Assembly: GCA_021781705.1 (NCBI GenBank)
Contig: JAJXWI010000009.1
Span: 1 to 61,138, forward strand
Direction of reading: 5' to 3'
Source: a bacterium
Lineage (GTDB): Bacteria; Verrucomicrobiota; Lentisphaeria; Victivallales; GWF2-38-69
Length of the DNA: 61,138 nt
Position numbers and translations under genes: made by a program. This document shows positions 1 through 61,138 of the stretch, piece after piece. Position 1 is the first letter of the stretch. Each line of letters starts with the position of its first letter. The notes under the pieces are model-generated. The model saw only the letters and a list, made by a program, of their open reading frames with translations, ran no database searches and was not told where the DNA came from.

Positions 1-210
1 GATGCGATTGAAAGAATAGAAGTTGAACGAAAATTCGGACTTGCCAAAAGACGCTACAGCATGGGACTTGTCATGGAAAAGCTACCACTGACAGCTTTGG
101 CAGCAGTTTCACTGACTATCATAGTGAAGTGGACCCTTTGTCAAGGACAGAAAATCAAAACTAACAATCTAATAAATAACTTTTTCATATTTGCATCTTC
201 TCCCTTTTAA
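1..210 (+). pseudogene. C-terminal end of a DDE transposase (IS5/IS1182-like), cut by the window edge
   Basis: Frame 1 is open from the first base to TAA at 208-210 and gives about 69 residues. The part EVERKFGLAKRRYSMGL followed by a hydrophobic stretch is typical of the C-terminus of IS5/IS1182-type DDE transposases (the E and K/R-R-Y region after the last catalytic acid). After about residue 40 the similarity to that family stops (IIVKWTLCQGQKIK), and the DNA there looks like an IS3-type terminus, so the natural C-terminus has probably been replaced. The gene begins outside the window, so intactness cannot be judged. The family assignment rests on motif recognition only. Confidence 0.6.
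117..156 (+). repeat. IS3-type terminal sequence (possible nested element end)
   Basis: The bases from about 117 (atagtgaagtggaccc, then tttgtcaaggacagaaaa) resemble the two IS3-type ends at 21001 and 23333, which share atagtggtc, then ttggacagta and agaaaataaa. It lies inside the 3' end of the transposase frame, which suggests that one element inserted into, or recombined with, another. Alignment by eye only. Confidence 0.35.
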
Positions 211-224
211 TGAAAAATTCAGGA

Positions 225-1013
225 TTAAAAAAGTCCTTTTGGTAAACCGTCTTTTACAAATCCCAGATTTACTGTATCAAACTCCACATTTGTTCGCCAG
301 CCCGGACCACAAAGATAAAATGAATTTGGAGCCCACAATTTATCAATCTTCGTAAACGAATTAATATAATAAGTTTTATAAGATTTCTTTTTCTCTGACT
401 CGAACCATTCGGCTTTCATAGGGTAGTAATAATCTGCTGTTATATAAACCTTTACTTGTTCCGTTGTCTCTGGATTGGACAATAAAAACACTCTGCAATC
501 CATTGTTTTCAGTGTTGTTTTGTCAAGTTCCTTCTCGAATTTCCAGTATATAAAAGCCATTGTAAGGTCTTCTGGTTTTAACCCGTATTTGCCCAGCTTG
601 GACACTTCCGGGAGTACTGAAGTAATTACGCTTGGAGCATCACCGTTATAAGCTTGTCCTACAGTATAAAATTCTTCCTTGCCCTCTTCTCCTACAGTAT
701 CAGATTCTTCCTTACCCTTTTTTCCTATCGTTATTTTAGTGAATACTCGTGTCTCGGTAAATCTTGTGCTAAGTTTTATAGGAGTAGTTTCTACAGAAGT
801 CCTTTTTATTATAGAATTGTTATCATCATTTCTTCTTTTGTGCGAAACCTCTCCGCTCATCATAGCCCAAGTATCAACAGGATGGTTTCGTCTGACCATA
901 TCAAGGAACTCCAAAGATGAAGGAGAATGAGATTCATCACCCAACAAGTTAAGAGATAAAAAAAATGAAAGAATAGTAAGAGACAAGAGACAGAAATATA
1001 TATTTCTTTTCAT
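225..1013 (-). CDS. LolA-like outer-membrane lipoprotein-sorting family protein
   Basis: A 262-residue exported protein. The ATG at 1013 is preferred over an upstream start at 1052, because the longer form would run 35 bases into the LysM gene and would place 13 polar residues before the hydrophobic signal (KRNIYFCLLSLTILSFFLS). There is no lipobox cysteine, so it is probably periplasmic. The C-terminal half (KVYITADYYYPMKAEWF, then a tyrosine-rich strand and a final FVKDGLPKGLF) resembles the lipoprotein-sorting (LolA/LolB fold) proteins that often replace LolA in Lentisphaerota, Verrucomicrobia and related groups. Near the middle is a direct 11-residue duplication (GKEESDTVG / GKEEFYTVG). 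It lies four bases downstream of the LysM gene, so both are likely one transcript. The specific role is inferred from family only. Confidence 0.55.
   Translation of the reverse strand: MKRNIYFCLLSLTILSFFLSLNLLGDESHSPSSLEFLDMVRRNHPVDTWAMMSGEVSHKRRNDDNNSIIKRTSVETTPIKLSTRFTETRVFTKITIGKKGKEESDTVGEEGKEEFYTVGQAYNGDAPSVITSVLPEVSKLGKYGLKPEDLTMAFIYWKFEKELDKTTLKTMDCRVFLLSNPETTEQVKVYITADYYYPMKAEWFESEKKKSYKTYYINSFTKIDKLWAPNSFYLCGPGWRTNVEFDTVNLGFVKDGLPKGLF
658..723. repeat. Two tandem 33-bp repeat units inside the LolA-like gene
   Basis: Units 658-690 and 691-723 both start cctacagtat and continue with an attcttcctt-type core; they differ at only a few bases. Being a multiple of three, the duplication keeps the frame and yields two copies of a charged GKEE-x-x-TVG peptide in a low-complexity linker. 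Confidence 0.7.
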
Positions 1014-1017
1014 ACGG

Positions 1018-1581
1018 CTAGTTTGCCTTTGGAATATAAAGCGCCTGCCCAACAGAAATCGTGTTATCCTTTAGCTTGTTAGATTTCTTTATCGATTCTA
1101 CAGAGACCTTATAAGCTTTTGCTATGGTGGTCAGTGTCGCGCCTTCTTGAACCTTATAAACATAAAACTTTCCCGTTGCCGCTGTCCCACCAGCAGAAGT
1201 TTGAGTATTCTTTGACGACTTAACAGCATTGCTTACAGCCTTGCTTGTTTCATTTGCAATTCTATCAACAGCCGTGTTGAGAGTTTTCTGCATCTGGGCT
1301 TTATCCTCTCCTAACTGCTGTTTAAACGCAGCCATATTGCTCTGTATCTGAGAATTGCTTTGCCTATCTGCGGCAAGCGTCTGCTTCAATTGACTTACCT
1401 GAAGTTCCAGAGAAGAACACCTATCCTGAAGATAGGCCATTTGCTGAGATAAAGAATTTACCGTTGCCTCATTATTTTTCACTATCGTCATCAATTGCAC
1501 CTGATAATTATCATATGCAATCAATCCTGTAGATAAAAAAAAGCTAAGAAATGTAAATTTCAGTGTGTAGTATTTTTTCAT
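1018..1581 (-). CDS. Exported coiled-coil protein with C-terminal LysM domain
   Basis: 187 residues. An N-terminal signal (LKFTFLSFFLSTGLIAYD) is followed by a long heptad-rich region (about residues 25-125) rich in Gln, Leu and Ala, then an Ala/Thr/Gly linker and one LysM domain (about 138-185: YKVQEGATLTTIAKAY through SVGQALYIPKA). LysM binds the N-acetylglucosamine parts of peptidoglycan, so the protein is likely a periplasmic wall-associated factor, with the coiled coil making oligomers. It is followed after four bases by the LolA-like gene. No catalytic domain is visible. ATG start; the upstream 140 bases separate it from ybeY. Confidence 0.75.
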   Translation of the reverse strand: MKKYYTLKFTFLSFFLSTGLIAYDNYQVQLMTIVKNNEATVNSLSQQMAYLQDRCSSLELQVSQLKQTLAADRQSNSQIQSNMAAFKQQLGEDKAQMQKTLNTAVDRIANETSKAVSNAVKSSKNTQTSAGGTAATGKFYVYKVQEGATLTTIAKAYKVSVESIKKSNKLKDNTISVGQALYIPKAN

Positions 1582-1721
1582 ATTTTCCCTTAGATAAAAA
1601 TTTAGATTTAATTAGACCTTCCACGAAAATGTCATGGACAGTGTCTTATGTATAGACTCCTGTTTTGTTTCTATGTCAAAATTTATCATAAAAATCCGGA
1701 AGTTCTAACTAATGGCCAAAT

Positions 1722-2207
1722 TTACTCTGCAAAACAAAATATCTTAGAAAGATCAAATTCAATTTTTAATGCAGCCATTATCTTTCGTTCAGCCCTTCTC
1801 ATTTTCCGTCTATCTCCTGGCGTTAAATCATCAAAACCATGGACGTGCAGTAACCCGTGGACCATATACAAAGTTAGTTCTTCGGCAAAACTCGTATTTC
1901 TCCTTTTTTGTGCCTCAAAAAAAGCCTTCTCGTGAGAAACTATAAGTTCAGCTATTACGGTGTACTCATCATTCAAGGTATCTGCACCCCTATAATCAAA
2001 AGAAATAACATCCGTAATACCTTCATGCCCCACAAATTCTTCATTTATTTTTGCGATCTTGGATAGAGATACAAACGCCACAGATATTTTCTGCGTAGAA
2101 CCAGCTTTGAGATTTATAAGAAATGCTGCTCTTGATAGCAAATTCCTAAACTTTTTTCTGGATATTTTTAAATCCGTCTTGGACGGCTTTGAAAAGATCA
2201 CCTTCAT
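1722..2207 (-). CDS. ybeY: YbeY endoribonuclease / 16S rRNA maturation factor
   Basis: YbeY is a metal-dependent single-strand RNase needed for 16S rRNA 3'-end processing and ribosome quality control. The protein has the family core ITDVISFDY and the metal-binding region HGLLHVHGFDD. In the standard motif (H-x3-H-x5-H) the third ligand is histidine; here it is Asp, a variation that may still bind metal. The start is uncertain: ATG at 2207 (MKVIFSKP) fits the family N-terminus; an in-frame ATG at 2222 is possible. Either way the start lies inside the end of the upstream HD gene (62 bases of out-of-frame overlap), so the two are translationally coupled. phoH, HD and ybeY in a row is a common bacterial arrangement. 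Confidence 0.9.
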   Translation of the reverse strand: MKVIFSKPSKTDLKISRKKFRNLLSRAAFLINLKAGSTQKISVAFVSLSKIAKINEEFVGHEGITDVISFDYRGADTLNDEYTVIAELIVSHEKAFFEAQKRRNTSFAEELTLYMVHGLLHVHGFDDLTPGDRRKMRRAERKIMAALKIEFDLSKIFCFAE

Positions 2208-4488
2208 TTTCGTCCTCATCATCTACAGGATAACTTATTCTTGAATGGAGCATAGAAGTCAGTGTTTTTATAAAACTGGTCTTTGCCTTAGCCAAATCAT
2301 TAAGGGACAGTACTGTATCATCCAATTGCCCTTCTTTTATTTTTTTTCTTATTATTTCCCATACAAAAGATTCAATCTTTGAAGCTGTCGGTTTTTCCAG
2401 AGACCTGGAAGCTGCTTCACAGGCGTCGGCGAGACTCAATAACGCTATTTCTTTTTCAACCGGATTGGGACCAGGATATCTATATTCTTCCTCTGTAACA
2501 GTTGCTCCATCTATAGCGGAGTTTTCTTCCACTGCCCTTCTATAAAAGAAATAAATCAAATCTGTTCCATGATGCTGTTCTATTGCATCTCTTATAACGC
2601 TGCTCAGTTTATATTTTATTGCAAGATTTATACCATCTTTTATATGATTCATGATTATCATACTGCTTATGCTCGGGCGAAGCATATTATGAAAATTGTT
2701 CCCTGCTGAATTATTCTCAGAAAAATATTCAGGCCTGCTAAGTTTTCCTATATCATGAAAAAGAGCACAAACTCTCGCTCTTATCGGATTGGCTCCTATA
2801 TCATTAGCAGCTTGTTCCGCCAAAGTTGCCACGACTAAAGAGTGATGATAGGTCCCAGGAGCTTCCATTTGGAGCCTTCTCAACAAGGGATGATTGTAGT
2901 CGCAAAGGGTCAACAGGTTCATGTTTGTCGAAACTTGAAAAACCGATTCAATAACAAATAAGACAGCTAAAGAAATTATTCCGCATAAAACTCCGTTTAT
3001 TAAACAGAAAAAAACCAAAGTATAAATTTCATTCGGCTCGTTAATGATAAACCTGACAAGATAGATAAGTTCTGTGGGAATCAAAACTAGCGGCACTGTG
3101 ATTATAGATCTTATAAAAAAATCTTTATAATTCTTTGACTTATAAACAGCAATAGAAGTAAAACATGTCAAAGCCATCCCCAGAATTACTGCATAATAAT
3201 TATCGATCTTTACGGCCACGACTAATGAAACGAGTAAACTTGAAAAAGTAGCGCCTCTTAGCCCAACCAATACACTAAGCAAAATTGGAGCCATGGCTAA
3301 AGGCATAATGCATGTAGCAAAACTACTAGGAATAATATATTCTGAACACATCCAGGAAAATCCTTTGAGAGAGAGATGGATAGCAAACAAAGACACCACT
3401 ATAGTCGTTGCCACTACACCCATCTTCTGATTGCTTAATATTATCACCTTATGAAGACTGTAAAAATAAACAAAAGTTATGAGAATCAGAATAAAACTTA
3501 CTAGCAGTTTGTAGAAGAAATTTTTCCAGAAATCCAAATAAATATTTTGCTGGCCTTTGGCATGTTCATATGCTACAAAGCGTTCCAGCAATACAGGCGT
3601 TACCTTTTCTCCTTTTCTTATTAATTGCGTACCTTTTACGACATATTCATGTACGTCATTCTTTTCAGATGAGGCAACTGCCTGTCTTTCCAGCTCTGTA
3701 AGAGCCTTATCTTGAGCAAGATTAGGCTTGATAATGGATAATGCTATTTTACAAAATGTCTCTTTTAGAATATTACTGCTTTTTGAAAGATAATCCTGTG
3801 AAACACTTTTCGCAAATTCCGCAGCAGCTTCTTCAGGTGTAGGAATAATGGAAATCAGCTGCGGCGTCCTTATATGCTCATTCTTATTAATAATCCGTAT
3901 TTCGAGGCTTCCAGGTTTAGCAGCATTAATAACTTCGTTTCTGTCTATTATTCCAGAATAAATTATATTAGATAGTTTATTCTTAAGTAATTCCAGTTTT
4001 TTCTTATCGCTTTTTATCCGAGAAATAAGGGGAATCGATTCCTCGGCTATGTTGTATTTATTTGTAAGAAAAGCTATGGCATTTGGATTATTCGCTTTCG
4101 AAATCTCTGTTAAGATACTTTCTACTTGTAACACCATATCTTCAGAAGCGGCATCGTCTATTTTGTATATCAGCGGAACTGAAGACCTAGCTTGCTCCCG
4201 TTTTTTTTCCGTATCTATTGTGTTCAGATAGTTAAAATTGAATTCAGCATAAATTGTCTTGGGCGCTTGTTGATCCTTAACTAAATAAAACTCTAAACTC
4301 TTATTTCTATATGGAAAAACAAGCACGAGTGTGCAGCATAACCATAATATAAGATAAATTAAAGCACTTATAATTTTAGATTTGTCTAGATAGTGGCCAA
4401 TAGTATCGTTAAGTCTAAGCCTTGTACTTGGAATGGCTAAACCTTCTTTTTCCAGACGCCTCCTTTTTATGCTTTTGAATAGTCTCAT
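2146..4488 (-). CDS. 7TM-HD cyclic-di-AMP-type phosphodiesterase (PgpH/YqfF family)
   Basis: 780 residues with the family's full architecture: a cytoplasmic N-terminus, one membrane helix (about 38-58), a large outside domain (to about 330), seven membrane helices (about 330-520), and a C-terminal HD domain (from about 545). The HD domain shows GTYHHSL, then FHDIGKL with the metal-binding His-Asp pair, MNHIKDG and EQHHGT. Characterised members (Listeria PgpH) hydrolyse c-di-AMP; whether this organism makes c-di-AMP is not shown here. It sits between phoH and ybeY, all on the minus strand and closely spaced, a conserved set also seen in Firmicutes and PVC bacteria. Its 3' end overlaps the ybeY start. 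Confidence 0.88.
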   Translation of the reverse strand: MRLFKSIKRRRLEKEGLAIPSTRLRLNDTIGHYLDKSKIISALIYLILWLCCTLVLVFPYRNKSLEFYLVKDQQAPKTIYAEFNFNYLNTIDTEKKREQARSSVPLIYKIDDAASEDMVLQVESILTEISKANNPNAIAFLTNKYNIAEESIPLISRIKSDKKKLELLKNKLSNIIYSGIIDRNEVINAAKPGSLEIRIINKNEHIRTPQLISIIPTPEEAAAEFAKSVSQDYLSKSSNILKETFCKIALSIIKPNLAQDKALTELERQAVASSEKNDVHEYVVKGTQLIRKGEKVTPVLLERFVAYEHAKGQQNIYLDFWKNFFYKLLVSFILILITFVYFYSLHKVIILSNQKMGVVATTIVVSLFAIHLSLKGFSWMCSEYIIPSSFATCIMPLAMAPILLSVLVGLRGATFSSLLVSLVVAVKIDNYYAVILGMALTCFTSIAVYKSKNYKDFFIRSIITVPLVLIPTELIYLVRFIINEPNEIYTLVFFCLINGVLCGIISLAVLFVIESVFQVSTNMNLLTLCDYNHPLLRRLQMEAPGTYHHSLVVATLAEQAANDIGANPIRARVCALFHDIGKLSRPEYFSENNSAGNNFHNMLRPSISSMIIMNHIKDGINLAIKYKLSSVIRDAIEQHHGTDLIYFFYRRAVEENSAIDGATVTEEEYRYPGPNPVEKEIALLSLADACEAASRSLEKPTASKIESFVWEIIRKKIKEGQLDDTVLSLNDLAKAKTSFIKTLTSMLHSRISYPVDDEDENEGDLFKAVQDGFKNIQKKV

Positions 4489-4511
4489 ATTTATTGAAAA
4501 ACAAATTAATT

Positions 4512-5486
4512 CTATCTTATGCTGGACCTTTTATTTTCCAACTCATAAGCATTTATTATTTTCTCTACAAGTGAGTTTCTAACAACATCTTTTGCAGTAA
4601 AAGTACAAAATGATATTTCTTCTATTTTTTTCAAAACCTTTAAAGCATGAGCTAATCCGGAATTTTTATTCTTGGGAAGATCTGTTTGAGTGGGGTCCCC
4701 TGTTACAATGCATTTTGATTCAAAGCCTATTCTGGTAAGAAACATCATCATTTGCTCTGCTGTCGTATTTTGAGCCTCATCTAGAATGATAAAGGCATTG
4801 TTAAGGGTACGTCCTCGCATAAATGCCAGAGGTGCAACCTCTATAATATTATCATCTATTAATCTATTAGCTTCATCAAAATCCATCATATCGTAGAGAG
4901 CATCATATAAAGGACGTAAATAGGGTTTTATTTTTTCTTCAAGCGTTCCAGGTAAAAACCCTAAATTCTCTCCAGCTTCCATTGCGGGTCTGGTAAGTAT
5001 TATTCTATTAAATCTGCCTGCTAAAAAATAAGAAATTGCCATTGCCATTGATAAGTAAGTCTTACCCGTCCCCGCAGGACCAATACCAAAGACAATATCC
5101 TTATCTTTTATTTCTTTTATATATTCATATTGAGTTTTAGTTCTGGGAATTATTACACTTTTTCGCGGGCTTACCTTAACTGCCTCTTTATAAAATTCAG
5201 CACTGTTTATATTCTTATTCCCTGAAGATGAAAGATTGAATAATATAATTTCAAAGTCTTTTTGCCTTATGGGAAGCCCTGACTCATGTATTCCCATTAA
5301 CTCTTTAATTACAGAAAAAACTTTTTCCGTCTTTTCTGAAGTTCTGGAAGTTATCTTCACCAAAGTATCGCGAACTATTATTTTAACAGAAAATAGTTTT
5401 TCTAAGAGAGCAACATTCTTGACAGGGTCACCTGCAAACATTGCATTTAGCGATGATCTGTCAAGAAAAATTTCTTTAGTTAACAT
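4512..5486 (-). CDS. phoH: PhoH family P-loop ATPase
   Basis: 324 residues, the usual PhoH length. An N-terminal KH-like/R3H-type region (1-110) precedes the ATPase domain with Walker A GPAGTGKTYL (about residue 137), ILTRPA, the Walker B FIILDEAQN, and the sensor-like ITGD-type segment (IVTGDPTQTDLP). PhoH proteins are ATPases linked to RNA metabolism; the neighbourhood with YbeY (rRNA processing) fits this. It is 23 bases upstream of the HD gene and presumably in the same transcript. The exact RNA activity of this family is poorly defined. Confidence 0.9.
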   Translation of the reverse strand: MLTKEIFLDRSSLNAMFAGDPVKNVALLEKLFSVKIIVRDTLVKITSRTSEKTEKVFSVIKELMGIHESGLPIRQKDFEIILFNLSSSGNKNINSAEFYKEAVKVSPRKSVIIPRTKTQYEYIKEIKDKDIVFGIGPAGTGKTYLSMAMAISYFLAGRFNRIILTRPAMEAGENLGFLPGTLEEKIKPYLRPLYDALYDMMDFDEANRLIDDNIIEVAPLAFMRGRTLNNAFIILDEAQNTTAEQMMMFLTRIGFESKCIVTGDPTQTDLPKNKNSGLAHALKVLKKIEEISFCTFTAKDVVRNSLVEKIINAYELENKRSSIR

Positions 5487-5521
5487 CTAGAAAGAAGGTT
5501 CCATAAAAAAAAACAGAACCA

Positions 5522-6040
5522 TTACTTTGCCGGAATATTAAGAACCATGCCTTCTCTCACACTGCCTGGGCTGGGCAATTTACCTTTGTTAGCACTTAGT
5601 ATTTTCTTCCAATCCCTCCCGTCTCCATAAACCTTTTTGGATATTATCCAAAGAGAGTCGCCTTTTTCTACAGTATAAGTACTTGGCGTTGAAGAGGGAG
5701 CCACGGCGGCGGCAGCAGTATTATTCGCATTAGAATAAGAGGCATCTACTACAGGCTGATTCAATGCCGGCTCAATAGTGACGACAGGAATAGTCGTTTC
5801 TTCTGTTGTAGCTAAGGGCACGGAATCAATCATTGAAACAGCGCTTGAGGACGTGCTATTCTCGCTGTAAGGAGCAGGTGCCGGCGGTGGCGTCCATGTG
5901 TTATAGCATCCTTGAACATAGTTTTTCCACTGTTGCTCTTCAGGCCCATAATTTGTCCTTGCCAATTCCGGAGCACATCCGGAGATAACAATAGAGATTC
6001 CCCCTAACAAAAATGAACGGTAAATTAAGTTTTTCTTCAT
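5522..6040 (-). CDS. LysM-domain lipoprotein
   Basis: 172 residues from the ATG at 6040 (an upstream ATG at 6055 adds only five residues before the signal). The signal ends in a lipobox ISGC (residue 22), so the protein is probably a lipid-anchored envelope protein. A low-complexity Pro/Ala/Ser/Thr linker (about 45-120) leads to one C-terminal LysM domain (YTVEKGDSLWIISKKVYGD... GMVLNIPAK). It lies 36 bases before phoH and 10 bases after fabF, so it may be read through from the fatty-acid genes. A peptidoglycan-binding tether role is inferred. Confidence 0.8.
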   Translation of the reverse strand: MKKNLIYRSFLLGGISIVISGCAPELARTNYGPEEQQWKNYVQGCYNTWTPPPAPAPYSENSTSSSAVSMIDSVPLATTEETTIPVVTIEPALNQPVVDASYSNANNTAAAAVAPSSTPSTYTVEKGDSLWIISKKVYGDGRDWKKILSANKGKLPSPGSVREGMVLNIPAK

Positions 6041-6065
6041 AGACTTTAACTCCATAGTTGTATTT

Positions 6066-7313
6066 TTATTTAAACTTTTTCAGAATAAGTGTAGCATTGT
6101 GCCCACCAAATCCCAGATTCATATTTAGTGCCGTTTCTACATTAACTCTTACGGCTTCGTTTGGAGTATAATCCAAATCACACTCAGGATCTGATGTTTC
6201 ATAATTAATAGTCGGCGGAATTATTCCTTCTTGTATTGCTTTCACGCAACAAATAGTTTCTATTGCTCCAGCAGCTCCAAGATTATGACCGACAGTACCT
6301 TTGATACTGCTTATGTGTATGTTATAAGCATTTTCCTTAAATACCGCCTTATATGCCATTGTCTCTAGCTTATCATTGAGTTCGGTACTGGTTCCATGCG
6401 CGTTTATGTATGTTATCCCATCAAGAGGTATTTTTGCGTGGTTTAGCGCACATCTGACAGATTGAGCTGCGCCTGTACCACCATCTGCTGGAGCAGTAAT
6501 ATGATGAGCATCTCCGGAAGCGCCATACCCCACTAATTCGGCAAGTATGTTTGCTCCACGTTTTTTGGCGTACTCAAGTTCTTCCAGAATGAGGATGCCG
6601 GCGCCTTCAGACATTATAAAACCGTCTCTGTTGGCATCAAATGGTCTGCTAGCTTTTTTGGGATCAGCATTATTTGTGCTCATAGCTTTCATTGAACAAA
6701 AACCGGCAAATGACACCGGCGTTATTCCAGCTTCAGCTCCACCGGTTATCATAATATCAGCATCATTTCTTTTAATCATCCAGAAAGCTTCGCCTATTGA
6801 ATGAGTAGAAGAAGCGCATGCCGTCACTATAGCCATATTGGGCCCCTTGGCTCCATATCGTATTGAAACATTTCCAGAAGCAAGATCCACTATCATCATA
6901 GGAATCAAAAACGGAGAAATTCTGCCTGGTCCTTTTTCTTTCAAAAGATGAGTTTGCGCTTCAAGTGTTTGAATGCCGCCTATGCCGCTTCCTACCAACA
7001 CCCCAACTCTTTCCGGATTAATTACTGAAGATATATCCCTAGGCAGTCCAGCTGATTCCATAGCTTCATCCGCTGCGCCTACAGCAAATTGACAAAAAGG
7101 ATCAAGTCTTCTTGCTTCCTTTAGAGGCATGTATTTTTCTATATTAAATCCTTTTACCTGCCCCGCTATTTGCGTACGATATTCTGTCGGATCAAAATAA
7201 GTTACCCTGTCAATTCCCGACCTTCCGTTAATAAGAGAATCCCAATATTCCGCAATATTATTCCCTACGCAGGATACAACTCCCATACCTGTAACTACAA
7301 CTCGTCTATCCAT
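6066..7313 (-). CDS. fabF: 3-oxoacyl-ACP synthase II (KAS II)
   Basis: 415 residues, the usual length. It condenses acyl-ACP with malonyl-ACP in fatty-acid elongation. The catalytic triad is intact: Cys in VTACASSTHSIGEAF, His in INAHGTSTELND, His in KGTVGHNLGAAGA. The N-terminus VVVTGMGVVSCVG and the C-terminal NLGFGGHNATLILKKF are also canonical. ATG start at 7313. It is the last fab gene of the minus-strand set fabD-fabG-acpP-fabF and is separated from acpP by a 94-base gap with a hairpin. Confidence 0.97.
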   Translation of the reverse strand: MDRRVVVTGMGVVSCVGNNIAEYWDSLINGRSGIDRVTYFDPTEYRTQIAGQVKGFNIEKYMPLKEARRLDPFCQFAVGAADEAMESAGLPRDISSVINPERVGVLVGSGIGGIQTLEAQTHLLKEKGPGRISPFLIPMMIVDLASGNVSIRYGAKGPNMAIVTACASSTHSIGEAFWMIKRNDADIMITGGAEAGITPVSFAGFCSMKAMSTNNADPKKASRPFDANRDGFIMSEGAGILILEELEYAKKRGANILAELVGYGASGDAHHITAPADGGTGAAQSVRCALNHAKIPLDGITYINAHGTSTELNDKLETMAYKAVFKENAYNIHISSIKGTVGHNLGAAGAIETICCVKAIQEGIIPPTINYETSDPECDLDYTPNEAVRVNVETALNMNLGFGGHNATLILKKFK

Positions 7314-7355
7314 CGTGTATTCCTTAGCTTAATGTTAACTTAGGCACGTAATATA

Positions 7356-7388
7356 AAAGGGGCAAACGGCTACTGCGAATGCCCCTTT
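7356..7388 (-). terminator. Hairpin between acpP and fabF: partial terminator or attenuator
   Basis: Arms aaaggggca (7356-7364) and tgcccctttt-side (7380-7388) form nine perfect pairs around a 15-base loop. Read on the minus strand the stem is followed by T-rich sequence (TATATTA). It lies downstream of acpP and upstream of fabF on the same strand, so it could end most transcripts after the highly expressed acpP while letting some through to fabF. The role is inferred from position. Confidence 0.6.
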
Positions 7389-7407
7389 ATTTTTAACTTA
7401 GAAAAAA

Positions 7408-7647
7408 TTACTTTTCGATATGTGTTTCAATATATCTGATAGCATCTCCGACAGTAGTAAGCTTTTCAGCATCTTCGTCAGGAATGTCAGCACCAAACTC
7501 TTCTTCCAAAGCCATAACCAGCTCTACCTGATCCAAAGAGTCAGCGCCAAGATCTTCGATAAACTTTGCATCATCGGTAGCTTGCTCAGGAGACACGCCT
7601 AACTGATTCACTACAATTTCTCTCACTTTGTCAGCAGTAGTTGACAT
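7408..7647 (-). CDS. acpP: Acyl carrier protein
   Basis: 79 residues, very acidic, with the phosphopantetheine attachment serine in [18 protein letters not shown]. It carries growing acyl chains for FabD, FabG and FabF encoded around it. The ATG at 7647 has a strong Shine-Dalgarno, GGAGG, placed nine bases upstream. The gap to fabG (126 bases) may hold an own promoter, as is common for acpP. Confidence 0.97.
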
Positions 7648-7773
7648 TTCTTTTCCTCCAATTTTTTACTTGGTTTTTATTAAAAACTAAATTTTGTTTT
7701 TGTTTCTACACGGTTAAGTTAAGCCTAGTCCCAAAAAAATGCAAGTATTTTGTTTTTAAAACTCAAAAACAAA

Positions 7774-8523
7774 TCACATCAGCATTCCACCATCCACGTT
7801 CAAGACCTGTCCCGTAATATAGTCAGAATCGCTAGTACAGAAGAAGCAAACAGCTTTTGCTACATCTTCTGGAGTTCCCGGCCTTTTCATAGGAGTTACC
7901 ATCAAAAACGCCTGCATTGCTGCTTCAGAAAGGTTGTGCGTCATTTCTGTAGCTATAAACCCGGGAGCTATTGCATTACATGCAACATTTCTTGACGCAA
8001 ACTCTTTTGCTACAGATTTTGTCAAGCCTATCATACCAGCTTTTGAAGCTGAATAATTAGCCTGTCCGACATTCCCCATTCTTCCAACAACAGAAGAAAT
8101 ATTAACAATTTTCCCGTTCCCGGCTTTCATCAAGTATCTTATGGAAGCCTTTACAAAATTAAATGCCCCGGTAAGATTTATATCCAAAACTTTAGACCAG
8201 TCTTCAGAAGTCATTCTTAATAAAAGGGTATCTCTTGTTATCCCGGCATTATTAACAAGAATATCAATTTTCCCGAAATGTTCTACGGCTTTCTTTACTG
8301 CTTCTTCGGCTTCCGCCATTTTTGAAACATCAGCCTTAACCGCAAAAGCATTAATTCCTTTGGCCTTGAATTCATTCGCTGTCTGTTCCGCTACATCCAG
8401 CATCACATCCACAAGTACCAGCGAAGCACCTTCGGATGAAAGTTTTTCAGAAATAGCCTTACCTATTCCTCTAGCTCCACCAGTAATAATCGCTACTTTT
8501 CCTTCTAATCTTTTACAACTCAT
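7774..8523 (-). CDS. fabG: 3-oxoacyl-ACP reductase
   Basis: 249-residue short-chain dehydrogenase. It has the NADP(H)-binding TGGARGIGKAI motif, NNAGITRD, the catalytic Ser in NISSVVGRMG, and YSASK with the catalytic Tyr and Lys; the C-terminus ITGQVLNVDGGMLM is typical of FabG. It reduces 3-oxoacyl-ACP in each elongation round. It starts 14 bases after fabD, indicating one transcript with it. Confidence 0.96.
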   Translation of the reverse strand: MSCKRLEGKVAIITGGARGIGKAISEKLSSEGASLVLVDVMLDVAEQTANEFKAKGINAFAVKADVSKMAEAEEAVKKAVEHFGKIDILVNNAGITRDTLLLRMTSEDWSKVLDINLTGAFNFVKASIRYLMKAGNGKIVNISSVVGRMGNVGQANYSASKAGMIGLTKSVAKEFASRNVACNAIAPGFIATEMTHNLSEAAMQAFLMVTPMKRPGTPEDVAKAVCFFCTSDSDYITGQVLNVDGGMLM

Positions 8524-8537
8524 TTTTACCTCATTAT

Positions 8538-9452
8538 TTAAATTTTAAAATTCAATAAAGATTCAACTGAATTTACATTTATAGTATTTATATTTGGGGC
8601 TATTCTCTTAATAAGACCTGTCAACACATTTCCGGGACCAAACTCTATTATTGTGTCTATTCCTACCTCAACTATCGAATTAACACAATTAACCCACCGA
8701 ACGCTTCCAGTCACCTGGCTGATTATATTCTGTTTCATTTTTACAGGTTCATTCTCGAGTTTTCCTGTAAAGTTTTGCGCTACAGAGACCTTCGGGATGT
8801 CAAAACTTATCGGAACCAGATATTCAGCCAATTTTGTTTCTGCAGGCTTCATTAATCTTGAGTGGTAAGCCCCCGCAACTTTCAACGGAATAACTTTCGA
8901 CATTCCTTTTTCTTTGAGAAAAGCAATAGCTTCCGTAATTTTTGCAGATTCACCGCTTATCACAATTTGCCCGGAACTGTTTATATTTGCAACGTCTACC
9001 CCAGCCCTGCTACAGCATTCTTGCACAGCATCAAGCTCGCCTTTCATAACACTTGCCATCGTACCTTTTGTCGCATCACATGCCTCTTGCATGTATATGG
9101 CACGTTTCTCTATGATCCTGAGCCCTGACTCGAAAGAAAAAGCTCCCGCCGAATAAAGAGCCGTAAATTCTCCTAAACTTAAACCGGCAGTAGCCGCAGG
9201 AATTATCTGAGGGTTCTTTGACTTAAAAGCTTCCAAACATGCTGCGCTCATCGTGTATATAGCCGGCTGACAATAACGAGTTTCAGTAAGCTTGCTTTCC
9301 GGGCCGTTAAAGCAAATGTCCGACAACGACCAACCTAAAATCTTATCAGCCTTATTGAATATTTCCGCCGCCGCAGGAAGTTGTTCAAACAAATCTTTTC
9401 CCATACCGACAGCCTGCGCACCTTGCCCAGAGAAAACAAAACCAACTTTCAT
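8538..9452 (-). CDS. fabD: Malonyl-CoA:ACP transacylase
   Basis: 304 residues. FVFSGQGAQAVGMGKDL begins the protein, the catalytic Ser is in GLSLGEFTAL, the catalytic His in GAYHSRLM, and a late Gln-rich VAQNFTGKL follows. It loads malonyl groups onto ACP. The ATG at 9452 has GGAG five bases upstream. It is the first gene of the fab run; no fabH, fabK/fabI or fabZ is present here. Confidence 0.96.
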   Translation of the reverse strand: MKVGFVFSGQGAQAVGMGKDLFEQLPAAAEIFNKADKILGWSLSDICFNGPESKLTETRYCQPAIYTMSAACLEAFKSKNPQIIPAATAGLSLGEFTALYSAGAFSFESGLRIIEKRAIYMQEACDATKGTMASVMKGELDAVQECCSRAGVDVANINSSGQIVISGESAKITEAIAFLKEKGMSKVIPLKVAGAYHSRLMKPAETKLAEYLVPISFDIPKVSVAQNFTGKLENEPVKMKQNIISQVTGSVRWVNCVNSIVEVGIDTIIEFGPGNVLTGLIKRIAPNINTINVNSVESLLNFKI

Positions 9453-9533
9453 AGCATCTCCATGTTTATAAATTTTTCGTTAGTATAAATATAAAACTTA
9501 AACGGTGTTTCTTTAGTTACAACACATTTTATC

Positions 9534-9585
9534 CACGACAAATGTTTTTAATGTACACCCGGTGTATAATCTGACAATTGTCGTG
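9534..9585. repeat. Nested inverted repeats between ygiQ-type gene and fabD
   Basis: An outer pair cacgacaa (9534-9541) / ttgtcgtg (9578-9585) encloses a tight inner palindrome tacacc-c-ggtgta (9554-9566). It lies between the stop of the YgiQ-type gene and the fabD start, both on the minus strand. It could be the terminator of the upstream gene (no long T run is seen) or an operator for the fab genes. Function unknown. Confidence 0.5.
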
Positions 9586-9598
9586 CCTAATTGGCTAT

Positions 9599-11347
9599 TT
9601 ATTTAGGAGAAGAGCGTTTTTTCTTCAGGGAATAAAGTTGATCGCGTCGTTCTTTTAACCCCTTGTTTACCTCAATATGATTACTGTTAACATCAGTTTC
9701 TGCGTAGTACATCGCTGAAGCTATTGTCATAGGGAGCGGAATAAAATCTTGAACCTGTTGCAGAGACCATTTGTTTTTCTCAAGGAATACCTCAACTTTT
9801 GATGATGCTGCCTTACCGCACCCCGGAAAATTTGATATAAAATAAGGCACAATGTATTGTTCTTTTCCACAGGCAGCCGACTCTCTCCTGAAAAACTCAA
9901 TAAAGTCATAAAAATCTTCCGCTTTGTTTTTCCTCATAAGTTCAAGAACTCTCTCATCAAGATGCTCGGGGGCCACTTTCAAGTGTCCGGACGTGTGTTT
10001 TTGAATAATCTGCTTCATTAATTTGGGCTGTCTTTTTGCCAGGTCAAGCCTTATTCCGGAAGAAATAAAAACATGCTTCACTTTATTGAGCTTTAAAATA
10101 TCGTTCAGAAGCGTTGCAAACTCGACATCATCCGTCTGATAATTCGCACAAATTATAGGACAGAGACAAGACGGCCTTTTGCATTTCTTGCACAATTCAA
10201 TATTTTTTGCAATGTTCCCGTAAACATTTGCCGTAGGCCCGCCAATATCAGTAACAGTTCCTCTAAAATGTGGCTTTTCCGATAATTTCTTTGCCGAGTT
10301 GATTACGGATCCAATGCTTCTGCAAGTTACAAACTTCCCCTGATGAAGTCCAAGCCCGCAAAAAGAACATCCCCCAGGGCACCCGCGTAAAGCCGTTATC
10401 GAATCCTTTATCATCTCGTAGGCAGGAATTTTTTCTTTATACTTCGGATGCGGCCTGCCTGTAAAAGGAAGTTCGTAAACAGCGTCCAGCTCTTCTTGTG
10501 TTAATGGGATTTCAGGCGGTTCAATAACAACTATCCTGTTATCATATTTTTGATAAAGTCCTTTGCCCGAATAAGGATTACTTTCCGATTCGACAACTTT
10601 GAAGGATTGAAGCAAGGCACCCCTCTCCCTCAAGATTCTGTCATACGATGGCAGCTCGACATATTCTTTCGCCAATTCAGATAAGAATATTGCGCCTTTT
10701 TTTTCTCCCAAATAAACAGCAGTACCTTTTATTCCGTCAAGAGTAGCGCCTGATTTTATCCGTTCTAGCACCTTAAGTACAGTTTTTTCCGCCATCCCGT
10801 AGAGAATGATGTCTACCTTTGAACTCACAAGAACGCCTGGCAGGATTTTGTCTTTCCAGTAATCATAATGAGCAATTCGCCTCATGCTAGCCTCAACACC
10901 ACCAATAATTATGTGCAAATCGGGAAAAGCTGATTTTGCGAGATTGGAATATACAGAAACAGCCAACGTCGGCCTTAATGACACCTTCCCTCCGGGAGAA
11001 AAAGCATCTTCCTTTCTTATCCTCCTGCCTGAAGTATAAAGGCTTAACATCGAATCAAGGTTTCCTGAACTGATAGCGCACGCGATCGTCGGCCTCCCCA
11101 TGACCTTTAAAGATTCTGAATCCTTCCAATCAGGCTGCGCTATTATTCCTACCCTGTATCCAGCAGCTATCAGAGTCCGCCCTATCAACGCAATACCAAA
11201 TGAATGATGATCAACGTACGCATCACCTGTTATAAGAAGAACATCAACTTCATTCCAGCCTAGAGCATCCAATTCTTTTCTTGACATTGGAATAAACTCA
11301 GGTTGTTTTATTTTCCCAGAATTGATCTTTTTTATAAAATCCGACAT
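9599..11347 (-). CDS. YgiQ-type radical SAM protein
   Basis: About 582 residues. The N-terminal part (FIPMSRKELDALGWNEVDVLLITGDAYVDHHSFG) and IIIGGVEASMRRIAHYDYW are hallmarks of the YgiQ/UPF0313 family. The radical SAM cluster motif is RGCPGGCSFCGLG (C-x3-C-x2-C). A second cysteine group KKCKRPSCLCPIIC follows and could hold metal. The E. coli relative is longer (about 739) because of a C-terminal extension. ATG at 11347 is preferred over TTG at 11356 since a GAGG box sits about 11 bases before the ATG. The biochemical reaction of this family is unknown. Confidence 0.88.
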   Translation of the reverse strand: MSDFIKKINSGKIKQPEFIPMSRKELDALGWNEVDVLLITGDAYVDHHSFGIALIGRTLIAAGYRVGIIAQPDWKDSESLKVMGRPTIACAISSGNLDSMLSLYTSGRRIRKEDAFSPGGKVSLRPTLAVSVYSNLAKSAFPDLHIIIGGVEASMRRIAHYDYWKDKILPGVLVSSKVDIILYGMAEKTVLKVLERIKSGATLDGIKGTAVYLGEKKGAIFLSELAKEYVELPSYDRILRERGALLQSFKVVESESNPYSGKGLYQKYDNRIVVIEPPEIPLTQEELDAVYELPFTGRPHPKYKEKIPAYEMIKDSITALRGCPGGCSFCGLGLHQGKFVTCRSIGSVINSAKKLSEKPHFRGTVTDIGGPTANVYGNIAKNIELCKKCKRPSCLCPIICANYQTDDVEFATLLNDILKLNKVKHVFISSGIRLDLAKRQPKLMKQIIQKHTSGHLKVAPEHLDERVLELMRKNKAEDFYDFIEFFRRESAACGKEQYIVPYFISNFPGCGKAASSKVEVFLEKNKWSLQQVQDFIPLPMTIASAMYYAETDVNSNHIEVNKGLKERRDQLYSLKKKRSSPK

Positions 11348-11483
11348 GTTTTTCAAATCCTCTTACCAAAACAATACATGGTAATAAGCCCAATTATCAG
11401 CAAAAAACTATTTTTTTATTTTTTTTCTCTGTTTTTTCTTGTAAAAAATATTCAGGAATATAACTTATTGCTCCGTTTAAAGC

Positions 11484-11560
11484 GGGGACGTAGCTCAACT
11501 GGTTAGAGTACCAGCCTGTCACGCTGGGTGTTGCGGGTTCGAGTCCCGTCGTTCCCGCCA
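11484..11560 (+). tRNA. tRNA-Asp (GTC)
   Basis: A complete 77-base cloverleaf with encoded CCA: acceptor ggggacg/cgttccc, D arm gctc/gagt, anticodon stem ccagc/gctgg with loop ctGTCac (anticodon GTC, Asp), five-base variable loop, T arm gcggg/cccgt with ttcgagt, discriminator G. It is transcribed divergently from the YgiQ-type gene. Confidence 0.97.
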
Positions 11561-11714
11561 TTTTTCTGCCTTCATTGGCCACGAACTACCGAAAATAGGT
11601 TACACTGCGAAGCGCTGTTTTACGCTATATTTCAGCATCTTCGAATAAATAAACTGTATCTATCAGGCTGTTCTCCAAAGCTGCAGTTTAAAAAGTTCAA
11701 ATTCACTACACAGT

Positions 11715-12527
11715 CTATTTTATAGCAACGAATCTGTTTTCTGTAGAAAAACCTAAAAGTCTTAAAATCCATTGAAAGAATGACATAAGTCTGTCATGAT
11801 TACTGCCGCCCAATTGTACGACTCTCTTAACTTTAGAAAACCCACAGTCAAGCAACATTTTTTTCATGCCTGCCCGATCAAAAAAGTGTATATGTGTCTG
11901 GTTTGAAAAGCATAAACCATCATTTATACCGTTAAACAACACTTTATATGATTTTCTATTCGGAACAGTAAGAAGTAATATCCCCCCATTTTTTAGAATG
12001 CCGTAAAGATTTTCACAGATCTCTTTCGGATTTTCCAAATGCTCCAACGTCTGAAGGATTGTAATAACATCAAATTTACCACTATCCATAGCCGATTCCA
12101 ATTCAAATAAATCACCATAAATAGCGGCATCTTTAATATTATTTTTAAGAAAGATTTTTGCAAAGTAAGAGTTTTCTATAAGCGTAAGGGCTACTTCAGG
12201 ATACCTTTCTTTAATTTTAAGAGCGAATCCTCCTGTCCCTGCACCCATATCCAAAAGTCTGACGCCTTTACCCTCCAAATATTTCTTTATGTTCCGACAC
12301 AAACCTTCCCAAACATTGTTATTTCGCAAGTTCCAGTCAACCATATCCTTTTCTGAACCATGATACTCTTCATTGTAAACTTTTTGCATCCGTTGTTTAT
12401 CAAACTTTCCGGCAAATAAATGTTTGCACTCAAAGCATATTCGCAGTTCCCTGTGATCCAGGACTGCATAAATTTTGTGCTCTGTGCTGTGGCATAGTGG
12501 GCAGTTAACGACAGTTACAATTTGCAT
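11715..12527 (-). CDS. Class I SAM-dependent methyltransferase with N-terminal zinc ribbon
   Basis: 270 residues. The N-terminus carries CPLC (9-12) and CFEC (about 31-34), a likely zinc ribbon. The methyltransferase core follows: LLDMGAGTGGFAL (SAM-binding motif I), DVITILQTLEHLENP and GGILLLTVPN. The layout is that of Methyltransf_23-type enzymes often tied to surface sugars, quinones or antibiotics; the substrate cannot be read. The ATG lies within the last 13 bases of rsmG, so the two are coupled. Ends about 155 bases from the convergent tRNA-Asp. Confidence 0.75.
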   Translation of the reverse strand: MQIVTVVNCPLCHSTEHKIYAVLDHRELRICFECKHLFAGKFDKQRMQKVYNEEYHGSEKDMVDWNLRNNNVWEGLCRNIKKYLEGKGVRLLDMGAGTGGFALKIKERYPEVALTLIENSYFAKIFLKNNIKDAAIYGDLFELESAMDSGKFDVITILQTLEHLENPKEICENLYGILKNGGILLLTVPNRKSYKVLFNGINDGLCFSNQTHIHFFDRAGMKKMLLDCGFSKVKRVVQLGGSNHDRLMSFFQWILRLLGFSTENRFVAIK

Positions 12528-13210
12528 TTCACTATATCAGCTGTTTTTTTAGAATAAAGAAACACCCTGTTTTCTCCGCCGGGAAGAGTAAACTGTTCAG
12601 TTGTTTTCCAATGGATTCCATATCCGCAAGTAAGTTTATTAAGTGCATTTAATTCAGAACATATTGAAGGAGTTTGATAAAGAACAAAATTCCCTTCATT
12701 GTTAAGCCAGGTTTGGCTTTCTCTAAAAATCTTAATGGGCTCGCCTACGGCGCGGGCAGTAATAATATCGAATTTGCCGGTCAGTTTAAGCTCTCTTGCC
12801 CTCCCTGTAACTACCGAAAGATTATTCAATCCAATTTTCTCTTTTGCAAGTCTGACAAATTCGGTTTTTTTCCCTGTTGAATCAATCGCAGTAACATCTG
12901 TCTTTGTGAAAGCAATAGCAAGAACAATTGAAGGAAATCCCGCCCCGCATCCTATGTCTGCTATTTTTACACCGTTTAAAAGCTTATCCTTGAAAAAAAA
13001 TCCAATACTTGCTGAATCTGCAATATGCTTGTTCCAATAATCAAAATCAGAAGTTATTCTAGTCAAATTATGCTTTAGATTCTCTTCCAAAAGCAACACT
13101 TTCAGTATTTCACATTTGGAAAGAAAATCCTTCACATCCGGAATTCCACATTTTTCCAGAAAATCTATTATTTCTTTCCATCTACCGTTATCTGAGGATT
13201 CGCTTAACAC
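12515..13210 (-). CDS. rsmG: 16S rRNA (guanine-527 N7) methyltransferase
   Basis: 231 residues; GTG start at 13210. RsmG/GidB modifies G527 of 16S rRNA using SAM. Motifs: KHNLTRI, IADIGCGAGFPSIVLA (motif I), VTGRARELK and DIITARAVGEPIKI. The start region consists of a short tandem repeat (see 13204-13228). Its 3' end overlaps the next methyltransferase by 13 bases. Confidence 0.92.
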   Translation of the reverse strand: MLSESSDNGRWKEIIDFLEKCGIPDVKDFLSKCEILKVLLLEENLKHNLTRITSDFDYWNKHIADSASIGFFFKDKLLNGVKIADIGCGAGFPSIVLAIAFTKTDVTAIDSTGKKTEFVRLAKEKIGLNNLSVVTGRARELKLTGKFDIITARAVGEPIKIFRESQTWLNNEGNFVLYQTPSICSELNALNKLTCGYGIHWKTTEQFTLPGGENRVFLYSKKTADIVKCKL

Positions 13211-13228
13211 TTAAAACCTAACACTTAA
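13204..13228. repeat. Tandem copies of a 'taacacttaaaac' unit at the rsmG start
   Basis: Two near-identical units (aacacttaaaac, repeated after ct) cover the rsmG start region. The same reverse-complement motif, ttttaagtgtta, recurs degenerately at 37540-37556 and 46183-46216, always in intergenic DNA before or after genes. Confidence 0.45.
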
Positions 13229-13230
13229 AA

Positions 13231-13779
13231 CTATCTTACCATTTGCATGGTAGCGGCATATACGCAAATCAGTGCGTAAAACATAAAAATACAAATCAAG
13301 ACTCTTTTAAGCAAAACATTAACACACGCCTTACGAATCAAGTCTCTAAGTAAATGAGGAACGCCGCCAATTACAATACCGAAAGTTCCAAAGACTAAGA
13401 AGGAGAGGGAAAATATCCACAAAAATGGGATATCTGCCGCAAATGACTGATACAGGAAATAATGAGAAAGTAGAATCGAAAAACCGGCAAAAGCCCTGGC
13501 AAAAAGATAATCAAGAAAAAAACAGCCCACAAGAAAACAGGCTATGGCCGCTGTTACATATCCCCAAATAGAATCAGCTGAAAAAACGGCTGCAGCCTGA
13601 GGAATGCACCATGCTATTGCCAAGCCGCCAAAAACAACACCCAATGGAATGTTTCTTGGTATCTTTTCCATAATACCAATTTTTTCTGTTTTAAATTGGA
13701 TAAGCATAAAAATCGCCGTAAAAACCGAAGCTATGGCAAAAGCGAGTAGCGTCACTACGAAAACAATGTCAATATTCAT
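13231..13779 (-). CDS. Integral membrane protein of unknown function
   Basis: 182 residues, mostly hydrophobic, with about five to six predicted membrane helices (for example 5-27, 45-60, 72-95, 120-140, 158-178). I do not recognise a family motif; FLVFGTFGIVIGGVPHLLRD is a possible signature. The ATG at 13779 has AAGGA just upstream. It precedes rsmG by 20 bases, so it is probably the first gene of that transcript. Confidence 0.7.
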   Translation of the reverse strand: MNIDIVFVVTLLAFAIASVFTAIFMLIQFKTEKIGIMEKIPRNIPLGVVFGGLAIAWCIPQAAAVFSADSIWGYVTAAIACFLVGCFFLDYLFARAFAGFSILLSHYFLYQSFAADIPFLWIFSLSFLVFGTFGIVIGGVPHLLRDLIRKACVNVLLKRVLICIFMFYALICVYAATMQMVR

Positions 13780-14160
13780 ACATTTTCCTTATATAATTCT
13801 GTATTTTAATCAAAAACTAAACCTTTTATACTACAATTCGAACCTGACTTATTCAATAACTAAATATACGTTTTATATCACTCCCGTCTCGCGGAGAGCG
13901 GAAATGGTTAAAAAATGTTTAATATAAAATGTTTCAAGAGATGGTATACCCTTTTAAGAAAAGCTTAACAAACAATTCTTTTATTATTCCTTTTCCCCAA
14001 CTAGTTATAGTATTGATTTTATTTGAGTGATGAAATAGAATGATGAATCGTTGTATGGGAATATTCACTATTACCCACTAGTATTTTAAGGAAGAACCTT
14101 TTTTATTTCCTGTCCTTCACGAAGGAACCACTTCAGAATGGGGTAAATAGAATATCATTT
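13780..14160. other. 381-base intergenic region between divergent genes
   Basis: It separates the minus-strand membrane protein from the plus-strand ABC importer and so should hold both promoters. Visible structures: a hairpin near 13882-13899 (ccgtctc-gcg-gagagcgg with one bulge) followed by ggaaatggtt, which resembles the flank of the hairpin at 55155-55178; and a small perfect hairpin tccttcacgaagga near 14113. No known riboswitch signature was found. Confidence 0.5.
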
Positions 14161-14907
14161 ATGTTTAAAATTATTAACTTATCAAAAACTTATCAGCATA
14201 ACGGGAATTCTATTAAAATTTTTGACGATTTTAATTTGGAAGTTTCGCGCGGAGAATTTATCGGAATTTTTGGTCCAAACGGCTGCGGAAAAACAACATT
14301 ATTAAATTTAATATCTGGATTGGATAAACTTTTTTTGGGGAAGATAAAATTTAATAAAAAAATAAAAATTTCATACATTTTTCAAAATTACCGCGAGTCA
14401 ATTTTTCCTTGGCTTACAATAGCAGACAATATCTCCTACCCTTTAAAATTACATGGATATACTCGCAAAGAGCAAAAAACGGCCGCCCAAGAAATTTGCA
14501 ACCATTTTGATATAAAGTTCGACTTGTTTAATTACCCCTATACTCTAAGCGGTGGACAACAGCAGTTGGTTTCTATCCTAAGAGGGTTGATTACAAACCC
14601 GGATATTCTTCTATTTGACGAGCCTCTTTCATCGCTTGATTACCAAACAACGCTTTTCATGCTTAATAAAATTCAAGAGATTTGGCAGGAAACAAAAACA
14701 ACAGTTCTTTTTATTTCGCATGACATAGATGAGGCCATAACACTTTCACAAAAAATAATTTTATTAAGTGTAAAACCTACAAAAATTATAAAGACATTTG
14801 ACAACCATTTGAATTATCCGCGAAACACTGATGTATTGGGATCCAGTGAGTTTGTCGAGCTAAAATGCAATATTTTGTCTACATTTACAAATTATGTTAA
14901 AATATAA
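14161..14907 (+). CDS. ABC transporter ATP-binding protein, NitT/TauT type
   Basis: 248 residues. Walker A GPNGCGKTTLLNLISGL, a Q-loop in IFQNYRESIFPWLT, signature LSGGQQQLVSILRGL, Walker B ILLFDEPLSSLD and switch His in LFISHDIDEA are all intact. The sequence around the Q-loop (FPWLTIADNI) is typical of NitT/TauT/SsuB/ThiZ importers. The gene opens a three-gene plus-strand operon with the binding protein and permease that follow. Base use is visibly more AT-rich than in the housekeeping genes around it. The substrate is not identifiable. Confidence 0.93.
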   Translation: MFKIINLSKTYQHNGNSIKIFDDFNLEVSRGEFIGIFGPNGCGKTTLLNLISGLDKLFLGKIKFNKKIKISYIFQNYRESIFPWLTIADNISYPLKLHGYTRKEQKTAAQEICNHFDIKFDLFNYPYTLSGGQQQLVSILRGLITNPDILLFDEPLSSLDYQTTLFMLNKIQEIWQETKTTVLFISHDIDEAITLSQKIILLSVKPTKIIKTFDNHLNYPRNTDVLGSSEFVELKCNILSTFTNYVKI

Positions 14908-14926
14908 CAAATTTTCTCAAAAAAAT

Positions 14927-15913
14927 ATGCTAAAAAAATCTTCAATCATTTTAATATTAGTTATTATTGCTATCATTGGTGTCATTGTAATTATAAACAA
15001 GAATAAAACGCCTGCTGTAATTGGGAAGAAAACAATTACGATTGCAGATCCACGCCCCATATCAGCAGCTTTACTATATGTTGCAATAGAAAAAAATATT
15101 TTTGCCAAATTTGGGGTAGATGTCAAGTTGTTACCAGTGCAAACTGGAGACGAGGCTTTGAAGGCAATCGTTGGTAAAAGTGCTGATATTGCGATAGCTG
15201 CAGTTACACCTTATGCATTTTTGGCGATAAATAAACCAGAAATGAAAATTTTTGCGACTATTGCCGAAAGCAGCGATAGCCAAATAATAGCTAACAAAAG
15301 CAAAGGTATTACTAGTCCAACAGATTTAAGAGGTAAAAAAATTGGATACGCAAAAACAACAATTTCTGAATTAGGTTTAGAAAAAATTTTACAGGCAAAT
15401 GGCATGCAAAGAGGAGATGTCCAATGGATAAATTTAAAACCTCTAGTTATGCCGACAGCCTTAATGTCTGGGGAAATAGATGCGTATTCAGCCTGGGAGC
15501 CGCACTTAGCGAATGGAGCAAAAGTCCTTGGTGGTAAAGCTATAATTTTGACTGTGCCGAAAAATACCTACACTTGGCAGACGAACTTGGTTGCTGATGA
15601 GTCGTATATCAATAGCAACAAAGACACTCTAGAAAATTTTATTAAAGCTTTGATTGAAACTGAAAAATTCGTGTTAGAAAATAAGGAAGAATCTATCAAT
15701 ATTGCTGCTAACCATGTAAATATTCCAGCTGATATACTCAAAAGCATTTGGTCCAAATTTGAATTAAAAATAAATTTGCGGGACGACTTGAATGATATAA
15801 TAAAAGAAAACTTGATATGGGCAAACGATCGACGCGAAATTAAATCTAATGAACTACCTGATTCAACAACTCTCGTAAATAGGTCAATTTTGGGGTATGC
15901 AAAAAAATATTAA
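14927..15913 (+). CDS. ABC importer substrate-binding protein (NMT1/SsuA-like)
   Basis: About 328 residues from the ATG at 14927 (LKKSSIILILVIIAIIGVIVI). An ATG at 14894 is in frame but would overlap the ATPase gene and put charged residues before the signal. The N-terminus acts as a signal or membrane anchor; no lipobox is seen. The mature part begins TITIADPRPISAALLYVAIEKNIFAKFGVDV, the typical opening of NMT1/SsuA/ThiY-type binding proteins, followed by SGEIDAYSAWEPHL. Candidate ligands for the family are sulfonates, nitrate, or thiamin precursors; no choice can be made. The stop overlaps the permease start by 17 bases. Confidence 0.88.
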   Translation: MLKKSSIILILVIIAIIGVIVIINKNKTPAVIGKKTITIADPRPISAALLYVAIEKNIFAKFGVDVKLLPVQTGDEALKAIVGKSADIAIAAVTPYAFLAINKPEMKIFATIAESSDSQIIANKSKGITSPTDLRGKKIGYAKTTISELGLEKILQANGMQRGDVQWINLKPLVMPTALMSGEIDAYSAWEPHLANGAKVLGGKAIILTVPKNTYTWQTNLVADESYINSNKDTLENFIKALIETEKFVLENKEESINIAANHVNIPADILKSIWSKFELKINLRDDLNDIIKENLIWANDRREIKSNELPDSTTLVNRSILGYAKKY

Positions 15914-16649
15914 TCTCTCTGCTTTGGGACCAATAATCATTTTAGCTACTTGGTGGTCAGTTACAGAGCTAAAAATTGTCAATCCAATTTTACTTCCGCG
16001 TGTAGATGATACATTGTCTCGTTTTTTTTATTTGCTAATTTCGGGCAAAGCCATGCCGGATTTGTGCGCTACAGTGTATCGAACAATTTTAGGATTTAGC
16101 ATTGCATCATTTTTTGGAACTATTGCTGGCCTTATTATTGGAAAATACGCAAAAGTTTATAAAATATTTGAAGCTGTTATTGATTTTTTTAGATCATTGC
16201 CAGCAACAGCCATGTTTCCTTTATTCCTTTTGATATTTGGAATTGGCGATGCTTCAAAAATTGCAATTGCCATTTTTATTTCTTTTTGGATAGTCCTTCT
16301 AAATAGCGCCTACGGTGTTCTTCAAAGTTCAAAAATAAGAACAAAAGTTGCGAAAACTTTAGGGGCAACGGATTGGCAAATTTTCCGAGATATAACGGTA
16401 ATGGAAGCATTGCCGCAAATTTTTATTGGCTTGAGAACAGCTATTTCTTTGTCTCTAATTGTTATAGTAGTTAGTGAAATGTTTATTGGTTCAAGCAGTG
16501 GCATTGGACAAAAAATTTATGATTCGTATTTGACTTATGAAACAGTTAACTTATATGCGTGGCTATTGATAGTCGGTTTAATCGGATACATTCTTAATAA
16601 ATTTTTTGTCCTTATTGAAAAAAAGACTTTACATTGGGTTGGTAAATAA
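15897..16649 (+). CDS. ABC importer permease, NitT/TauT type
   Basis: 250 residues with about six membrane helices and the cytoplasmic coupling region TLGATDWQIFRDITVMEALPQIFIGLR (EAA loop). The N-terminal region ILATWWSVTELKIVNPILLPRVDDTL matches the family. It is the third gene of the importer operon. A hairpin 19 bases downstream may end the transcript. Confidence 0.92.
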   Translation: MQKNINLSALGPIIILATWWSVTELKIVNPILLPRVDDTLSRFFYLLISGKAMPDLCATVYRTILGFSIASFFGTIAGLIIGKYAKVYKIFEAVIDFFRSLPATAMFPLFLLIFGIGDASKIAIAIFISFWIVLLNSAYGVLQSSKIRTKVAKTLGATDWQIFRDITVMEALPQIFIGLRTAISLSLIVIVVSEMFIGSSSGIGQKIYDSYLTYETVNLYAWLLIVGLIGYILNKFFVLIEKKTLHWVGK

Positions 16650-16667
16650 TTTTTATTGGGGCAAATC

Positions 16668-16684
16668 TCTCTTTTCGCAAGAGA
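16668..16684 (+). terminator. Short hairpin after the importer operon
   Basis: Arms tctctt (16668-16673) and aagaga (16679-16684) with a five-base loop ttcgc. It is right after the permease stop, but there is no T run after the stem, so it is a weak terminator or an RNA-stabilising 3' hairpin. Confidence 0.35.
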
Positions 16685-16843
16685 AAGCACATAGGAAATC
16701 GTTCAGAGCATCAAACAAAGCTAGTAATTATTATATCAAATTAACTGTTTCTTTTTAAAAAGAACTTTTTTTTACCAAATACCCGCTATAATGCCTGTAT
16801 TAAACCGAGAAAATGAATCTTAATTTGAGAGGGGAAAATATTT

Positions 16844-17770
16844 ATGAAATCAAAAAAGATAGCATCTCACTTTATAGAGATAAACAGTACATGTAATCTT
16901 GAATGCCGTCATTGTTATCGTAAAGGCAGACCATCTGGAGATATGACTCTATCGAATATCTTGAAAATATCAGCGTCTACCGAAGCAGAAACTATTGTAA
17001 TAGAGGGTGGAGAACCGCTGTTACATCCGGAAATAGAAAAAATATTGACTGGGATAAAAAAGCAAGGAAAGAAGATTACATTGATTTCCAATGGCACATA
17101 CATCGAAACGCATAAAGAATTGATAAAAAATACTGTTAATAGACTTAACATATCTATCGACTTCCCTGATGAAAGACACGATATTATCCGAGGCAAAAGC
17201 GGTCTTTTCAATATCATTAGAGAGAACCTGATCAGTCTAAAGAAGGAAGAAATCCGTCCTAGAATTATAATTATGACTCCAATATTCAAAGAAAATTGCG
17301 AATCTATTCCCAAGCTAATAAAATATGCTGAAGAAGTCGCAGACGAAATTTCATTTCTCAAATATTCCCCTGTATGCCAGCAGGCGTATCCCGGAAAATT
17401 ATCAGCTGAAAAAATAAATTCCTTATATATGGAAATACACGATTTAAAAAAGAAAAGTAAGTTAACATTTAATCTACTTGATCCTATATATTATACGTTG
17501 TATCCTGAGGAAGGAATTCCGCGAGCCAAATGTAATACGAGAGTGTTTACAAGCAATAATGGTGAGTGTTCGAGATGTCCATTTTATCCCGAAATGTCAA
17601 AAACGATGCAAGAGGTTCAGGATAAAAAGGAAGAGGAGCCTTTGCCCGAAGAATGCACTCCTTGCGAATTCAAAGAAAGTTGCCATGGCGGCTGCCCTTC
17701 TAGCAGATTAGTCGTAAACGGAACTTTAAATTCAAGAGATCCATATTGTATTAAAAGATTTAATGTATAA
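16844..17770 (+). CDS. Radical SAM protein with SPASM domain
   Basis: 308 residues. The radical SAM motif CNLECRHC (C-x3-C-x2-C) is at residues 18-25 and GGEP follows at IEGGEPLLHPEI. The C-terminus has a full SPASM domain: AKCNTR...GECSRCPF and then C-x2-C-x5-C-x3-C in ECTPCEFKESCHGGC, closed by a final Cys near the end. SPASM proteins modify peptides (RiPP maturases, anSME, PqqE) or act on other substrates using extra Fe-S clusters. No precursor peptide gene is obvious next to it. ATG with GAGGGGAA upstream. It converges with the Imm5-like gene at 17805. Confidence 0.9.
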   Translation: MKSKKIASHFIEINSTCNLECRHCYRKGRPSGDMTLSNILKISASTEAETIVIEGGEPLLHPEIEKILTGIKKQGKKITLISNGTYIETHKELIKNTVNRLNISIDFPDERHDIIRGKSGLFNIIRENLISLKKEEIRPRIIIMTPIFKENCESIPKLIKYAEEVADEISFLKYSPVCQQAYPGKLSAEKINSLYMEIHDLKKKSKLTFNLLDPIYYTLYPEEGIPRAKCNTRVFTSNNGECSRCPFYPEMSKTMQEVQDKKEEEPLPEECTPCEFKESCHGGCPSSRLVVNGTLNSRDPYCIKRFNV

Positions 17771-17804
17771 TATGGTTAGCTGTTGAATGAAGCGCTAAAT
17801 TTTA

Positions 17805-18353
17805 TCACTTCAATTTTTCAACTAATGATATTGCGTAATTAACAATGCGTTTTTCCAATTCTTTAGCCTGATTATGCTTAGTAGAATCAGGAGAACACTC
17901 CTTATCCGCCATAGCCAGTACTGATGATATAGCGGCAAATCCAGCCATATCCGAATTTGAGTAAATAGCTGCACATGCAGTATGGTATGCAGCATAGGCC
18001 ACATGCGGTGCTCCGTGATAAGCGGCATACCCGCAATGTACAGAACTATCAATAGTTTGTCGTAGATTTTCAGAATTAGAACACTGCATAAAGATTTTAA
18101 CCTGTTCTATTGTATTTTTCGGGCGTATATCAGTCGCAATATCTAAGACTTGTTCAGTTGCAAATATAGCATAATCAACATAATCTGCACGTGGAAGCAA
18201 CTTAATGATAACCCAATTAGCCCAATTAAACTTGTCATCGCGCATAAGGTTATTTATTACAGTGCTAGGACATGAATCCTGATTCATGCACCACCAAGCA
18301 AAACCACCTGTGCACACCCCATTCTTTCTAAACCATTCTTTTGTGATTTCCAT
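17805..18353 (-). CDS. Imm5-like putative immunity protein
   Basis: 182 residues. The start ITKEWFRKNGVCTGGFAWW and an Ala/His-rich helical stretch (YAAYHGAPHVAYAAYHTACAAIY) are characteristic of 'putative immunity protein' (Imm5-like) families found beside polymorphic toxins or dispersed alone. No toxin gene is next to it; its only near neighbour is the convergent radical SAM gene, 34 bases away. The function is inferred from resemblance and is untested; the protein may have another role. Confidence 0.55.
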   Translation of the reverse strand: MEITKEWFRKNGVCTGGFAWWCMNQDSCPSTVINNLMRDDKFNWANWVIIKLLPRADYVDYAIFATEQVLDIATDIRPKNTIEQVKIFMQCSNSENLRQTIDSSVHCGYAAYHGAPHVAYAAYHTACAAIYSNSDMAGFAAISSVLAMADKECSPDSTKHNQAKELEKRIVNYAISLVEKLK

Positions 18354-18441
18354 AGCTTCACCTTCTTTTAAGCAACTTCAAAAAGATCAGATTTAGCAAC
18401 GCAAAAGACAAACATCCTAAGTAGCTTTTGCAGACCAAAAG

Positions 18442-18465
18442 GGTTATAGCAAAATGGCTATAACC
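18442..18465 (-). terminator. Perfect 9-bp hairpin downstream of the secreted-protein gene
   Basis: Arms ggttatagc (18442-18450) and gctataacc (18457-18465) with a six-base loop. On the minus strand it is followed by CTTTTGG. It lies about 170 bases downstream of the stop of the secreted protein gene at 18637 and upstream of the Imm5-like gene, so it could end the former's transcript. Confidence 0.5.
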
Positions 18466-18636
18466 ACAAGACTAAAATATCTCAAAAGGGATTTCATAAC
18501 CACTCCAACCATTTCATCGAAGGATTTTCAGAAACACTCATAATTGTGAAGAAGAAATATGAACTATGCTTTGCTTCTTCTTTTGGGTGAATAGCTTTCA
18601 GAAAAATCCCTCTAAACCTTATGTTAAAATATGTGC

Positions 18637-19233
18637 CTATTCTGTCTGCGCGTTAACAAAAGCGTTCCATCCGTCTTTGAATTCTTTTTGGTTGTTTGAA
18701 TCATCTCCAGCTATTCTTTTCATTAGACCGTTATGCATTTTTTCTATGCCCCAATGAGAACGATACACGGCTAGAGCGCAAAGATATCCTTTGGTATACA
18801 TTGCATCTTGCTCGTTCATAACGGTAGAACTAGCTGCTATTTTTGTAATGCTGAGTTCCTTGGGATGGGTAATTTTAGGTGAATGCTTTGCTATAAGGGG
18901 ACCGTAAACCTTAGGATTTTGCTTATACGCAGTTAAAATTAAGTTATAGTAGCCTTCCGCCTCAAGAATAAGCTTATGATAAGCATCGCAGAATTTTATT
19001 AAATCATCTTCAACGTTTGAATTGTTTTTCAAACTGTTATCGTATGCGGCAACTTGTGCAACTAAAGTTTGTTGCGTAGGGTCTGGCGCAGTACCTACCT
19101 GTATATTCTTAAACCAGTCTTCAGAGGCAGATGCAGTAGCGGCAGGAGCGGCCATTGTTATGGGGCTTTGTGTTGTCAGCATGATTGTAGCCAATACGCT
19201 CGTGCAGATTGTCCATTTAAGTGTTTTGTTCAT
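18637..19233 (-). CDS. Secreted protein of unknown function
   Basis: 198 residues with a clear signal peptide (KWTICTSVLATIMLTTQSPITMAAPAATA, cleavage around AMA/AAPA). The mature part is mainly helical (LIKFCDAYHKLILEAEGYYNLILTAY). I recognise no family, catalytic motif or lipobox. The ATG at 19233 has AAGAAGGAGAA upstream, so it is well translated. Divergent from the efflux gene at 19414. Confidence 0.7.
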   Translation of the reverse strand: MNKTLKWTICTSVLATIMLTTQSPITMAAPAATASASEDWFKNIQVGTAPDPTQQTLVAQVAAYDNSLKNNSNVEDDLIKFCDAYHKLILEAEGYYNLILTAYKQNPKVYGPLIAKHSPKITHPKELSITKIAASSTVMNEQDAMYTKGYLCALAVYRSHWGIEKMHNGLMKRIAGDDSNNQKEFKDGWNAFVNAQTE

Positions 19234-19413
19234 TTTTTCTCCTTCTTTTATTATTGTTCCAACATTAACTCAGAGGATCGCAAGAACCTCAATTGTTTGA
19301 AATTGTATGCGCTTATCGGGTTAATATCAATAGACTTTCTTCATTCTAGCCTTTTTGGCAATTTTTACTATCATTAGAAGACAATAAAGCTTATTTTCAT
19401 GAAAGGTTTAATT

Positions 19414-20967
19414 ATGTTTATTACTAGAAAAAACAAGAAATGGTGGGTGCTCGTGGCAATGACAGGGTCATTGTCCATGATATTACTGGACTCGACAATA
19501 GTGGGTGTCTGCTTGCCTACTATTCAATACAATCTTAGCATGTCAACCACTGGACTCGAGTGGGTAGTGAATGCTTATATGCTTGCAATTGCTTCTTTAG
19601 TGGCGATAGGTGGCAGTTTAGGCGATGCAATCGGGAGAAAAAAAACTTTCATTGCAGGGACAATTATATTTGCCTTGACTTCAGCTTGTTGCAGCATTGC
19701 CTCAACCGGGGCATTTTTGATATTTTCCCGAGGATTACAGGGGATTGGTGCCGCTCTAATGGTGCCGGCTTCCGCCGCCATACTAACCATATCTTTTGAA
19801 TTGGAAGAAAGGGGTAGGGCTATCTCCATTTACACCGGAATATCAACGATATTTATGGCGTTAGGCCCGCTTATCGGTGGATTCTTATCTCAATATGTTT
19901 CTTGGAGATGGTGCTTCTACATAAACCTTCCAATAGCTGTTACCAGTATAGTTTTGACTCTTGTTTCATGTCCAAAAGATCATATTACGAGGGTTCAAAA
20001 AATCGATTTTCAAGGCTCCGCCACCTTCATTGTTGGTGCGGTCTGTTTAGTCCTTGGGCTCCAAGAGGCTGCTAATCTAGGCTGGGATTCTCCATTCACT
20101 ATCGGACTTATCTTGTTTGGCATTGGAATGTTTCTTTTTTTTATAAAATTGGAAAAAAAAAAGGAATCTCCTCTCATAGACCTAAGATTATTTAAGTATG
20201 ATAATTTTGCCGTTGACTTTTTTGTTTTGTTTTTTCTATCTTTGGCTATGATAGGCCAGATATTTTTTAATATGATATATGTGCAGAATGTTCTCGGCTT
20301 TACGCCACTCCACGCTGGCCTTATCTCGATGTTCACTATTATTCCTTTAGCGACGGTTGTGCATATTTCAGGCAGGCTTCTTGATAAAATTGGGGCAAGA
20401 AAACCTGTAATTTTTGGTCTAGTCCTGGTTTTATTGAGTTACATTATAGCCCCGGTGGCACTTCCGTTTCAGAACATATACTTTATACTACCCCACATGG
20501 CACTTCTCGGAGCTGGTATAGGTTTTGCCATGCTACCATCTCAAGCCGATGCCCTTAACAGAGTTCCAGGGGCATTGAGGGGACAGGCAGCCGGACTTAC
20601 CCATACGTCGCGACGGATGGGATCGACTTTGGGGCTGGCATTATTGTCTACTATCTTTAATTATTCTGACAAGATGCGGATTGAATCGATAATGTCTTCT
20701 CTTTATATAGATCCGAAATATTATCATACGATAATAAAAACATTATCCGTGCCGGAAATATTCAGAATCAAAGTGCTCCATGGAATAATAGCTGAAGATA
20801 AGATTCCAATTCTGGTTTCAAAACTGAAAGCTGCAATGGCTATGAGTATTTCGATTGCTTATGGCATAGGAATTTTGAGTGTAGCAACAGCCCTTATAAT
20901 TGCAATAAAAAAATTAAAAAAAGGCAAACAAGAATCAGAAATCAGAGATCACAATATTTCTCATTAG
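19414..20967 (+). CDS. DHA2-family MFS drug efflux transporter
   Basis: About 517 residues with 14 predicted membrane helices. The helix-1 motif LLDSTIVGVCLPTIQ (motif D1-like), GGSLGDAIGRKKTF (motif A) and the GPLIGGFLSQYVSWRWCFYINLP stretch (motif C region) identify the EmrB/QacA branch. It probably exports drugs or toxic metabolites with proton exchange. ATG 19414 is preferred over 19399 because gaaagg sits at the proper distance before it. No linked regulator or EmrA adaptor was seen. Confidence 0.85.
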   Translation: MFITRKNKKWWVLVAMTGSLSMILLDSTIVGVCLPTIQYNLSMSTTGLEWVVNAYMLAIASLVAIGGSLGDAIGRKKTFIAGTIIFALTSACCSIASTGAFLIFSRGLQGIGAALMVPASAAILTISFELEERGRAISIYTGISTIFMALGPLIGGFLSQYVSWRWCFYINLPIAVTSIVLTLVSCPKDHITRVQKIDFQGSATFIVGAVCLVLGLQEAANLGWDSPFTIGLILFGIGMFLFFIKLEKKKESPLIDLRLFKYDNFAVDFFVLFFLSLAMIGQIFFNMIYVQNVLGFTPLHAGLISMFTIIPLATVVHISGRLLDKIGARKPVIFGLVLVLLSYIIAPVALPFQNIYFILPHMALLGAGIGFAMLPSQADALNRVPGALRGQAAGLTHTSRRMGSTLGLALLSTIFNYSDKMRIESIMSSLYIDPKYYHTIIKTLSVPEIFRIKVLHGIIAEDKIPILVSKLKAAMAMSISIAYGIGILSVATALIIAIKKLKKGKQESEIRDHNISH

Positions 20968-21000
20968 CTATACTGAATAGGAATTTCTTTTTTGCAAAGT

Positions 21001-21042
21001 ATAGTGGTCTCCGGATTTTGGACAGTATTATAGAAAATAAAT
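21001..21042 (+). repeat. IS3-type terminal sequence, copy 1
   Basis: Starts atagtggtctccggattt, continues with ttggacagta and agaaaataaa. It matches the sequence at 23333 with few changes and the same orientation. This is the pattern of IS3-family ends before an orfA. Confidence 0.65.
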
Positions 21043-21382
21043 AAGATAAAGATTTAGCAATGAGTTCAAAGCGGAAATGTCGATGGAAGCACTTAAAGGA
21101 CAAAAGACACTGACACAACTTTCGATGGAATATTGGGTTCATCCGAATCAAATATCATTCTGGAAAAAGGAGCTTCCGGAGAAGGTTTCAAGATATCAGT
21201 TCTGCTTCAACTATTTGAGAAAGAACTCTTATAAGGGCGATAATACTCCAGCTGAATTGTTCAGAACAGCTTTACATAACTTCGACGATAATAGATACTT
21301 ATCTTTTTCCTCTGTTGACTTGGATGAATTGCTTGTTAAGCTTTTCTTAAAAGGGTATACCATGACTGTAAACAGTCCGTAA
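21043..21382 (+). pseudogene. IS3-family orfA remnant fused to an unknown tail
   Basis: After the terminus, frame FSNEFKAEMSMEALKGQ (no start codon; stop codons upstream) and the ORF from 21077 give KTLTQLSMEYWVHPNQISFWKKEL, the classic helix-turn-helix of IS3 orfA (normally EYGVHPNQI). From about residue 37 the ORF leaves that family and continues with FNYLRKNSYKGDNTPAELF, which looks like the C-terminal part of a different integrase-type transposase, to a TAA at 21380-21382. So it is a chimera of two element fragments and not a working gene. Confidence 0.6.
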
Positions 21383-21411
21383 CCGTCTTAGAAGGAACTA
21401 ATACAAGTAAT

Positions 21412-23331
21412 ATGAACAAGATAAAAATAAGACACAGTTTCGGGTTCAAGCTAGGTATATACATTATGTTTTCAGTTGTTCTGGTGTTTGTGGCTGTGCT
21501 TATATATAATTATAACGTATCAAAAAACGCTTTACTAATTGATGTTGAGAACGATGCAGCCATTTTAGCAAATTCAATTTTGTATAATATAGAGGATGCT
21601 TTCTATCTCGCAGAAGATATGGCTGATGATTTATCAATTATATTGGAATATGGTAATCTTACTGATACGGAATTATTAAATGTTCTTAAAAATCTACTTA
21701 ATTCTCATTCTTATATTTATGGAAGTAGTGTTTCTTTTGAGTTTGCTTACAACGCCAAGAATTCATTATATGCTCCTTATTATTACAGGACTAGAGAAGG
21801 TCTCAAGTTTTTAGATCTTTCAAAGAGTTATGATTATCAAAACCGCGATTGGTATACTGTTCCGAAAAAACTCGGAATTGGCTCTTGGAGTGAACCATAT
21901 TATGATAAAGGTGGTGGAGAAGCTCTGATGGCTACCTATGCTAAACCATGTTACAAGTGCATCAATGGCAAAAGAACTTTTATAGGAGTAGCTACTGCCG
22001 ATATTACCGTAGATTGGGTCGTAGAATATTTTAAAAAACTGAAGTTACCAATAGGTCGTGCTTTTCTGATATCTTCGAATGGAACTATTATTACTGACAG
22101 GAAACATTTTTGTACAGTGAAAGATACCGTGTATTCTCTTGCTGAAAAAAGAAATAATGATAGCTTGAAAAAGCTCTGGGGAAAAATGGTAAAGGGGGAG
22201 ACTGGGTTTGTAAAATATTTTTCAGAACCACTTAAAAAACAATGTTATTTGCAATTTGTACCATTCACAATTAAAGGATGGTCATTGAACATCATATTTA
22301 CTGAAGAAGAGCTCTTTCATGATTTAAACATCGTTACAACGAAACTTTTTATCATGGGGTTGGCGGGATATTTTCTGGCATTAGTGTTTATTGTGATGCT
22401 TACCTATAGAACAACTATACCACTTAGAAGGCTTGTTCATGTAACTAAAAAAATAGGGAAGGGAGACTTTTATACAAAAATACCAATGGTATCTTCTACA
22501 GATGAAATAGGCATACTAAGCCGTTCATTTTGCAGCATGCAGGAGGATCTGATAAAGTATGTATCTAATTTGAACGAAACTATTGCAGCTAAGGGAAAAA
22601 TAGAAAAAGAACTTAGTATAGCTAGCGAAATACAGCAAAGTTTACTTCCTCATAAATTTCCGAGCATGAAACAAATTGACTTATATGCAACTTTGACTCC
22701 TGCAAAAGAAGTCGGAGGAGATCTTTACGACTTTTTCTTTATAGATGAAAAATATCTTTGTTTTGCGATAGGAGATGTATCAGGAAAAGGGGTTCCTGCA
22801 GCTTTGTTTATGGCTATTGCTAGAACCTTATTGAGAGCCAAGATAAGCCTTAGCATGGACCCTGCTAAAATTTTGAATGTTATGAATGAGGATTTGTTTA
22901 GGGAGAACGAAACCTGTATGTTTGTAACATTTTTTTTAGGTATACTTAATATAGAAACAGGACTTCTTGAATACTGCAATGCTGGCCATACTCCGCCGCT
23001 TATTCACACAGCTGATAAAGGTTTTTATTATTTCAATACAGAGGGTGCGCATCCGCCGCTGGGGCTCATGGCAGATGTAAGTTACGTTGGAAATAGGCTT
23101 AAACTTTTACCCGAGGATATATTCTTCCTATACACAGATGGCGTTACGGAAGCTATGAATATTGATTATGTTCAATTTTCTGAAGAGAAATTACTGGATC
23201 TCCTTATTCAGAATAAGAATGAAACAGTGGTGAATATTGTTAATAATGTGAAAACCGCAGTTGAGCAGCATGTGTCAGGCGCAGTACAGTCAGATGATAT
23301 AGCCATGCTTATTCTTAAGTATAACGGTTAA
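21412..23331 (+). CDS. Sensor PP2C (SpoIIE/RsbU-type) phosphatase
   Basis: 639 residues: a membrane helix (about 12-34), an outside dCache-like sensor domain with the NRDWY motif, a second helix (about 310-335), a HAMP domain (RTTIPLRRLVHVTKKIGKGDF), a short coiled linker (ELSIASEIQQSLLP) and a SpoIIE-type phosphatase domain (TPAKEVGGDLYDFF, GDVSGKGVPAALFMA, NAGHTPPL, YTDGVTEA, SDDIAMLIL) with all metal-binding acids. Such proteins dephosphorylate anti-anti-sigma factors; the partner is not here. The gene is flanked on both sides by direct IS3-type ends and may be part of a mobilised segment. Confidence 0.92.
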   Translation: MNKIKIRHSFGFKLGIYIMFSVVLVFVAVLIYNYNVSKNALLIDVENDAAILANSILYNIEDAFYLAEDMADDLSIILEYGNLTDTELLNVLKNLLNSHSYIYGSSVSFEFAYNAKNSLYAPYYYRTREGLKFLDLSKSYDYQNRDWYTVPKKLGIGSWSEPYYDKGGGEALMATYAKPCYKCINGKRTFIGVATADITVDWVVEYFKKLKLPIGRAFLISSNGTIITDRKHFCTVKDTVYSLAEKRNNDSLKKLWGKMVKGETGFVKYFSEPLKKQCYLQFVPFTIKGWSLNIIFTEEELFHDLNIVTTKLFIMGLAGYFLALVFIVMLTYRTTIPLRRLVHVTKKIGKGDFYTKIPMVSSTDEIGILSRSFCSMQEDLIKYVSNLNETIAAKGKIEKELSIASEIQQSLLPHKFPSMKQIDLYATLTPAKEVGGDLYDFFFIDEKYLCFAIGDVSGKGVPAALFMAIARTLLRAKISLSMDPAKILNVMNEDLFRENETCMFVTFFLGILNIETGLLEYCNAGHTPPLIHTADKGFYYFNTEGAHPPLGLMADVSYVGNRLKLLPEDIFFLYTDGVTEAMNIDYVQFSEEKLLDLLIQNKNETVVNIVNNVKTAVEQHVSGAVQSDDIAMLILKYNG

Positions 23332-23382
23332 TATAGTGGTCCCCCTGACTTTGGACAGTATACAGAAAATAAATTAAGAAGA
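23332..23382 (+). repeat. IS3-type terminal sequence, copy 2
   Basis: Begins one base after the phosphatase stop codon with tatagtggtcccc, followed by gactttggacagtat and cagaaaataaatt. It is a direct repeat of copy 1 at 21001. Confidence 0.65.
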
Positions 23383-23637
23383 AGCTTGCCGTGGCAGAAA
23401 GGAAATCCGATTAAAGATCAGCCGTCATCGCTATTCCAACCGATGGCATCTGGAATGAAGAAGGCAAAAAAGTTGAATTTCAACTCGTTGAAACTACGGA
23501 AACATTACCTAAGCCTGAGCTTGAAGCGTCAAAAGAACATGTTACATTGCTCCATTGTTAACTGTAAATAAAGATTAATTTGCAATTATCTCTGCATAAA
23601 TTTTAACCGCCTATGGCGATCATAAAGTGGGTTTAAG
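23383..23637 (+). other. Fragmented coding remnant before the M16C peptidase
   Basis: No intact gene. One frame (about 23424-23570) reads VIAIPTDGIWNEEGKKVEF and so on to a TAA, with protein-like composition, but it lacks a start codon and has a stop just upstream; it may be a gene scrap carried with the IS remnant. The 61-residue ORF in the neighbouring frame is not convincing. Confidence 0.35.
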
Positions 23638-26589
23638 ATGCTTCAATTTTTATTCTCCGAACAGGAGATTTGTTCAGGATTTTCAATAAATAAAATTACG
23701 CCGCTTAAAGATATTCGTAGTACTGCGTACGAAATGATTCATACACAAAGCGGAGCAAGACTTCTTTATTTGCACAATAGTGATGAAGAAAACCTTTTTT
23801 CCGTGGCCTTTAAAACGCCCCCTTATGACGACACGGGATTGCCTCATATTCTCGAGCACAGCGTGTTATGCGGATCTAAACGATATCCCGTAAAGGATCC
23901 GTTTGTTGAACTTCTTAAAACCAGTCTTGCGACATTTTTAAATGCAATGACATATCCTGATAAAACGGTCTACCCATGCGCCAGTATGAATGAAGAAGAT
24001 TTTCATAACATCGTCAGAGTTTATTGTGATGCCGTATTTTTCCCATTACTGACTAAGTCGCATTTTAAGCAGGAAGGACATCGTTTTGCCATATCGGGGC
24101 AGCCTGGAAGTAAGGACTGCACTCTTTCTGTACAAGGAGTAGTTTATAATGAAATGAAAGGAGTTTACTCAGACCTTGACGGCATCATCGGCAAAGAAGA
24201 ATCGAAAAGCATTCTTCCTGATAATTGTTATGGAAAAGATTCAGGTGGAGATCCCCTCGAAATTCCATCCCTTACATATAAAAAATTTAAAGCGTTTCAT
24301 TCAAAGTATTATCATCCTTCAAACTCATACATAATAATTTATGGTTCGTTTGACATAAAGAAGACTCTTGAGATACTGGACAGTGAATATCTGTCAAAAT
24401 TCAACGTTAGAAAAGTAAACCCTATTATAAAAAAGCAAAAACGCTGGACAGCGCCCGTGTGCAAAACTATAAGGTATCCCTTGGAGAGCGGTGAGAATAC
24501 GAAGAAAAAGGCGGCTGTCACGATTAATTTTCTCGCCAACAGTCTTAATGACACTTTAACGTCTCTTGCGATGTCTGTGCTGGAATTGTATTTGCTCGAT
24601 AATTCTTCTTCTCCGCTAAGAAAAGCCCTGATGGACTCTCAATACGGAGAGGCATTAACTGGCTCCGGGTATGCAGATTTTCAACGGGATACATTTTTCA
24701 CTATCGGGCTAAAAAATATAGATGAAAAGAATGTTGATAAAATTGTTGAACTTGTTTTGTCTGTATGCAAAAAGGAGGCCGATCAGGGGCTGGATCAAAA
24801 TAGACTGGATTGTGTCTTTAACAGGCTTACTCTGGATGCGATGGAAATACAGTCATCTTATCCGCTCGTCCTTATGGACAGAATTTATGACTATTGGATC
24901 TATGACAGCGATCCTCTTTGTATGATGCAGTTGAATCAGCATATAGAAAAACTGAAAAAACTAGTGAAGAGCAAGTCTGGGTTTTTCGAAAATTTATTGC
25001 TGAAATATATTATTAACAACAAACATTATTCAGCTCTTACTTTTATTCCTGACACCGATTACCATAAAAAAATGGATAAGGAGCAGGAAGAAAAGTTGGA
25101 GAAAACAAAAAATACTTTTTCAAAAACTGAACTGATAAAGATTAAAAAAGATTCGCAACATCTTGAGGCTTTTCAGGAGCAGCCAAATTCTCACGAGGCA
25201 TTGAAAACCCTTCCGAAGCTTTCCTTATCAAAAATAGAAAAAAACATTACAATGGTTAAGCGAGAGTTTGTGCATGAAAAAAACCGCACCTTGATATTTA
25301 ACGATTTATTCTCAAATGGCATAAGTTATTTGAATATGGCGCTTGATCTGAAAACTATTCCCGCCGATTTGCTGGACTTTCTTCCTGTTTTTAAATCAGT
25401 TTTTCTTAAAATGGGAACGACTAGGTATAGTTACACTGAAATGGCAGAAAGAGAAGCGTTTTACACAGGCGGCATAAGCTCCTCCCTATCTTCAGAGGGC
25501 AATTTTGATGGTTACAAAGCGTACTGCCCATACTTGATCATGTTTTCAAAGTCATTGGGTTGCAACCTTGAAAATATGCTTCAAATTATGCTTGAAAGGC
25601 TTCACGAGTGCGATTTTTCGGATGTCAAGCGGCTCAAGGAAGTTATCCTTCAAAGGAGAACGGCTTTGAGAGGAAGCATTGTATCAGCCGGATCTTCTTA
25701 TGCCATTTCTTTTGCGGCACAAGGAATCAGTGAGAATCTTTGGCTTTCGGAAAAATTCGGAGGAGTAACGCATATAAGATTTTTGAATAATCTGGCAGAT
25801 AACTTCAAAGAGAACCAGGATTTGATAATAACTAAGCTGAATTTGATTAGAAATTATATTTTGGAAAATTCAACGCTTTCCTTGAGTTTTATCGGAGATG
25901 ATTGTCAGAAAAAAATCATAACTGACTGGAGTCAAAAGGTGATTTCGTCTTCTAAACCTGTTTTTGATATCAAAAGAGAACATTTTTCAAAAAACATCCT
26001 CAGGTCAGGGATTGTTGTGCCTGCTGCGGTTGCATACAATGCCGGTATTTTTGAAACGATAAGCAGTTCAGATGAAAGTGCATCTGCGCTTTTGCTTATC
26101 GGAAATTTTCTAACTTATAACTATTTATGGGAAGAAATAAGGGTGAAACGCGGCGCATATGGCGCACATGCCAATTATTCTTCTTTAAACGGCGTGTTTG
26201 GGTTCAGTACTTACCGTGACCCATGCATAAAAGAAAGCTTTGAAACTTTTAAAAAAGCTCTACAGTTTCTTGAAAAAGGTCTTACCTCAAAAGAGACATT
26301 GGAACAGGCTATTATCGGGACTCTAAAAAATCTGGATAAGCCTATCCGTCCGGAAGATGCAGTCGGCTTATCCCTCTCAAGACATATTAGGAATATTACA
26401 GACGACCATAGAAGAAAATTCAGAACTTCGTTGCTTGACCTTACACCGAAAAAAATTAAACACGCAGCCTGTACCGTATTAGAGCCGAGAATGAAAGAGC
26501 TGTCAATATGCTCAATATCTGGAAAGAAACAGCTTGAAAAGGCAAACGCCGAACTGAAAGAGCCGTTAAAAATCGAAAGGCTTCTTTGA
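23638..26589 (+). CDS. M16C zinc metallopeptidase (PreP/Cym1 family)
   Basis: 983 residues, the usual length. The inverted zinc motif HILEH is at about residues 80-84, followed by KTSLATFLNAMTYPD and, farther down, GVVYNEMKGVYSD with the third ligand. Two M16 halves are linked by a helical hairpin. Family members (presequence protease, Cym1) degrade short peptides in a closed chamber; no signal peptide is seen, so it is cytoplasmic. ATG start. It follows the IS remnants and precedes ilvN; no operon partner is obvious. Confidence 0.92.
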   Translation: MLQFLFSEQEICSGFSINKITPLKDIRSTAYEMIHTQSGARLLYLHNSDEENLFSVAFKTPPYDDTGLPHILEHSVLCGSKRYPVKDPFVELLKTSLATFLNAMTYPDKTVYPCASMNEEDFHNIVRVYCDAVFFPLLTKSHFKQEGHRFAISGQPGSKDCTLSVQGVVYNEMKGVYSDLDGIIGKEESKSILPDNCYGKDSGGDPLEIPSLTYKKFKAFHSKYYHPSNSYIIIYGSFDIKKTLEILDSEYLSKFNVRKVNPIIKKQKRWTAPVCKTIRYPLESGENTKKKAAVTINFLANSLNDTLTSLAMSVLELYLLDNSSSPLRKALMDSQYGEALTGSGYADFQRDTFFTIGLKNIDEKNVDKIVELVLSVCKKEADQGLDQNRLDCVFNRLTLDAMEIQSSYPLVLMDRIYDYWIYDSDPLCMMQLNQHIEKLKKLVKSKSGFFENLLLKYIINNKHYSALTFIPDTDYHKKMDKEQEEKLEKTKNTFSKTELIKIKKDSQHLEAFQEQPNSHEALKTLPKLSLSKIEKNITMVKREFVHEKNRTLIFNDLFSNGISYLNMALDLKTIPADLLDFLPVFKSVFLKMGTTRYSYTEMAEREAFYTGGISSSLSSEGNFDGYKAYCPYLIMFSKSLGCNLENMLQIMLERLHECDFSDVKRLKEVILQRRTALRGSIVSAGSSYAISFAAQGISENLWLSEKFGGVTHIRFLNNLADNFKENQDLIITKLNLIRNYILENSTLSLSFIGDDCQKKIITDWSQKVISSSKPVFDIKREHFSKNILRSGIVVPAAVAYNAGIFETISSSDESASALLLIGNFLTYNYLWEEIRVKRGAYGAHANYSSLNGVFGFSTYRDPCIKESFETFKKALQFLEKGLTSKETLEQAIIGTLKNLDKPIRPEDAVGLSLSRHIRNITDDHRRKFRTSLLDLTPKKIKHAACTVLEPRMKELSICSISGKKQLEKANAELKEPLKIERLL

Positions 26590-26735
26590 TAATCCGAAAG
26601 CTTTGACCCAACAAAAAGGATTTATGAACTTGCTAAAATCGGTATACCTCGTGTATATTTAGCGACGATCTCCTTCTTATAAGTTTTACCAAAATAATCG
26701 TGGATCGTAATAAGTTTGAAGCGGGAAGTCTGGAC

Positions 26736-27230
26736 ATGCAGCATATGATATCTGTGTTAGTTGAAAATAAATTCGGAGTACTTGCTAGAATCGCGGGCTT
26801 GTTTTGCGGGAGAGGGTACAACATAGACTCTCTTACAGTTAGCCCTACTGATGATTCTGGAACTTCGAAAATGACTATTGTTACAACGGGGGATGCTGCT
26901 GTCATTGAACAGATAGAAAAACAGCTTACCAAGCTGATAGATGTAATAAAAGTTTCAGATCTTACGGGGAGTAAGTTCATTGAGAGAGAGCTTGCTCTTA
27001 TTAAAGTAAAAACAAAAACTTCTTCCCGTGCCGAAATAATGCAGATAACTGAAATTTTCAAAGGGAAAATAGTGAATGTTTATCCCGATGAGCTTACAGT
27101 TGAGATTTCCGGAGGCGGAGACAAAATCGATGCATTTGTTAGCCTTATGAAGCATTTCGGGATAATAGAGCTGGCAAGAACCGGTAAAGTTGCCATTGGC
27201 AGAATGTCAGAAAACACTGCCAGCTGCTAA
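26736..27230 (+). CDS. ilvN: Acetolactate synthase small (regulatory) subunit
   Basis: 165 residues from the ATG at 26736 (MQHMISVLVENK; a GTG at 26700 is possible but adds a tail outside the ACT domain). The ACT domain is clear: ENKFGVLARIAGLFCGRGYNIDSL, then RELALIKV, and the C-terminal half with MKHFGIIELARTGKVAI. It binds valine and controls the large subunit IlvB/I. The large subunit is not next to it, which is unusual as ilvB-ilvN are normally paired. Confidence 0.93.
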   Translation: MQHMISVLVENKFGVLARIAGLFCGRGYNIDSLTVSPTDDSGTSKMTIVTTGDAAVIEQIEKQLTKLIDVIKVSDLTGSKFIERELALIKVKTKTSSRAEIMQITEIFKGKIVNVYPDELTVEISGGGDKIDAFVSLMKHFGIIELARTGKVAIGRMSENTASC

Positions 27231-27324
27231 TTTTAGATTCTTTTCGGCTCTTTTTACTTCTTGACTTTAGTATATAATCATTAATTGCAGAGCGCATACA
27301 AGTGCAACTCTGATAGGTGTTGAT

Positions 27325-27573
27325 ATGAAAGAAAAATATAATTTCAAGAGATTGGATTGGAAGCATGACAAAATCCTGATTTGTCCCGCTTGCCTTGAAA
27401 CTTTATTCAGGAGTGACATTGAACATTTTCAAAAGTGTCCTTATTGCAACTGCTCGATTGAGCTCAATGCCGAAATAGAAGATTATCTTTTGAAGCCAAC
27501 TATAGATAAATGGATCTTGTTTCAAAATATTGTATTATCCCAATATAGCTTGGATTTTCCACAGCAGCGTTAG
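27325..27573 (+). CDS. Small zinc-ribbon protein
   Basis: 82 residues with CPAC (about 21-24) and CPYC (about 38-41), a four-cysteine zinc ribbon of the rubredoxin/RNA-polymerase-like type, and a short helical tail. ATG, with a weak Shine-Dalgarno (ggtgttgat). I do not recognise a family. It sits between ilvN and a membrane glycosyltransferase. A regulatory or RNA-binding role would be a guess. Confidence 0.6.
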   Translation: MKEKYNFKRLDWKHDKILICPACLETLFRSDIEHFQKCPYCNCSIELNAEIEDYLLKPTIDKWILFQNIVLSQYSLDFPQQR

Positions 27574-27758
27574 CCTTTTTGTGCTTGATTTTATCTGTGC
27601 TATACGCGAGAAATTAGTTTTTGTTTGCTTTTTTTAGCGATAAGGCAAATATTGTCTTCTAACTGCGTGTTATTATTGAAATTGTCGAACGTTTTGTGTA
27701 TCGTAATGTTGTTCGAAGTAGCGTTTCTGATTGACAAAAGACAAAAAAAGGATATTTG

Positions 27759-29417
27759 ATGATATACCAGGAAAATCCTCCTATAAAGTATCTGGCCGTA
27801 TTGATACTAATTCTTTCATTTATAGTTATTTATTCTCCCTGGAGTTTAGGAATAAGAGAACTTCTTGGTGAGGAAGGGCGATATGCTGCAATATCTCTTG
27901 AAATAAATCTCTTAAATCCCTCTACGATAGCCCATGGTGAGACTTTACCTTATTACTACCCTCTATATCCATGGCTTGTTGCTATAGCTTATAAGGCCGG
28001 ACTTTCCTATGAGATTGGGTTAAGACTGGTTTCTGTATTGTCTCTTGCGGGGATTGTTATTACTATCTTTGTAACAGCGAAGAGAATTTCCGGCCTTCAA
28101 ACAGCTGTTGTAAGTGCCGCCGCAATGATGTCATGCGTTATTGTCATGGAAAAAAGTATTGACGGTAATCCGTTTGTCACTGCCGTGTTTTTTCTTCTTC
28201 TTGGTTGGCTCACATGGTATACCTATGGCGTTGTTAAGAGTAACTGGAATCTCGCATGGATCGTAAGTTCAATATTTTGCGGTCTTGCTTTTTATACGAT
28301 AGGCTGGATTGCCATTTTTTATTTTTTCCTCCCTCTTATTTTCATGAGAAGACCAATGACCATATGGAAAAAACTTAATGAATATGGTTTTAAAATCGGC
28401 ATAGTCATTATTATTATCTTTGTGTGTTTGTGGGTAATTCCAAGATTTGCTCTTGTCATGCAAAATCCTTTTGCTCCAGAAAATATTCCGAATATTTTTC
28501 CCGGCAATTACCTTTCCAGCCTGCTCACTTATCCTTTAGAACTGCTCTGGAGAGCTATGCCATGGACTATAGCATTTTGGCCGGCATTTTGCGTCGCTTA
28601 TTATCCGCTAGACAAAAACCCCATATTCAGCAGATTTCTCAGAACCATATTCTTAACCTTATTTGCTTTCATGTGGATAAATCCTTTAAAAGATTCACGA
28701 ACAATTATTTTATTGCTGCCTGCGCTTTCTATAATGTGCGGAATAAATTACTGGCTGCTCGTCAGAAGAAACGGGTTTGCACTGAAAATAATATTAAATG
28801 TTTTGACCATTATTTTTGTTTTGGTTTCTTTTCTTTTCCTGTTGTTGTTTTTATTTCCCGACAAGATTTGGACTAATAATTTTTTCATTTTTCTTCACGA
28901 ATCTCTGTTTAAAAACGGAGTAGATTTTCTTCACACTTACAGAATCATGGGAATATTTCAAACCGCAACGGCTGCCGCTTTAGGGATAGGCGCAATTTAT
29001 TTCAGAAGAAGAATAAAAATATGGCTTTATTGCCTATTCGTGTCTGCTATTTTTATGTTGTTTTTCTGGGGCGTAACGACTCCCTACAGGGGACAAAGTA
29101 ATGAAGCAAAAAATACAGCGGCCCAGATTATTGCTGATATGGGAGATGATTATTCACGCGACATGACTATTTTTGAAGGGAATGATATTTGTGATATTTA
29201 TGTGTTAGAAACATATCTTGGCTGCAATATAAAGAAGATATCTAACTATTCCATGTTGCCGGAAGATTCAAAAACTGTATATGTGTTTGCTCTTTCAAAT
29301 CCTATTTTTACAGAACGGCATTGGGCAAAAGTTTCTTCCCCTGTATACAAAGACAGAATGATTACTTTGTGGAAGGGTGTTAAGCTAAATAAGAAGCCTG
29401 CAGCAGAAGATCTCTAA
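27759..29417 (+). CDS. GT39/ArnT-like membrane glycosyltransferase
   Basis: 552 residues from ATG 27759 (TTG 27756 is adjacent). About ten to twelve membrane helices. The first outside loop holds EEGRYAAISLEI and HGETLPYYYPLYPWLVA, the pattern of PMT_2/ArnT enzymes in which an acidic residue in the first loop acts with a polyprenyl-phosphate sugar donor. A short soluble C-terminal domain follows (residues about 450-550). Likely transfers a sugar to an envelope lipid or protein. rlmN starts three bases downstream of its stop. Confidence 0.75.
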   Translation: MIYQENPPIKYLAVLILILSFIVIYSPWSLGIRELLGEEGRYAAISLEINLLNPSTIAHGETLPYYYPLYPWLVAIAYKAGLSYEIGLRLVSVLSLAGIVITIFVTAKRISGLQTAVVSAAAMMSCVIVMEKSIDGNPFVTAVFFLLLGWLTWYTYGVVKSNWNLAWIVSSIFCGLAFYTIGWIAIFYFFLPLIFMRRPMTIWKKLNEYGFKIGIVIIIIFVCLWVIPRFALVMQNPFAPENIPNIFPGNYLSSLLTYPLELLWRAMPWTIAFWPAFCVAYYPLDKNPIFSRFLRTIFLTLFAFMWINPLKDSRTIILLLPALSIMCGINYWLLVRRNGFALKIILNVLTIIFVLVSFLFLLLFLFPDKIWTNNFFIFLHESLFKNGVDFLHTYRIMGIFQTATAAALGIGAIYFRRRIKIWLYCLFVSAIFMLFFWGVTTPYRGQSNEAKNTAAQIIADMGDDYSRDMTIFEGNDICDIYVLETYLGCNIKKISNYSMLPEDSKTVYVFALSNPIFTERHWAKVSSPVYKDRMITLWKGVKLNKKPAAEDL

Positions 29418-29419
29418 TA

Positions 29420-30448
29420 GTGAATATGTCTTCATATCTTTTTAGTTTAACTTTTTCGGAAATGGAAAAATTAGTTCCAGGCTTTCCCAGGTACAGATAC
29501 GCGCAGCTTTTTGACTGGATATACAAAAAACGGATTTTTGATCTGAATAGGATGACAAATATTTCTGGTGATTTCAGAAACATTTTAAAAGAAAAAACAA
29601 TATTTGATTACCCTGCAATAGAAGAAGAAAAAAATACTTCTGATAATACAACAAAGTTTTTATTCAAACTGCATGACGGAAATTTCATTGAAGCGGTAAT
29701 AATAGATTCTGTAAAGAGGAAGACTTTTTGTCTGAGCTCTCAGGTTGGCTGTCCGATTCAATGCAGGTTTTGCGCCAGCGGCATGTATGGATTAACCAGA
29801 AACCTTGATCCTGGGGAAATCACAGGACAGTTTTTATTGCTTTCGAGGTTCCTCAAAAAACTTCCGGATAATGTGGTATTTATGGGAATCGGAGAACCTC
29901 TTCTTAATTTTAAAAACCTGATGGATAGTTTGAATATTATTTGTTCTGAGGAGTATATAAATTTTTCTCAGCGAAGAATCACCATTTCTACCAGTGGGAT
30001 TCCTGACGGAATCAGAAAGTTAGCTGAACTTGACAGGCAATATAATCTTGCCATTTCTCTTCATGCTACGGATGATATCACGAGGGCCAGGTTGATTCCG
30101 GATAATGCAAGCTTTCCGATAAAAGAGATAGTTGAAGCGTCTATGGAATATTTTAAAAAAACCGGAAGATTGATAACAATAGAATATACCCTAATAAAAG
30201 AGATAAATGACTCTCTTTCACAGGCGCGAGAGCTTGCAGGCATAGCAAAAAAACTGAGAGCGAAGATAAATCTTATACCCTACAATGCCGTGAAAGGTCG
30301 TGAATTTACCAGACCGGAAGATCGTATTTGTTTTTCCTTTTACAAGAAATTAAAAGATTTGGGTGCTCATGTAACTTTCCGGCTGGAAAAGGGTTCAAAT
30401 ATAAATGCTGCCTGCGGGCAATTACGAGCCAATAAGATTTCAGAATAA
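29420..30448 (+). CDS. rlmN: Dual-specificity 23S rRNA/tRNA m2A methyltransferase RlmN
   Basis: 342 residues; GTG at 29420 or ATG at 29426. RlmN makes 2-methyladenosine at 23S A2503 and tRNA A37 by radical SAM chemistry. The Fe-S motif CRFC-type segment is GCPIQCRFCASG; FMGIGEPLLN, SLHATDD and the resolving cysteine in NAACGQLRA are intact. Closely follows the membrane glycosyltransferase, so the two share a transcript; the enzyme is unrelated to it in function. Confidence 0.95.
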   Translation: MNMSSYLFSLTFSEMEKLVPGFPRYRYAQLFDWIYKKRIFDLNRMTNISGDFRNILKEKTIFDYPAIEEEKNTSDNTTKFLFKLHDGNFIEAVIIDSVKRKTFCLSSQVGCPIQCRFCASGMYGLTRNLDPGEITGQFLLLSRFLKKLPDNVVFMGIGEPLLNFKNLMDSLNIICSEEYINFSQRRITISTSGIPDGIRKLAELDRQYNLAISLHATDDITRARLIPDNASFPIKEIVEASMEYFKKTGRLITIEYTLIKEINDSLSQARELAGIAKKLRAKINLIPYNAVKGREFTRPEDRICFSFYKKLKDLGAHVTFRLEKGSNINAACGQLRANKISE

Positions 30449-30467
30449 AATCCTGCGAAATTTAGGA

Positions 30468-33400
30468 TCAATCATTTCCCCTTTCTCCATCTGAACGGGT
30501 AAGGCGATACTTATTCAGATGTCTTTCCTGAATTTTCTGCATGTAGATAAAAAATCCAGGAGTAACAAAAAGTGTCACAAGTTGGGAAACTATCAAGCCC
30601 CCTACAATTACGAGCCCCAAAGGGCGGCGCAATTCAGCGTTGCTTCCAATCCCTATTACGATTGGAAGAGCGGCGGCAATGGCAGTCAAGCCAGTCATCA
30701 GAATAGGTCTGAATCGAACGAGACATGCATTGTAAATGGCATCGGATGCTGAAGCATTATTGTTTCTTATATACTGCAGAGAAAAATCCACCATCATAAT
30801 ACCATTTTTGGCAACTATGCCTATTAACATAAATATTCCAATATATGCAAACAAGGAGAGTTCCGAATTACAGAAAAATAGAAGCCCTAATCCGCCAACC
30901 GTCGCGGTAGGAAGAGTTGTCAGAACAGTAAATGGATGTATATAACTTTCATACAACACACCCAATGCGACATACAACAGAAAAATTGAAATGAATATCA
31001 AAATAGCCAGCGTTTTCAGGCTGGATAAAAACTGATTGGCAGTTCCCTCGAAAGAACCAGTTACGGATGCCGGGAAAATATCTTTAACTATTTTGTTGAT
31101 TTTTTCTGTCACTGTCCCAAGCGGAACGCCAGCTGCCAAATTAAATGATACTGTAGCAGTATTAAGTTGGTTATAATGTACAATTTGCTTTGGACCTACT
31201 GCTTTTTTTACAGTAATAAGCGTATTAAGCGGAATCAGATCATTCGTTTTTGAAGAACGCAAAAATATCTTGGATAAATCAACCTGTGATTTGCTATATT
31301 CGTCATACATTTGGAGATAAACATTGTACCTTTGTGAACCCTCTACGTAATCTGTTATCCTACTTTGTGAAAATGCGTCTGACAATGTATTTTCTATCTG
31401 CGACACACTTATTCCCAATTGCGAAGCTTTTTCTCTTGCTATCTGAACCTTCAACTGAGGCAGGTCAAGTTTTACATTGTTTTGGACGTTCGTAAATTCG
31501 GGAAGCAGCTTTAGCTTATTAGTCAATTCGACAGCGCAAGCGTTGATCTTTTCTCCATTTGTTCCGGAAATTAAATATGAATACTGAGTCCCACTTGCCG
31601 CAGTATTTCCTCCTGTACTAATGTTCAAAACCGAGCATGGGAATAAATTAACGTTTCCAAGATTATAAGGAATTTGGGATATCTGCTCCTGCAAATCTTC
31701 AATAACCTGTCCAATAGATTTTTTCTTTTGTGGATTTGTGATGAAGGCAACTTCACCCTCCGATTCATCCATACCACTATATCCAGTACATGTCCATGGC
31801 ATGGAAACATCAGGGTGCTTTTTTAGTATTTCATGAACATAATTCTGATATTTTTGCATCTGTTCGGCTGACGTTCCAATCGGTGCGACAATACTACCAA
31901 AAACTATTCCGCTATCACCAGGCGGAATAAAAGTTTTTGGCACCTTATAATAAAAAAACAGAGTGAAAATAATACATAAACCCCAAGCTATTAATGACAG
32001 GGATGGCCGTTTTAAAAATATTTTCAGTGCGCCAGAATATTTTTTTATCAGCAAAGCCAGTACCGCATCACCCACCTTCTGAATTTTTGAAACATTCTGT
32101 TTATCTAACGGATTTAGCATGTGGGCATTCATCATTGGAGTCAAGCACAAGGAAATTACTCCGGAACAAAAAACCATTATTATGACGGTGAGTGCAAATT
32201 CTTTGAATGTTTTGCCGACAATACCAGGCATAAAAATTATCGGGATAAAAACAACTATTATTGAAACGGTCATTGAAATCACGGATCCCGTAACTTCTCT
32301 TGAGCTTCTAACGGAAGCATTGTATGGACTGACTCCATTTTCTATATGCCTCATTGTGTTTTCTAGTATAACAATCGAGTCGTCAACGACGAATCCTATC
32401 GCAAGAATGATGGCTAATAAAGATAGATTGTCAATGCTAAACCCGGCAAAATACATTGCTATACAAGTTGCCAATATTGTTATCGGCACTACAACCCCTG
32501 GGATGATTGTGTCGGTAATCCGTCCAAAGAATAAAAGCATTACAAATAGTACTAGAAAGAAAGAAAACCCCAAGGTCATTTTTACTTCATGAACCGATTC
32601 CTTAACTGTCTTGGAAAGATCAATTATAAAGTCTCCCTTTACTGATTTGGGCAACTCTTTTTTTACTTCTTCTATCAACTTCTTCGCCCCATCAGCTACT
32701 TGTATTGTATTAGAGCCAGGCTTTTTAAAAACACAGACGAAAACCAAATTACTTGTTATATCTTTTCCGTCTATACATAACCTTTGATAAGAATTTTCAT
32801 TATCAGAAGAGTTGCAGGCATTGCCTATTTCTTTCAACGTAACAGGAGTTCCGGAATTATATTTTATTATGATATCATTATAAGCCTCCGGGGTTGTTAA
32901 CTGCCCCTCGGGATTAATTGAAATATTTCCATACTTACCCCTTAGCGCACCTCCAGGCAATACTAAATTGGCATCTTTAATAGCGTCCCTAACATCAGAT
33001 AATGTAGTTTGGTACGCCCCCATTTTGTCGGGATCAAGCTTTATCCGTATCGCATGAGTGGTTCCATAAATCCCAACACTTGAAACCCCTGACAACAGAC
33101 GCAGGGGCTTTCCTACACGTTTATCTATAATATCATAAAGATCTTTCTTACCCATCGTTTCAGAATAAAATACATATTGAGTAATAGGCCAGTTAGATTT
33201 TTTTTTAAAAAAGACGGGATCATCCTGCAATGATGGCATATTATTTTTTGCCCGTTGTATCGCAGCCTGAACTTCGGGAACCATTAAGTCAATATTTTCA
33301 TCAGGACCAAAAGTTAAAACAATTTTCGTATATCCGTCTGAACTTGTTGAGATCACATTTTCAATCCCAGAAATTTTCATAAATTCTTCTTCCAGCGGAG

Positions 33401-33593
33401 TCGCTATTTGTGATGCCATTATTTCCGGATTTGCACCCCAGTATGTTGCCCGTACAGATATTCCAGGGCAATCAACAGAAGGCATATCGGAAACTGGGAG
33501 TTTAAGATATGCAAAAACACCAAATAGCGCGATAGTTACAACCAATAACGTAGTTGTAATAACCTTCTTAATAAAAAATTCTGAAATATTCAT
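30468..33593 (-). CDS. RND efflux pump, AcrB/MexB family
   Basis: 1041 residues, the family's usual length, with 12 membrane helices in a 1+5+1+5 plan and two large periplasmic loops. The proton-relay GFVVDDSIVILEN carries the key Asp-Asp pair in helix 4; the start FIKKVITTTLLVVTIALFGVFAYLKLPVSDMP is also typical. Its adaptor gene lies 25 bases upstream on the same strand. No TolC-like outer-membrane channel is encoded here. The substrate cannot be read. It converges with rlmN, 19 bases apart. Confidence 0.95.
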   Translation of the reverse strand: MNISEFFIKKVITTTLLVVTIALFGVFAYLKLPVSDMPSVDCPGISVRATYWGANPEIMASQIATPLEEEFMKISGIENVISTSSDGYTKIVLTFGPDENIDLMVPEVQAAIQRAKNNMPSLQDDPVFFKKKSNWPITQYVFYSETMGKKDLYDIIDKRVGKPLRLLSGVSSVGIYGTTHAIRIKLDPDKMGAYQTTLSDVRDAIKDANLVLPGGALRGKYGNISINPEGQLTTPEAYNDIIIKYNSGTPVTLKEIGNACNSSDNENSYQRLCIDGKDITSNLVFVCVFKKPGSNTIQVADGAKKLIEEVKKELPKSVKGDFIIDLSKTVKESVHEVKMTLGFSFFLVLFVMLLFFGRITDTIIPGVVVPITILATCIAMYFAGFSIDNLSLLAIILAIGFVVDDSIVILENTMRHIENGVSPYNASVRSSREVTGSVISMTVSIIVVFIPIIFMPGIVGKTFKEFALTVIIMVFCSGVISLCLTPMMNAHMLNPLDKQNVSKIQKVGDAVLALLIKKYSGALKIFLKRPSLSLIAWGLCIIFTLFFYYKVPKTFIPPGDSGIVFGSIVAPIGTSAEQMQKYQNYVHEILKKHPDVSMPWTCTGYSGMDESEGEVAFITNPQKKKSIGQVIEDLQEQISQIPYNLGNVNLFPCSVLNISTGGNTAASGTQYSYLISGTNGEKINACAVELTNKLKLLPEFTNVQNNVKLDLPQLKVQIAREKASQLGISVSQIENTLSDAFSQSRITDYVEGSQRYNVYLQMYDEYSKSQVDLSKIFLRSSKTNDLIPLNTLITVKKAVGPKQIVHYNQLNTATVSFNLAAGVPLGTVTEKINKIVKDIFPASVTGSFEGTANQFLSSLKTLAILIFISIFLLYVALGVLYESYIHPFTVLTTLPTATVGGLGLLFFCNSELSLFAYIGIFMLIGIVAKNGIMMVDFSLQYIRNNNASASDAIYNACLVRFRPILMTGLTAIAAALPIVIGIGSNAELRRPLGLVIVGGLIVSQLVTLFVTPGFFIYMQKIQERHLNKYRLTRSDGERGND

Positions 33594-33618
33594 GTTACTA
33601 TTTTGGGTTCCAAAAATT

Positions 33619-34755
33619 TTAAAGTTGAACTTTTATATTTTGTATCGTAACGAAATCGTCGGGAGACAAATCAAGCAGCCCGGAAACTATAAGATTATCT
33701 CCAGTTTTCAACTTTCCATTCTCCAGAATGTAATAATCCCCATACTCGTGGCTTACTACAACGGGAATAAGTTCAGCTTTACTATCTTTTCCAACAATAA
33801 AAGCATACGGTCCATCTGGTCCCAGCCTGACAGCGCTTTGATGAATAAGTAAAACATCTTTCCTATTTTCAACTATTAACTTTATTTTCCCGAATTGGCC
33901 AGGGAGAAGAATCTTTTCTTTATTGGGAAGAACCGCTTGCAGTGATATCGTCCCTGACACGCTATTCGCTGTATTATTCAGCGATTCTAGCCATCCGTTA
34001 TATTCGGTTTGTTTAATTGAATCGTTATTTGTTTTTTCGTCAACGTAAACAAGTAACTTAAGATGTCCGGACTCGAGTGCCTTTTTAATCCGCGAAATAT
34101 CTTTTTCAGATACGGAAAAATCCAAATGAAGAGGGTCAATATTCTTTATGTTCGCCATAATGGTATCGGTATTTACCATATTTCCTTCATGGACCTTATT
34201 AATTCCTATTATCCCGCTGATAGGTGCCTCGATAGAACAATATTTTAAGTTAATTTTATCTAAAAGTATATCGGCTTGAGCTTTCTTAACCTCTGCCTTT
34301 GCGGAGAGAAACTCTTTCTTCATTGCTTCATAATTCAAGAGGGAAACAGCGCCGCTCGACGCAAGTTTTGTGTTTCGACTCAATGTCATTTCCATAAGCT
34401 TTAGATTTGCAAGATTTTTTTCCAGAGAAGCTTCGTCATTCATCAAATTTGCTTTGTACTTCTCGGAATCAATCTGGAATAGCAACTGTCCTTTCTCAAC
34501 AAATGATCCATTCTTAAAGTCAACTTTTTGGATTTGCCCGGACACCCTGGACTTTATATCCACATCCTGTGAAGCAACAAGCGAACCAAACGCTTCGATA
34601 TATATTGGCACATCCTTACGAATTACATCTGTAACCTGTACCGCAGTCGTTCGCTGAACCATTTTCGTAGAATCCGATTTCTTAGCAAGAAAACTTATTA
34701 AGATGAATAACAACCCTATCAATGTCAGTAATAATACAATCAGTTTTTTTTTCAT
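33619..34755 (-). CDS. RND periplasmic adaptor (membrane-fusion protein)
   Basis: About 378 residues from ATG 34755 (KKKLIVLLLTLIGLLFILISF); the longer start at 34824 would add 23 polar residues. One membrane anchor, then the barrel-sandwich domain with IEAFGSLVASQDVDIKSRVSGQIQKVDFKNGSFVEKGQLLFQID, a helical hairpin, and C-terminal beta-barrel regions. It joins the RND pump to an outer-membrane channel. Nine consecutive T bases lie just upstream of the ATG on the plus-strand view (34744-34752). Confidence 0.93.
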   Translation of the reverse strand: MKKKLIVLLLTLIGLLFILISFLAKKSDSTKMVQRTTAVQVTDVIRKDVPIYIEAFGSLVASQDVDIKSRVSGQIQKVDFKNGSFVEKGQLLFQIDSEKYKANLMNDEASLEKNLANLKLMEMTLSRNTKLASSGAVSLLNYEAMKKEFLSAKAEVKKAQADILLDKINLKYCSIEAPISGIIGINKVHEGNMVNTDTIMANIKNIDPLHLDFSVSEKDISRIKKALESGHLKLLVYVDEKTNNDSIKQTEYNGWLESLNNTANSVSGTISLQAVLPNKEKILLPGQFGKIKLIVENRKDVLLIHQSAVRLGPDGPYAFIVGKDSKAELIPVVVSHEYGDYYILENGKLKTGDNLIVSGLLDLSPDDFVTIQNIKVQL

Positions 34756-35091
34756 TTTGTGTCTCGCTAATTTCTGAATCAGGAATTCGGTTCTTGTGTG
34801 GATTTTACCCGCAATACATTTCAATAAAATTATCTCACACTAATGTACTTTCGTGTGAAAATAATACAAGAAGGCAGTGCTGTTCATGAAAATATCCGTG
34901 GCTCGGTGTTTTATGGAACATTGCTATGCTTTAAATTGCAGCGTCGTCCGATCGTTAGCCCTTTATTATTTCCCCATTTTTCCTAAACACCTAATATTTT
35001 CCAGAGAAATGGTGTTATTTTAAAACCAGACAATTATAATTGGCTTCAAGTTTCATTTTTAACATTCACCCCCTTGATGGAAAAAACATTC
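34756..35091. other. Divergent intergenic region between RND operon and GH3 gene
   Basis: About 335 bases with promoters for both directions expected. A hexamer inverted repeat tcacac (34835-34840) / gtgtga (34853-34858), spaced by 12 bases, lies 80 bases upstream of the adaptor ATG and looks like a regulator operator. A tataat box occurs near 35034-35039, roughly 50 bases ahead of the GH3 start. Confidence 0.4.
34835..34858. promoter_or_regulatory. Candidate operator upstream of the RND adaptor
   Basis: Perfect six-base arms TCACAC/GTGTGA around 12 bases (taatgtactttc). Its place 80 bases before the adaptor start would suit a TetR- or MarR-type repressor of the pump. No such regulator is in the window. 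Confidence 0.35.
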
Positions 35092-37326
35092 ATGAAAAAA
35101 CTAAAAGACTTCGCCTTTATTGTGGTATTAAATTCAGTAGTCCTTTTTGGTTTCCATGCTCAAGAGAATCCAATTGACAAGAAAGTTCAGGATTTAATTG
35201 CAAAAATGACTCTGGAAGAAAAAGTGGGGCAACTGTTTCAGGTTTCTGGAGAAGAGGTTACCGGCCCTAGAGGAGAAAAAATCAATATTACAGAGTATAT
35301 AAAGGCAGGAAAAGTAGGTTCATGTCTCAATATCTACGGGACTAAGAATGTTATGAGGGTGCAGAAAGCGGCAATAGAAAGCTCCAGGCTTAAGATTCCA
35401 CTTTTATTCGGGCTTGATGTTATTCATGGCTATAAAACTGTATTCCCTGCGCCGATAGCATTGGCTTCGAGTTGGGATCCCGAGATTGTCCGAAAAGCAC
35501 AAAAAATAGCTGCAAAAGAGATGTCTTCATCCGGTGTTATGTGGACATTTACACCGATGTTGGATATTGCCAGAGATCCAAGATGGGGCCGAGTTGTTGA
35601 AAGTTTTGGTGAAGATCCTTATTTGGTTTCTGTCATGGGAAGGGTAAGTGTAGAAGCGTTCCAGGGGGAAAGTTTTGATAAAAAGGACTCCGTAATGGCT
35701 ACGGCTAAGCATTATGTCGGATATGGGGCCGTTCAGGCAGGCAGAGAATACTATACTGTTGACATTTCAAAACGGACTCTTTGGGAAATCTATATGCCTC
35801 CTTTTAAGGCAGCAGTTGATACCCATGTGGCATCTGTCATGCCTGCGTTTACGACAGTCAATGGAGTTCCCATGTCGGCTAATAAGGAATTAGTAAATGA
35901 TGTTTTAAGGGAAAAATGGAGATTCCAAGGAATTACGGTTTCTGACTGGAATGCAATTCATGAACTTATAAATCACGGGGTCGCTGAAAATGGCGCAGAC
36001 GCTGCTGTTCAGGGTATTAATGCAGGAGTGGATATTGATATGGTGGGCGGTGACTATATGAATAATCTAGCTGCCTTGGTGAAAGATAACAAAGTGCCGG
36101 TTGCTCTTGTTGATAAAGCTGTTGCAAGAATATTGAAAAAGAAGTTTGAATTGGGATTGTTTGATAACCCCTACAAATATTGTGACTCTGAAAAAGAGAA
36201 AGAAGAGCTTCTCTCCAGCGCCAATAGAGAAGCAGCAAGAGAAATTGCAAGAGAGTCAATTGTCCTGCTGAAAAACGATAATAATATTTTGCCCTTAAAG
36301 ATGAAGGATATTAAGTCTGTCGCCGTTGTCGGGTCTCTTGCGGAGAGTAAGCGTGACATTATAGGACCATGGTGTGGTATAGGTTCGGAGAAAGATACGA
36401 TATCTGTTCTTGATGCAATAAAGGACGTTATTCCACGTGGAACTGTTTTGAATTATCAGAAAGGCTCTGAAATAGAAGATAACAATGAATCATTAGTGAA
36501 TGCAGCGGTTAATGCTGCATCAAAGTCTGACATCATCATAGCTGTTTTGGGGGAAAGCTCCGAAATGTCAGGAGAGGCTGCTTCAAGATCCTCAATAGAA
36601 ATCCCCGAGGCGCAAAAAACTTTGCTAAAATGGCTCTCTATCACGGGAAAACCGATTGTCCTTGTACTTATGAATGGCAGGCCGCTTGATCTCTCTTGGG
36701 AAGACAAGCATATTCCGGCAATACTTGAAACATGGTTTCCAGGGACGGAGGGCGGCAATGCAATAGCAGATATACTCTTTGGCAAACATAATCCTTCGGC
36801 TAAATTGCCTATAACATTCCCGAAGTCATTGGGACAAGTGCCAATAGCCTACAATCATCTCATGTGCGGAAGACCGGCTACGACTGAAACTGTAACTCAA
36901 AAATATGTTTCAAAGTATCTGGACATAGATAATGAGCCTCTATATCCCTTCGGGTACGGCTTGACTTATACTGCTTTTAGCTACTCTCCAATCTATCTTG
37001 ACAAGAAGGAGATAAAGATTGGAGAGTCCTTGGCAGCTAGCGTAGTAATCAAAAATACCGGAAAAGTAGATGGAAAAGAAGTTGTTCAACTTTACATCAG
37101 AGATATGCTTGCCTCTGTAGCAAGACCGATTATGGATCTTAAAGATTTTAAAAAAGTTTCAATAAAGTCAGGGGATAGCGTTAAGATTAGCTTTACGATA
37201 ACCTCCGACCATCTTAAGTTTTATAATAAGGACATGGAAGAAATCATCGAGCCTGGGACTTTTGAAGTTTATATCGGAACCAATTCAAGAGACTATCAGA
37301 AAGAATCATTTAAGGTCGTAAAATAA
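35092..37326 (+). CDS. bglX: Glycoside hydrolase family 3 beta-glucosidase
   Basis: 744 residues from ATG 35092 with signal peptide (KLKDFAFIVVLNSVVLFGFHAQ); earlier TTG/ATG starts exist at 35074/35077. GH3 N-terminal domain: MTLEEKVGQLFQV, LLFGLDVIHGYKTVFP, nucleophile Asp in GITVSDWNA (about residue 285). C-terminal GH3 domain with ESIVLLKN and an SEMSGEAASR acid/base region, ending in a fibronectin-like domain (EVVQLYIRD). It removes beta-linked glucose (or related) from the ends of oligosaccharides, in the periplasm or outside. A lone gene without transporters. Confidence 0.92.
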   Translation: MKKLKDFAFIVVLNSVVLFGFHAQENPIDKKVQDLIAKMTLEEKVGQLFQVSGEEVTGPRGEKINITEYIKAGKVGSCLNIYGTKNVMRVQKAAIESSRLKIPLLFGLDVIHGYKTVFPAPIALASSWDPEIVRKAQKIAAKEMSSSGVMWTFTPMLDIARDPRWGRVVESFGEDPYLVSVMGRVSVEAFQGESFDKKDSVMATAKHYVGYGAVQAGREYYTVDISKRTLWEIYMPPFKAAVDTHVASVMPAFTTVNGVPMSANKELVNDVLREKWRFQGITVSDWNAIHELINHGVAENGADAAVQGINAGVDIDMVGGDYMNNLAALVKDNKVPVALVDKAVARILKKKFELGLFDNPYKYCDSEKEKEELLSSANREAAREIARESIVLLKNDNNILPLKMKDIKSVAVVGSLAESKRDIIGPWCGIGSEKDTISVLDAIKDVIPRGTVLNYQKGSEIEDNNESLVNAAVNAASKSDIIIAVLGESSEMSGEAASRSSIEIPEAQKTLLKWLSITGKPIVLVLMNGRPLDLSWEDKHIPAILETWFPGTEGGNAIADILFGKHNPSAKLPITFPKSLGQVPIAYNHLMCGRPATTETVTQKYVSKYLDIDNEPLYPFGYGLTYTAFSYSPIYLDKKEIKIGESLAASVVIKNTGKVDGKEVVQLYIRDMLASVARPIMDLKDFKKVSIKSGDSVKISFTITSDHLKFYNKDMEEIIEPGTFEVYIGTNSRDYQKESFKVVK

Positions 37327-37568
37327 AGAAGATTATCAACAAGTTTTTACTGCTTTTTAACCATTCTTGTTTTTTCCTTAGCACCTAAAACATTCCACCT
37401 AAAGTTTGGGGCAGGGCGCATTATAGTAGCCACAATTAAATTATGTATTGACATTGTTTGAGATAGAAGTTAAGCTTGTGGAGGTGTAATTTTGTCATCA
37501 AAATGAGGCGTGGCCACACAAAAAGTGGCTCAAACTTAAAACAGTTTCTTAAGTGTTAAAGCTGGATT
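37327..37568 (+). other. Intergenic region before nnrDE with small hairpin
   Basis: Holds a hairpin gccac-acaaaaa-gtggc (about 37513-37529), preceded by a strong-looking ggaggtg box at 37480, but no ORF longer than a few codons follows it. A degenerate copy of ttaagtgttaa is at 37549. Confidence 0.35.
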
Positions 37569-39119
37569 ATGAAAATTATATCAGCACAGGCAATGAGAGA
37601 GCTTGACGCCCTCACTATAAAAAGAGCTGGGGTTACTAGTCGAGAGCTCATGCACGTGGCAGGTGTTGGTGTGGCAAAAGAAATCCTTTCTTATCTTGAA
37701 AAGTTCATTTACAAGCTGCACGTCAAAAGATTTGTTATTCTTGCGGGTAAGGGAAACAATGGAGGAGATGGCTATGTCGTGGCAGATTATTTGGCGCAAC
37801 ATACTAAAATTCCTGTAGTTATTTTTCCTATTTGCAGCAGGCAAGAGCTTGGTGGCGAAGCTGCGTACTATGCTGATAAACTTTCCCGTGAAGTTAACGT
37901 GCTTTTAAAAGAGTTGGTAGCTTCCGATGATTTCCGCACAGGCGACATAATTATTGACGGGCTTTTAGGCACAGGGTTTTCCGGTGCAATAAAACACCCT
38001 TACAAAAAATGGATCGAAACTGTTAATTCCTCAGGATACCCTGTTATTTCCATTGATATTCCCTCCGGAATGGATGGAACGACAGGGGACGTTCTTGATA
38101 TGGCGATAATTGCCGATTTGACTGTTACAATAGGGTTGCCTAAAAGGGGACTTTTTATAAAAGATGGCCCTGCTCATGTTGGATTATTAAAAGTTGTGGA
38201 CATAGGTATTCCGAGTGAATTTGTAGCGAAAATTAATTCAAACCTTGATCTCTTTTATGAAGAAGGTGCAGAAAAACTGCTAATGCGCATTTCAAATGAT
38301 TCGCACAAAAAGTCTGTTGGTACGGTTTTAATTATAGGTGGCAGCAAATGCTATAGGGGAGCCCCTATTCTTTCAGGAATGGCCGCTTTACGTTCGGGCG
38401 CAGGGCTTGTAACTGTGGCTGTTCCAAAATTATGTGCACCATCGTCTCTTCCTTACAATGCTTTAATTATTAGAGAAATCGGAAATAATAATGATGTTTT
38501 TTTTAATTCATCTTCAATTAGTGAATTGTCAGAACTGATAAAATCCCATGACGCTATAGTTGTTGGACCGGGAATCGGAATGAGCCATTTTGCAGAGGAA
38601 GTCGTGAGAACAGTTTTGAGTCATGATAAAAAAATAATTATTGATGCGGATGCTTTGAATTTAATATCCTCTAATCCTGATATTTTGAAAAGAAATGAAC
38701 GTTTTATTTTTACTCCGCACATAGGAGAAATGATGAGACTATTAGTTGCTTTTGGTAAGGATGTCAATTTTTCGGAAGATAGGATATCTAAAGTTGAAAA
38801 GGCCACAAAGTTGTTGGGTGGGACTATTGTTTTAAAAGGAAATAAAACGATTGTTTCACATTCAGGCAAAGCTTTGTCGATCAATAACACAGGGTCTCAG
38901 GCGCTAGCAACAGCCGGAACAGGCGATGTTCTTAGCGGTATAATTGGAGCGTTTGCATCTTCGAGCTTGGATGGTTTTGATGCCAGTCGCATATCTGTTT
39001 ATATTCACGGACTTGCGGGTGAACTTGTTCAGAAAAAAAATGGTGTCAGAGGAACAATCGCAGATGACATTATTGAGGCTATACCGGAAGCGCTTAGAAT
39101 TATTTCCCCTTTCGCTTAA
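37569..39119 (+). CDS. nnr: Bifunctional NAD(P)HX epimerase/dehydratase
   Basis: 516 residues in two fused domains. The N-terminal YjeF_N epimerase (1-215) has GKGNNGGDGYVVA and IDIPSGMDG. The C-terminal ADP-dependent dehydratase (about 225-510) has IDADALNL, FTPHIGEM and the nucleotide-binding ATAGTGDVLSGIIGA. It repairs hydrated NADH/NADPH. The fused form is common in bacteria. Confidence 0.96.
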   Translation: MKIISAQAMRELDALTIKRAGVTSRELMHVAGVGVAKEILSYLEKFIYKLHVKRFVILAGKGNNGGDGYVVADYLAQHTKIPVVIFPICSRQELGGEAAYYADKLSREVNVLLKELVASDDFRTGDIIIDGLLGTGFSGAIKHPYKKWIETVNSSGYPVISIDIPSGMDGTTGDVLDMAIIADLTVTIGLPKRGLFIKDGPAHVGLLKVVDIGIPSEFVAKINSNLDLFYEEGAEKLLMRISNDSHKKSVGTVLIIGGSKCYRGAPILSGMAALRSGAGLVTVAVPKLCAPSSLPYNALIIREIGNNNDVFFNSSSISELSELIKSHDAIVVGPGIGMSHFAEEVVRTVLSHDKKIIIDADALNLISSNPDILKRNERFIFTPHIGEMMRLLVAFGKDVNFSEDRISKVEKATKLLGGTIVLKGNKTIVSHSGKALSINNTGSQALATAGTGDVLSGIIGAFASSSLDGFDASRISVYIHGLAGELVQKKNGVRGTIADDIIEAIPEALRIISPFA

Positions 39120-39248
39120 ATTTAGAAGGAGTTGTATTTATATTGATATGCTATCAGCATATTAGAAAATAAGAACAAACCGATACTCAGCACCAGACAA
39201 TTTTTGTTGTATATGTCTAAACGGTCTGAGTAGATACAAGGAGTTAGA

Positions 39249-39536
39249 ATGTTTAAACGAAAAAAAATAGGGTCAGTAAACACGGAATCGCCGGCGGAGA
39301 TTATCGGGAAAATATTTTCAGGACTAACAGCAAAATTAATTTTTTGTTTTGTCTTATCTGTGGCAGTATATTTTTTCTTTACCTATTTTCTGTTTAATTT
39401 TATTAACTTCCTGATAGAAAACGTAACATTAGGAACTCCTGTTGATAAAAATGACACCTATTTTCTTATTGTAATGATTTTTGCGCTGCTAGTTGTAAAT
39501 TATATCGTGCTCAAGGATTGGCTGAGGAAAAGGTAA
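39249..39536 (+). CDS. Small membrane protein of unknown function
   Basis: 95 residues with two helices (about 29-58 and 72-90). The ATG has AAGGAG seven bases upstream, so it is probably expressed. No family recognised. It follows the NAD(P)HX repair gene by 130 bases. Confidence 0.6.
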   Translation: MFKRKKIGSVNTESPAEIIGKIFSGLTAKLIFCFVLSVAVYFFFTYFLFNFINFLIENVTLGTPVDKNDTYFLIVMIFALLVVNYIVLKDWLRKR

Positions 39537-39869
39537 GGAGTCTTAAGTTATTCTTTGTAGTTACTACACACCCCATCGTCCTGGACAAGGAATGAAATAG
39601 CGCAATTTAACTCATTAATTATTAAGGCTGTTGAAGCATAATATCAAGTTTTGATCCCCCTGAGAGATCTTCAGTATCTATTTACGCTCTATCTCTGAGA
39701 CCGTTTCGAATTTGTTTATAACATAATGTATTGCTTTTTCCAAAGCTGAAACAAAGAATCAGTAGAGTTTTCTATACTAAAACCAGCTATAAAAGTGGTC
39801 GCTCTGTTGACTTTGCCAATAAATTGTTTAACTTTACAAAAACGTCGAAAGTTCAATGGGGTTTATGAT
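39537..39869. other. Intergenic region with weak inverted repeats
   Basis: A pair agagat (39663-39668) / atctct (39691-39696) extends to about eight matching bases. At 39796 agtggtcgctctg, then gactttg, faintly resembles the IS3-type ends. Nothing else was found. Confidence 0.3.
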
Positions 39870-40898
39870 ATGAGATTGATTTTAATATCTGTTTTTTTAT
39901 GCTTGTTTTCAGTTTCCGGATTGGCAGAGCTTCTTGATAGTATTGCCGGTACGCAATCTGCTGTTTTCAATAGTGTCCAGAGCTCTATAAGCTCTGCAAC
40001 CGCATATTCTTCAGGAGGAATAGGGAGCGTCAGCAGAAATGCGACTTCTGTTTTTGGTTATGACGAAAACGAGGTTCTTGACTATAGTACCCAGGAAATC
40101 GGAAGCTTTGATATAAAGCCGCTTCAAGCCGGAGTTCAATTCAAGACTAAACTGACTATCGAACAATACCAAATATTGGTTAAGAATTGGCTAAATAATA
40201 TCTATGAAAACAAATTTGACAGCAATGCTTGGGTGCTGAAATATTTTGTCAGGACTTTAGCTGAACTTGCATTTAGCAGCAAAGGATATCTTTCAGTCAC
40301 AGATTTTAATGCCGTTCTCAGTGGATTTAAGAATTATCGTGAGATAAATAACTGCATAACCAAGCTTGAACTGAGTTCTCCTATAAAATATTCTCTAGCC
40401 AAACTATTTGCCGCAGGATGTGTTTATACTAGGTTTATAGATAGGGACTTTACACTCAAGGCGATAGATGTTATAAAGAAGATTCCGAAGGACTGTGTGC
40501 TTTATCATATGGAGGAGCAGTCAGAAGAACTTATGCAGGAGGGTAAAATTGCCGACATCGGAAGTGATACCATGTTATCCCCAGATAAAGGCATGAAACA
40601 GAATATTGAAAGAGATCAGCTTGGGAACTTTATCGGGTATGAACATGGAGAAAACCTCTATTATATATGCATGAGCCATTATAGTAATTTTAAAGACTTT
40701 TCTCTAGATAAACAGATAAAAATTATAAATAAGATTTACAGTTATAATCCTACGCTTATGGAGGCTCCTCCCATAAAGACAAAAATGTACTGTTGGAACT
40801 ATTTTATAGATTATTTCTATCCGAAAAAGAATCCGGAAGTAATGAAATATTGTGTCAGAGCCTATGTAAACTGGGTACTTCTTCCTGAGTCAATCTAA
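39870..40898 (+). CDS. Secreted protein of unknown function
   Basis: 342 residues from ATG 39870 with a signal peptide (RLILISVFLCLFSVSGLAE); an in-frame start farther up at 39795 would place the signal inside the protein and is rejected. The first 60 mature residues are Ser/Ala-rich and flexible, followed by a helical domain (LTIEQYQILVKNWLNNIYENKF). I recognise no family. It lies 14 bases before rfbD. Confidence 0.6.
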   Translation: MRLILISVFLCLFSVSGLAELLDSIAGTQSAVFNSVQSSISSATAYSSGGIGSVSRNATSVFGYDENEVLDYSTQEIGSFDIKPLQAGVQFKTKLTIEQYQILVKNWLNNIYENKFDSNAWVLKYFVRTLAELAFSSKGYLSVTDFNAVLSGFKNYREINNCITKLELSSPIKYSLAKLFAAGCVYTRFIDRDFTLKAIDVIKKIPKDCVLYHMEEQSEELMQEGKIADIGSDTMLSPDKGMKQNIERDQLGNFIGYEHGENLYYICMSHYSNFKDFSLDKQIKIINKIYSYNPTLMEAPPIKTKMYCWNYFIDYFYPKKNPEVMKYCVRAYVNWVLLPESI

Positions 40899-40912
40899 TT
40901 TCGGGCTTAATA

Positions 40913-41752
40913 ATGAAAATTGGTATTGTTGGCGGAAATGGCATGCTGGGATGCGATGTGCATGCTCTTTCAGTATCTTCAGGCTATGAGGTTATAAGCT
41001 ATGACTTGCCCATGTATGATATTACGAAGGCTGGGACTTTGGAACTTATTGTTGATACCGCCGATATAATTATTAATTGTGCTGCTTATACAGCAGTGGA
41101 TAAGGCTGAATCCGAACAAAAGAAATGTTACGAAATAAATTCCAGGTGTGTCGAAAAATTGGGATTTCTTGTTGCAGAGAGAAGAAAATACTTGGTTCAC
41201 ATAAGTACTGATTTTGTATTTGGTGATGATACGGATATTCCGCTTAATGAGAATTCAAAAGTCAATCCTCTTGGAGTTTATGGAAAAAGCAAGCTTGAAG
41301 GAGAGTTGGCACTTCAGAAAACAGGAGCCTTTTTTTCTATACTGCGCACTCAATGGACTTATGGAGTTAATGGAGATAACTTTGTTTCAAAAATTATAAA
41401 GGCCGCAAAGATTGATGATACACTTAAAATTGTTAATGACCAAATAGGTTCGCCTACGCCTACTGCAGCTGTTTCAAAAGCCATTATGGCGCTTGTAAAA
41501 AACAGGCAAGAGGGGCTTTTTCACTTTGCTTCCAAAGGATACGCATCCAGGTGTGAAGTAGCCATGTTTGTATTTAACGAGATAGGATTGTCAAAAAATA
41601 TTATCCCATGTTCTTCTGAGGAATTTATTACTCCCGCAAAAAGGCCAAAAAATTCTCGTTTTGACTGTTCTAAAATAGATAAGTTTTTGCCTTTTGAACG
41701 TTTAGTCTGGCAGGCATACTTAAAAGAGTTTTTAAAATTCTATAAGGTGTAA
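40913..41752 (+). CDS. rfbD: dTDP-4-dehydrorhamnose reductase
   Basis: 279-residue SDR. The NAD(P)-binding GGNGMLG, NCAAYTAVDKAE, ISTDFVFGD, and catalytic YGKSK are intact. It makes dTDP-L-rhamnose for surface polysaccharide. No other rfb gene is beside it. It overlaps the convergent pheA by 13 bases at the 3' ends. Confidence 0.93.
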   Translation: MKIGIVGGNGMLGCDVHALSVSSGYEVISYDLPMYDITKAGTLELIVDTADIIINCAAYTAVDKAESEQKKCYEINSRCVEKLGFLVAERRKYLVHISTDFVFGDDTDIPLNENSKVNPLGVYGKSKLEGELALQKTGAFFSILRTQWTYGVNGDNFVSKIIKAAKIDDTLKIVNDQIGSPTPTAAVSKAIMALVKNRQEGLFHFASKGYASRCEVAMFVFNEIGLSKNIIPCSSEEFITPAKRPKNSRFDCSKIDKFLPFERLVWQAYLKEFLKFYKV

Positions 41753-42573
41753 GTTTTGTCTGCATTATAAGAGCAGATAAGTTTCAGAGAACAGGCATTC
41801 GCTTTTATTTCATTGACAGTTTTCATTACTTTTTCATCACAAATGCATCCATCAATGTCTACAAAGAAAGCATATTCAGAAGGTTTCCCGTAAATCGGGC
41901 GTGAAATTATGCGGCTGAGGTTAATTTTATTTAGTTTAAAATGTTCAAGAAAATCGTAAAGACTGCCAGGCTTGTTGTTCAGAAAAGCTGAAATACTTGT
42001 TTTTATATTAGGTCCTTCCATGGCTGGTTTATCCTTAGAAATAACAAAAAACTGAGTCGTATTTGAAATATCCTGTTCAATAGGATAAACAAGTATGTCA
42101 AGCTGATAAATGGCAGATGCGTTTACAGATGCTATTGCGGCCGAATTTTTATCTTCCGCAGCCAGTTCCGCGGCCTTTGCCGTGCTGGCTACCAGATTTT
42201 TGGTTACTCCAGGCAAATTTTTCCTTATCCATTTATCGCAATGATACATTGGGATTGAGTGAGAGTAAATAGTTTTGACAATCCTGTTTTTTTTGCCCAG
42301 CAGCGCCAGTTTTACTTTTAAATTTATTGATTCTTCTATGGATATGTCGAAGTTATTATTTATGAGAAGGTCAAGTGATTCCGCTATTGGCCCCCCTGAG
42401 GAGTTTTCTACAGGAATGACTCCTTTGCCATTTGGCGTTTCTGATACAAAATAAAATATATCAAGTATGGATGATTGCCCGAATAGGCGGCAACCTTTTT
42501 TGAAATGTTCCATTGCCACTATATGTGAATAAGTTCCTTCAGGACCTAAATATGCTATTGGTATTCCGTTCAT
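41740..42573 (-). CDS. pheA: Prephenate dehydratase
   Basis: 277 residues: an N-terminal PDT domain (AYLGPEGTYSH, VIPVENSSGGPI) and a C-terminal ACT domain (about 190-270) that binds phenylalanine. Free-standing form without chorismate mutase. The active-site TRF motif is seen as TTQFFVIS, so the usual Arg is Gln; the ESRP-type ACT motif is ISRPIYG. The Arg-to-Gln change could affect activity. Four-base overlap with xseA upstream, so they share a transcript. Confidence 0.9.
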   Translation of the reverse strand: MNGIPIAYLGPEGTYSHIVAMEHFKKGCRLFGQSSILDIFYFVSETPNGKGVIPVENSSGGPIAESLDLLINNNFDISIEESINLKVKLALLGKKNRIVKTIYSHSIPMYHCDKWIRKNLPGVTKNLVASTAKAAELAAEDKNSAAIASVNASAIYQLDILVYPIEQDISNTTQFFVISKDKPAMEGPNIKTSISAFLNNKPGSLYDFLEHFKLNKINLSRIISRPIYGKPSEYAFFVDIDGCICDEKVMKTVNEIKANACSLKLICSYNADKTYTL

Positions 42574-43787
42574 CTTCCTTCTTGAGTAGTGGATGTTTCT
42601 TTCACCTCAAGCTCAATTTTGCCCTCTTTTAGAATTGCGGTTACGAGCGAGCCTATTTTTATGTCAGGAGAAGCTATAATTGAATTTGTTGCTTTATTAA
42701 TAAGGATAGAATATCCGCGCCCAAGAACTGCCATTGGATTTAAAGTTTGCAGCTTGCTGATAAGACTTTGAAGTTTTGTGTTATCCCGTTCGTATTTCAT
42801 GGCAGTAATGTGTTTAAGTTTTGTACGCATTTCATCAATTGTTTGTTGTTTTTCAAAAATAATGCGCAGAGGATCTTTGAATACATAGCTTCCTGAAAAT
42901 TTTTCCAGCATCCTTTTTTTACGTTCAATAAAAAATTGTACGGCTGTTCGCAGTTTTGAAAATAAGGCTTTAATTTTCTCTGTCAATTCGTCCTGTTTTG
43001 CTATGACAAGTTCTGCCGCCGCGGATGGCGTGGGGACTCTTAAATCAGCAACGAAGTCAGAGATTGTGAAATCTATTTCATGCCCAACAGCGCTTATTAC
43101 CGGAATTTTGCTTGCTGCTATTTCCATGGCTAGGGTTTCGTCATTGAATGGCCATAAATCTTCCATTGAGCCGCCCCCCCGCATAAGTACGAGTACGTCT
43201 ACTTTTGAGTCAATGCGGTTAAAAAACCGAAGCCCTTTTATCAATTCTTTCTCTGCGCCAATGCCCTGTACTGCAGACGGATATATTTGAATATTGATAT
43301 CAGGAAACCGTCTGTTTATAATATTCAAAAAATCCTGGATGGCCGCCCCTGTGGGGGAGGTAATAACTCCGATTTTTCTTGGCAGCATTGGGATTTTTTT
43401 CTTTCTGGACGAGTCGAAAAAACCTTCTTTTTGCAACCGGTTTTTGATTTCTTCAAATTTTCTCTGGAGGTCTCCGAGGCCGAGAGGGCGAATATCTTTT
43501 ATGGTGAACTGATATTCTCCCCTAGGTTCATATACTGTAATATTTCCAAAGACTTCCAGCTCTGAACCAGTCGCAAGTTTTAAAGTCTTGACAGCCTGAG
43601 CTCCTTTCCATATAACTGCTTTTAGCTGCGATTTTTCATCCTTTAGCACCATATAGACGTGGCCTGAAGTATGAACCGTCATAGTCCCTATTTCGGCTTT
43701 CATCCAGAATGCCGCAAGAGCCCCTTCGAGAACGGTCTTAACGACAGAGTTTACTTCTGTTATTGTCCAGATTTTGTCATCTTTCAT
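42570..43787 (-). CDS. xseA: Exodeoxyribonuclease VII large subunit
   Basis: 405 residues. The OB-fold start (WTITEVNSVVKTVLE...), the catalytic core with VITSPTGAAIQDFLNIINRR and the motif GGGSMEDLWPFNDE, GHEIDFTISDFVADLRVPTPSAAAE, and a C-terminal coiled coil. It degrades single-stranded DNA with the small subunit XseB, whose gene is normally right after xseA; here pheA is there instead. ATG at 43787. Confidence 0.95.
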   Translation of the reverse strand: MKDDKIWTITEVNSVVKTVLEGALAAFWMKAEIGTMTVHTSGHVYMVLKDEKSQLKAVIWKGAQAVKTLKLATGSELEVFGNITVYEPRGEYQFTIKDIRPLGLGDLQRKFEEIKNRLQKEGFFDSSRKKKIPMLPRKIGVITSPTGAAIQDFLNIINRRFPDINIQIYPSAVQGIGAEKELIKGLRFFNRIDSKVDVLVLMRGGGSMEDLWPFNDETLAMEIAASKIPVISAVGHEIDFTISDFVADLRVPTPSAAAELVIAKQDELTEKIKALFSKLRTAVQFFIERKKRMLEKFSGSYVFKDPLRIIFEKQQTIDEMRTKLKHITAMKYERDNTKLQSLISKLQTLNPMAVLGRGYSILINKATNSIIASPDIKIGSLVTAILKEGKIELEVKETSTTQEGR

Positions 43788-44009
43788 AAAAAAGGTACAG
43801 AATGAAAGTTAAAAACAATCCTTAGAATCTTGAATTTAATACACTGATATTCATACTTCATTTATGCAAATATATACCCCGAAATCTCGTGAAGTTTTTT
43901 ACATTTCCCAGGAAACTGATGTCGTAAATTTAATAAATCTGGAGACACTACGTGTAGTGACATATTTGGTATCAACTTAACAACTAGCAATCCCGATGGA
44001 GGTAGAGCT

Positions 44010-44288
44010 ATGAGTATTAAGTCAAAAAAAACAACGAAATCAGGTAAGATTCAGGAAAAAGTTCCTGCCTACAAAAATGCCAAAACAAGAAAGAAGCCTG
44101 CAGAAGCACAAGTTTCTGATCCCGCAGGTAGAAAAATCAAAGTTGTCATGACTAAATCAAAAGCAATACGGAGAGAACGATCCAGATCGCAAGGTAAAAG
44201 ACCCGAACCTGAGATGAAGGCAGAGATGAAGGCAGAAAAAGGCTTGAACGCCGTGAGGTGGTGCGAGTTAGGTTGCGGGTATGACTGA
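44010..44288 (+). CDS. Small, very basic protein of unknown function
   Basis: 92 residues, about a third Lys/Arg, with GGAGG eight bases before ATG. It has no aromatic core except near the end (NAVRWCELGCGYD), and a tiny MKAE-MKAE duplication. Perhaps a nucleic-acid-binding or spurious ORF; the strong Shine-Dalgarno favours a real gene. It overlaps the next ORF (44281) by eight bases. No family is recognised. Confidence 0.4.
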   Translation: MSIKSKKTTKSGKIQEKVPAYKNAKTRKKPAEAQVSDPAGRKIKVVMTKSKAIRRERSRSQGKRPEPEMKAEMKAEKGLNAVRWCELGCGYD

Positions 44289-44430
44289 TACGATAGAAAG
44301 TCAGGAGACCCCTAAAATCTTCTGCAATGTGATTAGAACAATACGTACCGATTGCTTTTCGCATTATCAAGATCGGAAAAGACATGGCAAAGAAAATAGA
44401 CGCTTACCTGGCTGGCAGGTAAAACAATAA
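44281..44430 (+). CDS. Possible 49-residue ORF overlapping the basic protein
   Basis: ATG at 44281 lies inside the last codons of the 92-residue ORF (ATGACTGA junction), giving a 49-residue product starting MTDTIESQETPKIFCNVIRT, then stops at TAA 44428-44430. The overlap suggests coupled translation or a frameshift break in one longer gene. No similarity is known. Confidence 0.25.
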   Translation: MTDTIESQETPKIFCNVIRTIRTDCFSHYQDRKRHGKENRRLPGWQVKQ

Positions 44431-44568
44431 AACCGCTTACACAGTAATTGCGTAAGAATTATTTAGTAGGAATTGAAAAATTAACATTTGATTACACTTT
44501 TATAGACGGTTTAATTAAATCATAGATCAGTAATACATAAATCTAAAATTGAGATTGAAGGTTTTAAA

Positions 44569-46182
44569 ATGACTAAGCATATATTTGTAACAGGCGGGGT
44601 AGTTTCTTCATTAGGTAAAGGTATTACTGCTGCCTCAATTGCTATGCTTCTTAGGCAGAGAGGATATAGCGTCAGTATGCAGAAAATGGATCCTTATATA
44701 AATGTAGATCCAGGTACGATGTCACCATTTCAACATGGGGAAGTTTATGTGACTGAAGATGGGGCCGAAACTGACCTTGATTTGGGGCATTATGAAAGGT
44801 TTGGCGGAGTAACGTGCACGAAGGCGAGTAACTTTACCACAGGCAGAATTTATAGCAATGTAATTAAAAGGGAAAGGGAAGGCGGGTATCTCGGAAAAAC
44901 TGTTCAGGTGATCCCGCATATTACAAATGAGATAAAGTGTGCTATTTCAATGCTCTCTGGAGCCGATGTAGATATTACGATTACGGAAATTGGAGGAACA
45001 GCCGGCGACATAGAATCTTTGCCTTTTCTTGAGGCAATAAGGCAATACAGACAAGAAATCGGCAGGGACAATGCTCTTTTTATTCATCTTACGCTCGTCC
45101 CTTATATTAAAGCTGCCGGGGAGATGAAAACAAAACCATCTCAACAGTCCGTTGCGATCTTACGGGGAATAGGAATCACCCCTGATATTCTGATATGCAG
45201 ATGTGAACAGTCTATGGATGATGAGCATCTTGAAAAGCTCTCATTATTCTGCAATGTTGAAAAGGAGCATGTTATAGCTGAGCAAGATGTAAAGAATTCT
45301 ATTTACGAGGTGCCGGTTGAGCTTGCCAAACAAAATCTTGACAAGTATATTTTGGAGCATTTTAAGCTGCCCGTCAATATCCTCGACATGTCTGAGTGGA
45401 ACGGTATGCTTGAAAATGCTATAACTCCCAGAAATGGCACAGTAAAAATCGGTGTTATTGGGAAATATATAAGCTTGCGAGATGCATATAAAAGTATATA
45501 TGAAGCATTGAGTCACGCCGGAATAGCCAATAGTGTTAAAGTCTCGGTAAAAATGATAGAATCCGAAAGCATAGAAGAAAAAAGTGAAGCCGCCTTTCTT
45601 TCTGATGTTGATGCCATTCTTGTTCCGGGCGGATTCGGTTCGCGAGGCGTACAAGGTAAGATAAAGGCAATAAAATATGCAAGGGAAAATAAAATCCCAT
45701 TCTTCGGAATATGTCTGGGAATGCAGTGTGCTGTTATTGAATTTGCAAGAAATGTTTGTGGTATGAACGGAGCGCACAGTGCCGAATTCAGCACGACAAC
45801 AGAATATCCTGTTATAGATTTGATGGAAGATCAGAAACTTGTTACCGCAAAGGGCGGAACAATGAGGTTGGGAAGCTACCCATGCATTCTTGGAGAGGAT
45901 ACATTTTCAAGAAAAGCCTATGACGCACAAGAGATATCTGAAAGGCATCGCCACAGATATGAGCTTAATACCAAATTTTTAAATACTCTTGCTAACAATG
46001 GCCTTGTTATTGCAGGGACTTCGCCCGACAAAAAACTTGTTGAAATAGTGGAGCTCCGAGATCATCCGTGGTTTGTGGCTTGTCAATATCATCCGGAATT
46101 TAAGTCTACGCCATTAAAAGCTCATCCGCTTTTTAAGGATTTTATAACAGCCGCAATGAAAAAGAGGGATGAAAAACAATAG
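44569..46182 (+). CDS. pyrG: CTP synthase
   Basis: 537 residues. N-terminal synthetase domain with [14 protein letters not shown] and [13 protein letters not shown]-terminal glutaminase with Cys in [12 protein letters not shown] and His-Glu in ACQYHPEF. It turns UTP into CTP with glutamine. ATG with GAAGG upstream. First of a pyrimidine set with carA and carB on the same strand. Confidence 0.98.
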
Positions 46183-46290
46183 GTTTTAGATGTTAAGTTT
46201 TGGTGTTTGGTTTTAAGTTCGCTATACCAGAAATTGGTAAATCTTAGGTGATAACCATTGGGTGCTGAATAAATCAACAACGGGAACTTT
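46183..46290 (+). repeat. Degenerate 'gttttaagtgtt' repeats between pyrG and carA
   Basis: The first part (aggttttagatgttaagtt ttggtgtttggttttaagtt) repeats a 12-base unit similar to that at 13204 and 37540. Possibly a degenerate microsatellite or small intergenic repeat; function unknown. Confidence 0.35.
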
Positions 46291-47457
46291 ATGTATAAAA
46301 TGCAAAAAACAGACTGGAAAGCACAAAGAACGAAGCTTGCAATTCTTGCGCTTGAAGACGGCACGATTTTAAGAGGATACTCGTTTGGAGCTCAAACAGA
46401 TTCCTTGGGCGAAGTTGTATTCAATACCGGAATGACAGGATATCAGGAGGTCATTACTGATCCGTCGTATGCCGGACAGATAGTTACAATGACATACCCT
46501 GAAATTGGAAATGTTGGCATTAACAGCGCTGATTTTGAATCTGCCGGACTATTCCTGAACGGTTTTATAGTAAACAACATAAATACTCCCTGCAACTGGA
46601 GAAGCGAACTCTCCTTGCCTGAACTTCTGAAACAAAAAAATATTCCCGCAATAGCAGGAATTGATACGAGAGCATTGACTCGTAAAATAAGAACGAGCGG
46701 AACATTAAAAGCGTTTATCCACTGTTCTAAGGAAAACATTTCAGAAGATATTTGTGTAAAAAAAGCAAAAGATTGGTGCGGATTGGATAATCAGGATTAC
46801 GCTTCAGCGGTGTCTTGCAAAACTTCGTACGACTGGGATTCTGTCGCTCAGGAATCAGGGTATTGGGGAATTTTGGAAGAGAAAATGCCGCCCGTAGAAT
46901 TTAATATTGTAGCGTACGACTTCGGTATAAAATGGAACATTCTGAGGAGCCTGAGACTTAATGGTATTTCCGCAAAAGTTGTTCCTGCCCAAACCACTTT
47001 TGAGGAAGTTTTAAAGTTCAAGCCGGATGGAGTTTTCTTCTCAAACGGGCCGGCCGATCCTGCTGCCGTAACTTACGCCATAGCTGCTGCAAGATCGCTC
47101 ATCGGCAAAGTTCCGATAATGGGGATTTGCCTTGGTCATCAAATACTTTCAATTGCCTCCGGAGGGCTAACTTCAAGATTGAAGTTTGGGCATCACGGCT
47201 GTAATCATCCTATAAAGAATTTATTGACAGGCGCAGTTGAAATCACCTCGCAAAATCATAATTTTGCAACTACTTATGAGTCTTTGAAAAATACTCCCCT
47301 TGAATTGACGCATGTTAATTTGAATGATAATTCGATTGAGGGAATAAAACATAAAACAGAGCCTATGTTTGCGGTACAGTACCATCCTGAAGCTGCCCCC
47401 GGTCCGCATGACCCATTATATTTGTTTAAGGAATTTAAAAAAATAATGTCAAGGTAA
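46291..47457 (+). CDS. carA: Carbamoyl-phosphate synthase small subunit
   Basis: 388 residues. N-terminal CPSase domain (FNTGMTGYQEVITDPSYAG), class I glutaminase domain with Cys in GICLGHQILSIASGG and His-Glu in QYHPEAAPGPHD. It supplies ammonia to CarB. It is unusual that carB lies 2.7 kb downstream, after two other genes. Confidence 0.97.
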   Translation: MYKMQKTDWKAQRTKLAILALEDGTILRGYSFGAQTDSLGEVVFNTGMTGYQEVITDPSYAGQIVTMTYPEIGNVGINSADFESAGLFLNGFIVNNINTPCNWRSELSLPELLKQKNIPAIAGIDTRALTRKIRTSGTLKAFIHCSKENISEDICVKKAKDWCGLDNQDYASAVSCKTSYDWDSVAQESGYWGILEEKMPPVEFNIVAYDFGIKWNILRSLRLNGISAKVVPAQTTFEEVLKFKPDGVFFSNGPADPAAVTYAIAAARSLIGKVPIMGICLGHQILSIASGGLTSRLKFGHHGCNHPIKNLLTGAVEITSQNHNFATTYESLKNTPLELTHVNLNDNSIEGIKHKTEPMFAVQYHPEAAPGPHDPLYLFKEFKKIMSR

Positions 47458-47628
47458 AGTATAGCCCGCAAAAGGAATTGAAAAAACAGGAAACATTATG
47501 TTGACCATAACTAAATAGCTGTTTTCAAAAGTGGCAATAAATTAAGATAAATAAAAAATGGAAACGTTCATAACAATATGGAATAGTGGTGTATAATGTG
47601 TAAAGTTTCACACAAAGAAAGGAGGTAT

Positions 47629-47694
47629 TTGCACGGGGTGATCAATATTTTGACTGATATTTTTACTTTGCAATTTCTTACAGCTCCTATTTGA
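47629..47694 (+). CDS. Possible 21-residue leader peptide or small ORF
   Basis: A near-perfect Shine-Dalgarno AAAGGAGGT (about 47618-47626) is followed after three bases by TTG at 47629 and an open frame, MHGVINILTDIFTLQFLTAPI, to TGA. A tataat box lies at 47592-47597. It stands between carA and the secreted-protein gene. Could be a leader peptide or a small membrane-active peptide; also possibly chance. Confidence 0.35.
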   Translation: MHGVINILTDIFTLQFLTAPI

Positions 47695-47763
47695 AGGCAG
47701 TGGTGGATAATTGCAACTTAACTGATGGTTTATGTTGTAGTTTAATATTATGGAGGTACAAAA

Positions 47764-48399
47764 ATGTGTAAAATTAAATTTATGTTATTTGTTGGTTTGT
47801 TTCTTGTATGCGGATTTGTTAACGCAGAGATGAAGGATTTCGATGTAAGTGAAGTTCCCCTTCTTGTAGAAAAAGTTGAAGATACCCCGCATTTGGATAT
47901 TTTATTTGATTTAACCAAGGTAGGCGATTTTTCTTATAATGTTTATTGGAAAATACAGGCGGCTACGTTTGACTCTGAACAAACAAAAGCCATGGCGAAC
48001 AGTGCGTCACGTTTAAGCCTGAACAATGGAAAAGCTGATTACGAACTTGAGGGAAGTTCGATAGTTACTAAGGGTGGACAGTATGTGGGCTTTAATTTTG
48101 CAAAATGGCCATCGTTCACGGAAGATAGCAAGGCATATCTAGTTCACTATAAGATTTCTAAGATTTCGGCCGACAAAGAAGAACTAATTGCTGAATTCGA
48201 TCTTGGATTACAAACTCTTTGGGCAAAAGAAGGTCCAAAGGTAGAGCATTTGGGTTATAAAGGAAGTCATGATACTAGATGGAATGTAGAGTTAACTTTA
48301 AGTGAAGAAAATCCTATTAAATCTGCTTGTGTAACCATTACTGAAGCAAAACCAGTGCCGCCGCGTGGAGATGACTCTTTGCCAACCGCCCAAAAATAA
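47764..48399 (+). CDS. Secreted protein of unknown function
   Basis: 211 residues with a signal peptide (KFMLFVGLFLVCGFVNAE) that has a cysteine but no good lipobox context. Mature part is beta-rich. GGAGG sits eight bases before the ATG, so expression is probably strong. No recognised family. It lies between carA and carB and may have a tataat promoter near 47592. Confidence 0.65.
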   Translation: MCKIKFMLFVGLFLVCGFVNAEMKDFDVSEVPLLVEKVEDTPHLDILFDLTKVGDFSYNVYWKIQAATFDSEQTKAMANSASRLSLNNGKADYELEGSSIVTKGGQYVGFNFAKWPSFTEDSKAYLVHYKISKISADKEELIAEFDLGLQTLWAKEGPKVEHLGYKGSHDTRWNVELTLSEENPIKSACVTITEAKPVPPRGDDSLPTAQK

Positions 48400-48580
48400 A
48401 TTGTAATATTTATAAGCGCAGCCTGTACAATGATTGCCGTGATAATGAACCACGAGCCGTCGAAGCGCCGGAAAAGACGTGCAGGCAACGCTTGTTTTAT
48501 TGGTTTATTCTTTTAATATTCGCGAGGCATTCTTCTGATATTTTAGATTACATCGTGTTTGTGTGATACCGGGGGAAATC

Positions 48581-50146
48581 ATGCAAGATAGAATTGAAAA
48601 AAAATGGACAGGCAACAATAAAGAAGTCCTGATTTTAGGGTTCTTTATTCTGCTAAAATTGGTAATATGCGCGTTCCCATTTGAATATGGATATTTCAGG
48701 GATGAATTGTACTATATTGCATTGAGCCATCATCTTGATTGGGGCTATATCGATGTTCCGCCGCTACTGCCGCTTTGCATAGCGCTGCTTCGCTGCACGA
48801 TAGGAAATTCTCTACTTGCCATTCACCTTTTTTCTGCAATGACCGGGGTGCTGGTTCTTATTATTGTCTGGATGATGGTCAAAAAAATGGGAGGCCAGCT
48901 ATTTGCGCAAGTTCTTGCCTTGCTTTGTGTATCTCTTGCACCGCATTATCTTGCCATATCATCGATGTGTAATTACGATTGCCTTAATCAAATATTCTGG
49001 GCATTAGCTCTATATTTTTTGATCGCTTTACTCTCTTCTGAAAACAAAAAATATTGGATGTGTTTTGGTATTGCAGCAGGACTGGGGCTGATGTCAAAAT
49101 TTGACATGCTCTGGTTGGGAGCAGGTATTGCAATTGCCCTGATTTTAACTTCACAGAGAAAGTGTTTTTTTACCCATCATTTCTGGATGGGCGGAATAAT
49201 AGCGCTGATTATAGTTTCTCCATATCTCATCTGGATAGCAACTCATGATTTTTTAACTTTAGAATATTTTATTAATTACAGATCTCAAACCCAGCCCATA
49301 ACTATTTTTGAGCGTGTTATACAGCAGATATGGACATTGAATGCCCTAGCTTTTCCTGTGTGGGCAATAGGGCTTTACTATTTTCTATTCAATAAAACAG
49401 GGAAAAAGTTCATACTGCTTGGAATTGCTTATTTTGCTGTCATGTTTTTATGTACTCTTCTGCATACTAAATTTTACCTCAGCCTGCCTTACTATGTCGT
49501 ATTATTTGCGGGCGGAGCAGTTTGTATCGAATCTTTCTTTGCAGAAAGGTCTTATAAAAACAATGGGTTGTTGACTGTTTATATTATCTTAATTGCAGGA
49601 TTAGGACTGTTTTTTGTTCCTTATGTAAAACCTGTTTTCCCAATACCAATTTTTATAAAGTATGCCGAAGTTGTTAATCATATTTTACCAAGTTTCCAGA
49701 CTGAACGCGGCATAATGCAAACGACTATTCCTCAACATTTTGCTGATAGGTTCGGATGGGAAGAAATGGCAGCAGAATTTGGAAGAATATGTAATTCTTT
49801 GCCAGACGAAGAAAGAAAAAACAGTGTTATTGTAGTTGACAATTATGGAGAAGCTGGCGCCATTGATTTTTATAGGGAAAAATATAATCTTCCTCAGGTA
49901 ATATGCGGGCATCTTCAATATTATCTTTGGATGCCTAAAGATCTTCCAGAAAAAACAATAGTCATTTCACTCGAAAGAGACGGAATAAATGATCCTAAAA
50001 AGGTATTAAATGATGTTAAGCAAGTAGGAATGACTCGCAGTAAATATGCTATTTATTATGAATGTAATGTTCCTATCTGTTTAAGTAAAGATTTTAAGAT
50101 ATCGCCTCAAAAAGTATTACAATCACTAAAAAACATCTCAATGTAG
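48581..50146 (+). CDS. GT39/ArnT-like membrane glycosyltransferase
   Basis: 521 residues from ATG 48581 (GGGGG about six bases upstream); a GTG at 48563 is less likely. Roughly ten to twelve helices. The N-terminal loop [26 protein letters not shown] is the hallmark of the PMT_2 family, with an acidic pair in RDE. Uses a polyprenyl-phosphate sugar. A soluble C-terminal part follows from about residue 380. It separates carA from carB and likely shares their transcript. Confidence 0.8.
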
Positions 50147-50166
50147 TAATAAGGAGTAACAAACTT

Positions 50167-53100
50167 ATGCCAAAGAGAACGGATATAAAGAAGATAATGT
50201 TGATAGGTTCGGGGCCGATTGTTATTGGCCAGGCCTGTGAGTTTGATTATTCCGGAGTGCAGGCATGTAAGGCGTTAAAGGAAGAAGGCTACGAAGTAGT
50301 ACTGATTAACAGTAACCCTGCTACGATAATGACTGATCCTGAGTTTGCTGATCGTACGTACATAGAACCTCTTACTAAAGATATTCTGCATGAAATTATT
50401 AGAAGAGAGCGGCCGGACGCACTGCTCCCGACGCTCGGTGGACAAACCGCGTTAAACCTTGCAATGGAGCTCCATGATTCGGGGATACTTGATTATTATA
50501 GAATAAAAATGATTGGAGCTCAGGCTGAAGTAATAAGAAAAGCTGAAGACAGAGACCTTTTCAAGCAGGTAATGAAAAACATCGGCATTGAAGTGCCTAT
50601 GAGCGGTTCTGCGCACTCAATGGAGGAGGCAAGGCAGATAGCCGTCAAGATAGGTAAATTTCCTCTTATAATAAGACCAGGTTTTACTCTCGGTGGTACT
50701 GGAGGCGGGATTGCTTATAGCTCCGAAGATTTTGAAAGGATTGTAATCCGCGGACTTGATGCCAGCCCGAACGGAGAGGTTCTTATAGAAGAATCTTTGA
50801 TAGGTTGGAAAGAATTTGAACTTGAAGTGATGCGGGACAAAAAAGATAACGCCGTAATTGTATGTTCGATTGAGAATATTGATCCGATGGGAATTCATAC
50901 CGGCGATAGCATTACTGTAGCTCCCGCACAAACACTTACCGATAGAGAATATCAAAAAATGAGAGATGCGTCTCTCAAAGTTATGCGAGCAATAGGAGTG
51001 GAAACCGGGGGATCCAATGTTCAGTGGGCTTTGAATCCAATTGATGGAAAGATGATTATAATTGAAATGAACCCGCGTGTTTCAAGATCAAGCGCACTGG
51101 CTTCAAAAGCTACAGGATTTCCTATAGCAAAAATAGCAGCAAAGCTGGCAATAGGTTATACCCTGGATGAGCTTTCAAACGATATTACAAAGAAGACTCC
51201 AGCCTGTTTCGAACCGACAATAGACTATGTCGTTACGAAAATTCCACGGTTTGCTTTCGAGAAATTCCCAACCGCCGACTCAACCCTTACGACACAAATG
51301 AAATCTGTGGGAGAAACGATGAGTATCGGTAGAAACTTTAAAATGTCTCTTCAGAAAGCTTTGAGGTCTCTTGAAATTGGAAGGTTCGGATTTGGTGTTG
51401 ACGGCAAAGATAAAATTTTTGAAGAAAAGTCTGACGATATTGTAAAGGCTGAACTTATACGGCCTAATGCATTGAGATTGTTTTACGTAAGGGAGGCATT
51501 TAAAAGAGGCTGGTCTCTTGAAGATGTAAATTCTCTTACAAATATAGATAATTGGTTTCTGCGGCATATGCAGGAACTTGCTTTTTACGAGGAAGAAATA
51601 AAAAGCGTAGGATCAATCGAAAATCTAAAAAAAGATTATGACATGTTCTTCCAGATAAAAGAGTTTGGATATTCAGATAAACAAATAGCATGGATGTTAA
51701 AAACAACAGAGGGCGAAGTAAGAAACGCGAGAAAGGAAGTGAACCTAGTTCCGGTTTATAACCTTGTGGATACATGTGCGGGAGAGTTTGAAGCATTCAC
51801 TCCCTATTTTTATTCTTCTTATGGAAGCTTAGACGAGAAGTTGAAGGTTTCTGATAAAAAGAAAATCATGATTCTTGGCGGAGGGCCAAACAGAATAGGA
51901 CAGGGAATTGAATTTGATTACTGTTGTGTGCACGCGAGTTTTGCTCTCCACAAGGCAGGGTTTGAAACGATAATGGTAAATAGTAATCCTGAAACAGTTT
52001 CTACGGACTATGATACCAGCGACAAACTTTATTTTGAACCGCTTACATTAGAAGATGTTTTAAATATTTATGAGCGCGAACAGTGCGATGGAGTGATTGT
52101 TCAGTTTGGTGGACAAACCCCTCTTAATCTTGCGAGGGATTTGGAAAAAAACGGCGTAAAAATTATAGGGACGTCTCCTGCGAATATCGAGAAGGCAGAA
52201 AATAGAGATGAATTTCAAAAACTGATTAGCTCACTTGATATAAACCAGCCTGAAAGCGGAACTGCAACTAATGAAGAAGATGCCGTTAAAGTGGCAGAAA
52301 GAATAGGTTATCCTGTGCTTGTAAGGCCATCTTATGTGCTTGGCGGCAGATCCATGATGATTGTCTACAAGGAAAAATATCTGAGAAAATATATGCAGGA
52401 AACTATTGAAGTATCTGCAGAGAGTCCGGTGCTTATAGACAGATACCTTGACAACGCGCTTGAAGTTGATGTGGATTGCCTTTCCGATGGTAAAGATTCC
52501 GTAATCGCGGGAATAATGGAACACGTTGAGCTTGCAGGAATTCACTCCGGAGATTCAGCCTGTATGATACCTACAATGACATTAAGCAAGGAAGTTCTAT
52601 CTACCATAAGAGAAAATACCTTGAGCATGGCAAAAGTGCTTAAAGTTTGCGGTTTGATGAACGTTCAGTACGCAATAAAGGACAATATTGTCTATGTGCT
52701 TGAAGTTAATCCTAGAGCTTCCAGGACTGTCCCGTTTGTAAGTAAGGCGATAGGAATTCCTATCGCAAAAATAGCAGCTCTTTTAATGGCAGGAAAAACG
52801 TTGAAAGAGTTAAGATTTACAAAAGAATATATTCCCGGACATGCTTCTGTAAAAGAAGCGGTGTTTCCGTTCAATAAATTTCCGGGAGCAGACATAGTTC
52901 TTACTCCTGAAATGAGATCAACAGGTGAGGTAATGGGCATTGATTTCAGCTCCGGTATAGCGTTTCTTAAAACCCAGATAGCTTCCGGATCAAACCCTCC
53001 CAAGAGCGGCAATATCTTTGTTAGCATAAGCGTGATGGATATTGAGCATCCAGATGTGGTTCCTATGGTAAAAGATCTTGTTGGCTTAGGGTTTACAATT

Positions 53101-53433
53101 TATGCCACACTAGGAACAGCTACATCTCTTTACGAGAAAGGCATACCTGCAAATCCAGTGTTTATGATTGGCCAGGGACGCCCCAATGCAATAGACTTGA
53201 TGAAAGAAGACAGGGTAAAATGGATTATTAATACTCCGGGTGCAGGCCCTACTTCGATGGTAGATGAAATATTAATGAGAGCAGAGGCTGTATCAAGGGG
53301 GATTCCAGTAATGACTACACTAAGTCAGCTTGCTGCTGCAATTGACGCCTTAAAAGCATTAAAAGACATAGAGCGGATTGATGTTTGCAGTATTCAAGAA
53401 TACCACAGGCATGTTCCTAGAATAAATTTTTAA
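50167..53433 (+). CDS. carB: Carbamoyl-phosphate synthase large subunit
   Basis: 1088 residues with two ATP-grasp halves, each with a glycine-rich [17 protein letters not shown] or [17 protein letters not shown] segment, an oligomerisation domain between them, and the MGS-like allosteric domain at the C-terminus. It makes carbamoyl phosphate from bicarbonate, ATP and ammonia delivered by CarA. AAGGAG upstream of ATG. Adjacent to aroA (37 bases). Confidence 0.98.
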
Positions 53434-53470
53434 TACTTGATTATCTTTAGTAAAAGGTTTAATTATTGTG

Positions 53471-54760
53471 ATGAAAATAAAAGTTTCAAAATCTGTTCTG
53501 CATGGATCTGTTTCAGTTCCGGGGTCAAAATCTCATACTATAAGAGCAATTGTAGCTGCTCTTTTAGCCGAAGGAAAATCTTATATAAGAAATCCTCTTG
53601 TTTCCGATGATACCGAATCTGCTCTTTATGCGGCAAGAAAGCTTGGCGCAAAATTTAAAGATTCACTGGATAACGGCGTATTGGTCTGGGAGATTGAGGG
53701 GACTGGAGGCAATCTTTCGAATCCAAAGGATGAAATTATTTATCTGGGTAACTCAGGAACTTCTTTAAGGCTTCTTACGGGCGCCGTCGCCACTACTGAT
53801 TTAAAAATATGTTTCGACGGGGATAGCTCTCTTCGCGGAAGACCGATGGGGCCTCTAATATCAGCAATGAGCAAACTTGGAGCAAAAATTACTTCTTCTG
53901 AAGGAGGAAAATGTCCATTAACCGTAAAAGGTCCGCTTCGAGGCGGACAAACCATTGTTGAAGGAAAATCCTCACAATTTGTTTCATCTCTGCTTTTTGC
54001 TGCTCCACTTGCAAAAAAAGATACTGAAATTCATGTAATTAAGCTTAATGAAAAATCGTATGTCGATGTTACCGTTGACTGGCTGAAATTTTTGAACATA
54101 GATTTTGTTTTCGAGCCTGATTATTCAAAGTTTGTGATTAAAGGCGGGCAAAAATATAACTCCTTTTCAAAAACTATGCCTGCGGATTTTTCAACGGCTT
54201 CTTTTCCACTAGTCGCTTCCGCTATCACAAAAAGCCCTATTTCTATAAAAAATCTGGACTTTGAAGATAGACAGGGAGATAAAGAATTATTTGATATCCT
54301 CGAAAAAATGGGAATGAGAATAGAAATATTTTCTGATGAAGTGAATATCAGAAAAAATGGCATCCTGATTGGAGACAAGGAAATAAATATGAATAATATG
54401 CCTGATGCCTTACCTATTATGGCTATTGCCGCCTGTTTTGCAAAAGGGAAAACTACTCTTAATAAAGCTCCACATGCACGTATAAAGGAGACTGACCGTA
54501 TCGCAGCTATGGCTCAGGAACTGAAAAAAATGGGAGCTAAAATAGAAGAGCTTAACGATGGCCTCGTTATTCAGGGAACAAAACTACATTCCGCAACAGT
54601 TAACGGATACGGAGACCATAGAATAATAATGTCTCTATGTATTGCCGGCATGGCTTTAGACGGTGAAACTATTGTTGAAAATGCCGGAGATTTTGCAGTT
54701 ACATATCCAGGATTCATAAAAGACTTCCAGAAACTCGGCGCCAATATAGAGAAAATTTAG
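53471..54760 (+). CDS. aroA: EPSP synthase (5-enolpyruvylshikimate-3-phosphate synthase)
   Basis: 429 residues from ATG 53471 (GTG 53468 adjacent). PGSKSHTIRAIVAALLAEGKS, LGNSGTSLRLLTGAV, ARIKETDRIAAMAQELKKMGA and GDHRIIMSL are typical. The Thr in SKSHTIR (rather than SKSLTNR or SKSISNR) is an ordinary variation. It makes EPSP in the shikimate path that ends, for phenylalanine, at PheA encoded at 41740. Confidence 0.96.
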   Translation: MKIKVSKSVLHGSVSVPGSKSHTIRAIVAALLAEGKSYIRNPLVSDDTESALYAARKLGAKFKDSLDNGVLVWEIEGTGGNLSNPKDEIIYLGNSGTSLRLLTGAVATTDLKICFDGDSSLRGRPMGPLISAMSKLGAKITSSEGGKCPLTVKGPLRGGQTIVEGKSSQFVSSLLFAAPLAKKDTEIHVIKLNEKSYVDVTVDWLKFLNIDFVFEPDYSKFVIKGGQKYNSFSKTMPADFSTASFPLVASAITKSPISIKNLDFEDRQGDKELFDILEKMGMRIEIFSDEVNIRKNGILIGDKEINMNNMPDALPIMAIAACFAKGKTTLNKAPHARIKETDRIAAMAQELKKMGAKIEELNDGLVIQGTKLHSATVNGYGDHRIIMSLCIAGMALDGETIVENAGDFAVTYPGFIKDFQKLGANIEKI

Positions 54761-54795
54761 CAGCTTATTGGACTTAACTGGATAAGGACATATTA

Positions 54796-55050
54796 ATGAA
54801 AATTGGATTAATTGGTGCAATTCCAGAAGAAATTCATTTGTTAGAATCTTTTTTGTCTGAAAAAAGGCAGAGGATTCCCGACTTCGGCTGGAACTGTAGA
54901 AGCGCAGTACTTTTTACTAAAGACGGTTCTATTCCTTATCGTGAGCGCATTCGTACCATACTAAATCGTGATGAGCCGGAGAAAACATGGTACGATCCGG
55001 CTGCTGGAGACGAGACGACAGGGTCTGAAGTACACTTCAGTAAAGATTGA
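54796..55050 (+). pseudogene. Chimeric ORF with a 5'-methylthioadenosine nucleosidase-like start
   Basis: The first 25 residues (MKIGLIGAIPEEIHLLESFL) match the start of MTA/SAH nucleosidases, but from there the frame goes into an unrelated segment (IPDFGWNCRSAVLF, ILNRDEPEKTWYDPAAGD) without any nucleosidase motifs, and stops after 84 residues (usual length about 230). It looks like a truncated gene whose end was replaced by other DNA. It follows aroA by 35 bases. Confidence 0.5.
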
Positions 55051-55154
55051 AACGCAAAGCGCTGCATTTTCAAGAATAGCGTATAGCTGAGAGCCTCTTG
55101 CAAAACTCAAATACTAACGGTTTTGAAGAAGCAAGACGCTTCGTTTTCGAATCT

Positions 55155-55178
55155 GGAGGGTTCCGCTTTGTCGGAACC
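55155..55178. terminator. Hairpin between the aroA side and rnr; dispersed repeat copy
   Basis: Arms ggttccg (55159-55165) and cggaacc (55172-55178) with loop ctttgt, preceded by ggagg (55155-55159), are followed by atggttttatcatatttttt. It lies between converging genes, so it may end both. A minus-strand copy with compensating changes lies at 60862-60885. Confidence 0.6.
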
Positions 55179-55200
55179 GGAAATGGTTTTATCATATTTT

Positions 55201-57342
55201 TTAGTATTGTATTGGGTGAAAAATAGCATCTCCCTTTATAAAATCTATTTTTTCGAGCTGCAGAAATATGAAATCTCCGGGTTTGTAACTTGCTGATCCT
55301 TTTGTTGCTGAAAGCTTACTTTTTGATTTTTTATAAACTCCCTGCATATATTTTTCAGGAACACACGCAGAAATTCCTATTGATGGGATGTCTGCAAAAA
55401 TGTATACGGATCCAATGTATCTTATCACGCCTTCGTATGTCTCTAACTCTTTATCGTTCATAAGTTTTTGCAGATAGTGCAGTTTTAGTCTGTCATTAGC
55501 CGCAAAATATGCCTCATCGGTGTTCTTTTCTTTTTCAGTGCAATCTAATGCGACTCTAGCCATTTCTTCTTCTGAGCGGAATGGCTTTTTTGTGTCAACA
55601 TCCCATAGTTGTTGATGAACAGTCAGGTCGGAATAACGCCTTATGGGGCTTGTGAAATGACTGTAAAGTCCTTTTCCTAAGCCGTAATGAAGTCCCGATT
55701 TTTCTGAATAGAGTGCTCTATTCAGAGCTCTAAGGAAGGCGGAGGTAACTATTTCCTGATAGTTTTTGCCGATTATTTTCGTCAGGAATGCCTTACAAGC
55801 TTCTCTTCCTGAAGAAAGGGCTCCTGTGCTTATTTTGAATACGTCTTCCACGAAGTTGGAAAATTCTTCAAGTTTTTCTTCATCCGGTTCCGGATGAATT
55901 CGGTAGATTCCAGGTATTCTTTTATTTGTCATTTCTTTAGCTACGGTGCTGTTAGCTGCAAGCATATATTCTTCAACCATCTGATCCGCTTCACCCTGTT
56001 TTTTTCTTTCTATTCCTAGAATTTTTCCTGTAGAATCATCTCTCATAACTCTTATTTCAGTTGTTGAAAGGTCGAGGAACTTCTCGTTCTTATCCCGATA
56101 ATTTCTCATTGCTTTGTAAACAGCTACAAGATTGTCTAAGCTTTCAATAAGCTTCTTATCCCAATCCGCTTCTGTCTTTTTGTCTTTTATGTACTCTTCG
56201 ACCTGTCCGAAGTTGAGGCGTTTTCGTATCTGTATTGTGCTGCGATGCCGTTTATAATCCTTTATTTCTCCTGTTTCCTTGTTTACCGTAAGGATAACAG
56301 AATGGGCAAAACTTATTTTTCCTTCGGTAAGACTGATTTGCCTGGTAAGTCCTCTGGGAAGCATGGGGAGCGTGTTGCCTGGAATATACGCGGTGAATCC
56401 GCGCTCTCTGGCTTCCTTGTCAAAATAACTGCCGGGAGCTATCCATGCGGCAACATCGGCGATATGAATACCTATTATACATTCTTTGCTGTTTTTGCCT
56501 TTTGTGTAGGATATTGAGTCATCAAAATCTTTTGCGTCATGCGGATCAATTGTGATTGCGTAGTGCGAAGTGAGGTCTTTTCTTTCTATTTCTCTGGGGA
56601 CGAGCTGGTCTGCTTTTGCTATTTCTTCTTCGGTATATGGCGCCATTATGTTATATTCTTGAATGATCGCAAGCATGTCAAAATTCATATCGCCCGATTT
56701 GCCTATGACTTCTATAATTTCGCAAACCGTAGTTGAGTGATTGGAATCGATGTCATTTTTGTAGTTGATATTTGCTTTTACCCAGTCTCCTTTGACTGCA
56801 CCTTTTGTTGAGCCTACAACTCTGATATTGTCAGGGATTCTTCTATTCAACGGGCGCAATGCCATCCCATTTCTACCGCTGATGAGTTCTCCCACTATTC
56901 CAGGACGGTAGCGCTCAGTTACTTCGCAAACAATTCCCACCGGACCTTTGTCTGAAACGTATTTGTCTTTTTCGATGATTTTTACCCTTACGGTGTCCCT
57001 GTCAAATGCGGTATTGATGTGTTTTGCCGGGATAAAAATATCTTTATCTTCAGGCTTTGCATTAATAAGGGTTACAAACCCGAACCCTTGCGGAGTGATT
57101 GTAATTTTTCCGGTAACGATCTCTTTTTCCGAAACTGCTTTCAGAATATTTTTCCTGTCTCTGACGACTGCTTTGCTATGTTCTAGCTTGTCTATTACTT
57201 TATACGCCAGATTGATTTCTTTTTTATTTCTTAGTTTTAAGGCTCTTAGTATTTCAGGTTGAAATCGAGGAGATTCCCTGAGAAGATTCAATATTTTGTC
57301 TTCTAATTCCTTGTAGATGTTCTTTACTTTATTTGACGGCAT
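55201..57342 (-). CDS. rnr: Ribonuclease R (RNB family exoribonuclease)
   Basis: 713 residues: an N-terminal winged-helix part, cold-shock domains (KITITPQGFGFVTLI), the RNB domain with the catalytic aspartates in ITIDPHDAKDFDDSISY, GLYSHFTSPIRRYSDLTVHQQL, and a C-terminal S1 domain. It degrades structured RNA 3' to 5'. Minus strand, single gene with ATG start. Divergent from the nrd operon. Confidence 0.96.
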   Translation of the reverse strand: MPSNKVKNIYKELEDKILNLLRESPRFQPEILRALKLRNKKEINLAYKVIDKLEHSKAVVRDRKNILKAVSEKEIVTGKITITPQGFGFVTLINAKPEDKDIFIPAKHINTAFDRDTVRVKIIEKDKYVSDKGPVGIVCEVTERYRPGIVGELISGRNGMALRPLNRRIPDNIRVVGSTKGAVKGDWVKANINYKNDIDSNHSTTVCEIIEVIGKSGDMNFDMLAIIQEYNIMAPYTEEEIAKADQLVPREIERKDLTSHYAITIDPHDAKDFDDSISYTKGKNSKECIIGIHIADVAAWIAPGSYFDKEARERGFTAYIPGNTLPMLPRGLTRQISLTEGKISFAHSVILTVNKETGEIKDYKRHRSTIQIRKRLNFGQVEEYIKDKKTEADWDKKLIESLDNLVAVYKAMRNYRDKNEKFLDLSTTEIRVMRDDSTGKILGIERKKQGEADQMVEEYMLAANSTVAKEMTNKRIPGIYRIHPEPDEEKLEEFSNFVEDVFKISTGALSSGREACKAFLTKIIGKNYQEIVTSAFLRALNRALYSEKSGLHYGLGKGLYSHFTSPIRRYSDLTVHQQLWDVDTKKPFRSEEEMARVALDCTEKEKNTDEAYFAANDRLKLHYLQKLMNDKELETYEGVIRYIGSVYIFADIPSIGISACVPEKYMQGVYKKSKSKLSATKGSASYKPGDFIFLQLEKIDFIKGDAIFHPIQY

Positions 57343-57649
57343 TATTTCACCATGTTGTTAATGTTCTTGACAATTACTCAGGTTATTATTTAGGCCATAG
57401 TCTAACATCCTACAGACTACAACCCTCTGCTTATGAGATTAATTCTAAGCGTTTTGTAGATATCCGCAATTTAAGGAAGGTAAAACTTTGGTTTTTACTT
57501 TTTAAATATATTTAATGTAATGTTATTTGAAATCCTGTTATTCTCAGTATTTACTATGTTTTGTTTATAGATATTGTCAATATGCCCAAGAATATAGTTG
57601 TTTGTGGTATAAAAAGACATCAAGTTCATTAATAACACTGATAATAATT
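57343..57649. other. Intergenic region between rnr and the riboswitch
   Basis: About 300 bases, AT-rich, with no ORF over 60 residues that looks real. It should contain the promoters for rnr (minus) and nrdDG (plus), for instance several T/A-rich boxes around 57500-57560; none was firm enough to name. Confidence 0.4.
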
Positions 57650-57760
57650 AGTTACGCTGTTTTATAGTAAATGGGGAAGTCCTGTGAGAATCAGGCACAG
57701 TCGCGCTACGGTATTAAGATGTTGCATTGGCAATCTTTAAGTCCGAACACCTAGATGACA
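57650..57760 (+). ncRNA. Cobalamin (B12) riboswitch in the nrdD leader
   Basis: The core follows the family order: GGGGAA (57673-57678), a hairpin CCTG/CAGG (57681-57684/57692-57695) with loop TGAGAAT, then CAGTCGCGCTACGGTA (as the usual CCCGCCACTGTGA core), a bulged hairpin AAGAT-GTTGC/GCAATCTT, and the B12 box AAGTCCGAACACCTAG (57739-57754). The aptamer is short, with no extra peripheral helices, as in the smaller Cbl-II class. It ends about 47 bases before the nrdD GTG at 57801, whose Shine-Dalgarno is GAAGGAG. B12 would be expected to lower expression. The expression platform is not clear; SD blocking is more likely than termination. Confidence 0.85.
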
Positions 57761-57800
57761 GCTGTACGAATTTTGTCGCAAAAACAGAAGGAGTATAAAA

Positions 57801-58550
57801 GTGCGCCCAAAAGCATTGACTGAGAGTTTCTCCAAGGTTGGAGAAAAAAGAGACTTCAAAAAAGCACCTGAGAGCCATAAGCCTGCTCAAATGCCTGTCG
57901 AAAAACTTCAAAAAGTACCATTCAAGCAGTTAAGGAAAAGAGATGGGGAAATTGTAGATTTTGAGTCGCAAAGAATCAAGAGTGCAATTGACAAAGCATT
58001 AAGAGCAGCAGGAACAGCAAATAAAAAGATTGCTAATACTGTGTGTAATGATGTGCTGGAATCCCTTGAAAGCTACAGAGAGAAATTTGACGTGCCGGAT
58101 CTTGAACTGATTCAGGATCTCGTTGAAAATGCTTTTATTCGCAGAGGAATGACCAAAGCTGCAAAGGCTTTCATACTTTATCGTGCTCAACATGAGAACA
58201 TAAGGAAAAGCCGTGAAGTTCTAATGGACATTCAGGATTTGGTAGGAACTTACCTTGATAAAGATGACTGGAGAGTAAATGAAAATTCAAATGCCGGCTA
58301 TTCATTTGCAAGTTTATTAAATCATATAAGCGGATCGGTCGTTGCCAATTATACATTAGAGAATATTTATCCTAAAGAAATAGCAGAAGCTCATTCGGAT
58401 GGGGATTTTCATCTTCATGATTTGTCATGTGGAATTGTTGGTTATTGCGCCGGCTGGAGCCTGAGACTTCTTCTAATGGAAGGCTTCAAAGGAAGAGAGG
58501 GGCGTGCGAGTGCTGCGCCCGCTAGGCATTTTGACACAGCCCTTGGATAA
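57801..58550 (+). CDS. nrdD: Class III ribonucleotide reductase, N-terminal part (ATP cone) ending in TAA
   Basis: GTG start with AGAAGGAG seven bases upstream. About 249 residues: a basic lead, an ATP-cone domain (QLRKRDGEIVDFESQRIKSAI), then the start of the catalytic barrel (YSFASLLNHISGSVVANYTLENIYP, FHLHDLSC, PARHFDTALG). A TAA at 58548-58550 stops it just where the family has GQ(I/V)VNF; the Gln codon CAA would differ from TAA by one base. The same frame continues without a break to 59984. So this is one nrdD gene cut by a nonsense change, or a split enzyme with restart at GTG 58554. Confidence 0.9.
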   Translation: MRPKALTESFSKVGEKRDFKKAPESHKPAQMPVEKLQKVPFKQLRKRDGEIVDFESQRIKSAIDKALRAAGTANKKIANTVCNDVLESLESYREKFDVPDLELIQDLVENAFIRRGMTKAAKAFILYRAQHENIRKSREVLMDIQDLVGTYLDKDDWRVNENSNAGYSFASLLNHISGSVVANYTLENIYPKEIAEAHSDGDFHLHDLSCGIVGYCAGWSLRLLLMEGFKGREGRASAAPARHFDTALG

Positions 58551-58553
58551 ATC

Positions 58554-59984
58554 GTGAATTTTATGTGTACTCTTCAAACGGAGTGGGCAGGAGCTCAGGC
58601 TTTCAGTTCTTTTGATACTCTACTTGCGCCATTTGTGAGGGATGATAAGCTGACTTATAGAGAAGTTAAACAGTCAATACAACAGTTTGTTTTTGGTTTA
58701 AATATTGCGAGTCGTTGGGGGCAAACTCCATTTACCAACCTTACTTTCGATTGGGTTGTGCCTGAAGACTTGAAAAATACTCCGGTAATATTGGGGGGGG
58801 AAATACAGGAAGGCAAATATTATGGAGATTACCAGAGTGAAATGGATGTGATAAATAAAGCTTTTCTGGAAATTATGACCTCAGGTGATAGGGATGGAAG
58901 AATTTTCACTTTCCCAATTCCCACCTACAATATTACAGAACATTTTGACTGGAAGACAGATAATGCCAGACTGCTGTTTGAGGTAACAGGGAAGTACGGA
59001 TTGCCGTATTTTCAGAATTTTATAAAAAGTGATTTGAACCCCTGCGACGTAAGAAGTATGTGCTGCAGGCTCCAAATGGATATTCGGGAGTTAAGAAACA
59101 AGACAGGCGGATTATTTGGCGCAGGCGAACAGACTGGGTCAATTGGTGTTGTTACAATAAATCTTCCCAGAATTGGATATCTTGCAAAGACTGAAAAAGA
59201 ATTTTTTGCCCGTCTTAAAAATATCATGAATATGGCGAAAGATTCTCTGGAAATCAAAAGAAAAGCTGTTCAGAAATATCTTGATAATGATTTGCTCCCT
59301 TATACTAAAATTTACCTCCCGACGCTCAAAAATCATTTCAGCACTATCGGGCTTGTTGGAATGAATGAGGCGTGTTTGAATTTCATGGGATGCAGCATTG
59401 CGGATAAGTCTGGCAGAGAGTTTTCCTTGAAAGTCCTTGATTTTATGAGGGAGATAATTTCTGGTTATCAAGAGGAAACAGGGCATATCTATAATCTCGA
59501 AGCAACCCCGGCGGAGGGAACAAGTTACCGCCTTGCAAAAATAGATAAGAAAAAATACTCTGAAATAATTTCTGCCGGAGATTCAGACTGTTATTATACT
59601 AATTCTTCCCAACTGCCTGTCGGCTATACTGACGATCTTTTTGAAGCCCTTGACTTACAAGAAGCATTACAGCAAAAATATACAGGGGGAACAGTATTCC
59701 ACGGTTTTATAGGTGAGAGAATTGAAGATTCGGAACAAACAGCTGCGTTAGTAAAGAAAATCGCAGAGTCTTATAGGATTCCATATTTTACTATAAGCCC
59801 AACTTTTAGTATATGCCCTGTTCATGGCTACATTCCCGGAGAACACGATGAATGCCCAATGGCTCAATGTAAAATAAAATGCGAAATATACTCAAGAGTA
59901 GTAGGATATATGAGGCCTGTAAACAGTTGGAACAGAGGAAAGAAAGAGGAGTTTAAAGAGCGTAGAACCTATAATATTTTATGA
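58554..59984 (+). CDS. nrdD: Class III ribonucleotide reductase, catalytic C-terminal part
   Basis: In frame with the piece above, from GTG three bases after the TAA. About 476 residues: FMCTLQTEWAGAQAFSSFDTLLAPFV, FTFPIPTYNITEHFDW, the active-site Cys region DVRSMCCRL, and the C-terminus with a zinc ribbon (CPVHGYIPGEHDECP...C...C) and the glycyl-radical site in SRVVGYMRPVNSW. All catalytic elements remain; the Shine-Dalgarno before 58554 is poor. A run of eight G bases at 58793-58800 lies within it. NrdG overlaps its last four bases and activates it. Confidence 0.9.
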   Translation: MNFMCTLQTEWAGAQAFSSFDTLLAPFVRDDKLTYREVKQSIQQFVFGLNIASRWGQTPFTNLTFDWVVPEDLKNTPVILGGEIQEGKYYGDYQSEMDVINKAFLEIMTSGDRDGRIFTFPIPTYNITEHFDWKTDNARLLFEVTGKYGLPYFQNFIKSDLNPCDVRSMCCRLQMDIRELRNKTGGLFGAGEQTGSIGVVTINLPRIGYLAKTEKEFFARLKNIMNMAKDSLEIKRKAVQKYLDNDLLPYTKIYLPTLKNHFSTIGLVGMNEACLNFMGCSIADKSGREFSLKVLDFMREIISGYQEETGHIYNLEATPAEGTSYRLAKIDKKKYSEIISAGDSDCYYTNSSQLPVGYTDDLFEALDLQEALQQKYTGGTVFHGFIGERIEDSEQTAALVKKIAESYRIPYFTISPTFSICPVHGYIPGEHDECPMAQCKIKCEIYSRVVGYMRPVNSWNRGKKEEFKERRTYNIL

Positions 59985-60685
59985 ATATTCGCGGGTTAAC
60001 AAAATTTACGCTGATAGATTATCCAAAAAAAATAGCTTGTACAATTTTCGTGGGAGAGTGTAATTTTCTATGTCCTTATTGTCATAATCCATTTTTAGTC
60101 GCGAATAGTGAAAGTCAACCGCTAATACGAAATGATGATTTCTACAGGTTTTTAGATTCAAGAGTCGGGAAGATTGATGCTGTTGTAATAAGCGGTGGAG
60201 AGCCGACATTAAGGAAGGGACTCTTTAAGCTGGCTTCAGAAATAAAGAGGCGCGGGTTCCTTGTAAAATTGGATACAAATGGCTCAAGGCCAAGGGTAGT
60301 TAGGGAGCTTTATGAGAATGATTGCTTAGACTTTATTGGTTTAGACTATAAGGGACCGAAGGCAAAATATAATTTAATTAACGGAACAAATGAATTAGGA
60401 TTATACGAGAAAATTACTGAAACAATTTCATATGTGATATCTAAAAGCATAAGTTGTGATATAAGAACCACGGCACACAAAAATCTTCTTTCTGAACAGG
60501 ATATAGCTGCAATGAGGGCAGAACTTAGCGGGCTTGGAGTAAAAAACTGGACGCTTCAGCAGTTTAATCCGACTGAAGTAATGGATGAGGATTTGAAAAA
60601 TATCCCGACATATTCAGATACTGAACTTTTGGATATTGCTCAAAGTTTGCCACTCACAAAAGTTCGAAATATAAAAAATATTTAA
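59981..60685 (+). CDS. nrdG: Anaerobic ribonucleotide reductase activase
   Basis: 234 residues. Radical SAM motif CNFLCPYC (C-x3-C-x2-C) at about residues 25-32, followed by VISGGEPTLRKGL. It makes the glycyl radical on NrdD using SAM. The start codon overlaps the nrdD end by four bases, so they are translated together and share the B12-riboswitch control. Confidence 0.94.
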   Translation: MNIRGLTKFTLIDYPKKIACTIFVGECNFLCPYCHNPFLVANSESQPLIRNDDFYRFLDSRVGKIDAVVISGGEPTLRKGLFKLASEIKRRGFLVKLDTNGSRPRVVRELYENDCLDFIGLDYKGPKAKYNLINGTNELGLYEKITETISYVISKSISCDIRTTAHKNLLSEQDIAAMRAELSGLGVKNWTLQQFNPTEVMDEDLKNIPTYSDTELLDIAQSLPLTKVRNIKNI

Positions 60686-60738
60686 CCTCTTATTATTTTA
60701 CCAGCCAAAAGGAAACGTAAGAATTCAGCAACGCATGT

Positions 60739-60886
60739 GACGAGGCGAGCTTTTACCATGAGTTTCAACAAAGCCGTCTCGTCCGCATCCCTTACGGTTC
60801 TGTATGGAGGGACGCACTTTTACCATGCGTTTTAGCAAGGCCGTTGCGTCCGCATACGTTAGGCTCTGACAAAGCAGGGCCCTCCA
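60739..60886. repeat. Palindromic repeat cluster with covarying stems
   Basis: Two units 67 bases apart share the core cttttaccatg (60750-60760; 60817-60827) and a downstream gccgt...cgtccgcat. Stems differ with compensation: unit A ggcgag (60744-60749)/ctcgtc (60778-60783); unit B ggacgca (60810-60816)/tgcgtcc (60845-60851). An outer pair tggaggg (60805-60811)/ccctcca (60880-60886) encloses unit B. On the minus strand 60862-60885 is a copy of the hairpin at 55155-55178. No ORF is present here. Confidence 0.7.
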
Positions 60887-60936
60887 ACTCATTTTTCAGT
60901 ATTCGCTATTTGCACATAGTTTTGTGAATGTTTACT

Positions 60937-60970
60937 AGCAGCCTGTCGGACTTCGTCTCGACATCCTGCT
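60937..60970. repeat. Large imperfect stem-loop
   Basis: Arms agcag-cc-tgtcg (60937-60948) and cgaca-tc-ctgct (60959-60970) give ten of twelve pairs with a ten-base loop. Lies directly before the hairpin at 60974; part of the palindromic region after nrdG. Confidence 0.6.
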
Positions 60971-60973
60971 AAT

Positions 60974-60997
60974 AAAATTTCACCTGCGTGAAATTTT
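60974..60997. terminator. Perfect 10-bp hairpin with 4-base loop
   Basis: Arms aaaatttcac (60974-60983) and gtgaaatttt (60988-60997) around ctgc. With runs of A before and T after the core it can act as a terminator in both directions. It lies about 290 bases after nrdG. Confidence 0.6.
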
Positions 60998-61138
60998 GCA
61001 ATTTTCTCCACTGATACATATAAAATTTTAGTGTGAACTCTTGCTTTTAGCTCATAAAATGGTTTTTCCTGCGCATAAACAGGCGCTTTGCCTCTGTTAC
61101 GTACTGGCGGCCTGCATATTCATTAGATTGAATAAGCG
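60998..61138. other. Non-coding window end
   Basis: About 140 bases with no ORF and no clear structure beyond the neighbouring palindromes. Confidence 0.4.

Follow-up and report, generated by a model that had tools for sequence, protein, structure and literature searches.

The stretch of DNA analysed here, hereafter the window, is 61,138 nucleotides long, and its carbamoyl-phosphate synthase shares 73% identity with that of an uncultured Victivallales MAG and 71% with that of a Kiritimatiellae MAG (best 2 of 80 loci). Towards its right end an nrdG-type gene is followed by a cluster of hairpins, and a further hairpin of the same kind, preceded by a terminal repeat, is found ahead of that gene (Table 1). 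An nrdD-type anaerobic ribonucleotide reductase gene lies at 57801-59984 (+) and is interrupted by one in-frame TAA at 58548-58550; its two halves correspond to positions 3-205 and 208-682 of the 684 in PRK08270, and the split gene is a pseudogene, a case of recoding or an assembly error.

Table 1. Hairpins (REPs) and accompanying features of the window
Feature	Position	Strand	Anatomy	Model score
Left terminal inverted repeat GAGCCTCTTGCAAAACTC of REP-bearing MITE	55091..55108	+	perfect match	
Short-loop REP	55153..55182	+	foot GGAG 55155-55158; stem GGTTCCG/CGGAACC, 7/7 pairs; loop CTTTGT	R2, 40.4 bits, E 9.3e-5
nrdG-type anaerobic RNR activase gene	59981..60685	+	upstream of REP cluster, context only	TIGR02495, 170 bits (cut-off 131)
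Long-loop REP, degenerate	60736..60787	+	foot lost; stem AGGCGAG/CTCGTCC, 6/7 pairs; loop 60750-60777	R1, 61 bits, E 2.7e-12
Long-loop REP, intact	60803..60854	+	foot GGAG 60806-60809; stem GGACGCA/TGCGTCC, 7/7 pairs; loop 60817-60844, possible inner hairpin CCATGC/GCAAGG	R1, 79.4 bits, E 3.5e-17
Short-loop REP	60858..60887	-	foot GGAG 60885-60882; stem GGCCCTG/CAGAGCC, 6/7 pairs; loop CTTTGT	R2, 34.4 bits, E 0.0016

The units are built in the order T-GGAG, a 7-bp stem that starts with GG and ends with CC, a loop and usually a G. The short loop has 6 nt and the pattern CTNNGT (CTTTGT, CTCCGT, CTTCGT, CTACGT, CTTAGT and CTCTGT), and the long loop of 28 nt reads CTTTTACCATGCGTTTTAGCAAGGYYGT. The long loop corresponds to the ends CTTT and YGT of the short one with about 22 nt added between them, and both types of hairpin are one family. 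The added stretch could itself form an inner 5-bp hairpin (CCATGC/GCAAGG, one mismatch). An earlier note on this DNA had described two adjacent units with a common loop core, cttttaccatg, and stems changed on both sides together; the core is indeed located at 60750 and 60817 and the arms read GAG/CTC in one unit versus GCA/TGC in the other, the first unit being decayed and the second perfect. The match it had reported between the minus-strand hairpin at 60862-60885 and 55155-55178 also holds, with the same loop in both, and the changes from T-A to C-G and from C-G to T-A are genuine paired changes, a third differing position being mispaired in the 60862-60885 copy. This last hairpin is the tail-to-tail inverted partner of the intact long-loop unit, from which it is separated by 3 nt.

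Covariance models of both forms were run against the 2.58-Mb genome. At E ≤ 1 the long-loop model R1 (52 nt) gave 78 hits and the short-loop model R2 (30 nt) gave 74, from which core-only matches, duplicates of the other form and hits with E over 0.05 were removed, leaving 46 elements with a 28-nt loop and 53 with a 6-nt loop, training rows of both models included, or about 99 copies. BLAST found 43 places at E ≤ 1 and a covariance-model search 41 hits at E ≤ 0.01. Six contigs (408,431 bases, coding fraction 0.845) carry 33 of the copies, none of them inside an ORF; the ORFs were called mechanically, with a minimum length of 110 aa. The further copies and the intergenic bias on which the earlier note had made its reading depend are thus both found. 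A short coding ORF was set aside as an explanation, the copies being extragenic and mosaic. The exact long-loop core had no match in collections of genome contigs and viral contigs, from which records of this genome are possibly excluded, and a plasmid or phage origin was set aside as 60720-60900 matched neither.

Covariation was scored on an alignment (A1) of 30 rows selected via the loop core only, regardless of pairing, after 18 of 48 loop-core rows had been removed as CTTTAGCC/GTAG-type or decayed. The score of 0.339 compares with a shuffled mean of 0.151 and was reached by none of 500 shuffles nor by any slid control. The outer stem is paired in 85.7% of cells and double-sided changes occur at five of its seven pairs; since the dominant stem classes are few (GGTTCCG, GGACGAG, GGACGCA), the 52 cells overstate the number of independent compensations. 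The inner helix of the long loop is nearly invariant, so covariation neither supports nor excludes it. A second alignment (A2), of short hairpins chosen by pairing and hence biased, also shows compensated stems; it holds 31 rows, nine of the original 40 having been removed (those with 5-nt loops, a duplicate and three matches in unrelated genomes). Its foot is GGAG in all 31 rows, which had been pre-selected for a G[GTA]AG foot. CGTC was not found at the hairpin end in A1 or A2. In terms of arrangement, 40 neighbour pairs lie within 100 bp of each other, 18 of them tail-to-tail, 14 head-to-head and eight tandem, so that 32 of 40 are inverted, as adjacent copies in BIMEs or REPINs are, and 26 of those 32 combine the long with the short form.

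These are short, multicopy, extragenic palindromes with compensated stems, that is, REPs in the wider sense. As far as the available text of the sources goes, the described REP foot is GT(A/G)G (PMC2817692, PMC6006769), GTAG degenerates to GYAG, GYRG, GTRG and GTMG, CGTC is the other REP tag, and enterobacterial REP heterodimers have loops of unequal length (PMC3733652). With GTAG REPs and REPtrons, as presented in the accessible parts of PMC2817692, PMC3733652 and PMC8266576, the family shares a 5' tetranucleotide adjoining the stem, inverted dimers of long- and short-loop members, copies flanking RAYT genes and stems compensated within the family. It differs from them in its GGAG foot, in a distinct RAYT lineage, in stems that vary more than loops and in the 28-nt loop form, which is found strongly in its own genome only. 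The family works like REPs yet departs from the GTAG rule. CGTC-tagged REPs are likewise short tagged palindromes in inverted dimers, but in the text available from PMC3733652 they flank no transposase, whereas GGAG units flank RAYT genes. The ends of IS200/IS605 elements also are hairpins with a 5' guide tetranucleotide for Y1 HUH enzymes; unlike these, many GGAG copies lie away from any transposase gene.

The RAYT gene that the earlier note had suggested seeking is present, though with GTAG hairpins beside it. Indeed, the sole RAYT of the assembly, on contig C59 at position 15458, scores 85.2 bits with NF047646 (cut-off 80), carries HUH and Y motifs and has on both sides GTAG-footed hairpins with the loops CTTCGC, CTCCGC and CTCCGT; two further Y1 genes occur in the genome. 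The GTAG hairpin arrays are dense on either side of the gene (L033, 1166-2090), which stands next to and between genes that look, by eye, type I restriction-modification-like. Flanking of a RAYT by GGAG REPs is instead seen in relatives, and no RAYT of their GGAG-flanked lineage was found in this assembly. As its own RAYT belongs to the GTAG-flanked lineage, the cognate RAYT of the GGAG family has presumably been lost from the genome or is unassembled, and this missing enzyme is the chief weakness of the REP/RAYT reading.

In relatives, R2 has hits in 14 of the 137 genomes searched in the order (E ≤ 0.05; the counts per genome are lower bounds) and, at E ≤ 0.005, in 63 of the 387 searched in the phylum. 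Flanking hits were sought at 53 loci, most of them neighbourhoods of RAYT or Y1 genes, and five RAYTs in five genomes of the order (L175, L201, L205, L216 and L217) have R2 hits on both sides; L207 and L210, with hits about 1 kb from the RAYT, were left out of the five. These RAYTs form one lineage with the motif WD[RT]QLR, a profile of which finds E. coli TnpAREP (4er8) at 5.6e-12. The profile of the five (A4) is positive in 68 of the 387 phylum genomes and occurs together with R2 (63 positive) in 27 of them (odds ratio 5.2, p 1.5e-7). At the best 26 new lineage loci across the phylum, 17 show two or more GGAG hairpins and two show GTAG, namely L280 (a tie of GGAG and GTAG) and L290 (GTAG only); neither foot was seen at eight. 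A strong lineage RAYT was not found in nine of the 14 order genomes having R2 hits. Like the eight loci with neither foot, the GTAG locus L290 and the GTAG flanks of the own RAYT, this counts against the REP/RAYT reading.

A scan for repeated feet near 62 RAYT neighbourhoods, which weighs all 256 tetranucleotides and skips two duplicate neighbourhoods, ranks GGAG first (15), followed by TGGA (14), a shifted reading of GGAG, and GTAG (13). In the controls GGAG was called in none and GTAG in one of 184 pieces of the window's own genome, and neither in 158 other pieces. Some of the 15 neighbourhoods with GGAG fall into other RAYT groups, and in them a single base separates the foot from the stem (GGAG plus spacer: L055, L062, the NHYH group L068, L202, L214, L215, L219, L240, L245 and L252). 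NHYH-type RAYTs are a second GGAG-using group, their hairpins having GGAG and one spacer base. In relative G006 (L168, near 1560-1605) there is an independent long-loop REP with the stem GGGCATG/CATGCCC and another inner hairpin.

Residues W94, Q95, E100, H101 and R104 of E. coli TnpAREP are discussed for GTAG contact in PMC6006769. A foot could be called for 28 of the 62 RAYT neighbourhoods and not for the other 34; in the 28, the H101 equivalent is H with GTAG in 11 and with GGAG in none, and another residue with GGAG in 15 and with GTAG in two (Fisher 3.6e-6). Loci fetched once this rule was seen gave three H-GTAG, three non-H-GGAG and two non-H-GTAG cases (p 0.20). At the phylum lineage loci the residue could be read in 22 of 26 (T 17, R 4, V 1, H 0), and the exceptions to the rule are L262, L272 and L290. 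On a tree of 41 rows, which excludes 12 of the 26 phylum loci (no foot call, the tie, or a motif unreadable by script), the foot changes three times and three independent pairs result (sign test p 0.5). The residue is hence associated with the foot in the raw counts, an association that phylogenetic correction removes, and we treat the link as a hypothesis because the tree gives only three independent contrasts. A broader proposal, that GGAG REPs are a phylum-common tag class beside GTAG and CGTC, served by RAYTs with R, T or S at the H101 equivalent, and that the change of residue and guide base is an evolved specificity switch, seems to us to fall a little short of even odds.

Taken as a whole, the hairpins are probably REP-type elements arranged in BIMEs, the GGAG counterpart of GTAG REPs, served by the distinct WD[RT]QLR lineage of RAYTs. 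In such a system the RAYT, a Y1 HUH enzyme, would bind and cut the hairpins as single-stranded DNA, reading their unpaired parts, i.e. the 5' guide tetranucleotide GGAG and the loop CTNNGT; of the stem it would require no more than pairing. Reading of foot and loop only would explain why these are conserved and why stems vary by compensation. The lineage RAYT would thereby mobilise GGAG REPs, whose copies form inverted long-loop/short-loop pairs; the head-to-head pairs also hitch-hike in a MITE, probably of DDE type.

A less likely alternative, which we consider nevertheless the strongest of the competitors, is that the GTAG-lineage RAYT of this genome has a relaxed foot preference and now mobilises the GGAG elements. 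The loops of its own GTAG hairpins resemble those of the GGAG family (CTYYGY in common), the long-loop core CCATGCGTTTTAGCAAGG is also found in GTAG-footed copies elsewhere in the genome, hybrids included, and the assembly holds no other RAYT. However, E. coli tolerates no change of GTAG according to the text available from PMC8266576, and the RAYTs of the H101 type with a called foot have GTAG flanks in 11 of 11 cases.

It is improbable that the REPs are mere passengers, internal palindromes of a MITE that owes its movement to a DDE transposase, with no part for a RAYT. The head-to-head pairs sit inside units that are 112-155 bp long and have 18-nt terminal inverted repeats (GAGCCTCTTGCAAAACTC / GAGTTTTGCAATTACCTC). 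Eight of 15 units are bordered outside these ends by an exact direct repeat of 3 bp or more (seven of 4 bp and one of 5 bp), where shuffling gave a mean of 0.8 and reached eight in none of 2000 trials. The end pattern has 37 matches in the genome versus one for the reversed pattern; in the window the right end of the unit around the 55153 copy is not recognisable within four mismatches. Because of these terminal repeats and target duplications, which also mark MITEs of insertion sequences with DDE transposases, we infer a DDE transposase element as the likely parent. An autonomous parent, with its two ends about 1-2 kb apart on the same contig, was not found among the 37 matches, though a draft assembly can miss one. 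The MITE can be credited with much of the spread of the head-to-head pairs, and this is a point against the REP/RAYT reading. Nevertheless, terminal inverted repeats with target-site duplication are found for head-to-head units only, 18 tail-to-tail pairs and many single copies lie outside the MITE, and hairpins with this foot and loop are found on the flanks of RAYT genes in relatives. Similar ends were seen around REP pairs in relative G006 (L168, L173). Tail-to-tail pairs in L005, L006, L009 and L010 have a flank in common: GTAAGAGTTCAGTAAA precedes the long REP and may be another set of terminal repeats.

The earlier note had left REP elements, small mobile palindromes and structured RNA side by side; the REP reading stands, and for RNA neither an Rfam family nor a terminator-like site was found. 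Least probable of all is a hairpin kept for a role in transcripts (mRNA 3'-end stability or attenuation) with an incidental link to transposases, since the z scores from folding single strands (about -3 in four of the six stretches folded, -1.3 in a fifth and +0.3 on the minus strand of 60850-60895) and a weak excess of REP clusters between convergent genes (5 of 14 versus 30 of 197 gaps) are opposed by the lack of an Rfam match, of promoter-like sites and of intrinsic terminators (GC hairpin plus T run) in 60600-61138, by a gene context not common to the copies, which occur in both orientations, and by a foot that fits RAYT biology. A secondary role, by analogy with other REPs, might exist. 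Integron attC sites, considered at first as the sequence looked Treponema-like, were set aside once a protein search indicated Lentisphaeria/Verrucomicrobiota.

GGAG-tagged REPs look undescribed so far. The string GGAG is absent from the available running text, figures aside, of PMC3733652 and PMC8266576, as is GGAG at the start of a word from that of PMC6006769, PMC2817692 and PMC3686654; literature searches returned nothing on RAYT with Lentisphaerae or on REP with GGAG, and only PMC3733652 on RAYT with Verrucomicrobia. In the cited literature, to the extent of its available text, GTAG enzymes are the only ones whose recognition of REPs has been dissected. A natural GGAG class with a matched enzyme lineage would make guide specificity testable by comparison, and the conserved loop on a freely changing stem hints at what such an enzyme may read; a GTAG-based search would miss GGAG systems. 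Elsewhere in the window, a 49-nt inverted repeat (13930-13978 / 21326-21374) is 90% complementary over arms 7.3 kb apart.
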